Positions 1 to 64,000 of a stretch of 64,000 nucleotides of DNA are shown here, piece by piece. The stretch covers positions 186,001 through 250,000 of the forward strand of contig NZ_CANKXK010000003.1 in NCBI RefSeq assembly GCF_947487605.1, in the 5' to 3' direction. The stretch is from an uncultured Algibacter sp. GTDB lineage: Bacteria; Bacteroidota; Bacteroidia; Flavobacteriales; Flavobacteriaceae. The stretch's first letter is position 1; every line of letters begins with the position of its first letter. Position numbers and translations under genes: made by a program. Under the pieces are notes generated by a model, which worked only from the letters and a program-made list of their open reading frames with translations, searched no databases and was not told the DNA's origin.

Positions 1-103
1 AAACACAACCCTTTGCTTTAGTAATAGCAATACTATCTGGATGTAATTTATGCTGTGTTAATGGATGCCAAAGGTGGTTTTTGTCGCGTTCTTGTAAATT
101 CAT
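1..103 (-). CDS. bioA: Adenosylmethionine-8-amino-7-oxononanoate aminotransferase, N-terminal part
   Basis: The gene runs off the left edge; only the first 34 codons are visible, from the ATG whose complement lies at 101-103. The peptide begins MNLQERDKNHLWHPLTQHK, and an LWHP(L/F)TQ motif is typical of BioA N-termini. BioA is a PLP enzyme that converts 8-amino-7-oxononanoate to 7,8-diaminononanoate with S-adenosylmethionine as amino donor, the step between BioF and BioD. It lies 83 nt downstream of bioD on the same strand, with a hairpin repeat between them. The biotin context makes the call fairly secure although the catalytic part is outside the window. Confidence 0.8.
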   Translation of the reverse strand, partial: MNLQERDKNHLWHPLTQHKLHPDSIAITKAKGCV

Positions 104-111
104 ATTTTGTT

Positions 112-186
112 ATTCCTGAAAAGGCAGGAATCTATTTTTTAATTTTTTCGTTGTATTGCTGATTCCTGCTTTCGCAGGCACGACAG
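112..186. repeat. Paired hairpin repeat between bioD and bioA
   Basis: Two inverted repeats face each other in the short bioD-bioA spacer. The first has 7-bp arms ATTCCTG/CAGGAAT (112-118 and 125-131). The second has 5-bp arms CCTGC/GCAGG (165-169 and 174-178) and is followed by CACGACAG, abutting the bioD stop codon. The second unit resembles the GATTCCTGC...GCAGGAATGACA type of dispersed repeat found in many bacterial genomes. It may also form RNA hairpins that reduce readthrough from bioD to bioA. No poly-T run follows either hairpin in a clean terminator arrangement. Confidence 0.6.
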
Positions 187-795
187 TTACAAGTTATTCT
201 TAAACAAATCAGCATACTCTTTTACTACATTTTTATCAAAATACGGTTCTTCATCAATCCTTCCAATTATTGGAACTTGAGTCATTTTTTTGATGATAGC
301 TTCAGTAGTTGGGTGTTTGTTTCCACTATAAATTATAGACACATCAAAACCTTTATTCTTTAACGCCTGAATGGTTAATAATGTGTGATTTATACTTCCT
401 AAATAATGTCTTGAAACCACTATAACTTTATAATGGGGTTGTATTAAATCGAAAACAGTGTTTTTATCATTTAATGGTACCAACAAACCTCCTGCCCCCT
501 CAATAACTAAATGATTATTTGTTTTTGGAGTTTTAATTTTTTTAATATCAATTTGAATACCATCAATATCAGCAGCCGCATGCGGACTCATAGGTGTTTT
601 TAATGCATACGCATTTGAGTGAAATTTTGATTTGGTATTTGAAACTAATCGTTCCACTTTTTTAGTGTCGCAGTTATCCAATTCCCCAGCTTGAACGGGT
701 TTCCAATAATCAGCTTCCAAGGCTTCGGTTATAATTGCTGAAGCTACTGTTTTACCTACATCGGTTGAAATTCCTGTGATGAAATATGTGCTCAT
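187..795 (-). CDS. bioD: ATP-dependent dethiobiotin synthetase BioD
   Basis: BioD makes dethiobiotin from 7,8-diaminononanoate, CO2 and ATP, the penultimate step of biotin synthesis in the cytoplasm. The P-loop GISTDVGKT is at residues 8-16, the ADYWKPVQAG segment typical of the family follows near residue 30, and EGAGGLLVPL near residue 100 matches the family's substrate/ATP-binding loop. At 202 aa it is close to the usual size. The start overlaps the end of the DUF2007 gene by 4 nt, so the two are probably translationally coupled. It lies in the order bioF, DUF2007, bioD, bioA on the minus strand. Confidence 0.95.
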   Translation of the reverse strand: MSTYFITGISTDVGKTVASAIITEALEADYWKPVQAGELDNCDTKKVERLVSNTKSKFHSNAYALKTPMSPHAAADIDGIQIDIKKIKTPKTNNHLVIEGAGGLLVPLNDKNTVFDLIQPHYKVIVVSRHYLGSINHTLLTIQALKNKGFDVSIIYSGNKHPTTEAIIKKMTQVPIIGRIDEEPYFDKNVVKEYADLFKNNL

Positions 796-1217
796 TTTAA
801 ATCAAATTCTGTTTTACAATCTTCACATTTATATTTATGCTTTGTGTAAAAAGGTAGAATATTAACAAATAGATTAAGGATAAGTGCAAAAATAAACGCA
901 AAAAAAGATTTACCATCCTTTACAGTAGAATACAGTTGTGTTTTTTCACTATTACAATTTGGGCAATTTATAGTACTTCCATTATCGTCAACAGAATATT
1001 TGTTTATAGATTCTAAAATCTGTTCTGCTTCCTCGGCTTGATTGGATAATACTTTTAATTTCACACCTCCAATGGCATTACTTACCAATGGGTCGGTGTC
1101 TATGGTTAAGTTATCAGACAGAAAAACTTGAATACCATCGGCTTCCAAACGTCCTTTTATTATTTCTGCTTCGGATGAATATTGAAACCTAGCTATGGTT
1201 TTAAAAGTATTATTCAT
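792..1217 (-). CDS. DUF2007 domain protein with membrane hairpin and zinc ribbon
   Basis: A 141-aa protein. Residues 6-75 resemble the DUF2007 'putative signal transducing' domain (FKTIARFQYSSEAEIIKGRLE...GVKLKV). Two CxxC pairs at C85/C88 and C131/C134 could form a zinc ribbon, and they are separated by a hydrophobic stretch at about 104-123 that could enter the membrane. Its function is not known. It sits between bioF and bioD and overlaps bioD by 4 nt. That placement implies co-expression with biotin synthesis but does not prove a role in it; insertion into the operon by chance is an alternative. Confidence 0.75.
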   Translation of the reverse strand: MNNTFKTIARFQYSSEAEIIKGRLEADGIQVFLSDNLTIDTDPLVSNAIGGVKLKVLSNQAEEAEQILESINKYSVDDNGSTINCPNCNSEKTQLYSTVKDGKSFFAFIFALILNLFVNILPFYTKHKYKCEDCKTEFDLK

Positions 1218-1265
1218 ATAATGATATTTGCTGTTTTATGAAAAATTAAAACAAGTTCAAGGTAG

Positions 1266-2408
1266 CTAAGTTACAAAAGTAGCAAGTAGATTTAAGACTT
1301 TGGTGATTTCTTGAGGGGAATTGTAACTATTCAGACAGAAACGTAATCGTTCTTTACCTTTTGGAACGGTTGGAGATAATATAGGCTTTACATTAAACCC
1401 ATTATCTTGAAGTTTTTCTGAAATAGATTTTACCTTGTTATTACCCGAAATGATACAGCAATGTATTGTTGAATGAGATTCAATAAAAATATCTTGAAGT
1501 TTATTTTTAACAATTTCAGACTTAAAAAGTTGTACGTTTTGATGTAATCTATCTAAGTTTTCGCTTATTATTAATTCATGATAAGCAGTATGAATTGTAG
1601 CTAAACTATGTGGCGGTAATGCTGTAGTATAAATAAAACTGCGCGAAAAATTTACTAAATATTCTTTTAAATTTTTACTACATAAAATTGCTGATCCGTG
1701 GCAACCCATGGCTTTTCCGAAAGTAATAATGCGAGCAAAAATGTCTTTTTCTAACCCTAAATTTTGAATAATACCAACTCCTTGTTCACCAAAAACACCT
1801 AATGCATGTGCTTCATCAACTACTAGAAACGCATTATATGTTTTACATATTTGTGACATTAAGGTTAAATCTGGAGTATCTCCATCCATAGAGAATACGG
1901 ATTCTGTGGCGATGTAGATATTTGTTTCTCGTGAGACCTTTCGACTGCGCTCAAGGTGACACTCTAAGTCTTTTATATTATTATGCTTAAACTTATAGGG
2001 TTTAGCATTACTCATTGTAATACCGTCCCGAATAGAAGCATGTATGTATTCGTCATACAAAATAATATCGCCTCGTTGGGCAACCGATGAAAAGAAACCA
2101 ACATTAGCATCGTAGCCCGAATTAAAAACTAGCGCCGTTTCACTATTATGAAAACTAGCAAGCATAGCTTCTATAATATTATATAATTGATTATTTCCAG
2201 AAAGTAAACGCGATCCCGTCGATCCATTTTGTATAATATTGTGTCCTACTAAATACTCATGAGCGCTATTAAAAATAGTTTCGCTTTTAGAAAATCCCAA
2301 ATAATCATTTGATGAAAAATCTATCAAATTACTTTGTACTCCAAGTTTGCGTAAGGCATTATTAGCTTTGCGCTCTTCTAATTTTTGTTGGAGTTTTTTA
2401 GGAAACAT
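1266..2408 (-). CDS. bioF: 8-amino-7-oxononanoate synthase BioF
   Basis: This PLP-dependent alpha-oxoamine synthase condenses pimeloyl-ACP (or -CoA) with L-alanine, the first committed step of the biotin ring pathway. At 380 aa it has the family's normal length. It has the SSNDYLGF substrate-binding start (32-39), the DEAHALGVFG motif (198-207) and the Schiff-base lysine in TFGKAMGCHG (K232). Residues of about 149-161 (ECHLERSRKVSRE) are encoded by a dispersed DNA repeat inserted in-frame between the KDL helix and the NIYIATES strand, a loop that tolerates length change. It is first in the minus-strand biotin cluster. Confidence 0.95.
   Translation of the reverse strand: MFPKKLQQKLEERKANNALRKLGVQSNLIDFSSNDYLGFSKSETIFNSAHEYLVGHNIIQNGSTGSRLLSGNNQLYNIIEAMLASFHNSETALVFNSGYDANVGFFSSVAQRGDIILYDEYIHASIRDGITMSNAKPYKFKHNNIKDLECHLERSRKVSRETNIYIATESVFSMDGDTPDLTLMSQICKTYNAFLVVDEAHALGVFGEQGVGIIQNLGLEKDIFARIITFGKAMGCHGSAILCSKNLKEYLVNFSRSFIYTTALPPHSLATIHTAYHELIISENLDRLHQNVQLFKSEIVKNKLQDIFIESHSTIHCCIISGNNKVKSISEKLQDNGFNVKPILSPTVPKGKERLRFCLNSYNSPQEITKVLNLLATFVT
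1934..1960 (-). repeat. Dispersed GCGCAGTCGA repeat, copy inside bioF
   Basis: The minus strand carries a 27-nt element with core GAGCGCAGTCGA. It matches the polA copy (63067-63093) at 23 of 27 positions. In bioF it is read as CHLERSRKV. In polA the same element is read in another frame, so the conservation is at DNA rather than protein level. The ends are partly complementary, allowing a small hairpin. Confidence 0.85.
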
Positions 2409-2428
2409 AAGCTCAAAGATACTAAAAA

Positions 2429-2461
2429 AGACCTGTTAGGTTTTTAAAACCTGACAGGTCT
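2429..2461. repeat. Long hairpin between bioF and the DUF2975 operon
   Basis: A near-perfect inverted repeat with 15-nt arms, AGACCTGTTAGGTTT at 2429-2443 against AAACCTGACAGGTCT at 2447-2461; the only imperfect pair is a G-T wobble. It lies in the divergent spacer just upstream of bioF. Elements of the form GACCTGTCAGGTTT...AAACCTGACAGGTC are dispersed in Bacteroidota genomes as far as I recall. Because the adjacent genes diverge from it, it is more likely a mobile or structural repeat than a terminator. Confidence 0.7.
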
Positions 2462-2493
2462 AATACGAATTAAATTAAAATATTTTAATTAAA

Positions 2494-2546
2494 AATTATT
2501 GTTTTTCGATAATTTTATATATTTTTGTTATCGTTAAACAATAATT
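2494..2546 (+). promoter_or_regulatory. Promoter enclosed by a 19-bp-arm palindrome (candidate XRE operator)
   Basis: Arm 1 is AATTATTGTTTTTCGATAA (2494-2512) and arm 2 is TTATCGTTAAACAATAATT (2528-2546); the arms are complementary at 17 of 19 positions. A Bacteroidota-type promoter fits exactly inside: TTG at 2499-2501, 18 nt, TATTTTTG at 2520-2527. Arm 1 therefore covers the -33 element, the -7 element is the loop, and arm 2 covers the expected transcription start, 10 nt before the first ATG. The operon's own XRE regulator is the obvious candidate ligand. Binding itself is inference. Confidence 0.6.
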
Positions 2547-2556
2547 ATTTAGTATA

Positions 2557-3126
2557 ATGACTAAAAACACCCTTTTGAATATAGCAATAATAGTCTGTAA
2601 ATTTATTAGATTCTTCCTCGTAATAGTTTTTATTGGTTTAACGACTTTTTTCATTCATTTGCAAGTAGATCGTAGTTTTTACAAAGGAAAGGAAGTGAGT
2701 TTTAATTTTAAAGATTATAATTATTCTAGTTTGAGAAAATGGAAAGTAAATCCTAAAAGTGCAGATAAAGATGTCTATGTTTTTGGAGACATAAAAACAA
2801 GTTCTCTATACTTAAATTATGTGAAATATGTTGCTATATTGATTGTATTATTTTTACCATTTAAAGCGTTTCAAAAAATAATGACTTCGGTTAAGGAAGT
2901 TAAAACCTTTGAGCAAGATACTATTAAGGCTTTTAGAAAAATTGGAAAATATATTTTCGCTTATTTTTTATTAACTAGTTATCATTCTATGACTTTCAAA
3001 TTTGGTGGTTATAGAGGAACTTCAATTTCTCTTACTCCACTACTTTTTGTTTTATTATCATTTATAATGGCAGAGATTTTTAAAGAAGGTAGGTTGTTGA
3101 AGAAAGAAAACGATTTAACCATATAA
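2557..3126 (+). CDS. DUF2975 family membrane protein (first copy)
   Basis: A 189-aa protein with about four hydrophobic segments (near 10-35, 88-106, 130-147 and 157-172) and a soluble loop at about 38-85. The layout and the RLLKKENDLTI C-terminus fit DUF2975 proteins, which are commonly paired with a small XRE regulator, as in the Bacillus YoaS/YozG pair. It is followed after 2 nt by a second DUF2975 gene and then by the regulator, so the three form one operon. No biochemical role is known for the family. A membrane partner that controls the regulator is a plausible inference only. Confidence 0.75.
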   Translation: MTKNTLLNIAIIVCKFIRFFLVIVFIGLTTFFIHLQVDRSFYKGKEVSFNFKDYNYSSLRKWKVNPKSADKDVYVFGDIKTSSLYLNYVKYVAILIVLFLPFKAFQKIMTSVKEVKTFEQDTIKAFRKIGKYIFAYFLLTSYHSMTFKFGGYRGTSISLTPLLFVLLSFIMAEIFKEGRLLKKENDLTI

Positions 3127-3128
3127 CT

Positions 3129-3608
3129 ATGAAGAAAATTAATTTTTTAAACGGGTTTGTAAAAATACTTATCATTGTTTTTATGATACATTTTGTAACT
3201 TCTATTTATCTAACTTTTTTTGCACCAGATTTCATCAATATTTCAGACGAGTTTCATAAGAATTCTATTTTTGGATATTATACTCAGTTTATGACCTTAA
3301 CTTTTTCTATAATAACGTTTATTGGCTTGATTTTTATACAAAGAGGTTTGGGAATAACTATAAAAAATGGCTTTTTCAATAAAGGAAGTGGACTAAAATT
3401 TAAAACTGCGGGTAAGTTGTTTTTAATTTCAGGTGTTTTAAGTTTAATCTTTGACCTTATGATTGCTTATCAATCAGAAAACATTGTTCTTTTTGGAAAT
3501 TTAGGTCTAAACCTTCTACTTATGATAGTTGGTTTCAGCTTACATATAATTTCAGATATTATTCAGAATGGAAGTTTAATAAAACAAGAAAACGACTTAA
3601 CCATTTAG
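3129..3608 (+). CDS. DUF2975 family membrane protein (second copy)
   Basis: A 159-aa, four-helix hydrophobic protein. The GFFNKGSGLKFKTAGKLFLISG segment is typical of DUF2975. Its C-terminal end, LIKQENDLTI, nearly repeats the LLKKENDLTI end of the preceding gene, so the two are paralogues from an old tandem duplication that have diverged in length and loop sequence. Two nucleotides separate it from the gene before and three from the regulator after, so translational coupling is likely. Function is unknown. Confidence 0.78.
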   Translation: MKKINFLNGFVKILIIVFMIHFVTSIYLTFFAPDFINISDEFHKNSIFGYYTQFMTLTFSIITFIGLIFIQRGLGITIKNGFFNKGSGLKFKTAGKLFLISGVLSLIFDLMIAYQSENIVLFGNLGLNLLLMIVGFSLHIISDIIQNGSLIKQENDLTI

Positions 3609-3611
3609 CCC

Positions 3612-3821
3612 ATGCCAATAATTGTAAACCTAGACATCATGCTTACCAAGCGTAACATGAAAAGCAAAGAATTGGCTGAAATTATTGGTATTACTACTGC
3701 CAATCTTTCAATATTGAAATCTGGAAAAGCTAAGGCTATTCGTTTTTCAACCTTAGAAGCTATTTGCAAAGCTTTAGAGTGTCAACCTGCTGATATTTTA
3801 GAGTATGTTTGTGCTGAGTGA
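3612..3821 (+). CDS. Small XRE/Cro-C1 family transcriptional regulator (YozG-like)
   Basis: This 69-aa protein is essentially one helix-turn-helix domain: LDIMLTKRNMKSKELAEIIGITTANLSILKSGKAKAIRFSTLEAICKALECQPADIL, with recognition helix around ITTANLSILKSG. It matches the compact XRE regulators that accompany DUF2975 proteins. It is the third gene of the operon and lies 3 nt after the second membrane gene. A large palindrome encloses the operon promoter, so autoregulation is likely but inferred. The start ATG gives MPIIVNLDIML; a later ATG in the same reading frame is possible but would remove the first helix. Confidence 0.88.
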   Translation: MPIIVNLDIMLTKRNMKSKELAEIIGITTANLSILKSGKAKAIRFSTLEAICKALECQPADILEYVCAE

Positions 3822-3881
3822 AATTGAAGTATTGAAGAATAAAATCGTATTTTTGATAATATTTAAATTATTTTATTTGTT

Positions 3882-4334
3882 ATGAAAAAATGTATTTTGG
3901 TTTTAGTGTTTGCACTATCGTTTGTTGGTTTTTCCCAAAATAATTATATAGTAAAGACTGAGGATGGTAGACGCGTATTATTAAAAGCCGATTATACTTG
4001 GGAATATATTGATATGCAACCTTTAACTCTAGTAGATAGCGCAAAAGTAAATAGCATTAAACCTTTAAACCCAAATTCTTGCAGCATTTCAAAAGATTTT
4101 GTTGAACCTAAATTAAACGCAAAAATACAATCGCAATTAAAAAAGGGACGTGCCACTATAAATCATGTAAAAAAGAAAGTTGCAAAAGACAACAATTGCA
4201 GTGTAGATCAAGTTATTTTACTATCTGCTAAAGAACAAAAAAGTAGAGATATCTATTACTTTTGTGTAAATGGCACGAAAGCAACTTACAAGCGTGTTGG
4301 TAATTCCATTATAAAGGCGATTGATGTTTTTTAG
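3882..4334 (+). CDS. Secreted DUF3157-like protein of unknown function
   Basis: A 150-aa protein with an N-terminal signal peptide (MKKCILVLVFALSFVGFSQ, cleavage likely before N20). The segment KTEDGRRVLLKADYTWEYID resembles the N-terminal part of DUF3157-type periplasmic proteins. The C-terminal half, about 65-150, is lysine-rich with two cysteine-containing stretches (NNCSVDQV and IYYFCVNGT). No enzyme motif is seen. It stands between the XRE operon and umuC, 60 nt after the former, and probably contains the umuC promoter at its 3' end. I do not recognise a specific function. Confidence 0.65.
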   Translation: MKKCILVLVFALSFVGFSQNNYIVKTEDGRRVLLKADYTWEYIDMQPLTLVDSAKVNSIKPLNPNSCSISKDFVEPKLNAKIQSQLKKGRATINHVKKKVAKDNNCSVDQVILLSAKEQKSRDIYYFCVNGTKATYKRVGNSIIKAIDVF

Positions 4335-4349
4335 GGTTTTGTACCTTTA
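4321..4349 (+). promoter_or_regulatory. Putative umuC promoter
   Basis: TTG at 4321-4323 and TACCTTTA at 4342-4349 are spaced by 18 nt, matching the Bacteroidota TTG-N18-TAnnTTTG pattern except for the last base. The umuC ATG is at 4355, so the transcript would be leaderless or nearly so. The site overlaps the last codons of the preceding gene. No LexA-like palindrome was recognised. Confidence 0.4.
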
Positions 4350-4354
4350 CTTTT

Positions 4355-5611
4355 ATGTATGCCTTAGTAGATTGTAATAATTTTTATGCGTCTTGCGAAC
4401 GTGTTTTTAATCCAAACTTACGCAATAAACCCATTGCCATTTTAAGCAATAATGATGGCTGTGTTATTTCTCGAAGTGATGAAGCTAAGGCTCTAAATCT
4501 TCCTATGGGTGCTCCTATTTTTAAATGGGATGGATTTTGTAAAGCAAATAACATAAAAGTATTGTCTTCAAACTATCCTCTATATGGAGACATGAGTCAT
4601 CGGGTTATGACGATTTTAAAACAATTTACTCCAGACGTTGAAGTATACAGCATAGACGAAGCTTTTCTAGAATTTATAGGCTTTAATGATTCCTATTTAG
4701 ACAATTACGGATACCAAATTAGGCAGCGTATTTTAAAATGGACAGGTATTCCAACTTGTGTAGGTATTGCTCCAACAAAAGCGTTAAGCAAAGTAGCAAA
4801 CAAAATTGCACGTAAATTTCCAAAGGAAACGAAGGGTGTTTATATTATAGATTCTGAAGAAAAGCGTATTAAAGCTCTAAAATGGATTCAACTTGAATCT
4901 GTTTGGGGTATAGGTCGTGGTTTACAAAAACGATTGAAGGCAAAAGGGTGTAAAACAGCTTTTGACTTTACTAATCTTTCCGATGAATGGGTTAGAAAAA
5001 GTTTTTCGATAACCGAATGGAGACTTAAAAAAGATTTAGAAGGGGTTTCTCAAATAAAACTAGATGAAGTAAAAACAAAGCGTGCTATAGCTACTACTAG
5101 AAGTTTTGAATACACATTTTCAGATATTGATAATATTAAAGAACGCATATCAACCTTTGCAACTAGTTGTGCTGAAAAGTTAAGAAAACAAGGATCTAGC
5201 TGTCATGTAATTTATGTGATATTAAGTAGTGACAGACATAAAAAAAATCTAGAACAGCATAGAGCCAGTAAAGCTATTAATTTACCTTTCCCAACAGATT
5301 CTAGTTTAATTATTAGTCAAAAAGCTATTCAAGCAGTAACACATATTTTTAAAAAAGGCATAAAATATAAACGTGCTGGTGTTATCGTAATGGGTTTAGT
5401 ACCAACCAATAATCACCAACTACAAATATTTGAAGCCGAAAACCCAAAACACAAACCATTGATGCATACTATAGATTGTTTAAACTCAAAATATGCTGAT
5501 TATAAAATAAAATTGGGTAGTCAAGACCTAAAACGTACATGGAAAATGCGCCAAGAACGTTTATCTCCAAGATATACTACAAATATCAATGATATTATTG
5601 TGGTTAAATAA
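4355..5611 (+). CDS. umuC: Y-family DNA polymerase, UmuC subunit of Pol V type
   Basis: A full-length 418-aa UmuC. The first metal-binding aspartate is in LVDCNNFYASCERVF (D6), the steric-gate region follows it, and the catalytic pair is YSIDEAF (D101, E102). The VGIAPTKALSKVANK motif and the C-terminal little finger are present. It performs translesion synthesis as part of the SOS response. UmuC normally works with cleaved UmuD, usually encoded just upstream; the gene before it here is a signal-peptide protein with no UmuD features. UmuD must be elsewhere or the polymerase acts alone. Confidence 0.93.
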   Translation: MYALVDCNNFYASCERVFNPNLRNKPIAILSNNDGCVISRSDEAKALNLPMGAPIFKWDGFCKANNIKVLSSNYPLYGDMSHRVMTILKQFTPDVEVYSIDEAFLEFIGFNDSYLDNYGYQIRQRILKWTGIPTCVGIAPTKALSKVANKIARKFPKETKGVYIIDSEEKRIKALKWIQLESVWGIGRGLQKRLKAKGCKTAFDFTNLSDEWVRKSFSITEWRLKKDLEGVSQIKLDEVKTKRAIATTRSFEYTFSDIDNIKERISTFATSCAEKLRKQGSSCHVIYVILSSDRHKKNLEQHRASKAINLPFPTDSSLIISQKAIQAVTHIFKKGIKYKRAGVIVMGLVPTNNHQLQIFEAENPKHKPLMHTIDCLNSKYADYKIKLGSQDLKRTWKMRQERLSPRYTTNINDIIVVK

Positions 5612-5714
5612 TCGACCCTTTATATAAAACTAATCTTTGGTGATAAGTGCTAAAGATCTGTTTAAAAAACGCCTCTCTAAAAAATTACATCTTTGTAACC
5701 TTTAGGAGATATCG

Positions 5715-8700
5715 TTAATTACCAAAATTATACCTCAATGTAAACCCTGATCGAATCGTTGTTTGCGGAAATGCTGTAGAAATTGCATATTCAGAAAAAG
5801 CATAATCAAAATAAAATATCGCTGTTAGATTTTTGCTGAAAGCATAATCTGCAGAGTATTTTAATCCCCAAATAGTCTGTCCAGAAGTAACTTGATTATT
5901 CTCTAAATCTAAATATCTTATAATCGTTTTATTATCTCTTACAGAGATATCTGCCTTCATATTCAAATCACTTACTATACGTTTTTTAGGACCTGCTAAC
6001 TGCGATTTTATACGTACATCTTTTATTCTATAACCCAGACCTAAAACATACTCGTTTCCTAATATTTCTGTCATTAAATTATTATCGAAGCTAAGCGACA
6101 ATAATCTGTCTTTCTTAACCTCTGCTAATATCTTAATAGAATTTTTCATCTCCATATCAATTCTAATAAGTGGACTAAACATTTCTGTTAAATTGATATT
6201 ACTAAAAAGTGTTTCATTTTTATAATTTCCAGATTGATCTTTGGTTTCTGGAGCTTGACTATCATAATCTAAACTAAAATCTGGCTTCGTATAATCTAAG
6301 TTAGACTGAAACTGATTAATCGTATAATTAGAACGATATCCATGCGTTAATGAGAATCTTTTAAAACGTTTTTTAAACCAAGTAAACTTCATAAAGCCTG
6401 TATACTTTAAGTCCCAGTTTGGAATTGGCACATCTCTAAACGCCGTAGTTTTAACCTTACTTGCATCTTGACCTGAATAAGCTGCTAAAAATGCTGGCAA
6501 TAATACAGTTTGACTATTTTTTCCATAACCTCTTGGAAAACCATCAGCATCTACATCATTAACATCAGAGCCATTTTGTTGTGCCAACCTTCTCGCTATT
6601 ATTAATCTATTAGCTCTAAAATCATTAAAAGCATCAGATATTGTTTCATCACTTTTACTAAAGGCTGTTTTTATTAAAATGGTTGAAATATTAAAGTTTC
6701 CAAAAGTATTAGGTGTTAAAGATTCGTATTCTAATTGACCATTAACAGTGTTAACGCGATAATTTTCTGTGTAATTTTCAAAATAGGTTCTATTACCAAC
6801 TATATCAATTTTTAAATCTCTAAATGGCTCTAAGTTTGCAGATAAATCTAATTGTCTAGTTTGTGTTTCTGTGTATTGTTGATTAAACTCTGGAAACACT
6901 GTTAACCAGCCTCTTCTAGCTGCTAAATGTCGAATATCGCTTTGGCTACCAAAGGTATAACCTAAAGTAGGTTTTAGTGTTCCTACAAAACCTGGTGTTT
7001 GTAAATATCCTGGTAAGAATGTCCCATTATTTTCTGAATAATTTACTTGAATTCTCTTAATACTCGTTAAAATATCAATTCCTGCATTTAATATTTTAGT
7101 TCCAGACTTGGTTTTATTTTTTTTCTGATTGGTTGCAGCTTGATTGTTCAATTCTGGAGGACCAGGAGCAGCTCTTCTAGTTCTAGCGCCTCTAATAGGT
7201 TTTTTTACCAAGCCAATATATTTATACAACTTTTTCATATCTAAAGTTGAATTTATATTGTGCGTATTTGCGTTCTGAATGGTATTCCCCAAATCATAAG
7301 TTTGTCCATCAAGCTCTAGGTCCCCAAATAAATCAGATCCTTTTTGCCATTGGAAATCGCCACTATATTGATACGTTGCATCTAAAAAGCTAAAGGTTGG
7401 GATTTTACTAAATGGTAATTGATAACTAATCCCCAGTTGCTGTGTTTGCCTATTTGGATCCCCAACATCTAAGAAACCATCCCAGATATCAAGGTCGGGG
7501 TTTTGTTCTCCATTAATGATATTATCTTTAAAGTAGTTTCGAACAATATTATTGTTTGCAGCGGTAAAGTTTAACTGTAAAGCATCGGTTAAATTGTAAT
7601 TAATTGTGTATTGAAAATCGAAGGTGTAGTTTCTTCTAAATAATTCTTCTATACCAATATTCCCGCCACCTAAGTCTATTTCTCTAAATTTTTGTTTATT
7701 GAACTGTCTATTAATATCTGTATTAACTGTAAAACTCGTTGGCAGTAAATTAAAGTTAAAATCTTTTAGTATTTTCCAATATTTACCTTTAAACAGTGAA
7801 TCGTTCTTTTTAAAAGGCTCTACTTTTATTGGGTTGAAATTAAATGCATAATTAACCCCCGCACGTACGGTTTGATTCAATGAATTTTCAATTTCAAAAT
7901 CACGATGTTCAACTTTATTATAAGAATAATTTACGGTTAGATTTTCAACATCATAGAAGCGAGGTATAGCATCCTCGTTGGTTCTTATTTTTCTTACTCC
8001 AATAAAATTGATACTTTGTCTTTTGGTATAATCTTCCGACTGTTCTTTTATTCTTTCGCGTTCTTCGCTAGAATTGGCAGCATCTAATCTTGAATCTAGC
8101 GTTAAATCTTTATAAAACTGATCGTATTTTGGTGTTATTAACTCTTCACTTTGTGCATAATTGAATGGTAATTGAATTCCCCATTTTTTTGGTAATAATT
8201 GTCCAACATTTATATTGGTTACCACATCGTATTGTTGAACATCCTCTAAACTTCGTTGGCTAGGGCCTTGCTCTAAAGAACCAAACCCAGAGGTGCTTTG
8301 CCTTCCTGTAGCACTAATATTCATGAAATCTGCGATATTGGCATCCATACTAACTACGGCGGCCCAACCACCTTCGTTATCTAAATCTGATAAACGTAAT
8401 TCGTTAAACCATACTTCTGCACAAACATCATTATTACTCGTTCTGTTTTTAACACCAACCATCAATGTTCTAATATCTCCAAAGTTAGGATTTCCTCTTA
8501 TACCCACACGATGTTGGCCAATTACATAATCTGAAAATTCATCATTGGGTATTGGAATTATTTCATCACCTACAACATCGTAAAAAGTTGGATCTTCATT
8601 GGTTAACGTCATATCCGAAATTCCTTGCGCTTTAATCTTACCTAAAACTTCAATTGGTAAATTAATTTCATTTACATCTGGCCATAATTCTTCTCTAGAT

Positions 8701-11700
8701 ATTCCTGTAGACACTTGAAGTGGCACTTCAATTTGATAATAGTTTTCTGTTAGGTCGTTACCCATACGTATAAACCCAACTAACTCATCACTCGTTAAGT
8801 TTCCTGAGTCACCTGCTTCGGCATGCATAAACATTCTTAGGCGTTTATATTGACGCATATCGATATTAATATTTTTATATACTGCTTTAGAATCTTGAGC
8901 TTCTAAATTACACACGTTAACAACTAACGACTGTTCGTTTTGTTCAACAACTGTGTTATTATTAAATAATTCTTCTGGTTCTATACCTGGAGGTCTTTGA
9001 TAACTTCCTTCATTTTCAATAGTTCCTATAATCCCCACAGAAAAATCGGTTTGGGCATCATCTGGTGTTGCATCGTTTTTATCAAGTGCTTGTGTATAGC
9101 GTCTCCAATCACTTCTAACTAAATCCAACGTACCAAATCGGAATACCGTTTTTTCCGTAAACCCTTTAAGATAAACACGAGCGAAACGAATGGATCTAAA
9201 ATCTGTAATCCCACCATAACGCTTATATTCTGGAAAGGCTGGGTCATCAAATCTATCTAGCGGCACATTAACAGGAATTCTAACTTGATGCCATCTTACA
9301 GGTAATTCTTCTGTTTGACCAGGAACTGAACGTGTTTGAGCCTTAAAATCTGTCAAAAATTCTTTTAAGGGATTAGAGTCTGGTAAGTTTTCAAATTCGG
9401 CTATAGTTTTTGGTAAATGTTCAGGTTTAATCTCTAATACATACTCAAAATAACTATCAATCGTATTCATTGTATTATCACGATTGATATCTTCTACATC
9501 TGGTTGTGTATTAGCACCTCTATCTGTATTTGAAAACGTATCTGGTGTATTCCCTTGAACACCGTTATACTGTTTGTAACGTTCAAAAATATCTCCGGTT
9601 GCGTTTAAGAAATAGGTGTAATTATCGTTTGCTGGGTCAGGACCAAAATCGGTACCAAAAACAGCTGTTTCCTCGGCATCGTCGTAACCATCATAACCAA
9701 CGTCTTGATTATCACGTTCTTGCCCAGTAGTATCAAAAGCATAAATAAGTGATTGATTTTGTGGTACAACTGTCCCATAAGCTGTCGGTAACAATAAACT
9801 TACATCTCCGTCTTCTGGCAAACCATTTTCATAAATCTTTCTACCATCACGTACGACATCCTCGGATATATTCCCTAAGTTAAATACTAGCTTACCACCT
9901 GGATTATTAGATGTCCCTTGTCCATTTGGATTTTGAAACGGATCTTGTAACCAAAACTCAATATATTCCACATTGGCCTGTTCTAAATCGGTGGATGTTA
10001 GTTGACGTGTGATACCTGCCCAAGATTCCTCAGGATTATCTAGCCTACCGTCATTATTAGCATCAGATGTATTTATTGGCTCAAAATTATAAGGCCCTCT
10101 TTCATCTGGATAGTAAGCTAAATCTAAACTAAAAAGCACTGAGTTTTGACCTTGAACTAAATCTCTATTAGGAAATAATTCGTTTATAAAAATTCGACTG
10201 GTAAACAAATCAGATAAGTCATCATCACTTATATCATCAGGTTTTTGGCTACTGTAAAAAATAGGATCAATATTATACCAGTTAAGTAATGCTCTATCGT
10301 ATCCGTTGGTTGGTCCATTAACATCAAAAACATCTGTTCCATCAATTTGTAACGGTCTACTCGATAAAAACCAAGACTGCTGCGCTTTTAAATCTATAGC
10401 GTTTTGAGAACCTTCAAAATCATCGACATAGGAAGTTGCCTCACCATTCAAATTCGTTCCTTTAGGTGCTCCTGGAGCTAGATAAGCAAACTCCCCTCTA
10501 ACTGATACATTAGATTCAACATCTGTATCAATATTTGGTAATTTATTGGCTAATCTGGTTAAAAAAGGTACTTGTGTCGCATAATTTCCGTTGAACCCAA
10601 AAATAGTATTATTAATTGGCTCTGAACCATAATTAGCTTTTTGAGTAATAGGTCGTTCATTAAGGTTTAAAAGTGTCGCTCCTAAAACAAAATTTTCATT
10701 GAATTTATGCTCAACATTAATCCCTGTAAAACGTCTTGTTTGCTGACCGAATACCGCATTATTCTCTGTTGAAACATTTATTGGGGTATTGGAAGCTTTT
10801 AAGGCTTCATCTAAAATTTGAACTCTTCCCAATTGATAGTTTACTGTATAATCTATTCCTTCAACTAAAACCCTACCTCCTGCAGTTACCTTCACAGAAC
10901 CTCTAGGGACATTAAATGCTCCAATAGGAATACCATCACCACCGCTAGATTTATAGCGCCCTTTTAATTTGAACTTGTTCTTTTCAACCTCCTCCAAAGC
11001 AGCTGTTTTGGTGCTTTTATAAAGAATATCGTAAACATACTTTGCTTGATTCTCATTAAAGGTACTAGCTACATCATAGTCTTCACTTGGGCTAATTGAT
11101 AATTTATTAAATAGAAATTCTCCAAAAGGTTCTGCACTTGGAAAAATTATTTTTCCATTTTGAGGTAATACTGTAATACCAGGAACAAAGTCGAAAAAAC
11201 CATCACCGTTAGTCTGTGGATCGTTATTAAAATTCAACTTATCTAAATTAAACACCCTTAACAATGGAGACTCTTGAAGCCCTTTTTCATTAGGTGCTGG
11301 TGTTGGAAAAGGTGTTGTACCCACTGGGGTTATAAAATTTAAAGGCGATGCTTCGTTATAAAAAATATTTAATTTAAAATCGTCTTGACTTAGGTTAAAA
11401 GCACCTGTATCATAAATATTTTTCATCATTAAGTCCCAAACAGGTAACTCAACAGCAGTAACACTACTTTTTAATAGTTTAAGAACTAAATTAGAATTAA
11501 CCACTTGGGTTACTTGCCCTTGACCATTAGTTGTAACATCGGTTGCATTTACACCATCATTTGCAAACTCCCCAACTTGGTATACTTGACCACCAACGGT
11601 AAATTGAAAAGCTACCGCTAAAACCTCATCATTATTTAAACGTTGATTTAATGAAATATAACCTAATTCGGTATTTAAAATATATTCTTGCCCTTGAATA

Positions 11701-12989
11701 AGTTTTCTTGCGTTTTCTAATTTAGCGTAATCAAAACCTTCATTGGTATTAGGAACTGTTATAGCTTGTTGAACAGTTGCTACATCTCTAATAGCATCGG
11801 TTATTAAACCTATTGGGCCAATAGTGCTCGGGTCAAAATCATTATTACCATTGTCTGGAAATGCATTTGGGCCAACATTTACAAAATTTGCTGGTGGTGT
11901 CTGGAGTCCAATACGGTCTCCTTCACCTAAATCTTGAAGTGCTACAATGTTTCTAACATTCTCTGTTCTGTTACTTCTATTGGTTGTCCAAACTTCAATT
12001 CTTGTAATTTGCAACCCTTTAGTATCTAAATACGGATAGGTTTCTAGAGCCGAATCGTAGTTGTCTCTAAAATACTGGGCTAAAAAGAAGTGTCTGTTCT
12101 CATCATAATCTCTTATAAAAAGATCAAATTCTTCTAATGTTCCTCCTCCTTGCGACACCACAGAAGTCGATTGTGATTTTTGCTCAGAAAAAACACCCGT
12201 TACTGTAGTTCTACCAAATTGCAACTGTGCTTTAACACCAAATAAGCTTTGTGCACCGGTTATTAAAGAGCTATTAAGGGGCATACTTACATTACCAACC
12301 TCAATCTTTTGAATGATATCATCCTCGGTAGGCGTGTATTCTAATTTTATTAAATTTTGAAAATCGAAAGTTGACTGCGTGTCATAATTAGCTGTTACCT
12401 GAAGTCGCTCGCCAACTTTCCCTAGTAAACTTAGACTAATTCGTTGATCGAAATCAAAAGTAAAATTACTTCTATTTCTTGGCGAAAAAGACGGATTATC
12501 TTGTTGTGAAAACAACACACCTAAATCCATTTCTACAGAACCCTGAGGAATTACTTCAATGGTATTTCCTCCAAAAATAGATTCGAAAAAACCAGAATTC
12601 ACATAAAACTCTGGTAAAAGATTTTTTTGTGCATCTTCAGACCCTTCTTTCTTACCATCAAACGCAGCTATTTTTTCTAGGTAGTATTGCTTTAAGCTTT
12701 CTTTGGCTACTAATTCATAATATTCTTTAGGAGTTAGAATAACAGGGTAATTAATATCAAAATTTCCAACTTTCTCCGTATAAATATACCTGTCTGTTAA
12801 AGCATCGTATGTATATTTAGATTCAATACTATTAGGGTTAGGTGTTTTTATATTTCCTAAACTAAAACCTGTTTTAGTTGAATCTTGAGGGGTTTGCTGT
12901 GACCAAGCAGTACCAACAATCAAGAAAACAATAAATAGCGTAAGGTAATTTTTAATAGATATATACAAATTATGGTTAGTTGTATTCAA
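5715..12989 (-). CDS. sprA: SprA, giant outer-membrane translocon of the type IX secretion system
   Basis: At 2424 aa this is the size of SprA/Sov, the single-chain beta-barrel pore through which type IX secretion substrates cross the outer membrane in gliding Bacteroidota. It has a signal peptide (hydrophobic stretch to GTAWSQQ, about 12-32), a family-typical early region with NTIEVIPQGSVEMDLGVLF and RLQVTANYDTQSTFDF (about 140-210), many alternating beta-strand segments, and a C-terminal strand ending in TLRYNFGN. It is last in the maeB-ruvA-sprA order, starting 6 nt after ruvA. That order is conserved among flavobacteria as I recall. Adhesin and PorP genes in this window are likely clients or partners. 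Confidence 0.96.
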   Translation of the reverse strand: MNTTNHNLYISIKNYLTLFIVFLIVGTAWSQQTPQDSTKTGFSLGNIKTPNPNSIESKYTYDALTDRYIYTEKVGNFDINYPVILTPKEYYELVAKESLKQYYLEKIAAFDGKKEGSEDAQKNLLPEFYVNSGFFESIFGGNTIEVIPQGSVEMDLGVLFSQQDNPSFSPRNRSNFTFDFDQRISLSLLGKVGERLQVTANYDTQSTFDFQNLIKLEYTPTEDDIIQKIEVGNVSMPLNSSLITGAQSLFGVKAQLQFGRTTVTGVFSEQKSQSTSVVSQGGGTLEEFDLFIRDYDENRHFFLAQYFRDNYDSALETYPYLDTKGLQITRIEVWTTNRSNRTENVRNIVALQDLGEGDRIGLQTPPANFVNVGPNAFPDNGNNDFDPSTIGPIGLITDAIRDVATVQQAITVPNTNEGFDYAKLENARKLIQGQEYILNTELGYISLNQRLNNDEVLAVAFQFTVGGQVYQVGEFANDGVNATDVTTNGQGQVTQVVNSNLVLKLLKSSVTAVELPVWDLMMKNIYDTGAFNLSQDDFKLNIFYNEASPLNFITPVGTTPFPTPAPNEKGLQESPLLRVFNLDKLNFNNDPQTNGDGFFDFVPGITVLPQNGKIIFPSAEPFGEFLFNKLSISPSEDYDVASTFNENQAKYVYDILYKSTKTAALEEVEKNKFKLKGRYKSSGGDGIPIGAFNVPRGSVKVTAGGRVLVEGIDYTVNYQLGRVQILDEALKASNTPINVSTENNAVFGQQTRRFTGINVEHKFNENFVLGATLLNLNERPITQKANYGSEPINNTIFGFNGNYATQVPFLTRLANKLPNIDTDVESNVSVRGEFAYLAPGAPKGTNLNGEATSYVDDFEGSQNAIDLKAQQSWFLSSRPLQIDGTDVFDVNGPTNGYDRALLNWYNIDPIFYSSQKPDDISDDDLSDLFTSRIFINELFPNRDLVQGQNSVLFSLDLAYYPDERGPYNFEPINTSDANNDGRLDNPEESWAGITRQLTSTDLEQANVEYIEFWLQDPFQNPNGQGTSNNPGGKLVFNLGNISEDVVRDGRKIYENGLPEDGDVSLLLPTAYGTVVPQNQSLIYAFDTTGQERDNQDVGYDGYDDAEETAVFGTDFGPDPANDNYTYFLNATGDIFERYKQYNGVQGNTPDTFSNTDRGANTQPDVEDINRDNTMNTIDSYFEYVLEIKPEHLPKTIAEFENLPDSNPLKEFLTDFKAQTRSVPGQTEELPVRWHQVRIPVNVPLDRFDDPAFPEYKRYGGITDFRSIRFARVYLKGFTEKTVFRFGTLDLVRSDWRRYTQALDKNDATPDDAQTDFSVGIIGTIENEGSYQRPPGIEPEELFNNNTVVEQNEQSLVVNVCNLEAQDSKAVYKNINIDMRQYKRLRMFMHAEAGDSGNLTSDELVGFIRMGNDLTENYYQIEVPLQVSTGISREELWPDVNEINLPIEVLGKIKAQGISDMTLTNEDPTFYDVVGDEIIPIPNDEFSDYVIGQHRVGIRGNPNFGDIRTLMVGVKNRTSNNDVCAEVWFNELRLSDLDNEGGWAAVVSMDANIADFMNISATGRQSTSGFGSLEQGPSQRSLEDVQQYDVVTNINVGQLLPKKWGIQLPFNYAQSEELITPKYDQFYKDLTLDSRLDAANSSEERERIKEQSEDYTKRQSINFIGVRKIRTNEDAIPRFYDVENLTVNYSYNKVEHRDFEIENSLNQTVRAGVNYAFNFNPIKVEPFKKNDSLFKGKYWKILKDFNFNLLPTSFTVNTDINRQFNKQKFREIDLGGGNIGIEELFRRNYTFDFQYTINYNLTDALQLNFTAANNNIVRNYFKDNIINGEQNPDLDIWDGFLDVGDPNRQTQQLGISYQLPFSKIPTFSFLDATYQYSGDFQWQKGSDLFGDLELDGQTYDLGNTIQNANTHNINSTLDMKKLYKYIGLVKKPIRGARTRRAAPGPPELNNQAATNQKKNKTKSGTKILNAGIDILTSIKRIQVNYSENNGTFLPGYLQTPGFVGTLKPTLGYTFGSQSDIRHLAARRGWLTVFPEFNQQYTETQTRQLDLSANLEPFRDLKIDIVGNRTYFENYTENYRVNTVNGQLEYESLTPNTFGNFNISTILIKTAFSKSDETISDAFNDFRANRLIIARRLAQQNGSDVNDVDADGFPRGYGKNSQTVLLPAFLAAYSGQDASKVKTTAFRDVPIPNWDLKYTGFMKFTWFKKRFKRFSLTHGYRSNYTINQFQSNLDYTKPDFSLDYDSQAPETKDQSGNYKNETLFSNINLTEMFSPLIRIDMEMKNSIKILAEVKKDRLLSLSFDNNLMTEILGNEYVLGLGYRIKDVRIKSQLAGPKKRIVSDLNMKADISVRDNKTIIRYLDLENNQVTSGQTIWGLKYSADYAFSKNLTAIFYFDYAFSEYAISTAFPQTTIRSGFTLRYNFGN

Positions 12990-12995
12990 AATTTA

Positions 12996-13577
12996 TTATA
13001 AGTTTTTTAAAGCTTCTTTAATAATAGTTTCGACATTGGCATCTGGTTGTGCTATCATAATTTTATCCACAACACGTTCAGCCTGCTTTTTTGCAAAACC
13101 AAGAACCTCTAATGCAGATAACGCTTCATCTTTACTGGTATTGTCTTTAGAAACAGAAACTTCATCAATATCATAAATCTTTAAGATTTTATCCTTCAAA
13201 TCAATAATAACACGTTGTGCTGTTTTTGCGCCAATACCTTTTATTGATTGAATTAAAGCTACATCGCTAGATGCAATGCCTTCCCGAACTTGTTTTGGTG
13301 TTAACGATGAGAGCATCGTTCTTGCAATACTAGAACCTATACCACTAACAGAAATTAATAGTCTAAAAATTTCGCGTTCAGCCAGAGATGAAAACCCATA
13401 AAGTGTGTGTGAATCTTCTTTTACCTGAAGATGTGTATACAATTTTAAAAAATCGTTATCTGGAATTTGAGAGTATGTATGTAATGAAATATTTAACATA
13501 TACCCCACTCCATTACAATCTATAACAACATGTGTCGGATTTTTTTCCGAAAGTTTTCCCTGAATATGTGTTATCAT
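12996..13577 (-). CDS. ruvA: Holliday junction branch migration protein RuvA
   Basis: A 193-aa RuvA with the N-terminal OB fold (MITHIQGKLSEKNPTHVVIDCNGVGYML), two helix-hairpin-helix motifs (ISVSGIGSSIARTML and IQSIKGIGAKTAQRVIIDL) and the C-terminal three-helix RuvB-binding domain (SALEVLGFAKKQAERVVDK). RuvA tetramers hold the Holliday junction while RuvB pumps DNA. Its partner ruvB is about 18 kb away at 31142-32164, not adjacent. It lies 51 nt after maeB and 6 nt before sprA. Confidence 0.96.
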   Translation of the reverse strand: MITHIQGKLSEKNPTHVVIDCNGVGYMLNISLHTYSQIPDNDFLKLYTHLQVKEDSHTLYGFSSLAEREIFRLLISVSGIGSSIARTMLSSLTPKQVREGIASSDVALIQSIKGIGAKTAQRVIIDLKDKILKIYDIDEVSVSKDNTSKDEALSALEVLGFAKKQAERVVDKIMIAQPDANVETIIKEALKNL

Positions 13578-13628
13578 TTAGAGCAATTCGTTAACAAACC
13601 AAATGTAATAAAATTATTTACACTAGTC

Positions 13629-15926
13629 CTACTTAGTCTGCCCCTTTTCTTCTTCCCACTTTTCTTTATACTGTGCATCAATAACCGCAATCGCCGTCAT
13701 GTTTACAATTTCATCTACACTCGCACCCAATTGAAGTATATGAACGGGTTTACGCATACCCATCATAATTGGTCCAATAGAATCTGCTTCATTTAATTCT
13801 TTTAGTAACTTATACGTGATATTTGCAGCATCTAAATTAGGAAATATCAAGGCGTTAACCTTCTTACCAACTAATTTTGAGAAAGGGAATTTTTCACGCA
13901 GCATCTCATCATTTAATGCAAAATCTGTTTGTAACTCACCATCTACATCTAAACTAGGAAAATGACGATGCAAATAAGAAACAGCCTCTCGTACTTTAGA
14001 AGCTTTTTCATGATCGGAAGACCCAAAATTGGAATACGATATCATTGCCATAACTGGATTCATACCAAACATTTTAATAACCTGCGCGGTCATTTGTGTG
14101 ATTTTGGTTAAATCTTTAGCCGTTGGATCGATATTGATGGATGTATCACTTAAAAATAACGGCCCTCGTTTAGTCATCATAACATTGGTAGTCGCTATCC
14201 TAGTAGCACCATGAGCCATTCCTACTAATTCCAACATTGGTTTTACAACCGAAGGATAATTACGAGAATATCCTGAAATAAGCGCATCGGCGTCACCTTC
14301 ATTAACCATCATTGCAGCAAAGTAATTACGTTCACGCATTAAACGTTGTGAAGAATAATATGTTACGCCTCTTCTTTTTCTTTGCTCCCAATGAACCTTA
14401 GCATATTTATTTTTAACATCATTTTGTTCATCTGTTTTAGGGTCTATAATTGGAACATCTGCATCAAATTCAATTTCTTTCATCAGACTTTTTATGGTTT
14501 CCTTTCGTCCCAATAAAATAGGAAACGCAATGCCTTCATCATAAACAATTTGTGCCGCTTTTAGAACAGCAAGTTGGTCTGCTTCAGCAAAGACAACTCG
14601 TTTAGGATCTAATTTTGCTCTATTAAGCAGTAAGCGTACTAATTTATTGTCTGAACCTAAACGCTCTCTAAGACTATCTTTATATTTCTCCCAATCGGTA
14701 ATAGACTCTTTAGCAACACCACTTTCCATAGCTGCCTTGGCTACCGCTGGAGGAACTTCTGCAATTAACCTTGGGTCAAATGGCTTTGGTATTATATAAT
14801 CTTTACCAAAAGCAAGTCGCGTTTCACCATAGGCTATATTAACCTGCTCTGGAACTGGCTCTTTGGCCAATTTGGCTAGTGCTTTTACGGCTGCCATTTT
14901 CATGGCTTCATTAATTTTTGTTGCACGAACATCTAATGCGCCTCTAAAAATAAAAGGGAAACCTAATACATTATTAACTTGGTTAGGATGATCGCTACGC
15001 CCCGTAGCCATAATAACATCCTTTCGAGCTGCAATGGCTAAATCGTATTTTATTTCTGGATTTGGATTAGCCATAGCAAATACAATAGGGTTTTTCGCCA
15101 TAACCTTCAACATATCTTGCGATACAATATCTGCCATAGAAAGTCCAATAAACACATCGGCTCCTATCATGGCTTCTTCTAGAGTATCTATTTTTCTGTG
15201 TGTAGCAAATTCAGCTTTTTCCTTAGTTAGATTATCTCTATCGTCCCTAATCACACCTTTACTATCTAGCATGACCATGTTTTTTCGATTTGCTCCACAG
15301 GCTTGATATAGCCGTGAGCAAGAAATAGCTGCAGCTCCAGCTCCACTAATAACTATTTTTACATCACTAATGTTTTTATCTGCAAGCTCAACGGCGTTCA
15401 ACAATGCTGCAGCAGAAATAATTGCTGTACCATGCTGGTCATCATGCATTACAGGAATATCTAACTCTTCCTTTAAGCGTCTTTCAATTTCGAATGCTTC
15501 GGGAGCTTTAATATCTTCAAGATTAATCCCTCCAAAAGTTGGTGCTATATTTTTTACGGTTTCAATGAATTCATCGACATTTTCAGTATCTACTTCAATA
15601 TCAAACACATCAATATCAGCGAAGATTTTAAACAGTAAGCCTTTACCTTCCATTACAGGTTTTGAAGCTTCTGGGCCAATATTTCCTAAACCTAAAACAG
15701 CCGTTCCGTTAGAAATTACTGCTACTAAATTACCTTTAGCTGTATATTTATAAGCGTTGTTTTTGTCTTTTTCAATCTCCAAACAAGGCTCTGCTACACC
15801 AGGAGAGTATGCTAAAGATAAATCTCTTTGGCTTGCATATTTTTTGGTTGGAACTACTTTTATTTTACCAGGAGTTGGTTTTGCGTGATATATAAGGGCT
15901 TCGCGTCTTTTACTTTCTTCACTCAT
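13629..15926 (-). CDS. maeB: NADP-dependent malic enzyme with phosphotransacetylase-like C-terminal domain
   Basis: A 765-aa MaeB-type enzyme that oxidatively decarboxylates malate to pyruvate and makes NADPH. Residues 1-430 hold the malic enzyme module: SLAYSPGVAEPC near 35-45, the catalytic region VMHDDQHGTAIISAAALLNA, and the nucleotide-binding GAGAAAISCSRLYQ. Residues 430-765 resemble phosphate acetyltransferase (VFAEADQLAVLKAAQIV...MISYSNFGSSDH). In this family that domain is regulatory, responding to acetyl-CoA. It is first in the maeB-ruvA-sprA group and has a good promoter just upstream. Confidence 0.95.
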   Translation of the reverse strand: MSEESKRREALIYHAKPTPGKIKVVPTKKYASQRDLSLAYSPGVAEPCLEIEKDKNNAYKYTAKGNLVAVISNGTAVLGLGNIGPEASKPVMEGKGLLFKIFADIDVFDIEVDTENVDEFIETVKNIAPTFGGINLEDIKAPEAFEIERRLKEELDIPVMHDDQHGTAIISAAALLNAVELADKNISDVKIVISGAGAAAISCSRLYQACGANRKNMVMLDSKGVIRDDRDNLTKEKAEFATHRKIDTLEEAMIGADVFIGLSMADIVSQDMLKVMAKNPIVFAMANPNPEIKYDLAIAARKDVIMATGRSDHPNQVNNVLGFPFIFRGALDVRATKINEAMKMAAVKALAKLAKEPVPEQVNIAYGETRLAFGKDYIIPKPFDPRLIAEVPPAVAKAAMESGVAKESITDWEKYKDSLRERLGSDNKLVRLLLNRAKLDPKRVVFAEADQLAVLKAAQIVYDEGIAFPILLGRKETIKSLMKEIEFDADVPIIDPKTDEQNDVKNKYAKVHWEQRKRRGVTYYSSQRLMRERNYFAAMMVNEGDADALISGYSRNYPSVVKPMLELVGMAHGATRIATTNVMMTKRGPLFLSDTSINIDPTAKDLTKITQMTAQVIKMFGMNPVMAMISYSNFGSSDHEKASKVREAVSYLHRHFPSLDVDGELQTDFALNDEMLREKFPFSKLVGKKVNALIFPNLDAANITYKLLKELNEADSIGPIMMGMRKPVHILQLGASVDEIVNMTAIAVIDAQYKEKWEEEKGQTK

Positions 15927-16235
15927 ATGGATTAAATTATATAGACTAACAAATATAGCAATCCTATTAAGGAAACAACTACTCTTTTAAAAAATTGATG
16001 TTTCTTTTTAAGCCTGAATAATATTAATACTTAATGTAAAAACTTAAACGTCATTGTTTCTTTAAACTCTCCTTAATTAGGTTTAATCCTAACCTTTTTA
16101 GAAATTAAGTCTACCCTTAAATATGCAAAAGCATTTTTATTTCACCAAATTAAATCTATCCTTAGATTATAAAACACCAAACTAGTAGTTCATTATTTTC
16201 AATTTATCGAAAAAACTATGGATGAATTTGCAACT
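15927..16235. other. Gene-free spacer between maeB and the Nudix gene
   Basis: These 309 nt hold the maeB promoter at 15950-15978 and no convincing open reading frame. A short inverted repeat TTAGG/CCTAA lies near 16077-16092 (5-bp arms, weak). The Nudix gene ends at the right side, so any terminator for it would be here; none with a clear GC stem and T-run was seen. Confidence 0.5.
15950..15978 (-). promoter_or_regulatory. maeB promoter
   Basis: On the minus strand TTG (15978-15976), 18 nt, then TATATTTG (15957-15950) match the Bacteroidota housekeeping consensus fully. The maeB ATG follows after a leader of about 20 nt. Confidence 0.65.
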
Positions 16236-16817
16236 TTAAAGAATTCCTTTAATTTGAATATACTGTAATAGCATTATTGTTTTTCCATCTTTAATTTCCC
16301 CATTTTCTATCATTTCTATCGCATTATCAATTTTCAATTCCAAGACCTCAATTTCCTCTTGTTCGTCTTCGACTCCACCACCTTCAGAGACTTTCATTGA
16401 GTCTTTATATTCAGCAATAAAAAAATAAACAATTTCAGTTACAGAGCCAGGGGACATATATGCTTCGAACACCTTCTCCACGGATGAAATTTCATATCCA
16501 GTTTCTTCTTGTGTTTCTCTATGAATACATTCGGTCGCATTTTCTTTGCTCAAAAGTCCAGCGCAAGTTTCTATTAGCATTCCAGTTTCATTACCATTAA
16601 CATAAGTTGGCATCCGAAACTGTCTTGTGAGTATTACTGTTGACCTTTCCTTATTGTAAAGAAGTATTGTTGAACCATTTCCTCTATCATAGGCTTCCCT
16701 ACTTTGTGTTTCCCAACTCCCATCCTTCTTTAAATAATCAAAAGTGACTTTTCTTAAAGTATACCAATTGTCAGAAAGAACTTCAGTTTTTAAATTGCGG
16801 ACTTTATTATTTTGCAC
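16236..16817 (-). CDS. Nudix hydrolase, NudK-like (GDP-mannose/ADP-ribose class)
   Basis: A 193-aa Nudix protein. The core of the Nudix box is RETQEETGY (about 101-109), preceded by the family-typical ETCAGLL. The [15 protein letters not shown] segment is typical of NudK/ADP-ribose pyrophosphatases. The glutamate expected six residues after the box glycine is replaced (GLLSKEN), although nearby glutamates may compensate. It would hydrolyse a nucleoside diphosphate sugar; the substrate is not certain. Its start overlaps the end of the DUF4406 gene by 11 nt, indicating one transcript and perhaps a shared nucleotide-metabolism role. Confidence 0.87.
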
Positions 16818-17166
16818 CTGGTATTTCTTTTAAATTATAATATACTTTTAATCCCAATTTTTTGGCTATCTCTACATCTTGATCGGCTCCCTTAGAATCT
16901 CCTTCTATTCTTAAAATTGCGTCACACTTGATCAACAGTCTATGAGCTGTAGGATATTGAATTTCATTAAAAATATCATCTCCAACTTCCTTTGAGCCAG
17001 CTGATTCAATCAATGGATTAGCCACCCATTCACCTATCATCGGGATATGACCTTTACGGAAAATTGGTAATGCCATGGACTCTAGTCTGTTCATGTTCTT
17101 TTTGATAAGTTCTAGATTGTTATTTGTTCCGCTTCGGTAAGGGCCTGCTATTAAAATCATCATCAT
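16807..17166 (-). CDS. DUF4406 protein, nucleoside deoxyribosyltransferase-like fold
   Basis: A 119-aa protein that starts with [10 protein letters not shown], the signature of the DUF4406 / nucleoside 2-deoxyribosyltransferase-like group, followed by an amphipathic helix and [25 protein letters not shown], which resembles the ribose-phosphate end of that fold. There are three ATG codons in a row at the start, so the exact start is ambiguous by two residues. It overlaps the Nudix gene by 11 nt and follows the Crp-like regulator by 54 nt. A nucleotide or nucleoside substrate is likely by fold, but the reaction is unknown. Confidence 0.78.
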
Positions 17167-17220
17167 AATTTAAGTTTTTGTAAAGAACGTAAATAATAAT
17201 AACCTAAAAATTAAGATAGT

Positions 17221-17796
17221 TTAAGACAATTTCTTTTTGACAGAGCTTAAAAATTCAGGCGTAACACCAAGATAAGATGCAATTTGCTTTTGGGTTACTT
17301 TTTTAACTATTTGAGGGTATTTATCAATGAATCTTGTGTATCGTTGCTCCGTGGTAAAAGAAATATTATCCAATACCCTAAGCTGTTCCCTAATGTAAGC
17401 ATTCTGAAAAAGAATTCTGAAAAACCTTTCAAATTTTGGCAGCCGTTTATATAGTTTTTCTAACATAATAAAATCAAATTCTATTAACCGACTGACTTCT
17501 AATGTTTCTATTGATAACAAAGCGGGTTTTTTATTTACAAAAGAGTACATATCAGTAATCCACCAATCTTGAACAGCTAACATAATAGTAGATTCCCTAC
17601 CTTCTTCGTTAACATTAAATGCTCTCAAACTTCCAAATTCGACAAAATATAACTTGCTACTTACAGACCCCTGTTCTAATACTATTTCTTTTTTAGCAAT
17701 ATCTTTTTCTATCAAAATAGAAATGAAAAATTCCCTTTCAGTATTACTTAGTGAAATATGCTTTTGAATGTTCTTAAAAATTTGATATTCTTTCAT
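17221..17796 (-). CDS. Crp/Fnr family transcriptional regulator
   Basis: A 191-aa protein with an N-terminal cyclic-nucleotide-binding-type beta roll (about 20-115: KKEIVLEQGSVSSKLYFVEFGSLRAF...) and a short C-terminal winged helix (VTQKQIASYLGVTPEFLSSVKKKLS). The arginine-serine pair that contacts cAMP in Crp is not evident, as in most Bacteroidota members, which probably respond to another ligand or none. It is upstream of the DUF4406-Nudix pair on the same strand with 54 nt between, so it probably heads that operon. Confidence 0.87.
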   Translation of the reverse strand: MKEYQIFKNIQKHISLSNTEREFFISILIEKDIAKKEIVLEQGSVSSKLYFVEFGSLRAFNVNEEGRESTIMLAVQDWWITDMYSFVNKKPALLSIETLEVSRLIEFDFIMLEKLYKRLPKFERFFRILFQNAYIREQLRVLDNISFTTEQRYTRFIDKYPQIVKKVTQKQIASYLGVTPEFLSSVKKKLS

Positions 17797-18193
17797 GGTA
17801 TAAAAAAATATAGTAGATTACATTTTGATTCATCTTAACACATTACTGTATGCATTGGGAATCATCAGGAACTGATTTTCAGAACGCACTTACTAGGTCG
17901 CTCACAAAAAACTTTTTCTAACTATGGTACCGGTTGCACAATGACTTAAAAAAGTACTGAAAAATTGATAAGCAATTGATTTTAAGACTTTTTTGTTTTC
18001 AAAATTCTGTTCTTGTCTAAAAAACAAGTTACTAAAACCAATTACATAGAGTCTTATTTGGGGATTTATACTACCTTTAAAATACTAATAACTCCTACTA
18101 TGCTTTGGTGGACTATTTTTTAATAAATTTCAAGTATTTCCTTAAATTATAAACTACTATTGATTTTTAAAGAACTGGTGTTCTCCCTTTAAC
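17797..18193. other. Gene-free spacer between the Crp-like gene and the sucrose locus
   Basis: A 397-nt AT-rich stretch with no open reading frame worth calling. Near its right end, 18171-18184, a small inverted repeat AGAAC/GTTCT followed on the minus strand by TTTAAAAA could be a weak terminator for the glycoside hydrolase gene. The promoter of the Crp-like gene must lie at the left end; a TATATTTT is seen there but no clear -33 element. Confidence 0.4.
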
Positions 18194-19759
18194 CTAATTT
18201 AACAACATTACAATATTTCTTCCAGATTCAGTGCGATTTATGGTAAATTCATAGGTCTTAAGGTTAGCTTTTAATTGTACCGCATCATTTCCATTCACCC
18301 ACTCTATATCTATAGTATCTGAAGAGGTTTGGTTTATTTTTATACTTCCAGAAAATGCTTTGGATGTATTTCTTAATTTCAGAAGCTTAAGTTGATTTCG
18401 AACTATTGGTTTTTTAAGTCCTTCTTTAACATCCGTTACTGAAAGGGTTGTTCGGTTTATTTCTTTATGTCCTCCATTACCAGCTTTATCTGCAGCTTCA
18501 TAATCATTTTTACCAGCAAAAATATCTAAATACCATACCTGTGGAATCCCAGGCATAAATATTTGAATGGCTCTAGCCAATAATAATTTTTGCTCATCTT
18601 CACCTATTGCACTAAAGAATGTAGCATTTACTTGGTAATAAGATATTTTTTTACCCGATGGGTCATAAAGATTCTTGACTCTGCCTCCATGTTCCATTAT
18701 TTTATTCATAATGACTTCTATCTCATCATCTGATAGTAACCCTTTATAATACGTACCCGCAACTTCTTTCCCTTTTAAATCTAACACGGGGATTCCGTCG
18801 TGACAACCCAACATATTTACCGTTTTATAACCTTTACCAACTATTTCTTTGGCCCATTTCATAAGCGCCTCACAATTGGCATTTTCCAAAGTATGTATCA
18901 TCAAACCTGGCAAGAAAAAATCATAAATTTGATACCCCTTATCAGCAACCTCATCATGTAAATGCAGTCCATATTCAGCATGAATTTCTGGTAAAAGTGT
19001 TAAATTATTCTTTTTTGCAATTTGCTTAATCCGTTCAAGATAATCCCAAGTCCCTGGTTTATTAAAAAAATTAGATTGTCCAATGTCTTTATGCAAATAA
19101 GCAAAAGCATCTAGTCTCAAAATTTTACAACCATAACCACTTAATTTTTTAAGGGTTTCTTCATAAAAACCCCAAACCAATTCGGATTTTGCATTAACAT
19201 CCATTTGTCCTAAAAAACTTTTATCGTCATTTATCTTTTGATAAAACGTATTCCAATACGGTTGCATAGAGCCGTCAGGAAAAGGTACTTTTAATATGGG
19301 AAGACCAGACTTTCTCATAAATAATTTATCGAGGAATTCTTTTTTAGGAATTATGAAACCATCATCACCCATGGTTCCGTTTCCTCCCCAAAAGCTATTC
19401 CAATTGATAAAAAAGTCTTTGTATTTTGATTCCACTCCGTTTTTGAGCAAATCTTTAAATTGAGGCGATTCTACCGATAAATGATTTAATACAATATCAA
19501 ACTTTAGCTCTATGTTAAGTCCATCTAGTGCTTTTAAATCTTCTTGAGAGACCAAATCTTTATTTAAATTATAGTCTATAACTGAAAATCCCCTATCTAA
19601 ATCGCTGTTAAAAAAGGTTGGTAATATATAAAACAACGAAAAAACATCTTTGAATTCTGGCATTTGCAACATGGTAATCATGTCTTTTAAATTAACCCCA
19701 ATGCTATCGGGATATGCATTTAGCATAACGCCGTTACTAATATTTGATTCTTTTGACAT
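18194..19759 (-). CDS. GH13 subfamily 18 phosphorylase, sucrose phosphorylase-like
   Basis: A 521-aa TIM-barrel enzyme. The nucleophile is D217 in LRLDAFAY, the acid/base is E258 in LLPEIHAEY, and the third acid is D321 in GCHDGIPV. YQVNATFFSAIG and FMPGIPQVWYLDIFAGKND match sucrose phosphorylases closely. There is no signal peptide, so it acts in the cytoplasm, splitting sucrose with phosphate to glucose 1-phosphate and fructose. The loop CHDGIPV differs from THDGIGV of bifidobacterial sucrose phosphorylase, so glucosylglycerate or another alpha-glucoside remains possible. It follows fructokinase by 10 nt, and fructokinase would use its fructose product. Confidence 0.85.
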   Translation of the reverse strand: MSKESNISNGVMLNAYPDSIGVNLKDMITMLQMPEFKDVFSLFYILPTFFNSDLDRGFSVIDYNLNKDLVSQEDLKALDGLNIELKFDIVLNHLSVESPQFKDLLKNGVESKYKDFFINWNSFWGGNGTMGDDGFIIPKKEFLDKLFMRKSGLPILKVPFPDGSMQPYWNTFYQKINDDKSFLGQMDVNAKSELVWGFYEETLKKLSGYGCKILRLDAFAYLHKDIGQSNFFNKPGTWDYLERIKQIAKKNNLTLLPEIHAEYGLHLHDEVADKGYQIYDFFLPGLMIHTLENANCEALMKWAKEIVGKGYKTVNMLGCHDGIPVLDLKGKEVAGTYYKGLLSDDEIEVIMNKIMEHGGRVKNLYDPSGKKISYYQVNATFFSAIGEDEQKLLLARAIQIFMPGIPQVWYLDIFAGKNDYEAADKAGNGGHKEINRTTLSVTDVKEGLKKPIVRNQLKLLKLRNTSKAFSGSIKINQTSSDTIDIEWVNGNDAVQLKANLKTYEFTINRTESGRNIVMLLN

Positions 19760-19769
19760 ATCTAAATAA

Positions 19770-20708
19770 TTATAGTAATTCTGATAATATGTTTATATTA
19801 TCCGGTAATCTACCTACATTCTGAAGCTTTAAAGCTGCTAATTGCAAAGCTACTTCTAAACATTTTTCAATAGGTTTTTCTTTAATATAGGCGAACAAAA
19901 ACCCAGACCAAAAGGCATCACCTGCTCCAGTGGCATCTTGTACCACATCAATTTGCATTGCAGGCATATAAATGATTTCCTCACCTTTTTGTGATAGCTT
20001 AACGCCTTTGCTACCCAATGTTAAACACACTATATCAACACCTTCAGAATGGAAAAAGTTAAATATGTCTTCATGCGGCAACTCCTGCTCAAAAAGCCTA
20101 AACATATCATCTTCACTAATCTTAACCAAAGGATTGAATTCACAATATGCCTTAATAACAACAAGTGCTTCTTCTTGACTATTCCATAACTTCTTAGCAT
20201 AATTTACATCGATGCTTAACTTACATCCTAAATGAAATGCTTCCTTAGCTTTTTCTATAATAGCGGTTTGTGCAGGCTGTTTACTTAATGCAAAACAAGT
20301 CGTATGGAAAATATTGGTCTTTGATAGTAACTCTTTAGAAATTTGCTTTTCTGTAATAAAACAATCGGCCTCTCTAAACGGAATAAAATCTGGAGTACCA
20401 TCTGTTCTAGATACAAAAATAACACTTGTTGGTTTATTCTCAAGTTGCTTAATATAACTTGTAATAACCCCAACACCATTTAATCTCTCGAAAATATATT
20501 CTCCAAAACCATCATTGCCTACGGTTGCTACCATAACAGATTTTAAGCCTAATCTTGTAGAATTCATAGCCACATTAGCAGGCGAACCTCCTAAATACCT
20601 ATGATAATCTCTTGTATTGTTGATTAGTACTTCTGTTTGATGTCCAATGAAATCAACAAGTACCTCACCAACGCATAAAATATCTATATCTTTATTATTG
20701 TTCTTCAA
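19770..20708 (-). CDS. Fructokinase, PfkB/ribokinase family
   Basis: A 312-aa PfkB kinase. The first signature is GGSPANVAMNSTRLG (about 40-54) and the second is DATGAGDAFWSGFLFA with catalytic base D264. The N-terminal DILCVGEVLVDFIG is typical of fructokinases. It would phosphorylate fructose with ATP. The gene lies between aldo/keto reductase and phosphorylase in the sucrose locus, where fructose is the expected free sugar. The 184 nt upstream contain a GGGTT/AACCC hairpin at about 20768-20781, so it may have its own start or processing site. Confidence 0.88.
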   Translation of the reverse strand: MKNNNKDIDILCVGEVLVDFIGHQTEVLINNTRDYHRYLGGSPANVAMNSTRLGLKSVMVATVGNDGFGEYIFERLNGVGVITSYIKQLENKPTSVIFVSRTDGTPDFIPFREADCFITEKQISKELLSKTNIFHTTCFALSKQPAQTAIIEKAKEAFHLGCKLSIDVNYAKKLWNSQEEALVVIKAYCEFNPLVKISEDDMFRLFEQELPHEDIFNFFHSEGVDIVCLTLGSKGVKLSQKGEEIIYMPAMQIDVVQDATGAGDAFWSGFLFAYIKEKPIEKCLEVALQLAALKLQNVGRLPDNINILSELL

Positions 20709-20892
20709 AACTCTCTTTCTTAAATTATAAATTAGTTCGCTCTATCGACCTCTTATAAGAATAATGTCGGGTTTTATAACCCTACTTATCGTTTAAATAC
20801 AACCTTTTTATTCACATACTTGGTTTTGCAACTAAATGGCTATCACTTCTAATCAGAATTATTGACAGGTATTACACATTAAACAAAAGCAA

Positions 20893-21900
20893 TTAGATTT
20901 CTCTATTTCCATATTCATTCATAAATCTATAAGGATATAGTTCAGGTAATTGGCTTAAATTATTCAATAAATTCACTTCATCCAAAGTGAGGTATAAATT
21001 ATTTGCTCCCATGTTGTCTTTAAGCTGGTCAAGGGTTCTGACCCCTAAAATTACAGAGGACACAACCTTATTTGATAATATCCATGCGATTGCAACTTGT
21101 GAAAATGTGACATTATATTTTTTTGTGAGAGACTCAATAGCATTAATTATTTGCCAATTTTTATCACTATTTCTACGCTCCCAGGATTCTTCTGTGTCAT
21201 CCGAAGTACTTGCTATTCTACCCGAATTTGGTTTATCTTTAGTATACTTTCCAGATAAAAAACCACCCCCTAATGGTCCCCAAGTTAACAGTCCTAATCC
21301 TTCTGATTCAAATAAATCAAAAAATTCATATTCTAAATCTCTCTTTACTAAACTGTATTGATATTGGGCTGCTATAAATGGATTTGTATTCAAATATTTT
21401 GTTAAACCTTGAGCTTTCATCAACTGCCAAGCTTTAAAATTTGAAACACCTATATATCTAACTTTCCCCTTATCAATTAAATGCTCTATAGCTCTAATAG
21501 TTTCTTCAAGAGGTGTTATTGGGTCAAAGCTGTGTAGATAAAGTAAATCTATATAATCGGTTTTTAACCTGGCTAAACTATCATCAACACTTTGCACGAT
21601 GTGGGTTCGAGATAAACCTTCTGCATTTATATCTGACGACGTCCTAAATCTTACTTTCGTAGAAATGATTGTCTTATCTCGTTTCCCTTTCAATGTTTTT
21701 CCTATAATTTCTTCTGAGCGCCCATCTGCATAAACATTAGCTGTATCAATATGATTACCTCCCAAATCAAGATAGTAGTTTATCATTTTAATTGCATCTT
21801 CTTCAGAAGTAGCCCGACCCGATTTCTCTCCAAATATCATTGTACCCAATGTTAAATTAGAGGATATTAAACCACTTTTCCCAATTTGCCTATACTTCAT
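20893..21900 (-). CDS. Aldo/keto reductase
   Basis: A 335-aa NADPH-dependent oxidoreductase with the catalytic tetrad D52 (HIDTANVYADGRSEE), Y57, K82 (STKVRF) and H123 (YLHSFD), and the NADP-binding ILGVRTLDQLKDN near the C-terminus. It belongs to the YajO/Gfo-like or AKR11/12-type group. The substrate is unknown; position in the sucrose locus suggests a sugar or sugar-derived carbonyl. It lies 64 nt after the MFS gene and 184 nt before fructokinase. Confidence 0.88.
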   Translation of the reverse strand: MKYRQIGKSGLISSNLTLGTMIFGEKSGRATSEEDAIKMINYYLDLGGNHIDTANVYADGRSEEIIGKTLKGKRDKTIISTKVRFRTSSDINAEGLSRTHIVQSVDDSLARLKTDYIDLLYLHSFDPITPLEETIRAIEHLIDKGKVRYIGVSNFKAWQLMKAQGLTKYLNTNPFIAAQYQYSLVKRDLEYEFFDLFESEGLGLLTWGPLGGGFLSGKYTKDKPNSGRIASTSDDTEESWERRNSDKNWQIINAIESLTKKYNVTFSQVAIAWILSNKVVSSVILGVRTLDQLKDNMGANNLYLTLDEVNLLNNLSQLPELYPYRFMNEYGNREI

Positions 21901-21964
21901 AATTTATTTGTCTTACTTAACATTTATATTTTATCTAACAACATTTTAATCTTCTTCATTAGTT

Positions 21965-23263
21965 TTAGGTTGTTTTAAGACGCAATGCTAAAACACCAGC
22001 TATGATAAAAAATACGCCACCAAATATTATGGCATTAACCGCACTATTATCTAACAGATTCTTTACAACAGGTCCGAATGTTAGTGTTTGAATTCCCATA
22101 GGAATAACAATCATCATATTCAATATGCCCATATAGACCCCGCGGCGTTCTTGGGGTACAACTTTAGACACCATAGAATAAGGGATACCCATCATTGCTG
22201 CCCAACCTACACCAAACAAAATCATGGGTAAAATAACCAAAAGCGGGTCTTGAATATATGGAATACTAAGCATGGCAATGCCTGTTAAAAATAGACTAAA
22301 AACATATACTTTTTTACCTCCGAATCTAACAGCTAAAGGTACAAGTGCCAATGCAAAAACTATTGTTGACACATTATATGTGGTATTCATTTTTGCTGCT
22401 TGACTTAGAGCTTGAGAAGCATCAAAATTCATACTCTCCCTAAACATAGGAGCTATAAACTGCCAATACACAAATAAGGCATACCATTGAAAAAGATAAA
22501 CAGCAGATAATTTCCACATAAGCTTAGGCATATCTTTTATAGCATTCACAATTTCTAGAAAAGGTGTTTTAATTCTATCTGAAAGCGGTAAAGCATTGTG
22601 CTTTTTTATCTCTTCGAATTCTTCATCTGATGGTGGAATTTCTGGTGTTTTTAAAACTGACCATAAAATGGTAGAAACTGATAATATTGCACCAATAAAA
22701 AAGGAATAATACAACCATTTAGGAATACCACTAGCCGCTTCAACAGCTTCTGCAACTCCAAACCAATCTTGAAAAAGAAATATGGAGGCGTTTGCTAAAA
22801 CAATACCTGCACCTACAAACAAACTTTGCATTTGGTAACCAAAACTTAACTGCTTGTTTGGTAATTTATCGCCTACAAAAGCACGATAAGGTTCCAAGGC
22901 CATATTATTACCAACATCAAGAATCCACAACAAACCAACTGCAAACCAAAGCGTAGGACTAAATGGAAAGGCAAATAAACACAAACTACCTATTATAGCT
23001 CCAATTAAGAAGAATGGTTTACGTCTTCCCCAGCGTGGCGACCAAGTCTTATCTGAAATGGCTCCAATTATGGGTTGAACGATTAAACCAGTTACTGGGC
23101 CAGCTAAGTTTAACAAAGGTAAATCTTCATGATGTGCTCCTAAAAATGAAAATATAGGATTAACGGCTGTTTGCTGTAAACCAAAACTAAATTGAATTCC
23201 TAAGAACCCTACATTCATATTAAAAATTTGCCAGAAACTTAACTTGATTTTACTTCTCATCAT
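21965..23263 (-). CDS. MFS sugar transporter of the SLC45/GPH sucrose type
   Basis: A 432-aa inner-membrane carrier with about 12 helices. The motif SPRWGRRKPF (about 78-87) after helix 2 is the RWGRR signature of sucrose/H+ symporters and SLC45 relatives. The broken loop between helices 6 and 7 (about 205-235) is hydrophilic as expected. It would bring sucrose or a related disaccharide from periplasm to cytoplasm. Its start overlaps the end of the glutaredoxin-like gene by 14 nt, so the two are coupled. Confidence 0.88.
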   Translation of the reverse strand: MMRSKIKLSFWQIFNMNVGFLGIQFSFGLQQTAVNPIFSFLGAHHEDLPLLNLAGPVTGLIVQPIIGAISDKTWSPRWGRRKPFFLIGAIIGSLCLFAFPFSPTLWFAVGLLWILDVGNNMALEPYRAFVGDKLPNKQLSFGYQMQSLFVGAGIVLANASIFLFQDWFGVAEAVEAASGIPKWLYYSFFIGAILSVSTILWSVLKTPEIPPSDEEFEEIKKHNALPLSDRIKTPFLEIVNAIKDMPKLMWKLSAVYLFQWYALFVYWQFIAPMFRESMNFDASQALSQAAKMNTTYNVSTIVFALALVPLAVRFGGKKVYVFSLFLTGIAMLSIPYIQDPLLVILPMILFGVGWAAMMGIPYSMVSKVVPQERRGVYMGILNMMIVIPMGIQTLTFGPVVKNLLDNSAVNAIIFGGVFFIIAGVLALRLKTT

Positions 23264-23627
23264 CAGTAGTCAATTTACTTAAAAATTCATCAAAAGTTTT
23301 GTAATTATTGGTTATAATTTTTCCGCCTTTATCCACAACAGGAATCTGAAAATTTGAAGTACTAATGCCAGACTTTCGTAATTTAACGTACATCTCTTCT
23401 ATCTTTTCAGAATGTATGTCTAAATCATAAAAAACAAAAGAAATCCTTTTTTTGGTTAAATACGTTTTAGTGTCAACACAATAGTGGCATGTTCTGTTAC
23501 CATATATGATAATTTTTTTTAATTCTTTTTTAGTATATACATCATCTGTAACCGAAGCTGAAGTTTGACCGAAGCTGACAGTAGGTAAGGTAAGAATAAA
23601 TACTATTGAAAAAATAAGAGCTTTCAC
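23250..23627 (-). CDS. Exported glutaredoxin-like protein
   Basis: A 125-aa protein starting with GTG. A signal peptide (about 1-20, ending VSFGQ) precedes a compact glutaredoxin fold: IIYGNRTCHYCVDTKTYL with C47 and C50, then the cis-proline region FQIPVVDKGGK. It would work in the periplasm as a thiol-disulfide protein. Its gene overlaps the MFS carrier by 14 nt. The link to sugar uptake is unexplained. A stop codon lies in-frame shortly upstream, which supports the GTG start. Confidence 0.8.
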   Translation of the reverse strand: MKALIFSIVFILTLPTVSFGQTSASVTDDVYTKKELKKIIIYGNRTCHYCVDTKTYLTKKRISFVFYDLDIHSEKIEEMYVKLRKSGISTSNFQIPVVDKGGKIITNNYKTFDEFLSKLTTDDEK

Positions 23628-23703
23628 CTGTTTATATTTTATTGTTTACTATCTGTCAATATAATTAGCCATTAAAATCTAGATTGTTATCAAGAGCTAT
23701 TAA

Positions 23704-23775
23704 AACTCTCTTTATATCTACACCAAAAAAGAGAGTAAAAAGAGCTGGAACTCAATATAAAACTCCAGCCCTTTT
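23704..23775 (-). terminator. Tandem hairpins after the TonB receptor gene
   Basis: On the minus strand, an AAAAGGGCTGGA arm (23775-23764) pairs with TCCAGCTCTTTT (23749-23738, one wobble) and is followed by Ts, forming an intrinsic terminator. A second inverted repeat with arms ACTCTCTTT/AAAGAGAGT lies at 23704-23736. Together they separate the receptor transcript from the downstream glutaredoxin/MFS genes. Confidence 0.75.
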
Positions 23776-23806
23776 AATTAACAAACTACTCAAACTAAAC
23801 TAATCC

Positions 23807-26461
23807 CTAAAATTTGTATGCTAATGACAAAGCTGATGAACGTCCTGTTATACCTCTAGTTAATGCATAACGATTTCCTCCTGGAGCATCACCAATTGTA
23901 GAGCCACCATTATCAATTTCTGTGATTCCTACGGTATCAAAAAGATTATTTACATTAATAGATACAGACAATCCTTTTGTAAGAGCAACTGTACCTAATA
24001 AATTAACATAAGTGTACCCTGGCATAATCAAAGCATTTCCATCAGATGCAAAAGACTTTGAAGTACCAATAATCCCTAAACCTAATGAATGTTGACGGTC
24101 TTTACCAAAAGTATATCTCGGAGAAAAATTGTATACAAAATCAGCCTGCCTTTGAGGGGTATTCCCTGTATTAGCACCTGTACCACTAGCTCTATCCTCA
24201 GTTATTTCAGCATTTGTGTACGTAATAGAACCAACAATGGAGAAACTTCCTGGATTATACAACCCTTCTAACTCTAGCCCAGAAGCTTTAAACTCATTAC
24301 CTACCGTTTGGTTAAGAGCAGCACCTGCATCTTCATCAGTATTACTTAAGAAAGCAACTAAGTTAATATATCCGTTATTTATTTTTCTTTTATAACCTAC
24401 TTCAAGCTGAGAGATTTGGTCATACTGTGTTGCAGCAGTTCCATCAAGTCCATAAGAATTTCTATCAGGAGCTCTACCTGAAGCACCTCGACTATATCTA
24501 CCAAACACAGCTGAATCATCATTTAATTTATAATTTAAACCTGCCGAGAAAGAAACAAAATTGTACTCATCATTTACAATTTGATTTTGATTTGGGTTTC
24601 TAACAGGTACAGAAGTTTCAATATCTTCTATAACACCGTTACCATTGACATCGTAATTTTGAGGTGCAGCAGACCCAAAAGAAGCAATAGTTCCATCTAC
24701 ATCAACGTTTTCAAATCTAATACTACCATCAAAATTTAAATTTTCTGTAATTTTTGCATCAATACCTAAATATGGAGAATTTATTGTGTGTACCGTATTA
24801 TATTTATTATTACAACAGTTTCCCCATTTTGGGTTACCATACGCGAATTGACCACCTCTAGAGAAACCATCAATATCAACTAATCTGGCGTTATCACCTT
24901 TAACTTCAGATAAAAAAGATGTCCAGTTCCAGCCTGTTTTAGTTTTTTGTGAGGCAAAAAAGTAACCAGCAGTTGCAGATACATTATCACCTAATTTTTT
25001 TGAAATTTTAAAATCATTAACAAAGCTTCCCATATCTTCAATGGTCACATCAAACATGTGTAATATTTGTAATAACCCATTATCAGGATTGTAAGCCTCT
25101 CTAGCTCCATCAGCATATACAAGACCTCCAGTAGCGGTTGCAGGAATATAACCTCTAACTTCTGCTTCTATATCTGCAGTAGCACCAAAACCAGCTGTAA
25201 AAGGGCCTGCCCATTCACCAGTTCTTGAAGCAGTTCTACCTTTGTTAAATACTTTCCATCCATCCCCTAAGTCAAAAGAGAATTCTAAACCTATAGCTTT
25301 TACTATTGGGTTATTACCAGTTCTAATATCACCTGTTCTTCTGTTACCATCTAAAGCACTTACACCTGCATTTTCTTGTAAAAATGCTGAATGCTGAGAA
25401 TCATTATTAATATCATAACCTGGTAAATCTGTAAAAGTTGGATCAGAATCAGAACCTTCTACTAAAGTTGGACCAGGCAAATACATTGCAGATCTATCAT
25501 TTAAAAACTTAAAATAAGTACGAATGTATCCTGAATTAAAACGCTTAGTAAAGTTTGCCTTAAGTTGCCCACCTTGATTAGCATTATACCCTGCTGCTTT
25601 TGGACCTTCACCAGACCTCATAAATCCTCCTATATGATAAGATATTCCATTAGCTAATGGCGTACCATACTCAAAGTCTATTCTGTTAGTTTGGTAATCT
25701 AAACCAAATGTTGTTGAAACAGAACCACCCTCTGTAGCTCCAGTTTTACTAATAACATTAATAATACCTGCAGGACCATTTGATGTTTGAGTGGATGCTG
25801 AACCACCTCTTATAGATTCAACTCTACCAATATTAGAATCTATTCTTAACCAGTTATCAGAATTACCAAAAGATGTGTCTCCAAATAAATTTATTGGCAA
25901 TCCATCTTCTTGAATTTGCAAATATCTAGATCCACCAGAAGACACAGGCACACCACGTACACTATAATTACCATTACCATCACCACCAGAAGTTTCTGCA
26001 CGTATAGCAGGGATATTTCTAAAAACTTCTCCTGAGGTTCTTGGAGCAGATTGAGCTATTTGTTGTATTCCAATTGATGACACCGAAACACTAGATTCTA
26101 ATCTAGATTTTGGGTTGACTACGCCTGTTACGACTATCACATCCAATGATTGAGCATCTTCTGCCATTGTAAAATTTACTGTTACGTCGGCATCATTAAT
26201 AGTAATATTTTGTGACACTTTTGCATACCCTAAGAAGGTTGCGGATAATGTGTAAGTACCATTTTCTATGCTACTAATAGTATAGTTACCGTCAAAATCT
26301 GTAACCGCACCTTTAGATGTGCCATCTAAAATAACATTAACACCCGCCAAAGGTATTCCTGCTTGGTCTTTAACATTTCCTGATATTGATTGTGCTGCAA
26401 CAATACTTACCGAAAGTAGCATTATAATCAATAAAAATCCATTTTTTGTAATTGAATTCAT
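23807..26461 (-). CDS. TonB-dependent receptor with carboxypeptidase-regulatory-like N-domain
   Basis: An 884-aa outer-membrane receptor: signal peptide (about 1-23), CarboxypepD_reg-like domain (SISGNVKDQAGIPLAGVNVILDGTSKG, 25-110), plug domain (about 130-240, with NSNG-like TSNGPAGIINVISKTG) and a 22-strand barrel ending in ALSLAYKF. It resembles single-component receptors such as the sucrose receptor SuxA of Xanthomonas. It is not a SusC with a SusD partner, and no SusD gene is present. It heads the sucrose locus and is divergent from lacI, so it probably imports sucrose or a related sugar. Confidence 0.9.
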   Translation of the reverse strand: MNSITKNGFLLIIMLLSVSIVAAQSISGNVKDQAGIPLAGVNVILDGTSKGAVTDFDGNYTISSIENGTYTLSATFLGYAKVSQNITINDADVTVNFTMAEDAQSLDVIVVTGVVNPKSRLESSVSVSSIGIQQIAQSAPRTSGEVFRNIPAIRAETSGGDGNGNYSVRGVPVSSGGSRYLQIQEDGLPINLFGDTSFGNSDNWLRIDSNIGRVESIRGGSASTQTSNGPAGIINVISKTGATEGGSVSTTFGLDYQTNRIDFEYGTPLANGISYHIGGFMRSGEGPKAAGYNANQGGQLKANFTKRFNSGYIRTYFKFLNDRSAMYLPGPTLVEGSDSDPTFTDLPGYDINNDSQHSAFLQENAGVSALDGNRRTGDIRTGNNPIVKAIGLEFSFDLGDGWKVFNKGRTASRTGEWAGPFTAGFGATADIEAEVRGYIPATATGGLVYADGAREAYNPDNGLLQILHMFDVTIEDMGSFVNDFKISKKLGDNVSATAGYFFASQKTKTGWNWTSFLSEVKGDNARLVDIDGFSRGGQFAYGNPKWGNCCNNKYNTVHTINSPYLGIDAKITENLNFDGSIRFENVDVDGTIASFGSAAPQNYDVNGNGVIEDIETSVPVRNPNQNQIVNDEYNFVSFSAGLNYKLNDDSAVFGRYSRGASGRAPDRNSYGLDGTAATQYDQISQLEVGYKRKINNGYINLVAFLSNTDEDAGAALNQTVGNEFKASGLELEGLYNPGSFSIVGSITYTNAEITEDRASGTGANTGNTPQRQADFVYNFSPRYTFGKDRQHSLGLGIIGTSKSFASDGNALIMPGYTYVNLLGTVALTKGLSVSINVNNLFDTVGITEIDNGGSTIGDAPGGNRYALTRGITGRSSALSLAYKF

Positions 26462-26509
26462 TTTGTCTTAAATTTTAGTTATTCAATAAATTATTTAGTT
26501 AATTTTTAT

Positions 26510-26517
26510 CAAATGTA
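26510..26517 (-). promoter_or_regulatory. -7 element of the TonB receptor gene
   Basis: TACATTTG on the minus strand fits TAnnTTTG; the ATG at 26461 is about 50 nt downstream. No TTG occurs at the proper distance upstream, where a TTC is seen instead. The weak -33 element suggests dependence on an activator. The operator palindromes lie 33-70 nt further upstream. Confidence 0.5.
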
Positions 26518-26549
26518 TATTTTTAAGTAGGTGAAATTTTATTATTCTC

Positions 26550-26586
26550 ATCGAAAACGTTTTCGATTTCAACGAAAACGTTTTCG
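26550..26586. promoter_or_regulatory. Two LacI-type operator palindromes
   Basis: ATCGAAAACGTTTTCGAT at 26550-26567 is a perfect 18-bp palindrome. CGAAAACGTTTTCG at 26573-26586 is a perfect 14-bp palindrome with the same core. Their centres are 21 bp apart, about two helical turns, so two dimers would sit on the same face of DNA. A central CG in a perfect palindrome is the hallmark of LacI-family operators. The second site overlaps the expected -33 region of the lacI-type gene that begins at 26628. Confidence 0.88.
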
Positions 26587-26627
26587 ATTTGGTTTTTTTA
26601 TTATATTTAAAGAAAATAAACTGTTAT

Positions 26628-27656
26628 ATGAAACCTGTCACCTTAAAAGAAATTGCTGAACAATTAAATATATCTGTTACCACTGCATCAAAAGCTCTAA
26701 AGGACTATCCTGATGTTAGTAAAAAAACAAGAGGCTTAGTCAGGGAACTAGCAAAAACATTAAATTATAAGCCTAATACTTTTGCTGTTAATCTAAGAAC
26801 TAAAGAGTCTAAAACTATTGGCTTAGTCATTCCTGTAATTGTTCATCATTTTTTTTCGAGTGTTATTAAAGGTATTATTTCACAAGCCGAAAAAAAAGGG
26901 TATTTAGTTATTATTCTTCAATCTAACGAATCTTATGAACTAGAAAAAAAACAAATTGATTTATTATTAAGTCAACGTGTTGACGGTATTCTAATTTCAT
27001 TGGCAAACGGTACAGCGGACTTTAGTCATTTAACCGAAGTTATTTCTCAAGAGAAACCTTTAGTTATGTTTGATAAAATTGCAAAAATTGTAAAATGTTC
27101 TAAAGTTATTATTGATGACCGAAAAGCAGCTTACATGGCGACGCAACATTTAATAGATATAGGATGTAAACGAATCGCGCATTTTAGAGGTGCTCTTTTG
27201 CCTCAAAATTCTATAGATAGATTTCTTGGCTACAAAAAGGCGTTATTGGATAACAATATACCTTACGACCACTCTTTGGTGTATATATGCGAATGCGGTG
27301 ATATGAGTTTTGAAGAAGGTAAAACAAATGCACAACAATTACTAAAAGACCATGACGATGTAGACGGAATTTTTATAAATACTGATTTAGTTGCCATTGG
27401 AGCCATGACCCAGTTTAATAAACAAGGTGTTAAAATCCCTGAAGACATTAGTATTGTTGGATTTAGTAACTGGTTTATGTCTTCTGTAATATCACCTACA
27501 TTAACAACTATTGACCAACCTGGATTTAAAATGGGAAAAACAGCTTTTAAACAACTTTATAAAGAAATAAAGGCCATTAAAAATAAGAAACCGAAAGCAT
27601 CAAAAATTATTACACTTGATACTGCTTTAATAGAAAGAGAATCCACTAAAAAATAG
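26628..27656 (+). CDS. LacI family transcriptional regulator of the sucrose locus
   Basis: A 342-aa LacI protein. The start chosen is the ATG at 26628, giving MKPVTLKEIAEQLNISVTTASKALK with the helix-turn-helix at residues 4-25 and the hinge near 50-60 (LNYKPN). An upstream TTG at 26589 would add 13 unlikely residues. The effector-binding domain is of the periplasmic-binding-protein type (TIGLVIPVIVHHFFSSVIKGI...). It is divergent from the TonB receptor and next to two operator palindromes, so it probably controls the locus and itself. It ends 6 nt before the convergent queG. Confidence 0.92.
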   Translation: MKPVTLKEIAEQLNISVTTASKALKDYPDVSKKTRGLVRELAKTLNYKPNTFAVNLRTKESKTIGLVIPVIVHHFFSSVIKGIISQAEKKGYLVIILQSNESYELEKKQIDLLLSQRVDGILISLANGTADFSHLTEVISQEKPLVMFDKIAKIVKCSKVIIDDRKAAYMATQHLIDIGCKRIAHFRGALLPQNSIDRFLGYKKALLDNNIPYDHSLVYICECGDMSFEEGKTNAQQLLKDHDDVDGIFINTDLVAIGAMTQFNKQGVKIPEDISIVGFSNWFMSSVISPTLTTIDQPGFKMGKTAFKQLYKEIKAIKNKKPKASKIITLDTALIERESTKK

Positions 27657-27662
27657 TGTACA

Positions 27663-28586
27663 TTAATCTTTTAAAAAATAAATATTTCTCTTTAAACCAG
27701 ATAATTTAGTACGCTTTACTGCGGATTTTTTAAATACTTTTCTAAACGTGTCTTCAGTTATTTCTTCCCAATCTTTCTTAGTCATGGATAAAAGTTCTGG
27801 ATGCGGATTAAAAAGTGGTTCATTATGCGATTTTGAAAACCGGTTCCAAGGGCAAACATCTTGACATACATCGCAACCAAACACCCAATCATCCATTTTT
27901 CCTTTAAATTCTGTTGGAATATTTTCTTTAAGTTCGATAGTAAAATATGAGATGCATTTACTGCCATCAACCACATAAGGTTCTGTTATAGCCTCTGTAG
28001 GGCAAGCATCAATACAAGCGGTACAAGTACCACAATGATCTGTTACTGGATTATCATAATCTAGTTCTAAATCAATAATTAATTCTGCAATAAAATAGAA
28101 TGAACCTACCTGTTGGGTCAATAAGTTAGAATGTTTCCCAATCCATCCTAACCCCGATTTTGCTGCCCAAGCTTTGTCTAAAACGGGTGCTGAATCTACA
28201 AAAGCACGACCATGGACTTCTCCAATTTCATCTTGAATAAAATTTAGAAGTGATTTTAGTTTGTCTTTTATAACGAAATGATAATCGGTTCCGAAAGCAT
28301 ATTTAGATAACTTATAGCTATTAGCCGTTTGCTCTTGGCTAGGGTAATAGTTTAACAATAAGGATACGACGCTTTTTGAATCTTCAACCAGTTTTGTGGG
28401 ATCTAAACGTTTATCAAAATGGTTTTCCATATATCGCATCTCTCCATGCATGTTTTGGTTTAACCATTTTTCCAATCGAGGCGCTTCCTCTTCTAAAAAC
28501 TCAGCCTTACTAATACCACAAGACAAAAAACCGAGGCGTTTGGCTTCGGTTTTTATGAGTTGGGTATATGTCCTTTTTAGGCTCAA
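27663..28586 (-). CDS. queG: Epoxyqueuosine reductase QueG
   Basis: A 307-aa enzyme that reduces epoxyqueuosine to queuosine in tRNA with cobalamin and two 4Fe-4S clusters. The catalytic aspartate is D131 in [12 protein letters not shown]. The clusters are bound by C185, C188, C191, C195 ([11 protein letters not shown]) and C238, C241, C245 ([11 protein letters not shown]), with a further cysteine from the C211 or C195 region. The start is TTG at 28586-28584; an in-frame stop lies a few codons upstream and no ATG is available. Codons 13-20 can fold into a hairpin followed by six Ts. A relic of another queG start lies after ruvB. Confidence 0.94.
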
Positions 28587-28636
28587 ATTAGGTTTAAAGT
28601 CTTAATGGCTAAGATACAACCTATATGCGATTTATT

Positions 28637-29965
28637 TTAATCCTTTAAAGCTATAGGGCTCAAAAAATTATCGGTAATATAATTACCTACTTTAGCTCCT
28701 AATTTATGACCTTCTTCAGAATCATATCTAAAATGAATTCCCAAGTATACTCTTGACATTGAAGCTTCTAAACCTGCCTCTGTAAAACTATTAAATGAGC
28801 GTGTAGGTGGATTCATTTTCATTTTTCCTGAAAAGAATCCAGCGCTATCTACTTCTTTCTGTGTCATAATAAATTTGTAATCATCGCCTTTCCCAAAAGT
28901 ATTGGCTAAAACAGTCATAGCTGCCGTACTTGCTGTACCATGTGCCGAAGGATATGATGGAAACGGATAGGTGTGTTTATGAAGGTTATTCCATTCAGCA
29001 TCCTTTTCAGTATCATCATTCCCATCATTATCTGCCCAACGAATAGCGGTATAAGGTCGCCAATGGTTGTAGTGAAACTTATTGTCAAAGACATTTATAT
29101 AAGCATCACAAATAGCCATGTTCATTAAAGCAAACGTTCTGGTAGCGTCCCATAAATTTGGTTTTTCTTTGGCTATTAAATCCCTTAACAGTTGATTATG
29201 CGAGCTCTCTCCAAATTCTTTCCACCACATGGCTAAATGGGCTTGGTCTGCAGTCCTGGTTTTACTGTTAAAGCCTCCAACCTCTTTTACTTCGTTAAAG
29301 GCTTTCGTATAAGTTTTGCTATTGATTTCAGGTGGTGGTGGCGCTCTAAAATAATTATATTTCGGGAGTGCAAAGGGTTTTGCTATGGCCAAACCTGCCC
29401 CAAAGATAAATCCTTCTGGCGTACCACTGTGCTCATTAAACTCTGCATAAACCCCTGGCGCCATAGGATGCCATGTATAATCGGATTTCGTATTCCAATT
29501 GTCATCATTTCGTTTTTCTAAAATAGCTTTTGCAGATGCTTTGCCTAAGGTTTGCGCTTGACTTTTACTTTCACCATTATTAATGGTATTTATAAACTCG
29601 TTAAGTAGTTTTTCAAAACCCTCTTGTTTGTCTGGATATTGACTTATCGCTATAGAATAGGCGGCATAAGTTGCCGAGGCAATAGGATCTGCTTCAGGCA
29701 TTTCAGTATGATATGCATAATGACTATACTTTTGAACAATACTATTCAAGGCATCATGCATGGCTATGTGCATCATTGAAGCAGCACGAACCCCTTTAAG
29801 AGTTAACAGGTTATCTTCAGCAATTGCAGTTTCTATGATTTTTTGATTCCATTTAGAAGCAATTTCTGCATTAAAGTCGTCAATTTTTAATTCTTGCGTT
29901 TTGCAACTTTGTATTGATAGAGATACGAACAGCATAACTATCCACGCAACGTTTTTTGTCTTCAT
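28637..29965 (-). CDS. Vanadium haloperoxidase-type PAP2 superfamily lipoprotein
   Basis: A 442-aa protein. A lipobox IQSC with C21 predicts a lipid-anchored periplasmic or surface protein. All three vanadate-pocket motifs are present: K296-x6-R303-P304 (KFHYNHWRP), PSAH (339-342, usually PSGH) and SRVYLGIHFRYD with H411. It may be a vanadium-dependent haloperoxidase or a PAP2 acid phosphatase; the two share the pocket, and the sequence alone does not decide. It is downstream of an AraC regulator, and between them are direct repeats of AraC-site form. Confidence 0.87.
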   Translation of the reverse strand: MKTKNVAWIVMLFVSLSIQSCKTQELKIDDFNAEIASKWNQKIIETAIAEDNLLTLKGVRAASMMHIAMHDALNSIVQKYSHYAYHTEMPEADPIASATYAAYSIAISQYPDKQEGFEKLLNEFINTINNGESKSQAQTLGKASAKAILEKRNDDNWNTKSDYTWHPMAPGVYAEFNEHSGTPEGFIFGAGLAIAKPFALPKYNYFRAPPPPEINSKTYTKAFNEVKEVGGFNSKTRTADQAHLAMWWKEFGESSHNQLLRDLIAKEKPNLWDATRTFALMNMAICDAYINVFDNKFHYNHWRPYTAIRWADNDGNDDTEKDAEWNNLHKHTYPFPSYPSAHGTASTAAMTVLANTFGKGDDYKFIMTQKEVDSAGFFSGKMKMNPPTRSFNSFTEAGLEASMSRVYLGIHFRYDSEEGHKLGAKVGNYITDNFLSPIALKD

Positions 29966-30017
29966 AAAAGCAGTATTTTTAGTGTTAATGCAATTTAACA
30001 GACTTTCTAAAAAACAG

Positions 30018-30055
30018 ATATGCTAAAAAACTCAAAAAATATGCTAAAAAACTCA
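30018..30055 (-). promoter_or_regulatory. AraC-type direct-repeat operator before the haloperoxidase gene
   Basis: TGAGTTTTTTAGCATAT (minus strand) occurs twice, at 30055-30039 and 30034-30018, exactly, with a 21-bp period. Each contains TAGC. The 17-bp half-site, 4-bp gap and 21-bp period equal the araI1-araI2 layout of E. coli. The first copy overlaps the stop codon of the AraC gene; the second ends 53 nt before the haloperoxidase ATG. A TAAATTG resembling a -7 element follows. Confidence 0.65.
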
Positions 30056-30952
30056 TGATTGCTGAAGAAGTTCGCGTTCTTTTAATCGATTTTTGAATTT
30101 TAAAGGAGGATTATTATAGTATTCTTTAAAGGATTTAATAAAATGAGAGGTATTCTCAAAGCCTATATCCAATGCAATCTCGTTAATGTTCAAATCGGTA
30201 GTTTCTAACAAAAACCTACCGTATTCAAGCCTTTTCTTCTTTAACCATTTGCCAGGTGTGGTTTTATATAATTTTAAAAAATCTCTGTTAAACGTAGCGA
30301 GGCTTCTTCCGCTAAGTTTAGCAAACTCTTTCAATTTTAAATTAAAAAGATAATGCTCTTCCATAATGGGTTTTAGACTTTTCTTACCATCAAAACAGGT
30401 TTCTTTAAAATAATTAGTTGCCTTTGAATTAAGCCCTCCAGTAACTATATTAATGATTAGTTCCTTGAATTTAATTTTAAGTAAACTTTTTGAAGGGGGT
30501 TTTGATAGCGAAAAATAATTTAGAAGCGTTTTGAAATAATCTGTTAAAGTTTGGTCCAAGGATAAAGGAATAACCGAATCTGTATCTTGAATTTTATCGG
30601 TATCTATATTTATGGAACAATCATTTTTCATAACTGAGGCAATAAATTCATCAGGCACAAAAATGAGCAAAGCGCAAAAATCGCCATTCAAAATTTTATA
30701 CACTCTATGGGCTCCTTTTTTTAAAAATGCAGCATCCCCAGCCTTAAGTACATATTCTTCATTTGGTGTTTTCCACCTTCCTCCACCAACAAATACGTAA
30801 CAAAAATAATTTTTATTCACCCAGTAATCCACAGGAGAGCCTTCAATTGGGCAATCATAGGCGGTAAACAAAACATCACTAACACTAAATTGCCTAAAAA
30901 GTGGATTGTTTTCGACAAACTCATAAAAATGGATCATGTCTTTACGCTTCAT
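30053..30952 (-). CDS. AraC family transcriptional regulator
   Basis: A 299-aa protein with a cupin-like N-terminal sensor (about 15-150, with YFCYVFVGGGRWKTPNEEYVLKAGDAAFLKKGAH) and a C-terminal double helix-turn-helix (about 205-290: FAKLSGRSLATFNRDFLKLY and INEIALDIGFENTSHFIKSFKEYY). It resembles the ExsA-like AraC group common in Bacteroidota. It is upstream of the haloperoxidase-type gene on the same strand. The direct repeats at its 3' end suggest that it activates that gene. The signal is unknown. Confidence 0.9.
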   Translation of the reverse strand: MKRKDMIHFYEFVENNPLFRQFSVSDVLFTAYDCPIEGSPVDYWVNKNYFCYVFVGGGRWKTPNEEYVLKAGDAAFLKKGAHRVYKILNGDFCALLIFVPDEFIASVMKNDCSINIDTDKIQDTDSVIPLSLDQTLTDYFKTLLNYFSLSKPPSKSLLKIKFKELIINIVTGGLNSKATNYFKETCFDGKKSLKPIMEEHYLFNLKLKEFAKLSGRSLATFNRDFLKLYKTTPGKWLKKKRLEYGRFLLETTDLNINEIALDIGFENTSHFIKSFKEYYNNPPLKFKNRLKERELLQQS

Positions 30953-31030
30953 AATACTTAAGCCCTATTTTCATTGGTTTCTCTAAGATACTGATTTTCT
31001 TTTATTTAACGAAAGTGATATTTTTATTTA

Positions 31031-31087
31031 AATACTGAACACAAAAAAACCGAGGCTTATTGCTTCAGTTTTAATGAGTTTTGTGTA
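31031..31087 (-). pseudogene. Relic of a queG 5' end, after ruvB
   Basis: Read on the minus strand from 31087, the sequence gives YTKLIKTEAISLGF, against [14 protein letters not shown] at residues 7-20 of the intact queG. The 42 nt match at 34 positions. Five of the eight differences are synonymous third-base changes, as in a diverged coding sequence. After GGT an extra T in a T-run shifts the frame, and a stop follows within a few codons. No start codon precedes it. It also forms an imperfect hairpin followed by seven Ts and may now serve as the ruvB terminator. Confidence 0.55.
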
Positions 31088-31106
31088 TTCTATTGTTAAT
31101 AATGCT

Positions 31107-31135
31107 GAGATCCTGAATCAAGTTCAGGATGACAC
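31107..31135. repeat. Short hairpin repeat after ruvB
   Basis: ATCCTGAA (31110-31117) and TTCAGGAT (31123-31130) form a perfect 8-bp stem around TCAAG, flanked by GAG and GACAC. This GATCCTGAA...TTCAGGATGACA form is a dispersed repeat seen in many bacterial genomes, related in style to the one between bioD and bioA. It sits 6 nt after the ruvB stop codon. Confidence 0.7.
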
Positions 31136-31141
31136 TAATTG

Positions 31142-32164
31142 TCAAAATAACCCGCCTTGAATATTTCCTTTTATTTTTCCTAAATGCTTATACGCTTGAT
31201 CAGTTACTTCTCGACCACGGGGGGTACGCATAATAAAACCTTGTTGGATTAAAAAAGGTTCATACACTTCTTCAATCGTTTCTGGGCTTTCACTTACAGC
31301 TGTAGCAATGGTGGTTATTCCAACTGGACCTCCTTTAAATTTATTAATAATGGTTGATAGAATTTTGTTGTCCATTTCGTCCAAACCATGGGCATCTACA
31401 TTTAAAGCCTCTAAGGCAAACTTTGCTATTTTAATATCGATAGTTCCATTACCTTTTATCTGTGCAAAATCGCGTACTCTTCTCAAAAGTGCGTTAGCAA
31501 TTCTTGGCGTGCCTCGACTGCGACCTGCTATTTCTATAGCTGCTTCCATAGAAATAGGGACATCTAAAATAGATGCACTCCTCTGAACTATAGATGTTAG
31601 TAATTCTGTATTATAATATTGTAATCTACTTTGAATGCCAAAACGCGCTCGCATGGGTGCTGTTAGTAATCCCGATCGAGTTGTTGCTCCAACAAGTGTG
31701 AATGGATTTAAGTTTATTTGAACAGAGCGTGCATTAGGACCAGACTCGATCATGATATCGATTTTATAATCTTCCATTGCAGAATACAAATATTCTTCGA
31801 CTATAGGACTAAGCCGATGAATTTCATCTATAAACAGTACATCGCGCTCTTCAAGATTTGTAAGCAAGCCTGCTAAATCTCCTGGTTTATCTAAAACTGG
31901 ACCCGAGGTTACTTTAATACCTACCTCTAATTCATTCGCTAAAATATGTGCTAAAGTTGTTTTTCCTAATCCTGGTGGGCCATGAAAAAGTGCATGATCT
32001 AAAGCTTCGGTTCGTAAGTTAGCAGCTTGAACGAAAATTTTAAGATTTTCTAAAACCTGATCTTGACCTGCAAAATCGTCAAAAGATAAGGGTCTTAACT
32101 TTCTTTCTACATCAATTTCTTCTGGAGAAAAATTTTCGTTGGATGGGTCTAGGTTTTCGTTCAT
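31142..32164 (-). CDS. ruvB: Holliday junction branch migration helicase RuvB
   Basis: A 340-aa AAA+ motor that drives branch migration with RuvA. Walker A is [11 protein letters not shown] (about 65-75), Walker B is [10 protein letters not shown] (about 115-124), sensor 1 is [11 protein letters not shown], sensor 2 [16 protein letters not shown], and the C-terminal winged helix includes [17 protein letters not shown]. It is separate from ruvA, the usual flavobacterial situation. After its stop codon come a hairpin repeat and a queG relic. Confidence 0.96.
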
Positions 32165-32212
32165 TTTTATAGTGTGCCTTAACCTGGTTAACCGGTAGGT
32201 TTTTTAAAAGAT

Positions 32213-32428
32213 TTAAATGGATAAAACATTTGAGGCTTTTAGAATATATACAAGAACAAGTACAATTAAAGCACTTAAACCTAGAACTCCCTCCCAGTGG
32301 TAAATACTCCAAAATTCTCTTTTATTTGGTGTTCTACCTTTTAATTTTTTAAACCTTTTATAGGCTAATTTGTGGATAATGTAACCCACTAACACAAACA
32401 AAATTATTGCAGCTATATAATACACCAT
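32213..32428 (-). CDS. Small two-helix membrane protein upstream of ruvB
   Basis: A 71-aa protein with two membrane segments (about 3-22 and 47-67) separated by a basic loop (KLAYKRFKKLKGRTPNKREF), so both ends probably face the periplasm with the loop in the cytoplasm. It ends 48 nt before ruvB on the same strand. I do not recognise a family. A second reading frame here (32112-32312) is hydrophilic and overlaps the ruvB start, so this frame is the better choice. Confidence 0.6.
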   Translation of the reverse strand: MVYYIAAIILFVLVGYIIHKLAYKRFKKLKGRTPNKREFWSIYHWEGVLGLSALIVLVLVYILKASNVLSI

Positions 32429-32509
32429 ATCCGTATAAATTTAATATGATAAAAATACACAAAACAAATGACTTACTTGAAAATTAATGAATGATAAAAA
32501 CATATGTAA

Positions 32510-32551
32510 AAAAGCCTTTCAATTCTAAAAGTGTTAGATAGAAAGGCTTTT
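32510..32551 (-). terminator. Terminator of the adhesin-PorP-OmpA operon
   Basis: On the minus strand AAAAGCCTTTC (32551-32541) pairs with GAAAGGCTTTT (32520-32510), then the T-run continues. It lies 30 nt after the OmpA stop codon. Confidence 0.8.
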
Positions 32552-32580
32552 CAGGCTTTTAATTGGTATAAAATGGTTGG

Positions 32581-34467
32581 TTAATTTAAAATAGTAAACT
32601 CACAACGTCTGTTAATTTCGTATTCTTCTTTTGTACAAATACCTGGTTTAGTACATTCATTAAGTGGTTGCGTTTCGCCATAACCAATACTTCTAAGTCT
32701 ACTTCTGTCTATTCCTTGACTTACTAAATATTCTAAGGTTGATGCTGCACGATGTTTAGACAACTCTAAATTATATTGATCTTTTCCACGAGCATCTGTA
32801 TGCGCTGAAACTTCAACTTCCATTGATGGGTATTTTTTCATTAAATCTACTAATACGTTAAGCGTAATTGCAGCATCTTCACGAATTTTAGATTTATCAA
32901 AATCAAAATAGATTTTATCTAATTCTACTTGTACATTACCTTTTTCATTTTCTTTAACGCGTTCTTCAGCATCTGCAAAAGACTCTAATGACAAGTATAT
33001 ATTATGGTTAATTTTACCTTCACTATCTGTTGAGAAATCTACATCTTGAGGAATGTAAGCCTTACGAGTACCGCGAATTGTATATTTTTTGTTTGGTTCT
33101 ATCTTAAATAAATAATTTGCCTTTTCTCCAACAATAGAATCTTGAAGTACTCTTCCGGTTTCGTCAAGTAGTGTAACTAAAGAATTAGGTAATAACGCTT
33201 TACTATTTTTGTCTTGTACAAGCCCATCAACCAAATATTTTGTTAGTATATTTTCTTCTCTAGAAAAACCATACAATCTGTCGTGACCTGTTCTGTTAGA
33301 TGATATATATCCTTTGTTATTATTTTCTTTAACAACATAAGCGAAATCATCAAGACTACTATTTATAGAACTTCCTAGGTTTACAGGGTTATCAAAAGTG
33401 TTATTTACTCTATTGCTTCTAAACACATCTAAACCACCATATCCTTGATGACCAATAGATGAAAAATATAAAACATCTAAATCACTAATGTATGGGAATT
33501 GTTCGCGGTGTGGCGTATTTATTTTATCTCCTAAATTTTCAGGTTCTCCAAAGGTTCCATCGTCATTAACTGCCACTTTATAAATATCGAAACCACCTAA
33601 TGTACCTGGCATATCGCTTGCAAAATAAAGTGTCTTTCCATCTTTACTTAAACTAGGGTGTTCTGTACTATATTTATTAGAATTAAATGGTAATGCTTTT
33701 ACATTTGTCCATTTACCATCAACATATTGGGCTTTAAATATCTTAACATGTGCTATTCTTTCACCATCCGATTTAATACGAGATTTATTAGTTCTATTAA
33801 AATACATGGTTTTTCCATCTTTACTAAAAGTAGCATTGCTTTCATGCGAATCTGTATTTACTTCATCTGAAAATGGTGTAATATTTTCAATTTTTCCATC
33901 GCTAGCTAAGGTTGCCTTATACAAATCCAGATACGGCAAATTATTCCAACTATAAGTTGGGTTTTCGTTATTTCTTGCTGAAGCAAAAGTTACTTTATTT
34001 TCTCCATAAAAAGACAATCCGAAATCACTACTTGAATTTGCATTATCTAAAACAGAGAGATTGAAAACATGCGGTGTAGTTTTTCCATTTAATTCAATAA
34101 ATGACTCTGTATCTATAATTTCGCCATAATATTTACTTAGTTGAACATCGGCTTCCTTATAATTTTTGTCACCCATTAAAGCTTGTGCATATCGAAATCG
34201 CAAATCTGTATCTAAAGAATCTGCATAAGCACTAAACAACTCTTTATAAGTGATAATAGCTTTTTCTATATTAGCATTATAGTAATAACTGTCTGCTAAG
34301 TTTTGAAGCACCGTTTTTGATCGGTCTTTGGTTTCATAAATTTCAGCAGCTTCTGCATAAGCTTTCATTTCAAAAAGCTTGTTGGCTCGTTTTAAATTTC
34401 CTTTTTGAGCTAGCGTAATTCCACTAACTAATAAAAGGCTTGCAAGTATGTATATATGTTTTTTCAT
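32581..34467 (-). CDS. OmpA family protein with TPR and PD40 propeller domains
   Basis: A 628-aa protein from the ATG at 34467, which gives a proper signal peptide (MKKHIYILASLLLVSGITLAQ). The longer frame to 34545 would overlap porP and hide the signal. In order: TPR-like helices (about 25-120), WD40-like PD40 repeats (about 165-400: SKDGKTMYFNRTNKS, SKDGKTLYFASDMPGTLGGFDIYK), a carboxypeptidase-regulatory-like domain (about 420-500), and an OmpA peptidoglycan-binding domain (IYFDFDKSKIREDA to the end). It is the usual third partner after a CHU_C adhesin and PorP, and probably links the outer-membrane complex to peptidoglycan. Confidence 0.9.
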   Translation of the reverse strand: MKKHIYILASLLLVSGITLAQKGNLKRANKLFEMKAYAEAAEIYETKDRSKTVLQNLADSYYYNANIEKAIITYKELFSAYADSLDTDLRFRYAQALMGDKNYKEADVQLSKYYGEIIDTESFIELNGKTTPHVFNLSVLDNANSSSDFGLSFYGENKVTFASARNNENPTYSWNNLPYLDLYKATLASDGKIENITPFSDEVNTDSHESNATFSKDGKTMYFNRTNKSRIKSDGERIAHVKIFKAQYVDGKWTNVKALPFNSNKYSTEHPSLSKDGKTLYFASDMPGTLGGFDIYKVAVNDDGTFGEPENLGDKINTPHREQFPYISDLDVLYFSSIGHQGYGGLDVFRSNRVNNTFDNPVNLGSSINSSLDDFAYVVKENNNKGYISSNRTGHDRLYGFSREENILTKYLVDGLVQDKNSKALLPNSLVTLLDETGRVLQDSIVGEKANYLFKIEPNKKYTIRGTRKAYIPQDVDFSTDSEGKINHNIYLSLESFADAEERVKENEKGNVQVELDKIYFDFDKSKIREDAAITLNVLVDLMKKYPSMEVEVSAHTDARGKDQYNLELSKHRAASTLEYLVSQGIDRSRLRSIGYGETQPLNECTKPGICTKEEYEINRRCEFTILN

Positions 34468-34486
34468 CTCTTTATAGTCTTTAATG

Positions 34487-35443
34487 TTAGAAGAATCTAG
34501 GTGAACGATCGTAACCGCTTTTGAGTCCGAATAAATCGACATCAAACAAAATAAATATTTCGTGAGATCCAGAATTGAAACTTCCCAAGTTAGAGGTTGT
34601 AAAATCGTATGAATATCCTATTCTTAAATCTGGGGCAACTCTAAAATTTACTAACGCACTTATGGCATCATCTAAACGATAGCCTAAACCAGCTTCAAGT
34701 TTTTCATTAATTAAAACGTTTGCTGTTATATCTAATGCTAAAGGTGCTCCACTTACTGCTTTTGCCATAAATGCTGGTTTCAGCTTTAAATTTTCATTAA
34801 TATCGAACACATAACCACCCGTTAAAAAGTAATGAACGGACTGCACACCTGTTGATTTTATACCATTTTCGGTTTCAAGATGTTTTGTGGTTAACATATT
34901 AGGAGCTGACAAGCCCAAATAATAATTATCTGTGAAATAGAAAGCACCAATTCCAATATTAGGAAAGGTTTTACTAATATTATCATTAAAGGCAATATCG
35001 GTTGATGTATTTCCAGATTGCAAAACAAATCCATCAAAATTAGCATTAAAGAAAGTGAACCCTGCTTTAAGTCCGAATGATAATTTCCCTTCCAACCCTA
35101 CAGGTAATACATAGGCAAAATCTGCATAGATATTATTCTCTGAAACCACATCGCCAATATCATCATTTGTAAATGATATACCTGCTTCTATTTTTTGGTT
35201 AATAGGTGTGTGTGCAAAAAAGGTTCCAGTTTTAGGAGCTCCTTCTATACCTACCCATTGCGTTCTATATAATCCACCTAAATTCAGCATACCTTCATCG
35301 GCAGTTGCATAAGCTGGATTAATCACACTCATATTATACATGTATTGTGTAAACTGAGGATCTTGTTGTCCAAAACTTTGTAATGACACTAAAGTCAGAC
35401 TTAACAAAGCAATTATTTTATGATATATATTTAAATTTTTCAT
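34487..35443 (-). CDS. PorP/SprF family type IX secretion outer-membrane protein
   Basis: A 318-aa outer-membrane beta-barrel with a signal peptide (to LQSFGQ, about 26) followed by the family hallmark QDPQFTQYMYNMSVINPAYA. SprF-type proteins capture particular type IX substrates, especially CHU_C (type B) adhesins, at the surface. The gene lies 26 nt after the large adhesin and 19 nt before ompA, the standard flavobacterial set. Its partner is therefore most likely the upstream adhesin. Confidence 0.92.
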   Translation of the reverse strand: MKNLNIYHKIIALLSLTLVSLQSFGQQDPQFTQYMYNMSVINPAYATADEGMLNLGGLYRTQWVGIEGAPKTGTFFAHTPINQKIEAGISFTNDDIGDVVSENNIYADFAYVLPVGLEGKLSFGLKAGFTFFNANFDGFVLQSGNTSTDIAFNDNISKTFPNIGIGAFYFTDNYYLGLSAPNMLTTKHLETENGIKSTGVQSVHYFLTGGYVFDINENLKLKPAFMAKAVSGAPLALDITANVLINEKLEAGLGYRLDDAISALVNFRVAPDLRIGYSYDFTTSNLGSFNSGSHEIFILFDVDLFGLKSGYDRSPRFF

Positions 35444-35469
35444 CGTTTCTAAATTTTGCTTTATCTAAA

Positions 35470-38400
35470 TTATCTGCTTAGGTATAATCTGCCTTGTTCT
35501 GGCTTATTAATTCCATCATTAAAATTGAATATGTAGAAATACACACCTACAGGCAAGTCTGCGCTGCCTATAGTTCCCGATTGGTTCGATTTACCATTAA
35601 ACCGTGGTGTACTTGCATTTCCTTTATACACTAGATTTCCATAGCGGTTATAAATCTCCATGACGAAATTAGGATATAGAACATCTAAATTTTCGACATC
35701 AAATGTTTCATTTACTGGGTCACCATTTGGTGAAAATCCATCTGGAAAAACTACTTTTTCGCATCCAGTTAAATCTGGAGTAACATCTAATCGGATACTA
35801 CTCTCGCATCCTGTTACTGAATCAACAAGAACAGCATAATAGGTTGTGTTATTAGATAATGTAGAAGTATCGCTAATAGCATTTCCTCCTATTATTGCAT
35901 CATACCAAACGACATTGAACAATGATAAATCATAATCGATATTTGAGGTTAAGTTATTTATTGTTGGGCCATCATTTATACAATAAGTTAAAGATGGGTC
36001 GCTTAACGTTGGTGTTGGGGTATCATTAATAGTAACATCTACTTGAACACTAACAGAAGATGGGCATCCGCTTCCACCTGTTTGTGTTGCAAAATAATCT
36101 TCATCATCAACTAGCGTATCTGTTGGAGCTAAGACTATAGTCAATGTCGCATCTGTATACCAAGTAATCGTTCCTGTAGCAGTTAAATTCATATCTAAAT
36201 CTGCTACGGTTGGGTTGTCTACTAAACAATATGATGGGTTCGAATTTATAACTGTTGGTGGTGGGCTATCACCTATAGTTGCAGTAATAGTTGCACTTGC
36301 TCCACTTGTACAAGGTGCCGTTGGTGCAATGGTATAGGCGTAATCTCCTGCTATATCAACCAAAGGATCAAAAACTCCTGTCCCACTAGCTAAAGCTGGA
36401 GACCATGTTCCACCTGTTTGAGCACCACCTAGAAAACCGAACAAATCGGTTGGTCCATCGGCTACACAAATTGTTACTGAATTATCTGTTCCTGCATTCG
36501 CTGCTTGTGTAACAGAAACTGTAATATTACTGCTTATATCTCCACATGAATTGGTTAAGGTATATGTATAAACCCCTGGTGTATCTATTGCTGGATCAAA
36601 AACTCCCGTAGTACTCGTTAATGCTGGAGACCATGTTCCACCTGTATCTGCGCCTCCTAAGAGCGGAAACAAATCGGTAGTTCCTCCATCACTACATATA
36701 TTAGTAGATGCTGGTGTTCCAGGGTTTAGAGATTCTTCTATTGTTAATGTTACACTTACGCTAGCATCAATACATGGTGGAGTTGCTGCAATAAAGTAAG
36801 TGAAATTATATGTTCCTGCTGTAAGGCTAGTTGCATCTAAGTTATTTCCAGAGACAGCACCCGTACTATCATTATCTTGCCAAATACCTCCAGCATCTTG
36901 CGTGCCATCTAAAGTTGAAAATAAATCGATACTACTATTGTTATTACATTCGGTTATTGGCGATCCTGCATTTCCAGCCACTGGTGTTTGATTTACTGAT
37001 GCAGATACTAAAGTCCTAACTGAAGATTCACATCCTGTTATAGGGTCGGTTTGAGTTGCATAATACATTCCGCCATCGGTTAAATCGATTGTTCCAGATA
37101 AAGGTGTACCACCCGTTGCTTGGTCGTACCATTGTATGTTTGTTCCAGTAACTGTAATATCTCCTACAGTTCCTGCATCGCAAAATGATTGGCTAGGAGA
37201 TGCTGTTGGTGGTGGTGGGTCGTTTATAATAACAGTTACTGTTACTAAAACATCATCACACGAACCTACTGCATCTACATCAAAAGTAAAATTGTATGTT
37301 CCATCACCTAAACCATCTACTGTAAGTGTATTACCAGCTAAAGCTGATGAACCATTATCATCATTCCATGTACCTGTTTGATCTTCGCCTTCTAATAAAT
37401 CAAATAAATCAACTGTTTGACCTGCCGTTAATTCTGAAGCACAGAATTCAAGTGGTGCATTTGGAGTTCCCGATTCGGGAGCTGGCTCAATAGTAATTGT
37501 AATTGGTTCTGTATCTGTACAAGTTCCATTATCAATGGTATAATTAAAAGTATAAGGGCTTCCCGTGACAGTAAAACCTGTAATGTCTAGTGTGTTGGAA
37601 ATCGTATTGTTACTAGAGTCTGTCCACGTACCAGAGTTATTATCTTGAGAACCGTCTAACGCGTTGAATAAATCGAACGGTGAATTGGCAGCAATATCAT
37701 TTTCACAAAATACCTGATTAATAGCATTACCCGCATTTAGATCTTGCAATACCGTTACTTGTACTGTCGTTGATTCTTCCAAACAAGGACTTGGCAATAA
37801 GTTCTGTGTATATGTAAAATTATAAGTTCCAGGGGTGAAGCCAACTAAATTTAATGATGACGTCACAGGAGGATCTGCACTAGAAGTCCCTTGTGTCCAT
37901 AATCCATTGGGGTCTTCATTATCTAACAAACTAAATAAATCGAATGCACTGGGTAAATCTGCTTCACAATAGCTTGCTGGATTTGCCGCTGAAGGTATTC
38001 CTGAATTCAGAATTTCAAATAAGGTTATAGTTACAGTTGAAACTCCATCTGGACATGCTCCATTACTTGGTACGGTATACGTATATACATTTGTACTCGG
38101 TGCTGTTAAAGATGAAATATTTGTTCTCCCTTGATGTCCATTAAAAATCGTAGTAGGACCTGTCCATGTCCCTGTTGTATCTGCCATACCGCCTAAAAGG
38201 CTAAACAAATCAAAATCTGTTGTTGGAATATTATCTTCACAATATTCTAAACTAGCAGGTGTTCCTGGATCTACAGGTGTATCAATATTTACAGTTACAG
38301 GAATTGGATTACTATCGCAGAAGAAGTCATCTACTTGAACATAGTAAGTATTTCCATCAATCAAAGGGGTTGACGGGGACAAGGCTGGTTGCACCGGGTT

Positions 38401-39105
38401 TCCAAATACATCTAAATCTACATACCAACTGTGGCTTGAAGCTGTACCAGGATCTAAATTTGCAATAGTTGGACTCGAAGCTGAACATAGTAATTGTGGG
38501 TCTGTAGGAGTAGGGTCTAGTGGTGAATTAAATAAACCAACATTTCCAATTTCAATTTGGCTTTCGCACCCTCCATTATCAATAAAAACGATATAATAGC
38601 TAAATGCACCTACCGAAATAGGATCGGTGGAATTTGCCTGATCTGTTAACTGCGAATCATTATAAACTTCAACCGAACCCCCAAAAGGAATAAACGGTTG
38701 CAATACATCATTTATATAGGTTTGAATGGTTGGATTTTCATTACTACAGTAAAGACGATCTAAATTTTGATTAGATGGACTAACTTGAAACGATATGGTT
38801 ATCGATTCTCTAGTGCCACAGATTCCAGAATTATCGTCAACATAATAAGTACCTTCTGAAACTAATTCTGTATCAAAATAAGCTGTTCCGCCTGTCGCAA
38901 CATTATACCAAACAATGCCGTTACCACCAGTGGTCGCAAAAGCATCCAAATCACTAAATGTAAAACCAGATGCATCACAAATGGGTGGTGGACTTGGGTC
39001 TGCTATATTAGGACATTGTGCAAAAACTTGATTGGTTGTCCATAACAATAACAAAATGCAGGATACTATTCTAAGTAGGTGCCTAGATAAGGGTTTTGTT
39101 TTCAT
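35470..39105 (-). CDS. Large type IX-secreted adhesin with repeated Ig-like units and CHU_C domain
   Basis: A 1211-aa protein from the ATG at 39105, which gives a clean signal peptide (to NQVFAQ, about 30); the frame extends 18 codons upstream without a better start. After Ig-like units that begin CSSNxP or CxxNxPT come seven units with DLFxxLxGxxDxxGxW (for example DLFNALDGSQDNNSGTW and DLFPLLGGADTGGTW). The last two are almost duplicates. The C-terminus, VFPDGFSPNGDPVNETF...IYNRYGNLVYKG, is a type B sorting domain (CHU_C). It is probably exported through SprA and held by the PorP/SprF protein encoded next. Ligand unknown. Confidence 0.9.
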   Translation of the reverse strand: MKTKPLSRHLLRIVSCILLLLWTTNQVFAQCPNIADPSPPPICDASGFTFSDLDAFATTGGNGIVWYNVATGGTAYFDTELVSEGTYYVDDNSGICGTRESITISFQVSPSNQNLDRLYCSNENPTIQTYINDVLQPFIPFGGSVEVYNDSQLTDQANSTDPISVGAFSYYIVFIDNGGCESQIEIGNVGLFNSPLDPTPTDPQLLCSASSPTIANLDPGTASSHSWYVDLDVFGNPVQPALSPSTPLIDGNTYYVQVDDFFCDSNPIPVTVNIDTPVDPGTPASLEYCEDNIPTTDFDLFSLLGGMADTTGTWTGPTTIFNGHQGRTNISSLTAPSTNVYTYTVPSNGACPDGVSTVTITLFEILNSGIPSAANPASYCEADLPSAFDLFSLLDNEDPNGLWTQGTSSADPPVTSSLNLVGFTPGTYNFTYTQNLLPSPCLEESTTVQVTVLQDLNAGNAINQVFCENDIAANSPFDLFNALDGSQDNNSGTWTDSSNNTISNTLDITGFTVTGSPYTFNYTIDNGTCTDTEPITITIEPAPESGTPNAPLEFCASELTAGQTVDLFDLLEGEDQTGTWNDDNGSSALAGNTLTVDGLGDGTYNFTFDVDAVGSCDDVLVTVTVIINDPPPPTASPSQSFCDAGTVGDITVTGTNIQWYDQATGGTPLSGTIDLTDGGMYYATQTDPITGCESSVRTLVSASVNQTPVAGNAGSPITECNNNSSIDLFSTLDGTQDAGGIWQDNDSTGAVSGNNLDATSLTAGTYNFTYFIAATPPCIDASVSVTLTIEESLNPGTPASTNICSDGGTTDLFPLLGGADTGGTWSPALTSTTGVFDPAIDTPGVYTYTLTNSCGDISSNITVSVTQAANAGTDNSVTICVADGPTDLFGFLGGAQTGGTWSPALASGTGVFDPLVDIAGDYAYTIAPTAPCTSGASATITATIGDSPPPTVINSNPSYCLVDNPTVADLDMNLTATGTITWYTDATLTIVLAPTDTLVDDEDYFATQTGGSGCPSSVSVQVDVTINDTPTPTLSDPSLTYCINDGPTINNLTSNIDYDLSLFNVVWYDAIIGGNAISDTSTLSNNTTYYAVLVDSVTGCESSIRLDVTPDLTGCEKVVFPDGFSPNGDPVNETFDVENLDVLYPNFVMEIYNRYGNLVYKGNASTPRFNGKSNQSGTIGSADLPVGVYFYIFNFNDGINKPEQGRLYLSR

Positions 39106-39210
39106 GACTGGATTAAGTTTATAATTATTAATATTAATAACCTTAAAAAACCGAATCAATAATGTATTAGATAATTATTTCAGCTCTTTCGAACGCAATT
39201 TAACTGATTT

Positions 39211-39255
39211 TTTTGTATTTCGTCGTATTTTTTTAAATTATTTTGTATTTCATCG
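39211..39255 (-). promoter_or_regulatory. 30-bp-spaced direct repeats upstream of the adhesin operon
   Basis: TTTTGTATTTCGTCG (39211-39225) and TTTTGTATTTCATCG (39241-39255) are the same in 14 of 15 positions and start 30 bp apart; a further GTATTT lies between them. On the minus strand the unit reads CGAYGAAATACAAAA. It sits about 110-150 nt upstream of the adhesin start. Direct repeats at three helical turns suggest a regulator binding site. The regulator is unknown. Confidence 0.45.
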
Positions 39256-39278
39256 AAAATATTTGACACTTAAACGAC

Positions 39279-39306
39279 AAAAGCTCGCTTTTTCAAGCGA
39301 GCTTTT
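39279..39306 (-). terminator. Terminator of the act-cta respiratory operon
   Basis: Perfect 12-bp stem AAAAGCTCGCTT / AAGCGAGCTTTT around a TTTC loop, flanked by A and T runs, 24 nt after the ctaD stop codon. It can work in both directions. Confidence 0.9.
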
Positions 39307-39329
39307 AATATATTATGAAATATCTTAAT

Positions 39330-41123
39330 TTAATGTTGCAATTCTTCCTCTCCTTCTTTAAGTGGAATATTCTGAGGCACAAAATCTACATCGTGTCCTG
39401 GTTTGCTATAGTCGTATGCCCATCTATGTACATGAGGAATCTCTCCTTCCCAGTTACCATGGATATGTTTTATAGGTGCTGTCCACTCTAATGTGGTAGA
39501 TTTCCAAGGATTTTGTACTGTTTTCTTTCCGTAAAATATACTTGTAAAGAAATTGTATAAATACAAGATTTGAACAACCCCACCTATTAAAGCAAATATG
39601 GTAATAATTACGTTCACATTAGCTAAATCATCAAACAATGGGAAATTACTATTCGTATAATAACGACGTGGTAATCCAGCCATACCAATAAAGTGCATTG
39701 GGAAGAATACACCATAAGCACAAACTGCAGTAATCCAGAAATGGATATATCCTAAATTTTTATTAAGCATACGTCCAAACATTTTTGGATACCAATGATA
39801 GATTCCTGCAAACATACCATACAATGCAGATATACCCATTACTAAGTGAAAGTGCGCTACTACAAAATAAGTATCGTGAACATTAATATCTAAGGCTGAA
39901 TCCCCAAGAATAATACCTGTCAACCCTCCTGTTATGAATGTTGAAACAAACCCAATTGAAAATAACATAGCTGGATTCATCTGTAAATTACCTTTCCAGA
40001 GCGTCGTAATCCAGTTAAATGCTTTAACCGCAGATGGTATGGCAATTAATAACGTAGTAAAAGTAAATACAGACCCTAAGAATGGGTTCATACCAGATAT
40101 AAACATATGGTGACCCCATACAATAGTTGATAAAAATGCAATTGCAAGTATTGAAGCAATCATTGCTCGGTAACCAAATATAGGTTTACGTGAGCTTGAT
40201 GCCATAATTTCTGAAACAAGCCCCATAGCAGGTAAAATTACTATATATACTTCTGGGTGACCTAAGAACCAAAATAAGTGCTCAAACAATACTGGTGAAC
40301 CGCCTTGGTAATGTAATACTTCTCCTTGAATAAATATATCTGACAAGAAGAATGATGTACCAAAACTTCTATCCATTATTAATAATAAAGCAGCAGATAA
40401 TAAAACTGGGAATGATACTACACCAATTATAGCAGTTACAAAAAATGCCCAAATTGTAAGTGGCAATCTTGTCATAGACATGCCTTTGGTACGTAAGTTA
40501 ATTACTGTAACAATATAGTTAAGTGATCCTAATAATGATGATGCAATGAATATAGCCATAGATACTAACCAAAGCGTCATACCCATTCCTGAACCACCTT
40601 GAGCCATTGGTAAGGCACTTAAAGGTGGATAGATTGTCCAACCAGCCGATGCAGGTCCTGCCTCGACAAATAGAGAAATTACCATAATTACACTCGATAA
40701 AAAGAATAACCAATAGGAAACCATATTTAAGAAACCAGATGCCATATCTCGTGCACCAATTTGCAATGGAATTAGTAAGTTACTAAACGTACCACTCAAA
40801 CCAGCGGTTAATACAAAAAACACCATTATGGTACCATGTATAGTAACTAATGCCAAATAAATATCTGCATCCATTACACCATCTGGTGCCCATTTTCCTA
40901 ATAAAGCTTCAAATAGCACGTTAGGTTCTTCTGGCCATGCAATTTGCATACGAAACATCATAGACATTAAAACCCCAATGACACCCATAATAGTACCTGT
41001 AATTAAGTACTGCTTAGCAATCATCTTATGGTCTTGACTAAATATATATTTAGTTACAAACGTTTCTTTGTGATGATGTCCGTGGTCGTCGTCGTGAGCG
41101 TGAGTATCTGCGTGTGCTGACAT
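39330..41123 (-). CDS. ctaD: Cytochrome c oxidase subunit I
   Basis: A 597-aa, 12-helix heme-copper oxidase core. The CuB ligand and cross-linked tyrosine are in LGHPEVYIVILPAMG, the CuB pair is WGHHMF, and the heme ligands are in VAHFHLVMG. The GHPEVY motif marks an A-type proton-pumping oxidase. The N-terminus is histidine-rich (MSAHADTHAHDDDHGHHHK). It is the last gene of the act-cta operon, 28 nt after ctaC. Subunits III and IV are not in this operon and are probably elsewhere, as in related genomes. Confidence 0.96.
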   Translation of the reverse strand: MSAHADTHAHDDDHGHHHKETFVTKYIFSQDHKMIAKQYLITGTIMGVIGVLMSMMFRMQIAWPEEPNVLFEALLGKWAPDGVMDADIYLALVTIHGTIMVFFVLTAGLSGTFSNLLIPLQIGARDMASGFLNMVSYWLFFLSSVIMVISLFVEAGPASAGWTIYPPLSALPMAQGGSGMGMTLWLVSMAIFIASSLLGSLNYIVTVINLRTKGMSMTRLPLTIWAFFVTAIIGVVSFPVLLSAALLLIMDRSFGTSFFLSDIFIQGEVLHYQGGSPVLFEHLFWFLGHPEVYIVILPAMGLVSEIMASSSRKPIFGYRAMIASILAIAFLSTIVWGHHMFISGMNPFLGSVFTFTTLLIAIPSAVKAFNWITTLWKGNLQMNPAMLFSIGFVSTFITGGLTGIILGDSALDINVHDTYFVVAHFHLVMGISALYGMFAGIYHWYPKMFGRMLNKNLGYIHFWITAVCAYGVFFPMHFIGMAGLPRRYYTNSNFPLFDDLANVNVIITIFALIGGVVQILYLYNFFTSIFYGKKTVQNPWKSTTLEWTAPIKHIHGNWEGEIPHVHRWAYDYSKPGHDVDFVPQNIPLKEGEEELQH

Positions 41124-41151
41124 AATCTTGTATCGTTTTTTCTTTTTTTAA

Positions 41152-42222
41152 TTAGTTAACTAGAGAATTCTTGAATTCCTTTTGCTCTTTCATCCAAGCA
41201 TCGTATTCTTCTTGAGTTTCCACTACAATTTTCATTTGCATGTTGTAGTGAGACTTACCACAAATTTTATTACATAATAACAGGTAATCAAATTCATAGC
41301 GTTCTAAAGGCTCTTCTCCTTTTGCTATTAAAGGTTTGCTGTTTTCAACTCTAATTTTATTAATATTGGCCACCTTCTCTATCATTTGAGGTGTTTGGCG
41401 CATATCTGCGGTTGTAACTGTTGGTGTAAACCCAAATTGTGTAATCATTCCAGGAACACAGTTCATTTGAGCTCTAAAATGTGGCATATATGCCGAGTGT
41501 AATACATCTTGTGAACGCATTTTAAATAGTACAGGTCTTCCAACTGGTAAATGTAACTCGGTAGTAATGACATCATCTTGAGCATCTGGATCAGATTCGT
41601 CTAAACCAAGAATGTTAGCACGATCGATATCGATTAATCGAACATTAGCCTTACCTAATGTATTATCTGCGCCGCCATATCTGGCTTTCCAGTTAAACTG
41701 TTGTGCATATAATTCTACCACTAGTGGATCATCACTTTCATCAACACCCATGATGTTTATCCAGGTATTTAATCCGTAAATAATTAATCCTGCTAAAACT
41801 ATAACTGGAATAATTGTCCAGATAGCTTCAAGTTTATTATTATCTGCAAAGAATAAGGCTTTCTTTCCTTTTTCCCCTTTGTATTTATATGCGAAATAAT
41901 GTAACAAAAACTGCGTAACAGTTTGCACGAAAAAGATAATTATCATTGAAATAATCATCAAATTATCTATAGTAGGCCCATGAGCTGAGGCCGAATTAGA
42001 CATTAATGGTAAATCGCCCCATTTAACAAAACATACAATGGTAATTACATAAATGAAAGCTAAGAAGCCCATCATTAAATACCCATTTAATGTATTGTCC
42101 TTGTCTGTGGCAACACCAGTATTGCTTTCATTCTTAGCTTGAGCCAAGTCGAAAATCTTTACCATTTGCCAGATGGCAATTAAAATAAATACTAAAACTA
42201 TAATTGTTAATAAAGCAGTCAT
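41152..42222 (-). CDS. ctaC: Cytochrome c oxidase subunit II
   Basis: A 356-aa subunit with the CuA site C317-x3-C321-x3-H325-x2-M328 (CNKICGKSHYNM) and an upstream CuA histidine in QDVLHSAYMPHFRAQMN. Before the usual two transmembrane helices it has an extra N-terminal helix pair (about 1-22 and 47-67), so four membrane segments in all. No heme c motif is fused to it, so electrons must come from a separate cytochrome or directly from ActA/ActE. It precedes ctaD by 28 nt. Confidence 0.95.
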   Translation of the reverse strand: MTALLTIIVLVFILIAIWQMVKIFDLAQAKNESNTGVATDKDNTLNGYLMMGFLAFIYVITIVCFVKWGDLPLMSNSASAHGPTIDNLMIISMIIIFFVQTVTQFLLHYFAYKYKGEKGKKALFFADNNKLEAIWTIIPVIVLAGLIIYGLNTWINIMGVDESDDPLVVELYAQQFNWKARYGGADNTLGKANVRLIDIDRANILGLDESDPDAQDDVITTELHLPVGRPVLFKMRSQDVLHSAYMPHFRAQMNCVPGMITQFGFTPTVTTADMRQTPQMIEKVANINKIRVENSKPLIAKGEEPLERYEFDYLLLCNKICGKSHYNMQMKIVVETQEEYDAWMKEQKEFKNSLVN

Positions 42223-42252
42223 TGTTATCGTTCGTCTTTATTTATATCTTAA

Positions 42253-43620
42253 TTAATAATGAAACTCTTCACTTTCTTTTCTAAAAGGATATCTTTTAAC
42301 AAGTAAAGGCGCTTTTGATAATGCTGTAAATACTATAAATATGAATAACCCAGCAAAAAGCAGTATGGAACTTATCTCTGGAATTCCAATAAACCATCTA
42401 TCTCCTACTGTTGCAGGCATAATCATATTGAATATGTCAATATAATGTCCAAATAATATTACCAGACCAGTCATAACAACAAACCAAGGGATACGCTTAT
42501 AATCGGCATTCATTAACATTAATATAGGGAATACAAAATTCATAACTACCATACCAAGGAATGGTAATTTATAATCGTTGAATCGCGTTACAAAATAAGT
42601 AACCTCTTCTGGAATATTAGAATACCAAATTAACATGAACTGAGAGAACCATAAATACGTCCAGAAAATACTAAATGCAAACATAAACTTAGCTACATCA
42701 TGCAAGTGGTTTTCATTAACAAACTCTAACTGCCCTTTAGATTTTAAGTATAAAGTAATTAAAGCAATAACTGTTATACCGCTTACAAACATACTTGCAA
42801 ATACATACCATCCAAATAATGTCGAGAACCAGTGCGGGTCTACACTCATAATCCAATCCCAAGACATCATAGATTCTGTATAAATAAAGAATACTAAGAA
42901 TCCTGCAGCTATACGGAATGATTTTTTAAAGTTCTTATTATCTTCGGCTGTATCTTGAGCAATCGAAAATTTACGAGCAAAATATCTGTATAAACTCCAT
43001 CCTCCAATAAATATAAGAGCACGAATTACAAAACCTGTTTTATTTAACCAACCCGATTTTCCAGCAACCAACGCATCATAATGATCACTTTCTGGGTTAA
43101 CCATATCTGGATTCATCCAAACAAATATATGGTCTCCAGAAAAGATTGCAATAGCAACAACAATTAAAGCTCCTGGCAGTAAGTAATACGTTATACCCTC
43201 CATAACTCTAAAAAGTACTGGTGACCATCCAGCTTGAGAAGCTATTTGAATGGCATAAAATGCCAAAACACCTAAAGCAATCATCATAAAGAAAAATGCA
43301 GCAACGTACAATGCAGACCAAGGTCTGTTATGAATTTGGTGCATAACATGTTCTGCATGCGCATCTCCGTGATGTGCATCGTCTCCATGAGCTTCATCGC
43401 TATGTGATGCTTCCTCTGCGTGTGCATCATGAGAATCGGCAACAGCATGTGAAACTTCTTCTGCATGTCCCCCACCATGATGTGAAGCTTCTTCAGCAAG
43501 CATCGTTTTTACTTCGTCTAAAGATTTATGAGATGACATAAAACCATATCCAACACCTAACAATCCTAAAACCATTAGAATGATAGAAAATGTCTTTAAT
43601 CTATTTGAAAATGTGTACAT
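42253..43620 (-). CDS. actF: Alternative complex III subunit ActF
   Basis: A 455-aa membrane subunit with about ten helices, homologous to the C-terminal half of NrfD-like ActC. ActC and ActF form the quinol-oxidising membrane core of alternative complex III. The first helix (about 8-28) is followed by a soluble loop of about 30-95 that is strongly histidine- and acid-rich (HHGGGHAEEVSHAVADSHDA and onward). That loop is on the periplasmic side and could bind a metal. It follows actE by 20 nt. Confidence 0.93.
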   Translation of the reverse strand: MYTFSNRLKTFSIILMVLGLLGVGYGFMSSHKSLDEVKTMLAEEASHHGGGHAEEVSHAVADSHDAHAEEASHSDEAHGDDAHHGDAHAEHVMHQIHNRPWSALYVAAFFFMMIALGVLAFYAIQIASQAGWSPVLFRVMEGITYYLLPGALIVVAIAIFSGDHIFVWMNPDMVNPESDHYDALVAGKSGWLNKTGFVIRALIFIGGWSLYRYFARKFSIAQDTAEDNKNFKKSFRIAAGFLVFFIYTESMMSWDWIMSVDPHWFSTLFGWYVFASMFVSGITVIALITLYLKSKGQLEFVNENHLHDVAKFMFAFSIFWTYLWFSQFMLIWYSNIPEEVTYFVTRFNDYKLPFLGMVVMNFVFPILMLMNADYKRIPWFVVMTGLVILFGHYIDIFNMIMPATVGDRWFIGIPEISSILLFAGLFIFIVFTALSKAPLLVKRYPFRKESEEFHY

Positions 43621-43640
43621 ATCTATATAATCTTATCTTC

Positions 43641-44192
43641 TTACTTTTCTAAATCGGCTTTCAACTTTAAAACGTATGACACTACTTGCCAACGTTCTTC
43701 TTCATTTAATTGGTTCGCATAAGAACCCATCGCGTTTTTACCATAATAAATAGTGTGGTAAATACTTCCTTCATTAATTGCTCTCCCTACATCATCATAA
43801 CTAGGTATACCGAGAATTTTTTCTCTTTTAACCAAATTACCTTGGCCTTTTCCTTTATTGCCATGGCAGATACCACAGTAAATATCATATAACTCTTTAC
43901 CTTTAGCTAAATCTACTTGTGTTGAATCCAACGGACTTGTTAACGTTGCTTTAGCCAACTCGTAACCTTCAGTTGAATTCTCAATATCGAAAGGAACATA
44001 TCCTCTAGGAATAGATCCTTCAGCAGGTAATTGTGCTTCTACTCCATTTGGGAATGCAGCTTCTCCATACGTCTCGTAACCTGCAGATTCATACATATTA
44101 GGCATGAATTGATAGTTTGGTGCTGAACTCTTGTTACATGACACAGCTACAAAAACGACTGCTATTACTAATATCTTAATTAAGCTTTTCAT
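43641..44192 (-). CDS. actE: Alternative complex III monoheme cytochrome c subunit ActE
   Basis: A 183-aa lipoprotein cytochrome. The lipobox gives a lipidated C19 (VAVSC), and the single heme c site is C106-x2-C109-H110 (CGICHGNKGKGQG). The distal methionine is probably in NAMGSYANQL. It transfers electrons from the complex toward the oxidase. It starts 8 nt after actD and ends 20 nt before actF. Confidence 0.93.
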   Translation of the reverse strand: MKSLIKILVIAVVFVAVSCNKSSAPNYQFMPNMYESAGYETYGEAAFPNGVEAQLPAEGSIPRGYVPFDIENSTEGYELAKATLTSPLDSTQVDLAKGKELYDIYCGICHGNKGKGQGNLVKREKILGIPSYDDVGRAINEGSIYHTIYYGKNAMGSYANQLNEEERWQVVSYVLKLKADLEK

Positions 44193-44200
44193 ATTATTTA

Positions 44201-44731
44201 TTAATGGGCTTTATCAACTAAATTAATTTCAACTGCTCCTGTTTCTTTTAATAAACTTTGAAGCTCTTTCTCATTTCCATGAACTGCAATTTCCATTAAA
44301 AAATGATCATCTGTTGTTCTTGGATCTGGGTTTTCTGCTTTTTTAAATGGCCACATTCTACTTCTTAAATAAAATGTGATTACCATTAAATGCGCAGCAA
44401 AAAAGACCGTTAGCTCAAACATAATAGGCACAAAAGCCGGCATGTTTTCTATATAACTAAAACTTGGCTTACCACCTATGTTTTGTGGCCAATCTTCAAT
44501 CATGATAAAATTCATCATTACAATTGCTACGGTAAGACCAACCAAACCATACATAAATGCTGTAATAGCGATTCGAGTAGGTGCTAATCCCATAGCTTTA
44601 TCTAGTCCATGAACTGGAAATGGTGTGTATATTTCTTCTATATGATGTCTATCTGCCTTTACTTTTTTAACAGCAGACATCAATACATCATCATCAGTAT
44701 AAATAGCGTGAATTACTTGTGAAGCTTCCAT
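44201..44731 (-). CDS. actD: Alternative complex III subunit ActD (DUF3341)
   Basis: A 176-aa protein with an N-terminal cytoplasmic domain and two transmembrane helices (about 58-78 and 98-120), the layout of DUF3341. The N-terminal IHAIYTDDDVLMSAVKKVKADRHHIEEIYTPFPVHGLDKAMGL is characteristic of the family. It is a structural subunit without cofactor motifs. It starts 9 nt after actC. Confidence 0.92.
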   Translation of the reverse strand: MEASQVIHAIYTDDDVLMSAVKKVKADRHHIEEIYTPFPVHGLDKAMGLAPTRIAITAFMYGLVGLTVAIVMMNFIMIEDWPQNIGGKPSFSYIENMPAFVPIMFELTVFFAAHLMVITFYLRSRMWPFKKAENPDPRTTDDHFLMEIAVHGNEKELQSLLKETGAVEINLVDKAH

Positions 44732-44740
44732 ATGCTACTT

Positions 44741-46192
44741 TTATTTTTTTGATTTATTAACTTTCTTACCAGAGGTTCTTTCATCAGTACCTGTACCTAC
44801 CAAACTGTCTCCTGCTTCTCTAATTTTCTTATAACGCTCTCCAGAAGATTTTAAAATCGTTTTTACTTCTGCTTGAGCAATAACAGGGAATGTTCTTGAG
44901 TACAGTAAGAATAGCACAAAGAAAAATCCAATAGTTCCAATAAAAATTCCAATATCTACAAATGTTGGTGAAAACATGGTCCATGACGATGGCAAGTAAT
45001 CTCTATGTAACGAGGTTACAATAATTACGAATCGCTCAAACCACATACCTATGTTTACAACAATTGATATTAAGAAAGAGAACATGATACTTGTTCTTAA
45101 TTTTTTGAACCACATAAATTGAGGCGAAAACACATTACATGTCATCATCGCCCAATAAGCCCACCAATAAGGCCCTGTAGCTCTGTTTAAGAAAGCATAT
45201 TGCTCATATTCAACACCAGAATACCAAGCAATAAATAGCTCTGTAATATAAGCCACACCAACTATAGAACCAGTAATCATGATTACTATGTTCATTAATT
45301 CGATGTGTTGTACAGTAATGTAATCTTCAAGGTTACACACTTTTCTCATAATAATAAGAAGTGTATTTACCATCGCAAATCCTGAGAATACCGCACCAGC
45401 AACAAAGTATGGTGGGAATATGGTTGTATGCCAACCAGGAATTACTGATGTTGCGAAGTCAAACGATACAATAGTATGTACAGAAAGTACTAATGGTGTT
45501 GCTAAACCTGCAAGTACCAATGATACTTCTTCAAAACGTTGCCAATCTTTAGCACGACCAGACCATCCAAAACTTAACAATGAATATATTTTCTTTTGGA
45601 AAGGTTTTATTGCTCTATCACGTAACATGGCAAAATCAGGTAATAAACCAGTCCACCAGAATACTAATGATACCGATAAGTATGTTGAAATCGCAAATAC
45701 ATCCCAAAGTAAAGGCGAGTTGAAATTTACCCATAATGATCCGAATTGATTTGGAATAGGTAACACCCAGTATCCTAACCATGGACGACCCATGTGAATA
45801 ATTGGGAATAAACCAGCTTGAACAACAGAGAAAATGGTCATTGCTTCTGCAGAACGGTTAATTGCCATTCTCCATTTTTGACGGAATAATAAAAGTACCG
45901 CAGAAATTAGTGTTCCTGCGTGACCAATACCAACCCACCAAACAAAGTTAGTAATATCCCAAGCCCAACCTACAGTTTTATTTAAACCCCAAGTTCCAAT
46001 TCCTGTAGATATTGTATAAATAATACATCCAATTCCCCAAAGAAAAGCAGCAAGTGAGATACCAAAAACTATCCACCATTGCTTATTGGCTTTTCCTTCT
46101 ACAGGTGCAGCAACATCCACAGTAACATCGTGGTACGACTTTTCGCCTGTAACTAAAGGTCTTCTAATAGGTGCTTCGTAATGAGACGCCAT
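44741..46192 (-). CDS. actC: Alternative complex III subunit ActC (NrfD-like)
   Basis: A 483-aa integral membrane protein of the NrfD/PsrC family with about ten helices. It provides a quinol site next to the iron-sulfur subunit. The HAGTLISAVLLLFRQKWR and HTIVSFDFATSVIPGWHTTIFPPYFVAGA segments are typical of ActC. The gene lies 28 nt after actB and 9 nt before actD. Confidence 0.94.
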   Translation of the reverse strand: MASHYEAPIRRPLVTGEKSYHDVTVDVAAPVEGKANKQWWIVFGISLAAFLWGIGCIIYTISTGIGTWGLNKTVGWAWDITNFVWWVGIGHAGTLISAVLLLFRQKWRMAINRSAEAMTIFSVVQAGLFPIIHMGRPWLGYWVLPIPNQFGSLWVNFNSPLLWDVFAISTYLSVSLVFWWTGLLPDFAMLRDRAIKPFQKKIYSLLSFGWSGRAKDWQRFEEVSLVLAGLATPLVLSVHTIVSFDFATSVIPGWHTTIFPPYFVAGAVFSGFAMVNTLLIIMRKVCNLEDYITVQHIELMNIVIMITGSIVGVAYITELFIAWYSGVEYEQYAFLNRATGPYWWAYWAMMTCNVFSPQFMWFKKLRTSIMFSFLISIVVNIGMWFERFVIIVTSLHRDYLPSSWTMFSPTFVDIGIFIGTIGFFFVLFLLYSRTFPVIAQAEVKTILKSSGERYKKIREAGDSLVGTGTDERTSGKKVNKSKK

Positions 46193-46220
46193 AATTATAT
46201 AATTGATTCTTTAATTAGAT

Positions 46221-49200
46221 TTATGCTTCAGTTGTATTTCTCACTTTTGTTTGATACTGCACATTAGGCTTAGTACCAACACTTTCTAATAAGTGATACA
46301 TACGATTATCTTCTTTAAGTTTTGCAACTTTACTTTTCTTGTCATTGATGTCTCCAAAACTCATTGCTCCGTTACTACAAGCTGCAGAACATGCTGTTTG
46401 GAATTCTCCATCTTTAATTTGACGTCCATCACGTTTAGCATCAAGAATAGTTTTCTGTGTCATTTGAATACACATAGAACATTTTTCCATAACGCCACGA
46501 GAACGTACAACTACATCTGGATTCAATACCATACGTCCTAAATCATCATTCATATGATAATCGAACTCATCATTACCATTGTATAAGAACCAGTTGAAAC
46601 GACGTACTTTATATGGGCAGTTATTTGCACAATATCTAGTACCTACACAACGGTTGTAAGCCATGTGGTTCTGACCTTGACGACCGTGCGATGTTGCTGC
46701 CACAGGACAAACAGTTTCACATGGTGCATGATTACAATGTTGACACATTACTGGTTGGAATGCTACTTGAGGATTCTCTGAAGCGCTTTCCATTTCACCA
46801 AACTCACTTAAGGAGCTTCCTAAACCAGAAATATTATCTTTTTTCTCATTATCACCTTCGAATGATTCTTCAGATGAATAATATCTATCTATACGTAACC
46901 AGTGCATATCACGGCTACGACGTACTTCTGTCTTACCAACTACAGGTACATTATTTTCGGCGTGACAAGCTATTACACATGCTCCACATCCTGTACAAGC
47001 GTTCAAGTCAACCGATAAGTTAAAATGATGCCCAATCGAACGATCAAATTCATCCCATAAATCTACATCTGGAGACGTTACTGGAGTTTCTTCATGATTT
47101 AAAGAGACTACAGGAGTCTTGTTCCAACCGTGTTTCTTATCTTCCTTATCGTAAGTATTGAAAATCTCTAATGTGGTTTCCTTAATAATATCACCACGAC
47201 CCATCAACGTGTTATGCAACTGAACTGATGCAAATTCATGCTCACCAGCTACAACTTCAATGGTTACATTCTGTACATTATTGAAATCTTGGTATAACGC
47301 ATATGCATTAACACCTGTTTGCATTTCTTCCTTTAACCCATTAGTTCTACCATATCCTAAAGCTAATCCAACAGAACCTTTAGCTTGTCCTGGCTGAATC
47401 ATTACTGGTACCTTAATCGATACACCGTTTGCTGTAACATTTGCATAACTTCCATTTAATGCACCGTTTGCAACGTGTGTGTTTGTTAAACCTTTTTCAT
47501 CAGCATCAGCTTTAGAAATAGTTAAGTAGTTATCCCAAGAAGCTCTTGTAATAGGATCTGGAAACTCTTGTAACCATGGGTTATTGGCTTGTTGCCCATC
47601 ACCCATACCTACTTTGGTATATAAAGTTAACTCTAAACCTTCAGATACTGCAGATGCCGCTAAAGCTCTTGCAGCACTTCCAGAAGGAGTTTCTGTTACT
47701 TCTTCCTCTTCAGAAACAATAGAAGTTTCTTCTATTTCTGTATCAATACTTCCTACATAAACACCATCATGTAGTGCTTTATTGAAAGAACTTCCTCCTA
47801 AAATAGTTGTTCCCCAAGCATCTTTAATATAATCGTGATAAGAAACATCTTTTCCTATCCATTTTAATAAAGCTTCTTGAAATTGTCTTGTATCAAATAA
47901 AGGACGAATTGTTGGTTGTGTTAAGGCATAGTGCCCTTTTTTTAACTCAACATCTCCCCATGATTCTAAATAATGTGGTGCAGCAGCAATATAATTTGTT
48001 AAAGACGATGTCTCGTCTGATTTCATTGAAAATGCAACCGATAAATCTACTTTCTTTAGTCCTTCTGCAAATTCAGAAGCTTTTGGTAGCGTGTACATTG
48101 GGTTTACACCACTCATAATAACAGCACCAACTTTACCAGCATTCATATCAGCCACTAATTGGGCTACTGCTTTGTCACTACCTTGTCTTGTTTTAATTGG
48201 TGACGCAGAATCGAAAGCTTTGCTATTTAAAGTTTCATTTATTTCTAAAGCTACCGTTTGTGCATTTACATCTTGAATACCTGTAACAACTAACCCTTTG
48301 CTCCCAGCTTTTTTAAGCTGAGAAGCTGCTTTTTGAAGCGCTTCATTTATATGTTCTGGTAAATCTGTAGACACGGCACCACCAACAACTAAACTATGTA
48401 ACTTTGCTAAAGCCTGTTTTTGCTGAGTTGGTGTTAAAGGTACACGCTTATCTGCATTGGCACCCGTTAAAGACATATTTGATTCAAACTGAATATGTCT
48501 AGACATTTTACCATGATCTGGCACTCTGTTTTTTGAGTATCCAGAATCAAATCCGCCTCCTTGCCAATCTCCTAAGAAATCTGCACCTATAGACACAATG
48601 GTCATGGCTTTAGAAAAATCGTAATTTGCTAAGCCGCGCTCCCCATATTTTGCTTGAAAAGCATCCAAAGCAGCAGATTCTGAAACGGCATCGTAAACAA
48701 CGTGACGTACATTACCATACTTTTCAGAAAATTCAGCTATTAATTTACTAGTCGATGGGCTTGCAAAAGTTTGGGTTAATAAAACAATATCTTTATTGGC
48801 AGCAGCTAAATCTGTTAACGTTTTGGTTGTTTCGCTATCGAAATCGCTCCAAGAAATAGATTCACCTCCTTTTTTAGGCCCTTGAACTCTTAAACTATCG
48901 TATAAACCTAAAACTGAAGCATTCACTCTGGCATTTGCACTACCATTAGTAGCTGCCATAGTATTATTTTCAATTTTAATTGGACGACCTTCACGCGTTT
49001 TTACTAAAACACTTGCGAAATCGAAACCATTGGCAATTGTAGTTGCGTAATAGTTTGCAACACCAGGAATAATTTCTGTTGGTTGCACAACGTAAGGAAT
49101 CGATTTTTTTACTGGTCCTTCACAAGCCGCTAATGAAGCCGCAGCAGTACTAAACCCGACATATTTTAAGAAATCGCGACGCGTTGTTGATGTAGACTCT

Positions 49201-49334
49201 AATGTATCTTTATCTCCTAAAAATTCATCCGTAGGAATCTCACTAACAAACTCGTTTTGTTTTAGCGTCTCAACAATAGAGCTATTTTCGTTTAGCTCTT
49301 CAACACTTTTCCAGTATTTCTTGTTTGATGACAT
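46221..49334 (-). CDS. actB: Alternative complex III iron-sulfur/molybdopterin-like subunit ActB
   Basis: A 1037-aa fusion. The N-terminal twin-arginine variant STTRRDFLKYVG (R52, R53) is followed by LAAC with C71, a possible lipidation site. Residues of about 75-740 resemble molybdopterin oxidoreductases, but in ActB this domain is not known to carry the cofactor. The C-terminal part (about 760-1037) has four cysteine clusters for Fe-S centres: CTGCGACVIAC, CQHCNHAPCETVC, CVGTRYCANNC and CSMCIQMT...CSAAC. An acidic linker (about 525-555) separates repeats of the large domain. A GCGCAGTCGA-type repeat lies upstream, in the spacer to actA. Confidence 0.95.
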   Translation of the reverse strand: MSSNKKYWKSVEELNENSSIVETLKQNEFVSEIPTDEFLGDKDTLESTSTTRRDFLKYVGFSTAAASLAACEGPVKKSIPYVVQPTEIIPGVANYYATTIANGFDFASVLVKTREGRPIKIENNTMAATNGSANARVNASVLGLYDSLRVQGPKKGGESISWSDFDSETTKTLTDLAAANKDIVLLTQTFASPSTSKLIAEFSEKYGNVRHVVYDAVSESAALDAFQAKYGERGLANYDFSKAMTIVSIGADFLGDWQGGGFDSGYSKNRVPDHGKMSRHIQFESNMSLTGANADKRVPLTPTQQKQALAKLHSLVVGGAVSTDLPEHINEALQKAASQLKKAGSKGLVVTGIQDVNAQTVALEINETLNSKAFDSASPIKTRQGSDKAVAQLVADMNAGKVGAVIMSGVNPMYTLPKASEFAEGLKKVDLSVAFSMKSDETSSLTNYIAAAPHYLESWGDVELKKGHYALTQPTIRPLFDTRQFQEALLKWIGKDVSYHDYIKDAWGTTILGGSSFNKALHDGVYVGSIDTEIEETSIVSEEEEVTETPSGSAARALAASAVSEGLELTLYTKVGMGDGQQANNPWLQEFPDPITRASWDNYLTISKADADEKGLTNTHVANGALNGSYANVTANGVSIKVPVMIQPGQAKGSVGLALGYGRTNGLKEEMQTGVNAYALYQDFNNVQNVTIEVVAGEHEFASVQLHNTLMGRGDIIKETTLEIFNTYDKEDKKHGWNKTPVVSLNHEETPVTSPDVDLWDEFDRSIGHHFNLSVDLNACTGCGACVIACHAENNVPVVGKTEVRRSRDMHWLRIDRYYSSEESFEGDNEKKDNISGLGSSLSEFGEMESASENPQVAFQPVMCQHCNHAPCETVCPVAATSHGRQGQNHMAYNRCVGTRYCANNCPYKVRRFNWFLYNGNDEFDYHMNDDLGRMVLNPDVVVRSRGVMEKCSMCIQMTQKTILDAKRDGRQIKDGEFQTACSAACSNGAMSFGDINDKKSKVAKLKEDNRMYHLLESVGTKPNVQYQTKVRNTTEA

Positions 49335-49378
49335 ATTATATAATTGAATTACTTCTTATTAATTTTTTTACATGTAAA

Positions 49379-49403
49379 GCACTTCGACTGCGCTTAGTGT
49401 GAC
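49379..49403 (-). repeat. Dispersed GCGCAGTCGA repeat, copy between actA and actB
   Basis: On the minus strand GTCACACTAAGCGCAGTCGA keeps the GTCAC start and the GCGCAGTCGA core seen in bioF and polA; the base before the core differs (AA instead of GA). It lies in the 81-nt spacer between the actA stop and the actB start, within one operon. Confidence 0.75.
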
Positions 49404-49415
49404 ATTTTTATTCTT

Positions 49416-50756
49416 TTAATAATGGCACTTACCGCATTCTAATCCGCCCATTTGAGCAGCAGTCAACTTATCTACACCATATTTCTTAGATAACTGCTCA
49501 TGTATTTTTTCGTAATAAGCATTATCTTGAACATTTACATTCGTTGTTCTATGACACTCTATACACCAACCCATTGTTAACGGCGCATGCTGGTACATGA
49601 TTTCCATTTCTTCTACTGGACCATGACAAGTTTGACATTCTACACCAGCAACAGTAACGTGTTGTGAATGATTGAAATACACAAAGTCTGGTAGATTATG
49701 AATTCTCACCCATTTAACTGGTTGTGAATCTCCAGTATATTTTTGGTCAGCATCACTCCATCCTGCGGCTGCATATAATTTTTGGATTTCTCCATCATAA
49801 AATTCTTTTGTATACTCTGGAGAAGTTTCTCCATTATACTCATAAATTGACTTATGGCAATTCATACAAACATTTAAAGATGGAATTCCAGATGTTTTAC
49901 TAACTCTAGCTGAAGAATGACAGTACTTACAATCAACACCGTTATCACCAGCATGTATTTTATGCGAAAAATGAATTGGTTGCACTGGTTGATATCCTTG
50001 GTCTACACCAATTTGCATAAAATAACCATAGGCAAAGTAGGCACTGGCTAGTAAAAAGAAAATAGCTGTAACCAACATTAAAAATTGATTTTGAACAAAA
50101 GCTTTCCAAAGTGGTGTTCTAGCTGAAGACTCTGGTAAATCAATATTTTGAGCCGATGCAAAACGACGTAACGTTTTGTTAACTAAATACAGTCCAATTG
50201 CTAATAAAATGAATAATATTGCTAACGCCCCTAAAATAATTTCGTTTGTAATACCGTTAGAAGAACCTGACTCAGCATTTCCTCCAGTGGCAGCAACAGC
50301 AGTTTGTGCAGGTGCTTTTTTCTCTTCAGCAGTATAAGCTAGAATGTTATTAATATCCTCATCTGTTAATTGAGGCATAGCAGTCATTGCTGCTCCACTA
50401 TACTCATTAAATATTTTATTTGCGTAAGCATCGCCAGATTTAATAACACCTGCGCTATTGCGAATCCATGCATAAATCCAATCTCTATCTAAACCTTGGT
50501 CATCAGACAAACGTGCCTCTACATTACGTAATGCAGGACCTGTCATTTTTTTATCTAATTGATGACAAGCAGCACAATTGGCGTTGAATAATGATTTTCC
50601 TTTTGCTGGATCTCCTTCTTGAGCCGAAAGAGAGGTTGTAAACGCTAATAAAATAATTAAGCCTAAACGAAGAATGTTTCTACTTAATTTACGGTGAATC
50701 ACCTGTTTCATATTGTTGGTTAAATTAACTTCTAAACTTTGGTATGGTTTTTTCAT
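49416..50756 (-). CDS. actA: Alternative complex III multiheme cytochrome ActA with fused cytochrome c domain
   Basis: A 446-aa subunit with six CxxCH heme sites: residues 61-65 (CAACH), 276-280, 297-301, 374-378, 398-402 and 441-445. The first belongs to a class I cytochrome c domain at about 47-145 that precedes two membrane segments (about 172-192 and 224-246). The last five form the pentaheme domain that passes electrons out of the complex. A later ATG at 50711 (MKQVIHRKLS) also gives a good signal sequence, so the true start may be 15 codons downstream. It heads the act-cta operon. Confidence 0.94.
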   Translation of the reverse strand: MKKPYQSLEVNLTNNMKQVIHRKLSRNILRLGLIILLAFTTSLSAQEGDPAKGKSLFNANCAACHQLDKKMTGPALRNVEARLSDDQGLDRDWIYAWIRNSAGVIKSGDAYANKIFNEYSGAAMTAMPQLTDEDINNILAYTAEEKKAPAQTAVAATGGNAESGSSNGITNEIILGALAILFILLAIGLYLVNKTLRRFASAQNIDLPESSARTPLWKAFVQNQFLMLVTAIFFLLASAYFAYGYFMQIGVDQGYQPVQPIHFSHKIHAGDNGVDCKYCHSSARVSKTSGIPSLNVCMNCHKSIYEYNGETSPEYTKEFYDGEIQKLYAAAGWSDADQKYTGDSQPVKWVRIHNLPDFVYFNHSQHVTVAGVECQTCHGPVEEMEIMYQHAPLTMGWCIECHRTTNVNVQDNAYYEKIHEQLSKKYGVDKLTAAQMGGLECGKCHY

Positions 50757-50793
50757 ATAAGAATACGATAAAACACAGTTATAAAATCTCAGG

Positions 50794-50801
50794 CAAAAGT
50801 A
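50794..50801 (-). promoter_or_regulatory. -7 element of the act-cta operon
   Basis: TACTTTTG on the minus strand fits TAnnTTTG, 38-45 nt before the actA start. No TTG stands at the standard distance upstream, so the -33 part is poor. Confidence 0.4.
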
Positions 50802-50899
50802 ATATTAAAAGTCGATTTTAGAAATGTTACAGAACTGTTAATTGGTAATTTAGAGGGATTCTAAATAATAAAAAAGACTAGAATTAAGTTAATATCGTA

Positions 50900-50907
50900 T
50901 ACATTTG
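50900..50907 (+). promoter_or_regulatory. -7 element of the SPOR gene
   Basis: TACATTTG fits TAnnTTTG and lies 18 nt before the ATG at 50925, so the leader would be very short. No good TTG element was found at the usual spacing. Confidence 0.4.
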
Positions 50908-50924
50908 TATAAACAATTTAAAAT

Positions 50925-51317
50925 ATGAATTTATTCCATTTAAAAACAGGTATTTCTGCGTTAATAATTTGCTTATTTATTGCAAACTATAGTTTTGCAC
51001 AGCAAGGAACTGTATCCATAAATCAAGATGAAGCTATTATTACTTTATTAAATCTTAAAAAAGAGATTAATAAAGAAAGTAATAACTACTATAAAATTCA
51101 AATTTACTCTGGCAATCGCTCTAGTGCTGAAGCAGCTAGAAAGAACTTTAATAGTAAGTATTACGATTGGACTTCAAAAATTGTTTATGAAACACCCAAC
51201 TTTAAAATTTGGGCAGGTAATTTTAGAACACGATTAGAAGCTGATAGGGCTTTAAAAAAGATTAAACGTGAATTTCCAAGTGCTTTTGTTTTTAAACCAA
51301 AAAAGGAAAAAAGTTAA
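50925..51317 (+). CDS. Secreted SPOR domain protein
   Basis: A 130-aa protein with a signal peptide (about 1-25, ending NYSFAQ) and a C-terminal SPOR fold (YKIQIYSGNRSSAEAARKNFNSKY...FKIWAGNFRTRLEADRALKKIKREFPSAFVFK, about 55-127). SPOR domains bind denuded peptidoglycan at division sites, so a periplasmic cell-wall role is likely. It is convergent with infB and shares a bidirectional terminator with it. Confidence 0.9.
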   Translation: MNLFHLKTGISALIICLFIANYSFAQQGTVSINQDEAIITLLNLKKEINKESNNYYKIQIYSGNRSSAEAARKNFNSKYYDWTSKIVYETPNFKIWAGNFRTRLEADRALKKIKREFPSAFVFKPKKEKS

Positions 51318-51334
51318 CGTGAATTATTATAAAT

Positions 51335-51365
51335 AAAAAAGCGACCAAAATGGTCGCTTTTTTTA
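51335..51365. terminator. Bidirectional terminator between SPOR gene and infB
   Basis: AAAAGCGACCA / TGGTCGCTTTT with an AAA loop, flanked by A and T runs on both sides. It serves the plus-strand SPOR gene and the minus-strand rimP-nusA-infB operon. Confidence 0.92.
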
Positions 51366-51378
51366 CACTTTTAGGTTT

Positions 51379-54108
51379 TTATTTTAATTTCTTTTTAACC
51401 TCAACTTCATGGAACGCTTCAATAATATCGCCTTCTTTAATGTCGTTATAATTTTTAATTTGCATACCACAATCGTAACCTTTAGCAACTTCTTTAACAT
51501 CATCTTTAAATCGCTTTAACGACGCTAATTCTCCAGTGTAAACTACTACGCCATCACGAATTAATCTAATTCCAGAAGACCTAAGTATTTTACCATTGGT
51601 TACCATACATCCTGCAATAGTTCCAATTTTAGAAACTTTAAACATTTCTCTAATTTCTGCGGTACCTGTAATCTCTTCTTTAAGTTCTGGAGACAACATA
51701 CCTTCCATCGCGTCTTTAAGATCGTTTATTGCATCATATATAATTGAGTATGTTCTAATATCAATTTCTTCTTTATCTGCTATCATTCTCGCATTTCCAA
51801 CAGGGCGTACATTAAACCCTATTATAATTGCATCAGATGCAGTTGCTAAAAGCACATCACTTTCGGTAATAGCACCAACACCTTTATGAATTATGTTAAC
51901 ATGAATTTCTTCTGTTGATAATTTTTGGAAAGAATCTGTTAATGCTTCAACAGAACCATCCACATCTCCTTTAAGAATAATATTCAACTCTTGGAAATCG
52001 CCAAGTGCAATACGACGACCAATCTCGTCTAATGTAATATGACGTTGTGTTCTAACCGATTGCTCACGTTGAAGCTGTGCTCGTTTAGTTGCAATCTGTT
52101 TTGCTTCACGCTCGTCTTCAAATACACTAAATTTATCGCCTGCTTGAGGTGCCCCATCTAATCCTAAAATAGATACAGGTGTTGATGGGCCAGCTTCCAT
52201 AACGTCATTACCACGTTCGTCATGCATGGCTTTTACTTTACCACTATGTTGACCTGCTAATACATAATCTCCAATTTTTAAAGTTCCTGCTTGAACTAAA
52301 ATTGTAGATACGTAACCACGACCTTTATCTAAAAAGGCCTCAACTACTGTTCCTACAGCTGGTTTATTTGGATTTGCTGTAAGCTCTAATAATTCAGCTT
52401 CAAGCAATACTTTTTCTAATAATTCTTTTACACCAGTACCCATTTTAGCCGATATATCATGAGACTGAACTTTTCCTCCCCAATCTTCAACTAATAGGTT
52501 CATGTTTGCTAAACCTTCTTTAATTTTTTCTGGGTTAGCAGCTGGTAAATCTATTTTATTAATTGCAAATACAATAGGTACCCCCGCAGCTTGAGCATGG
52601 GAAATAGCTTCTTTTGTTTGCGGCATAATATCATCATCTGCTGCTGCTACAATAATAGCTATATCTGTAACTTGAGCACCACGAGCACGCATAGCTGTAA
52701 AAGCTTCGTGACCTGGAGTATCTAGGAATGCTATTTTTTGTCCGCTTTCAAGTTGTACACCATACGCACCAATATGCTGCGTAATGCCACCCGACTCACC
52801 AGCAATTACATTTTCTTCACGAATGTAATCTAAAAGTGATGTTTTACCATGATCGACATGCCCCATAACTGTTACAATTGGTGCACGAGGTTTTAAATCT
52901 TCTGGTTTATCTTTAACTTCTTCTATTGCTTCTTCAATATCTGCAGTTATAAATTCTACTTTATATCCAAATTCTTCTGCTACTATAGATAATGTTTCTG
53001 CATCTAAACGCTGGTTCATGGTAACCATCATACCTAAAGACATACAAGCAGAAATAATTTCAGTTACACCAACATCCATCATGGTTGCAACTTCGCTAGC
53101 GGTAACAAATTCTGTTACTTTAAGTATTTTGCTTTCTGCTGCTTCTATTTGCTGATCTATTTCAGATTGTTCTCTGTGCAGATCTCTCTTATCTCTTCTG
53201 TATTTGGCACCTTTACCTTTGCTAGATTTACCTTGAAGTTTTTCTAGTGTTTCACGTACTTGTTTTTTAATATCTTCTTCACTAGGCTCTTCCTTAACAA
53301 TGTTTCGTCTTCCTTGTCCAGGTTTATTTCCGCCTTTATTGAATCTGCCATTACCTCCTGGTTTCCCGCCTCTTTGTTGACCACTATTACCAGAATCGAC
53401 CTTGCTAATACGACGACGTTTCTTTTTGTTTGCGCTTGCTGCACCTCCTTCAGAAGTTTTAGTGTCTGGTTTCTTTTCTTCCTTCTTTTTCTTAGGCTTA
53501 TTAAATTTACTTAAATCAATTTTATTCCCAGATATTTTAGGACCTGTTAGTTTTTGATACTGAGTTTTAACCTTTTCTTCAGGAACTAAGCCTTCTTCTG
53601 TTTCAACGAGTTTTTCTACTGGCGCCTCTGTTTCTTTTTTAACTTCTTTTGGTTTTTCTTCAACCTTTTTAGGAGCAACAGGAACTTCGGCTTTAACTTC
53701 AACAGGTTTTTCCTTAGCTGGTTCAGCTTCTTTTTTAGGAGCTACTTCTTTTTTCTTAGGGTTTAATTCAATTTTCCCTACTTGCTTTGGACCTGAAAGC
53801 GTTTTAGTCGCTTTAATTACCTCTTCTTTTTTGGCTTCTACTTTTTGTTTTTCTTCAATCTCGCGCTCGCGTTGTTCGCGAAGTAAATCTTTTTCTTTTT
53901 GTTTTGCCTCACCAACCTCTTTAGATGCTACTTTTTTGTTAGCATCTACTTCAAATTCATCAGAAAGAATATTGTATGTTTCTTCTGAAATTTTTGTAGT
54001 AGGTCGCTTCTCGATTTCTATGCCTTTAGAATCCAAAAATTCTACGGCACGGTCTAAAGAGATGTTAAGCTCGCGCAATACTTTATTTAATCTAATTGTG
54101 TCAGCCAT
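51379..54108 (-). CDS. infB: Translation initiation factor IF-2
   Basis: A 909-aa GTPase that brings initiator tRNA to the ribosome. The N-terminal IF2N domain ([27 protein letters not shown]) is followed by a long charged low-complexity region (about 80-310) with many KKE and PKK runs, a second IF2N-like module, the G domain ([29 protein letters not shown]) and the C-terminal beta-barrels and tRNA-binding domain. The length of the linker is common in Bacteroidota. It is third in rimP-nusA-infB and 28 nt after nusA. Confidence 0.97.
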
Positions 54109-54136
54109 AAATTGCCTTTAAAAACTCAAATATATA

Positions 54137-55369
54137 TTATTCTTCGAATTCTTCCCTAAGAATTCTAATCACATCACCTATTGTTTCTTCTTCTAAATCG
54201 GTTCTCTTAACCAAATCTACAATATCTTGTTCTAAAATACTCTTCGCAGTATCTAATCCAGCTTTACTAAATTCGTCAATAATCCATCCTTCGATTTCAT
54301 CAGAGAATTCTCTTAATTCTACATCTTCTTCTGCACCTTCTCTAAACACATCAATCTCGTAACCAGTAAGTTGACCTGCTAAACGAATGTTGTGTCCACC
54401 TCTACCAATGGCTTTACTAACCTCTTCTGGTTTTAAAATAACCTCAGCTCGTTTTGTTTCTTCATTTAATTTAATTGAAGTTACTCTTGCAGGGCTTAAA
54501 GCTCTGGTTACATATAGCTGTAAATTATTTGTATAATTAATTACATCGATATTTTCATTGCCTAATTCGCGCACTATTCCATGAATTCTAGATCCTTTCA
54601 TACCTACACAAGCTCCAACAGGATCGATTCTATCATCATAAGAATCTACAGCTACTTTTGCTTTTTCACCTGGTATTCTTACTACATTTTTAATGGTGAT
54701 TAACCCATCAAAAACTTCTGGAATTTCTTGTTCGAATAATTTTTCTAGAAACTTAGGTGAGCTTCTAGACATAATTATTGTTGGTTTAGCACCTTTAAGC
54801 TCTACACTATCAATAACACCTCTTACATTATCTCCTTTTCTAAAAAAATCTGAAGGTATTTGTCTGTCTTTTGGTAAAACAATCTCATTTCCTTCGTCAT
54901 CTAACAAAATAACTGCTCTATGGCGAATATGATGTACCTCAGCGGTATAGATTTCTCCAACTAAGTCTTTAAATTGCTTGTAGATTATGGTATTATCGTG
55001 TTCGTGAATTTTAGATATTAGGTTTTGACGCAACGCTAAAATAGCTCTACGACCTAAGTCTATAAGCTTTACTTCTTCAGACACATCTTCACCTACTTCA
55101 AAATCTGGTTCTATTTTACGAGCTTCTGTTAAAGAAATTTCTTGGTTTGGTTCTTCAACTTCACCATCGGCTACAACTATTCTATTTCTCCATATCTCTA
55201 AATCTCCTTTATCTGGATTAACAATGATATCAAAATTATCGTCATCACCATATTTCTTTTTTAAGGCACTTCTAAATACATCTTCTAAAATTGCCATTAA
55301 CGTTACTCTGTCAATTAGCTTATCGTCTTTGAATTCAGAAAAAGATTCAATTAACGCGACATTTTCCAT
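54137..55369 (-). CDS. nusA: Transcription termination/antitermination factor NusA
   Basis: A 410-aa NusA: N-terminal RNA-polymerase-binding domain (about 1-130), S1 domain (GEIYTAEVHHIRHRAVILLDDEGNEIVLPKDRQIP), then KH1 and KH2 (VGACVGMKGSRIHGIVRELGNENIDV and AIGRGGHNIRLAGQLTGYEIDV). The C-terminal acidic repeats of enterobacteria are absent, as expected here. It ends 28 nt before infB and starts 12 nt after rimP. As in other bacteria it may influence the attenuator-like hairpin before rimP. Confidence 0.97.
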   Translation of the reverse strand: MENVALIESFSEFKDDKLIDRVTLMAILEDVFRSALKKKYGDDDNFDIIVNPDKGDLEIWRNRIVVADGEVEEPNQEISLTEARKIEPDFEVGEDVSEEVKLIDLGRRAILALRQNLISKIHEHDNTIIYKQFKDLVGEIYTAEVHHIRHRAVILLDDEGNEIVLPKDRQIPSDFFRKGDNVRGVIDSVELKGAKPTIIMSRSSPKFLEKLFEQEIPEVFDGLITIKNVVRIPGEKAKVAVDSYDDRIDPVGACVGMKGSRIHGIVRELGNENIDVINYTNNLQLYVTRALSPARVTSIKLNEETKRAEVILKPEEVSKAIGRGGHNIRLAGQLTGYEIDVFREGAEEDVELREFSDEIEGWIIDEFSKAGLDTAKSILEQDIVDLVKRTDLEEETIGDVIRILREEFEE

Positions 55370-55381
55370 AACTCTTTTGAA

Positions 55382-55843
55382 TTAAAATTTAATCATAACT
55401 TTTGCTTCTACAATATCTTCATAAGCAATACTAGCTTGCTTTTTTACAGTTACTTTGCCTTTACCTATTGGTTTTGGCTCTCTAACTTTCCACTCTAATA
55501 TAATGTTAGAGTCTGTAGCACTTGTAAGGGTTCCTTCAATTTTGTTGGAAGCCGTTTTTAAATCAAGTACTCTATTTAAATTTTTTTTATACTGCCTTTT
55601 GTGGGTCAATGGTGAGGTTGCTCCAGCAGACATTACTTCTAAAGAAAAATCTTGTTCTTCTCTGTCTAAATTATGTTCGATAGCTCTACTTATAAACATG
55701 CAATCTTCAACAAGAACACCATTATCGCCATCTACAACTACCTTAATCTTATTGTCTCCAGAAATTGAAAATTCAATGAGGAACAAATCGCTTCTTTCTG
55801 TTAAAGCCTGATCTAATAAATTTTTAACTGTAGTTTTAAACAT
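55382..55843 (-). CDS. rimP: Ribosome maturation factor RimP
   Basis: A 153-aa protein needed for 30S assembly. It has the N-terminal alpha/beta domain with DLFLIEFSISGDNKIKVVVDGDNGVLVEDCMFISRAIEHNLD and the small C-terminal Sm-like barrel (NLNRVLDLKTASNKIEGTLTSATDSNIILEWK). It is first of the rimP-nusA-infB operon. An intrinsic-terminator hairpin stands 10-15 nt before its ATG, which is unusual for an operon start. Confidence 0.93.
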   Translation of the reverse strand: MFKTTVKNLLDQALTERSDLFLIEFSISGDNKIKVVVDGDNGVLVEDCMFISRAIEHNLDREEQDFSLEVMSAGATSPLTHKRQYKKNLNRVLDLKTASNKIEGTLTSATDSNIILEWKVREPKPIGKGKVTVKKQASIAYEDIVEAKVMIKF

Positions 55844-55852
55844 TTTTAGTAT

Positions 55853-55878
55853 AAAAAGAGGGGACTTTCCGTCCCCTC
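55853..55878 (-). terminator. Terminator hairpin in the rimP leader (candidate attenuator)
   Basis: On the minus strand GAGGGGAC (55878-55871), loop GGAAA, GTCCCCTC (55865-55858), then TTTTT (55857-55853). The stem is a perfect 8 bp and GC-rich. The rimP ATG is at 55843, 10 nt further on. Because a promoter-like element lies upstream at 55906-55914, the hairpin would be in the 5' leader of rimP-nusA-infB. Alternatively it ends a transcript from the tRNA side. Confidence 0.85.
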
Positions 55879-55905
55879 AACTCTTTTATTTTTCCTTTCA
55901 GCGCT

Positions 55906-55914
55906 GCAAATATA
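55906..55914 (-). promoter_or_regulatory. Putative -7 element for rimP-nusA-infB
   Basis: TATATTTGC on the minus strand fits TAnnTTTG. Transcription would begin near 55900 and the leader would be about 57 nt, including the terminator hairpin. The -33 region is only TATTTT, so the match is partial. Confidence 0.45.
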
Positions 55915-56004
55915 ATACAATTTAATTAAAATATTAGCAGAATTTAAAATAAAAAGCCCAACCTAAGCGATTGGAACTTTACAATTATGTTTGCCTACTA
56001 GGAC

Positions 56005-56027
56005 CTACTTCGACTGCGCTAAGTATA
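56005..56027 (-). repeat. Dispersed GCGCAGTCGA repeat, degenerate copy near tRNA-Gln
   Basis: On the minus strand TATACTTAGCGCAGTCGAAG keeps the GCGCAGTCGA core and the AAG after it; the GTCAC start has decayed to TATAC. It lies between the tRNA terminator and the rimP promoter region. Just beside it, GCCTACTAGG (55993-56002) repeats the 3' end of the tRNA gene. Confidence 0.65.
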
Positions 56028-56062
56028 AACTTCTAGCTTAATCCATTAATTTACTTAAAAAG

Positions 56063-56098
56063 AAAAACCCTAACTATATTCATAATTAGGGTTTATTT
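56063..56098 (-). terminator. tRNA-Gln terminator
   Basis: On the minus strand AAACCCTAA and TTAGGGTTT (56094-56086 and 56073-56065) form a 9-bp stem followed by TTC and T-rich sequence, immediately after the tRNA 3' end. Confidence 0.8.
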
Positions 56099-56102
56099 TT
56101 TG

Positions 56103-56175
56103 TTGGCCTACTAGGGCTCGAACCTAGACTCTTTGGTACCAAAAACCAACGTGTTGCCAGTTACACCATAGGCCA
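56103..56175 (-). tRNA. tRNA-Gln (anticodon TTG)
   Basis: The minus strand begins TGGCCTATGG and ends with TAGGCCA, giving a perfect 7-bp acceptor stem with the U1-A72 pair typical of tRNA-Gln; the discriminator is A at 56103. The anticodon arm is TTGGT-TTTTGGT-ACCAA, placing TTG at positions 34-36. The T arm CTAGG-TTCGAGC-CCTAG is perfect. The CCA end is not encoded. Confidence 0.95.
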
Positions 56176-56213
56176 ATATGCAATTTAACGGCTACTGCTC
56201 GCTAAAGCAGGTG

Positions 56214-56243
56214 CAAATTTAGTATAAAGTTTTATTTGCACAA
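56214..56243 (-). promoter_or_regulatory. tRNA-Gln promoter
   Basis: On the minus strand TTG (56243-56241), 19 nt, TAAATTTG (56221-56214): a full match to the Bacteroidota consensus, about 38 nt upstream of the mature tRNA 5' end. Confidence 0.7.
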
Positions 56244-56293
56244 GCATTTTTTTGAAAAATAATATTGAAAACTTAACGTTTACTTAAAAATAT

Positions 56294-56322
56294 TTGGGAT
56301 ATCATATTTATTAGTAAATTCG
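56294..56322 (+). promoter_or_regulatory. Putative promoter of the DUF2723 gene
   Basis: TTG (56294-56296, within TTTG), 18 nt, TAAATTCG (56315-56322). It matches TAnnTTTG at all fixed positions but one, and lies 25 nt before the ATG at 56348. Confidence 0.5.
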
Positions 56323-56347
56323 CCCAAGCAAACAAATAGCAATATAC

Positions 56348-59300
56348 ATGGCAGATTTGAACTTTAAAAAATGGAATACTATTTTAGGATGGTTCTCTTT
56401 TTTAATAGCGCTTATAACTTATAGTCTAACGGTTGAACCTACAGTAAGTTTTTGGGATGCAGGAGAATACATATTAACTTCATCAAAATTACAAGTTGGT
56501 CATCCTCCAGGAGCCCCTTTATTTCAAATGATGGGTGCCTTCTTTTCTACGTTTACTTTTGGTAATAATGAATTAATAGGGTGGATGATGAATATGATGA
56601 GTGCCGTTTCTAGCGCTTTCACCATATTATTTATGTTTTGGACAATTACGCTTTTAATGAAAAAGCTAATCGTACAAAAAAACGACTTTACGCAATCGCA
56701 AATCATCGCTATTTTAGGAAGTGGTTTAGTGGGTAGTTTAGCTTTTGCTTTTACAGATTCTTTTTGGTTTAATGCTGTAGAAACTGAAGTATACGCTATG
56801 GCTACGTTAATTATGTCTGTGTTATTTTGGTTAGGATTACGCTGGGAGCAAGACATGGACAAACCCCGCGGAAACCGCTGGCTTATTCTAATTGCATTTG
56901 TTATAGGCTTATCATTTGGTGTACATTTTATGGGGCTTCTTACTATACCCGCTATTGGACTAATTTATTATTTTAAAAATTATAAAGAAATTACCATAAA
57001 AAACTTCATAATTGCTAATCTAGTTTCTGTTGCTATACTTCTATTTGTTTTTAAACTATTAGCGCCTAATATTTTAAAAATATTTAGTGCTTTCGAAATC
57101 TTTTTTGTTAACTCGGTTGGTCTTCCTTTTAATTCAGGATCTATTATAGCTGGAATTTTTATAATTGCGCTTATTCATTTTGCTTTAAAATATACTCGAA
57201 AGCAAGGCTTCGTCTATTTAAACACAGGGGTTTTATGTGTAACTTTTATAATTATAGGCTTTTCTACATGGCTCATGCTACCCATTCGGGCTAATGCCAA
57301 TGTTGTTATTAACGAAAACAATCCATCGAGTGCCAGAGAGCTTCTTGCATATTATAACTTAGAACAATACCCAGAAACACATTTGTTTTATGGCCCACAA
57401 TTTACAGATCAATACGCTTATTTAGATGAAGAAAATCCTTATGTGGATGATAAACCTAAATATGAAAAAGACTATGAGAAAGGAGAATATGTAGTTGTAA
57501 ACGATTATAAAAATGCGAAACAAAATTATAATTCGAAACACGCATCCATACTTCCACGTATGTGGAGTTCTGAACATACAGAAAATTATATGCTCTTTTC
57601 TGGTTTCCTAAATTTTAAGTTAAAGCCAGAATACCAAATGGAAAACGAATTGCGTACAGCCATTACCAATTTTAGAAATGATGTGGTACAAGGCAATGTC
57701 GATTATGAAGATTACAATGACTTTTTAAAGCAATTTAAAGACTATATAGATATTGAAAAACCTTCATTGGGAAGCAATATTGCTTATATGCTAGAGTACC
57801 AATTAGGCTATATGTATTGGCGTTATTTTATGTGGAATTTTACTGGAAGGCAAGATGACCTTCAAGGGAGGTATGACAATCATGGTAATTGGATTAGTGG
57901 CATAAAACCTATTGATGAATGGCATTTGGGCGTTTCACAAGATAACCTGCCAGGTGATGTAAAAAATAATAAAGCTAGAAACACCTATTACTTTCTCCCG
58001 CTTATTCTAGGGCTTATAGGCATGTTCTTTTTGTTTAACACAGATAAGAAACTGTTTTGGGTGATGCTTGTCTTTTTCTTATTTACGGGACTAGCTATTC
58101 AATTTTATACCAATGTACGTCCTTTCGAACCTCGCGAACGGGATTACTCTGTTGTGGGTTCTTTTTATGTGTTTGCGCTATGGATTGGTTTTGGGGTATA
58201 TGCCATCTATGATATGCTTAAAAAATATTTAACGTCGAAATACACAGCTCACATAATAACTTTGGCTTGCTTAATTTTAGTCCCAAGTATTCTAGCTGCC
58301 AACAACTGGGATGACCACGATAGATCTGGAAAATATACAGCCAAAGCAATGGCAAGAAAGTACCTAGATTCTTGTGCAGAAAATGCTATTTTATTTACCA
58401 TTGGGGACAATGATACATTTGCGCTTTGGTATGCTCAAGAAATTGAAGGTTATAGAACCGATGTTCGTGTAGTTAATACGAGTTTATTTCAAACCGATTG
58501 GTATATCGATCAAATGAAGCGTAAGGCTTATGAGAGTGACCCAATACCTTCCCAACTGACGCATGATGACTACAAATGGGGTACTAACCGCTACGTTATA
58601 AAAGAAAATGTTATTAGAGATACTTTAGAAATTAAAGAAGCTCTAAATTTTATTTCAAGCAATCATCCAAGAACAAAATATCAATATGTACTACAACAAA
58701 AAGGAGTTGATTTAGCACAGGTAAGAGCGCATGATTTAAATGCGAATTACCTGCCTACCGAGTTCTTAAAGCTTTCTGTAAATAAAGAAAACGCCATTAA
58801 AAACGGTATAGTAAAACTTAAAGATGCAAGCAAAATTGAAGACACTATTTATATTAGAGTAAAAGGGAATGCATTATTGAAGAACAGGCTTTTAATGCTG
58901 GACATTGTGGCAAACAACGATTGGACACGCCCAATCTATTTTACTGGCGGAAGCTTTGGCGACGACGATTATATTTGGATGAAAGATTATCTGCAATTAG
59001 ATGGCATGTGCTATAAATTAGTCCCTATTAGAACACCTGTTGACAGAGCAAATCCATTTGATATGGGTCGTGTAGATAGCGACTTGATGTATGAAAAAGT
59101 AAAAAATTGGGATTGGGGTAATAGTGGTAGTCCAGATATTTATCATGATACCGAAACACGTAAAAACTCTATTACTTACAGAGGTAATTTAGCCCGTTTG
59201 ATAGAACAGCTAATAAACGAGGAGAAATTAGATAAAGCAGAAGAAATAGCTGATATAGCTATGACTAATATGCCAGTAGATTATTTTGGATATTACACCC

Positions 59301-59650
59301 TTTTAGAGCCCTATATTAGTGCTTATTACGAAGTTGATAATAAAGAAAAAGCACAGCAACTATTTAAAGACGTTGCCGTAAAATATCAAGAAAACCTGAG
59401 TTATTACAGTGGATTAAAAACTAAAAATCAGGAACGTTTATTTGAAGAAATCTATACAGACATTCAACGATACAAGGGTTTAATTGATGTACTGGTTGAA
59501 TACGATCCAGATTTTGCTGAAAGTGAAGGTGATATTTTCAATAACTACCTAAAACTATTCAAGCATTTTTATGGTGATGATGAGCCAGAGGAAGAACCAA
59601 GAATTGATGCAGACATTCCAGTAGATAGCAGTATTGATGCCATCAATTAA
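56348..59650 (+). CDS. DUF2723 / GT117 family membrane glycosyltransferase-like protein
   Basis: An 1100-aa protein with about a dozen membrane helices in the first 600 residues and a soluble C-terminal half. The N-terminal SLTVEPTVSFWDAGEYILTSSKLQVGHPPGAPLFQM has the WD and GHPPGAP motifs of DUF2723, the bacterial relatives of TMEM260 placed in glycosyltransferase family 117. A role in protein O-glycosylation or polyprenol-linked sugar transfer is inferred from the fold only. The C-terminal NNWDDHDRSGKYTAKAMARKYLDSC region and TPR-like end are typical of Bacteroidota members. A polysaccharide deacetylase gene follows after 5 nt. Confidence 0.85.
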   Translation: MADLNFKKWNTILGWFSFLIALITYSLTVEPTVSFWDAGEYILTSSKLQVGHPPGAPLFQMMGAFFSTFTFGNNELIGWMMNMMSAVSSAFTILFMFWTITLLMKKLIVQKNDFTQSQIIAILGSGLVGSLAFAFTDSFWFNAVETEVYAMATLIMSVLFWLGLRWEQDMDKPRGNRWLILIAFVIGLSFGVHFMGLLTIPAIGLIYYFKNYKEITIKNFIIANLVSVAILLFVFKLLAPNILKIFSAFEIFFVNSVGLPFNSGSIIAGIFIIALIHFALKYTRKQGFVYLNTGVLCVTFIIIGFSTWLMLPIRANANVVINENNPSSARELLAYYNLEQYPETHLFYGPQFTDQYAYLDEENPYVDDKPKYEKDYEKGEYVVVNDYKNAKQNYNSKHASILPRMWSSEHTENYMLFSGFLNFKLKPEYQMENELRTAITNFRNDVVQGNVDYEDYNDFLKQFKDYIDIEKPSLGSNIAYMLEYQLGYMYWRYFMWNFTGRQDDLQGRYDNHGNWISGIKPIDEWHLGVSQDNLPGDVKNNKARNTYYFLPLILGLIGMFFLFNTDKKLFWVMLVFFLFTGLAIQFYTNVRPFEPRERDYSVVGSFYVFALWIGFGVYAIYDMLKKYLTSKYTAHIITLACLILVPSILAANNWDDHDRSGKYTAKAMARKYLDSCAENAILFTIGDNDTFALWYAQEIEGYRTDVRVVNTSLFQTDWYIDQMKRKAYESDPIPSQLTHDDYKWGTNRYVIKENVIRDTLEIKEALNFISSNHPRTKYQYVLQQKGVDLAQVRAHDLNANYLPTEFLKLSVNKENAIKNGIVKLKDASKIEDTIYIRVKGNALLKNRLLMLDIVANNDWTRPIYFTGGSFGDDDYIWMKDYLQLDGMCYKLVPIRTPVDRANPFDMGRVDSDLMYEKVKNWDWGNSGSPDIYHDTETRKNSITYRGNLARLIEQLINEEKLDKAEEIADIAMTNMPVDYFGYYTLLEPYISAYYEVDNKEKAQQLFKDVAVKYQENLSYYSGLKTKNQERLFEEIYTDIQRYKGLIDVLVEYDPDFAESEGDIFNNYLKLFKHFYGDDEPEEEPRIDADIPVDSSIDAIN

Positions 59651-59655
59651 AAGGT

Positions 59656-60324
59656 ATGACTTTAAAGCCAATAAAAACGCCTAAAGTTGCTAAAAAAATG
59701 TTTCCCAATTATATTTGGGATATCCCTACTAAGGAAAAAGTTATCTATTTAACTTTTGATGATGGTCCTACGCCAATTATTACTAATTGGACATTAGATA
59801 TATTGGATAAATATAATGCAAAAGCGACATTCTTTTGCATTGGCAATAACATTGAAAAACATCCAGCTATTTTTCAGAATATTATAGAAAAAGGACATGC
59901 AATTGGCAATCACACACATAATCATTTAAAAGGATGGAAAACTAAAACCAAAGATTATTTGGAGAATATTTGTGACGCTCAAACAACAATAAATTCTGAA
60001 ATTTCAAATTCATCTATCGTTAATCAAAAATCGCTAATCGTAAATCTTTTCAGACCACCGTACGGTAAAATAAAACCAAAACAAGGTAGAAAGCTTATTG
60101 AACTAGGTTATAAAATTGTTATGTGGGATATCTTACCTTTTGATTGGGACAAAACAGTAAACCCTGAGACTTGCTATAATAATGCTATTACTAAAACTAA
60201 TAAAGGGAGTATTATTGTATTTCATGACAGTGTAAAAGCATCAAAAAACATGCAATTTGCATTGCCAAGAATGTTAGAATACTTTAGCAAAAAAGGGTAT
60301 AAGTTTAAATCTGTTAACGTTTAA
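59656..60324 (+). CDS. Polysaccharide deacetylase (NodB domain)
   Basis: A 222-aa cytoplasmic-looking NodB protein without a signal peptide. Motif 1 is LTFDDGPT (about 33-40), motif 2 HTHNH (about 91-95), motif 3 FRPPYG (about 133-138), and DILPFDWD and IIVFHD complete the site. It would remove acetyl groups from an N- or O-acetylated glycan. Between motifs 2 and 3, residues 118-131 (ISNSSIVNQKSLIV) come from an AT-rich repetitive insertion. It is 5 nt after the GT117 gene, in the same operon. The stop codon overlaps that of the convergent thioredoxin-like gene. Confidence 0.88.
   Translation: MTLKPIKTPKVAKKMFPNYIWDIPTKEKVIYLTFDDGPTPIITNWTLDILDKYNAKATFFCIGNNIEKHPAIFQNIIEKGHAIGNHTHNHLKGWKTKTKDYLENICDAQTTINSEISNSSIVNQKSLIVNLFRPPYGKIKPKQGRKLIELGYKIVMWDILPFDWDKTVNPETCYNNAITKTNKGSIIVFHDSVKASKNMQFALPRMLEYFSKKGYKFKSVNV
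60007..60048. repeat. AATCG-type short repeat inside the deacetylase gene
   Basis: Three related 9-mers, TCGTTAATC (60017-60025), TCGCTAATC (60031-60039) and TCGTAAATC (60038-60046), lie in-frame between NodB motifs 2 and 3. Homologues usually have only a few residues here, so this looks like an insertion of simple repetitive sequence. Confidence 0.55.
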
Positions 60325-60617
60325 ACATATTGTTGAATAATCCCGATAAGCGTATTAGCGTCTTGCTCTCCACTTTGACGCCATTTCATTTCGCCATCTT
60401 TATAAATAATTAAAGTAGGTAGTCCTTTGACGCGAAGTGCTTCAGCAAGTTCACCGTTTTTTTCAACATCAATTTTTATAACTTTAGCTTTATCACCTAG
60501 TGCCGCAGCTACATCTCTAAGCACCGCGTGCATAGTTGTAGATTGATCATTCCATTCTGTATAAAAGTCTAACAGTACTGGAATTTCTACATCTATAAGT
60601 TCCCCAAATTTTGACAT
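60321..60617 (-). CDS. Cysteine-free thioredoxin-fold protein
   Basis: A 98-aa thioredoxin-like domain. The strand and turn DFYTEWNDQSTTM align with the active site DFYAEWCGPCKMM of thioredoxin, but N23 and S26 replace the two cysteines, and the whole protein has no cysteine. The cis-proline loop (KGLPTLIIYKDGE) is intact. It cannot act as a disulfide reductase; a structural or binding role is likely. It overlaps the deacetylase end by 4 nt in convergent orientation. Confidence 0.85.
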   Translation of the reverse strand: MSKFGELIDVEIPVLLDFYTEWNDQSTTMHAVLRDVAAALGDKAKVIKIDVEKNGELAEALRVKGLPTLIIYKDGEMKWRQSGEQDANTLIGIIQQYV

Positions 60618-60763
60618 ACTCTTTTAATTATTAGTCAAACAAACTTTTACAAACCTACATATTTTTTTAATATTATAAATAAATACAATATTTACCTATG
60701 TTTTTATCAATCTGTTAACATAAAAATAAGCAATTTCTTTATAAAAACAGCAAATAATACAAA

Positions 60764-61993
60764 TTATACATTTCTAGCACCCTTCTTGAGTTCTATAACT
60801 GTAATTTCTGGCCAAATACCAACCCGACCTGGAAATCCTAAATACCCAAAACCTCTATTGACGTTTATATATTGCCCCAGCTCTTTGTAAATACCTGCCC
60901 AATATTTATAACGCCATTTTACAGGACTCCACTTAAACCAACCTGGTATTTCTATTCCAAACTGCATGCCATGGGTATGACCACTTAAGGTTAAATGGTA
61001 ATGGTATTCATCATGAATTACTTGGTTTTCCCAATGTGATGGATCGTGACTCATTAAAATTTTAAAATCTTTAACTCCTATATTTTGAACTGCCTTTTTT
61101 AAATCGCCAGCTTGTTTAAAACCTCTAACACCCCAATTTTCTACACCTATCAAAGCTATTTTTTCTCCCTTCTTTTCAATGTATCTGCTCTCGTTTAATA
61201 ATAAATCAAAACCAATTTCTCTTTGAATACTCTTTAAGTCTTCTAAATTTTGCTTTTTAGCTTCAACTGAATCCCACTTAACATAATCGCCATAATCATG
61301 ATTTCCTAAAACAGAAAACAAGCCATCTTTAGCTTTTAGCTTACTAAATATTTTAGAGTAAGGAATCATTTCTTCTGCCTTATTATTTACCATATCTCCT
61401 GTAAATAATATTACATCGCTTTCCTGCTCATTTATTAAATCTATGGCGTATTTCACCTTTTCAACATTATCAAAACTCCCTGAGTGTACATCGCTAATTT
61501 GAGTGATTTTATATCCATCAAAAGCCTCGGGTAAATCTTCAAAATTTAAAGTATATTTTAGTACTTTAAAATTGTATTTTCCTTTGTACATTCCATAAAG
61601 AATTGCTCCAAATGGTATTGCCGCTATGCCTAAAGCTATTTTTGAAATAAAAGATCGACGTGATGGTAAGTATTTTAAATCTGCATTGGAACCTTCTGTG
61701 AAATAACGAAAAATGGCTTGTGGTACTCGAAAAATATCTTCTGAAAACATCACAGCCAAAACAATTATTTTAGGAACTAGAAATGCAATTAAAAATCCAA
61801 ATGCAAACGCTTGGGAGTTTCCAAAATCGCTTCTGTTTAAACCATAAAATTGATAGATAAAGTTTCCTAAAACCAAAACAGTTAAAAACCAATATGCAAC
61901 TGTTAACCAAATATTTTTAGAAATAGTTCTGAAAGCTTGAAATACATAAATGTCTATGATAACAAATATGAATAAGAAAATAATCCAGCGCAT
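60764..61993 (-). CDS. Membrane-anchored metallophosphoesterase (YkuE-like)
   Basis: A 409-aa protein with three N-terminal membrane helices and another near residue 120, then a calcineurin-like phosphoesterase domain. Metal ligands are in ISDVHSGSFDN, FTGDMVNN, LGNHDYGD, LMSHDPSH and LSGHTHGMQFG. YkuE-like proteins cleave phosphate esters in lipid or nucleotide substrates at the membrane; the substrate here is unknown. It has no close operon partner. A TATCTTTG -7 element is just upstream. Confidence 0.9.
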   Translation of the reverse strand: MRWIIFLFIFVIIDIYVFQAFRTISKNIWLTVAYWFLTVLVLGNFIYQFYGLNRSDFGNSQAFAFGFLIAFLVPKIIVLAVMFSEDIFRVPQAIFRYFTEGSNADLKYLPSRRSFISKIALGIAAIPFGAILYGMYKGKYNFKVLKYTLNFEDLPEAFDGYKITQISDVHSGSFDNVEKVKYAIDLINEQESDVILFTGDMVNNKAEEMIPYSKIFSKLKAKDGLFSVLGNHDYGDYVKWDSVEAKKQNLEDLKSIQREIGFDLLLNESRYIEKKGEKIALIGVENWGVRGFKQAGDLKKAVQNIGVKDFKILMSHDPSHWENQVIHDEYHYHLTLSGHTHGMQFGIEIPGWFKWSPVKWRYKYWAGIYKELGQYINVNRGFGYLGFPGRVGIWPEITVIELKKGARNV

Positions 61994-62006
61994 TTTTCTT
62001 TTTCAC

Positions 62007-62014
62007 CAAAGATA
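62007..62014 (-). promoter_or_regulatory. -7 element of the metallophosphoesterase gene
   Basis: TATCTTTG on the minus strand fits TAnnTTTG exactly; the ATG follows after a leader of about 10 nt. No clear -33 TTG was found. Confidence 0.4.
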
Positions 62015-62130
62015 ACGGTAATCTAAGTGAATATTAAATAAGCGATTCTTATTTAACTAATTGTTAAGAAATAAACGAAATTCATCTACAAACCAAAACT
62101 TTTAAGTTACCAATTACCATTTACTTTTTG

Positions 62131-62138
62131 TAGCTTTG
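62131..62138 (+). promoter_or_regulatory. -7 element of polA
   Basis: TAGCTTTG fits TAnnTTTG, 22 nt before the polA ATG at 62161. The -33 part is not clear. Confidence 0.45.
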
Positions 62139-62160
62139 ATTTTCCATCAAAACAATCAAA

Positions 62161-64000
62161 ATGTCAGATCAAAAACGCCTCTTTTTAGTAGATGCATACG
62201 CATTAATTTTTCGTGGTTATTATGCTTTTATAAAAAACCCAAGAATCAATTCAAAAGGAGAAGACACCTCAGCTATTATGGGGTTTATGAACTCCCTTTT
62301 AGATGTGATTAAACGTGAGCGTCCAGACCATTTAGCTGTTTGTTTTGATAAGGGCGGAAGTGCAGACCGTGTGGAAATGTACGAAGCATATAAGGCCAAT
62401 AGAGATGAAACACCCGAAGGTATAAAAACAGCTGTTCCGTACATCTATGAGATTTTAAAAGCCATGCATATTCCCATTATGGTAAAGGAAGGCTATGAGG
62501 CTGATGATGTGATAGGAACTTTGTCTCGTCAAGCTGAAAAAGCGGGTTATAAAACCTTTATGGTAACCCCTGATAAAGATTTTGCGCAATTAGTAACCGA
62601 AAACATTTTTATGTATCGCCCCGTTTTTGGTGGAGGCTATGAAACCTGGGGTATTCCTGAAGTGCAGAAAAAATTTGAAGTGACCGACCCCATGCAAGTG
62701 ATTGATTTTTTAGGCATGATGGGCGATGCTAGTGATAATATCCCTGGATTACCAGGCGTAGGTGAAAAAACAGCTAAAAAATTCATTGCACAATTTGGAA
62801 GTATGGAAGGTTTGCTTGCAAACACCGACCAGCTTAAAGGTAAAATGAAAGAGAAAGTGGAGGCTAATGGTGAATTAGGACTGCTTTCAAAAAAATTGGC
62901 GACTATTATGTTGGATGTTCCTGTGGAATTTAATGCCAAGGATTTTGAACTCGACCATCCCGATATTGAAAAGGTTAAAGAAATATTTCAAAATCTAGAA
63001 TTTAGACGACTTACCGATAATTTCCTAAAAACCTTTGCTACTACTAAAGAAGAATCCACCACTAATGTCACTTCGAGCGCAGTCGAGAAGTCTATCCCTG
63101 AAAAAAAGGTGTCAACAAAAACACCTAACTCTGCTGGTGCAGGACAATTTTCATTATTTGGAGCAGACCCAACAAATGAAACCGAAACAATTAATGAATA
63201 CACACGTAAAACAGCTGAAACCACTTCGCATTTTTATCAAAGTGTAGCCTCTGGAATGGCAACTAAATTGTTCATTAAAAATTTGATGAGTCAATCTTCG
63301 GTTTGTTTTGATACTGAAACCACTGGGTTAAACCCGTTAACAGCAGAATTGGTGGGGATTGCATTTTCATGGGAAGTTAGAAAGGGCTTTTATTTACCAT
63401 TTCCAGAAGATAAAAACGAAGCTCAAGAACTTATTGAACAATTACGTCCGTTTTTTGAAAGTGAAACCATCGAGAAAGTTGGTCAGAATTTAAAATACGA
63501 TATTAAGGTATTAGCAAAATATAATATTGTTGTTAAAGGTAAATTGTTTGACACCATGCTAGCGCATTATTTAATCAATCCAGATATGCGACATAATATG
63601 GATGTACTAGCAGAAACGTATTTAAATTACACACCTATTTCCATTGAAACCTTGATTGGTAAAAAAGGAAAGAATCAATTATCAATGCGTGAAGTAGCTA
63701 TAGATAAGCAAACCGAATATGCTGTTGAAGATGCAGATATCACTTTACAGTTAAAAGAACATTTTCAAAATGAATTAGGAGAAGCCAACACCCAAAAACT
63801 TTTTGATGATATTGAAATTCCATTATTACGCGTTTTAGCAGCTATGGAATTGGAAGGCATAAATTTGGATAAAGCCTTTTTAAATGGTTTATCTGAGCAA
63901 CTCAATAAAGACATTAAAGCCTTAGAAAGTAAAATTTATACACAAGCTGGAGAAGAATTCAATATAGCATCGCCAAAACAATTAGGGATTATTCTTTTTG
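62161..64000 (+). CDS. polA: DNA polymerase I, N-terminal two thirds
   Basis: The gene runs off the right edge after about 613 codons, without an internal stop. The 5'-3' nuclease domain is at about 1-290 (start LFLVDAYALIFRGYYAF, helix-hairpin-helix IPGLPGVGEKTAKKF near 195-210). A linker of about 295-375 follows, then the 3'-5' exonuclease with CFDTETTGLNP (D384, E386), so proofreading is probably active. The polymerase domain starts near 540 and is cut. Linker residues 303-311 (VTSSAVEKS) are encoded by a dispersed repeat. The enzyme fills gaps in replication and repair. Confidence 0.95.
   Translation, partial: MSDQKRLFLVDAYALIFRGYYAFIKNPRINSKGEDTSAIMGFMNSLLDVIKRERPDHLAVCFDKGGSADRVEMYEAYKANRDETPEGIKTAVPYIYEILKAMHIPIMVKEGYEADDVIGTLSRQAEKAGYKTFMVTPDKDFAQLVTENIFMYRPVFGGGYETWGIPEVQKKFEVTDPMQVIDFLGMMGDASDNIPGLPGVGEKTAKKFIAQFGSMEGLLANTDQLKGKMKEKVEANGELGLLSKKLATIMLDVPVEFNAKDFELDHPDIEKVKEIFQNLEFRRLTDNFLKTFATTKEESTTNVTSSAVEKSIPEKKVSTKTPNSAGAGQFSLFGADPTNETETINEYTRKTAETTSHFYQSVASGMATKLFIKNLMSQSSVCFDTETTGLNPLTAELVGIAFSWEVRKGFYLPFPEDKNEAQELIEQLRPFFESETIEKVGQNLKYDIKVLAKYNIVVKGKLFDTMLAHYLINPDMRHNMDVLAETYLNYTPISIETLIGKKGKNQLSMREVAIDKQTEYAVEDADITLQLKEHFQNELGEANTQKLFDDIEIPLLRVLAAMELEGINLDKAFLNGLSEQLNKDIKALESKIYTQAGEEFNIASPKQLGIILF
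63067..63093 (+). repeat. Dispersed GCGCAGTCGA repeat, copy inside polA
   Basis: GTCACTTCGAGCGCAGTCGA plus GAAGTCT forms the full 27-nt element, matching the bioF copy at 23 of 27 positions. It lies in-frame (codons 303-311) in the linker between the two nuclease domains, read as VTSSAVEKS. Confidence 0.85.

Follow-up and report, generated by a model that had tools for sequence, protein, structure and literature searches.

A 17-bp sequence repeated directly with a 21-bp period lies between an AraC-type regulator gene and a haloperoxidase-type gene in a 64,000-nucleotide stretch of the genome of an uncultured Algibacter sp. (the whole stretch is called the window). This repeat, at 30018-30055, is very probably the operator of the adjacent regulator, which would activate the haloperoxidase gene from an internal promoter in class II style. 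In layout and spacing the site matches the class II AraC-type pattern, and the 21-bp period has been reported elsewhere, which is why we read the repeat as an activating operator. Computation established the repeat and its conservation, showed that it accompanies the regulator, measured how far it stands from the -7 box and the start codon, and found such sites again beside paralogous regulators in either orientation; from these results we infer binding by the regulator, activation, an inducer and a transcription start. Activation from an internal promoter by the neighbouring regulator had been proposed in the first-pass annotation of this DNA, and as a prediction it is well supported computationally by the conservation of the site, by its absence from haloperoxidase genes without the regulator (0/5) and by the paralogous sites.

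On the minus strand of the window, TGAGTTTTTTAGCATAT is present twice exactly with a 21-bp period (Table 1). The exact pair described in the first-pass annotation was thus verified, as was its overlap with a stop codon, since the distal copy opens with the TGA (30055-30053) of the AraC-type ORF. In minus-strand order, TGAGTTTTTTAGCATAT TTTT TGAGTTTTTTAGCATAT is followed by 20 nt, the box TAAATTGC, 24 nt and the haloperoxidase ATG, so that the proximal copy lies 52 nt from the haloperoxidase start. The exact 17-mer is found at these two places and nowhere else in the source genome (3.38 Mb, 87 contigs). When 2 mismatches were allowed, 9 further places were found in the genome, the backward control giving 3 matches, and 17-mers with at most 3 mismatches are not rare in the window (3 found versus 0.94 expected). 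What is unusual is the exact pair.

Table 1. Features of the regulator-haloperoxidase interval in the window and the corresponding sites at orthologous loci
Feature	Position	Strand	Remarks
AraC-type regulator gene, 299 aa	30053-30952	-	ORF; Pfam ExsA_N and HTH_18
Promoter-distal 17-bp half-site, TGAGTTTTTTAGCATAT	30039-30055	-	First copy; counterpart in 4/4 orthologues
Spacer TTTT between the half-sites, 4 nt	30035-30038	-	Period 21
Promoter-proximal 17-bp half-site, TGAGTTTTTTAGCATAT	30018-30034	-	Occupies the expected place of the -33 element
Predicted -7 box TAAATTGC, TAnnTTGY type	29990-29997	-	20 nt behind the repeat
Predicted transcription start, 20-nt 5' leader	29985	-	Box taken as -12 to -5 (main text of PMC9723704)
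Target gene, vanadium-haloperoxidase/PAP2-type, lipoprotein-like start, 442 aa	28637-29965	-	ORF; Pfam PAP2, 39.4 bits
L065 site, 17+4+17			TGAGGTTTTTAGTATAT CATT TGATATTCCTGGAACAT
L066 site, 17+4+17			TGATATTTTCAGAACAC TTTT TGAAACTATAAGATCAT
L067 site, 17+4+17			TGAGCTTTAGAGAACAT TATT TGAGTTTTTGGGAAAAT
L068 site, 17+4+17			TGAGCTTTACAGCACAT TTTT TGAGTTTTTGAGAAAAT

The regulator carries the C-terminal double helix-turn-helix domain that defines the AraC/XylS family. HTH_18 covers residues 211-289 (62.7 bits, Pfam cut-off 33.6, profile positions 2-80 of 80), HTH_AraC matches in two stretches (47.4 bits), and the N-terminal ExsA_N domain covers residues 48-172 (106.3 bits, cut-off 27). This N-terminal domain (PF22200, 106 bits) is shared with ExsA of Pseudomonas, from which the regulator differs in having a haloperoxidase-type gene as its predicted target. 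A reading by eye of the ORFs of 24-37 kb in the window revealed no type III secretion genes. Vanadium haloperoxidases bind vanadate through the motifs K-x6-RP, PSGH-type and SR-x5-H-x3-D. By reading, the target ORF has all three, as KFHYNHWRP, PSAH (A for G) and SRVYLGIHFRYD, and the top solved-structure match of its residues 241-433 is the vanadium-dependent haloperoxidase 4cit/4usz (E 1.8e-15).

Among 397 family genomes, regulators of at least 57% identity were found in five, the source genome included. The four orthologues are 57-69% identical to the window regulator and, together with the window, represent four genera, L067 and L068 coming from the same one. The same four and none new were returned when 396 family genomes were drawn a second time, and searches of congeners in three genera found the regulator in 2/3, 1/1 and 1/3 genomes, all of them orthologues already known. 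The window organism has a single congener in the collection, which lacks a regulator orthologue and whose haloperoxidase relative is only a distant one (33% identity over part). In the collection of genome contigs, a scan for the repeat with a free 4-nt gap gave 0 matches, and a regulator-based search for related loci gave 20 pattern matches, 0 of them confirmed. The haloperoxidase gene lies downstream of the regulator in 5/5 loci, the window included: directly next to it in the window, L065 and L066, and as the third gene in L067 and L068, after a Kelch-type gene and another reading frame (430-478 aa).

The repeat stands behind the regulator stop codon in all five loci, so that 4/4 regulator orthologues have it where the window has it; a lack of conservation in relatives, which the first-pass annotation had named as a refutation of its reading, is thereby not what was found. 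A motif search over the five intergenic stretches, in which no repeat and no place were assumed, found the same post-regulator stretch in 5/5 at widths 28 and 34. At width 34 the shared-motif score was 197.4 versus 134.6 +/- 3.9 in 40 shuffles (maximum 144.6); at width 20 it was 119.6 versus a shuffle maximum of 104.1, the motif falling on the second half-site in L065. In the four orthologues alone, 46 of 68 half-site positions match at offset 21, the runner-up among the 67 offsets tried reaching 30.

The site also recurs beside more distant regulators. The paralogue set comprised 66 regulators at 64 loci (E <=1e-30), including the five haloperoxidase-type ones, and the 303 nt behind each regulator stop codon were scanned at a threshold of 12 bits. 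The matrix of the five sites exceeded this threshold behind 27 of the 61 other regulators, one of which (L137) is out of place. The 198 control stretches, taken upstream and from both reverse strands, exceeded it in 4 cases, including L142, where a site precedes a divergent gene. A refined matrix exceeded 12 bits behind the stop codon in 46/66, a count that is not independent because the matrix was trained on those 46; the controls gave 0/66 upstream, 0/66 reverse downstream, 1/66 reverse upstream (L142), 0/66 in-gene and 0/66 backwards. Of the 46, 44 were accepted, lying between -29 and +122 nt relative to the stop codon. L133_3001 (-29) and L137_3013 (+216, inside the next gene) were left out because their places do not fit, and L081, also at -29, was retained because its -7 box and NnrU gene come at the usual distance.

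A training set of 39 paralogous sites, none of them from the five haloperoxidase-type loci, was taken from regulators of 31-42% identity. When the first half-site was searched for 12-60 nt away from a fixed second one, the period of 21 emerged without being imposed in 31/39 of these sites, and in 30/39 if the second-half matrix serves both halves. Applied to the orthologues, the 39-site matrix gave 33.4 bits for L067, 36.1 for L068, 13.7 for L066 and 5.3 for L065, the last of which is level with the second best of its locus, yet is in place at +15 from the stop codon.

Overall, 44 of the 66 regulators have a site close behind the gene, 8 have one before a convergent operon and 14 have none accepted (L069, L071-L074, L075, L076, L077, L082, L106_3111, L122, L133, L134, L137). 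Among these 14, L076 has a 16.9-bit site at +726, before a YdhR gene; L075 and L077 have by-eye sites at +76 and +79 with a -7 box (scores 9.8 and 6.6); and L137 has a 21-bp-period repeat by eye. In L069 and L071-L074, a sister group of the window regulator, the regulator lies about 30 nt before an acyl-CoA-dehydrogenase-like gene, and a block like CTTAAAAAGCTGTACTTTTCAAA, conserved by eye, was observed upstream of the regulator in L069, L071, L073 and L074.

According to the main text of PMC9723704, where the terms "AraC" and "direct repeat" are absent, F. psychrophilum promoter classes SM1-SM3 belong to sigma-A and have TAnnTTTG, the flavobacterial -7 box, and class SM5 has TAnnTTGY and, in the view of its authors, is most likely served by an alternative sigma factor. 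Many of the paralogous sites precede boxes of the SM1-SM3 kind. Across the 44 accepted sites, a TTTG starts 24 nt after the repeat end in 28 and 25 nt after it in 5, with at most 3 at any other distance; the complete TAnnTTTG is found in 17, at +20 in 12 and at +21 in 5. The next ORF starts 50-66 nt behind the site in 36 of the 43 sites with a plus-strand next ORF and at 144-145 in L067 and L068. For L144 and L106 the automatic table listed an opposite-strand next gene and a 115-aa ORF, respectively, and sequence reading found short plus-strand ORFs nearer to the site. The -7-like box that the first-pass annotation placed ahead of the haloperoxidase gene is present at 29997-29990, with a correction to its type: TAAATTGC is one base shorter between TA and TTG and so fails the sigma-A TAnnTTTG. 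It belongs to the shorter TAnnTTGC found at +20 in 4/5 loci (window, L066, L067 and L068), which fits the TAnnTTGY of SM5; the box of L065 is TAATATTG, not TAnnTTGC.

In araI1-araI2 of the E. coli araBAD promoter, two direct 17-bp half-sites stand 4 bp apart with a period of 21, the proximal one abutting the polymerase site. The site in the window has the same 17+4+17 layout and the same period; its tandem half-sites are conserved among orthologues, and the proximal one stands at -35/-33, at a fixed distance from the predicted -7 box. The araI-like character suggested in the first-pass annotation therefore survives as layout and fails as sequence. TAGC, on which the sequence likeness depended, is present in each copy of the window, found in a half-site of 0/4 orthologous sites and sporadic in the paralogous ones, and the broad half-site consensus is about TGAACTTTTAAGNAAAY; homology to araI at the sequence level was therefore rejected, and the TAGC of the window is coincidental. 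The system also differs from E. coli AraC in that the regulator lies upstream in the same direction, not divergently, and has an ExsA_N-type regulatory domain; a scan for tandem sites in the 303 nt preceding the regulator gene, on its own strand, found a further one in 0/66.

The kind of site is already known. According to PMC3870299, AraC-family rhamnose regulators of Bacteroides, Bacillales and Enterococcus have unique motifs that share a direct repeat of 21-bp periodicity; they have this period in common with the site in the window and differ in being predicted for rhamnose genes. In PMC12125979, a XylR-type protein of Vibrio with an AraC DNA-binding domain has a motif of two AT-rich direct repeats upstream of its targets, for which a gel shift was used to test binding, and it differs in its LacI-type sensor domain and its xylan genes. 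No characterised member of the present regulator branch was found in the literature searched, nor any description of this motif, which is weak evidence of absence as subscription papers were mostly not covered; the string TGAACTTTTAAG was found there in one paper only, on CRISPR genotyping.

In the proposed mechanism, two protomers of the regulator would bind in tandem to the two 17-bp half-sites. The proximal half-site, which ends 20 nt ahead of the -7 box, would fill the -33 region, and the bound regulator would substitute for the missing -33 element and recruit RNA polymerase to the haloperoxidase gene. This would amount to class II activation as at araI1-araI2, with the haloperoxidase gene transcribed from its own internal promoter, predicted to start near 29985, when the ExsA_N-type domain receives its signal. 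The same regulator at the same site could instead repress the haloperoxidase gene by covering the -33 region, since a proximal half-site ending 20 nt before the -7 box could also block polymerase. Repression is nevertheless unlikely. By eye, no TTTG-type -33 element stands at the end of the second half-site in the consensus, as would be expected of an activator-dependent promoter, and the near-constant distance of the -7 box over unrelated targets suits contact with polymerase and suits simple blocking less well. Most characterised AraC-type proteins with tandem sites activate, which we also count against repression.

The site co-occurs with the regulator gene. Five haloperoxidase orthologues of 56-68% identity, with the regulator absent within about 1.5 kb upstream, have no accepted upstream site (0/5). 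The best upstream scores are 3.5 (L091), 5.5 (L092), 14.9 (L094, inside a reading frame and not accepted as a site), 4.8 (L096) and -1.8 (L098), and the five sites beside the regulator score 19.5-38.9 in leave-one-out scoring. L091 is a second haloperoxidase copy in G245, a genome that has the regulator elsewhere. In L095 and L102, where the haloperoxidase gene is third in the operon, no site was found immediately before it (1.4 and 1.9). In both L096 and L098, a different gene was observed on the opposite strand near the haloperoxidase gene; that of L096 is AraC-like by eye, and that of L098 is a similar relative. A degenerate pattern derived from the five sites, scanned over the five whole genomes with at most 3 mismatches, gave the five sites and one 3-mismatch match in G245, and its backward control gave 0, 1 (G254), 2 (G171), 0 and 0. 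These results bear on the possibility that another AraC-type protein of the source genome binds the site. Candidates exist, as there are 14 matches to the regulator at E <=1e-3, the regulator itself counted; the best of the others has 45.7 bits and in the HTH part only. A site present in 5/5 loci with the neighbouring regulator and 0/5 without it, together with a pattern giving one site in 4/5 genomes and one extra in the fifth, makes a different protein very unlikely.

The two half-sites of the window are identical (17/17), and those of the four orthologues agree at 10-13 of 17 positions. Recent homogenisation may be partly responsible for the exact identity. Together with the T-rich sequence, it is also what a functionless slipped-strand tandem duplication of an AT-rich 21-bp stretch would produce. 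We consider such an origin extremely improbable, as the window has two places, and 0/40 dinucleotide shuffles have any, where a non-simple sequence of at least 17 bp is repeated exactly within 50 bp, a diverged 17+4+17 repeat is retained in 4/4 orthologues, and the 39-site matrix, blind to the five haloperoxidase-type sites, ranks 30018-30055 first over both strands of the 64-kb window (24.1 bits, next 7.2). The repeat is not chance, and chance tandem duplication was rejected on the conservation of the diverged repeat in orthologues. The second of the two places in the window, 26552-26590, holds a CGAAAACGTTTTCGATTT-type palindrome twice, exactly 21 bp apart. This palindromic pair resembles a twin LacI-type operator and lies between ORF 23807-26461 (minus strand, TonB-receptor-like by eye) and ORF 26589-27656 (plus strand, LacI-like by eye).

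The position of the site relative to the regulator is not constant. Ten regulators in the automatic table have their next gene on the opposite strand, and eight of them (L109, L114, L115, L119, L121, L123, L128 and L131) form one clade (100/100). In 8/8 of this clade, a site of 12.6-34.7 bits (near the threshold, at 12.6-13.0, in three) was found on the opposite strand at a distance of 896-1342 nt from the regulator stop codon, followed by a TTTG-ending box and, 47-66 nt downstream, by a reading frame of 122 or 126 aa (MDDERASVAWSIANGGIKSGL). In L109, this frame and a rhodanese-like frame (named by eye) are consecutive and run towards the regulator. In L142 a divergent acyl-CoA-dehydrogenase-like gene is preceded by a second site. 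Beyond the 303-nt stretch that follows the first regulator, 17 places in the 64 loci (1,095,020 positions) exceed 12 bits: 8 of the convergent class, the divergent one of L142, one behind the second regulator of L123, and 7 others, of which those in L076, L106 and L143 look promoter-like and the rest look doubtful, some of them like chance. The convergent and divergent cases tie the module to the target promoter and not to the 3' end of the regulator gene, and on these placements we rejected, and give hardly any credence to, an element acting in RNA, as the regulator 3' end or as a terminator or attenuator between the genes, even though the repeat starts at the regulator stop codon in the window and in L068.

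Genomes outside the training set gave the same picture. Of 395 genomes of the class, 28 have a relative at E <=1e-25; 27 loci were scanned, 26 new ones and L016 (L149 and L015, used before, were left out, and for six of the matches listed there was no locus). Scores of 22.7-28.2 bits were reached by sites 0-21 nt behind the regulators of L146, L148, L150 (equal to the overlapping L171) and L166, which belong to other families, and of L156 and L172, which belong to the family of the window. L151 reaches 8.1 bits in the same layout, and none of the remaining loci exceeds 8.1. Three control values were high: 28.2 bits in-gene for L156/L172, where the short match let the control stretch overlap the site itself; 17.5 bits upstream for L169; and 23.9 bits upstream of the second regulator of L150/L171, which is the site behind the first regulator. 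L156 (613-1809) and L172 are identical copies 8.6 kb apart in one genome. The DNA-binding domain of L156 is 58% identical to that of the window regulator and is fused to an alpha/beta-hydrolase domain, with no ExsA_N, and an operator-type site lies 12 nt behind the gene. L156 thus retains the site despite a swapped sensor domain, and the operator therefore accompanies the DNA-binding domain. L150/L171 (G763:C52), from another family of the class, has two regulators in tandem and, after them, a haloperoxidase relative (36.7% identity); the site lies between the two regulators, and none was found before the haloperoxidase relative.

Among the genes that come first after the sites, at least 10 groups without BLAST kinship are represented: acyl-CoA-dehydrogenase-like, NnrU, OsmC, YdhR, cupin, DUF2461, Kelch, haloperoxidase, MMPL-like (by eye), and unassigned secreted and small proteins. 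In the regulator tree, the five haloperoxidase-type regulators form one clade (100/100), and elsewhere close neighbours have differing first genes. In L124 and L138, the gene after OsmC is NnrU-like, judged by the likeness of its start, so that the differences in target are partly due to loss or gain of the first gene. The first ORFs of L117, L118, L127, L129 and L144 were observed to be about 47-84 aa long with a similar C-terminal part like SKEDFALTNEDLKIDAFELNEFLY; the two tested, those of L117 and L129, gave no Pfam match, and in L129 the short ORF is followed by an acyl-CoA-dehydrogenase-like gene (by eye).

With these results, a repeat noticed by eye becomes a defined predicted operator for a branch of regulators, and half-sites, -7 box and transcription start are predicted at base level for a flavobacterial haloperoxidase gene. 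The matrix can be used to read the likely targets of many unannotated regulators from genomes. It is possible, though we put it forward only tentatively, that a large branch of ExsA_N-type AraC regulators, in the family of the window and in others of its class, acts as local switches with three fixed parts, the regulator, the 17+4+17 operator and the promoter. These would stand before genes that vary (acyl-CoA-dehydrogenase-like, OsmC, NnrU, YdhR, cupin, haloperoxidase and a small protein next to a rhodanese-like one), with operator and promoter kept as a rigid unit while the target and even the sensor domain change, and the haloperoxidase branch would have shifted to an SM5-type promoter. If this were true, the recurring pool of targets would suggest a common type of inducer, for example reactive or oxidised organic compounds.
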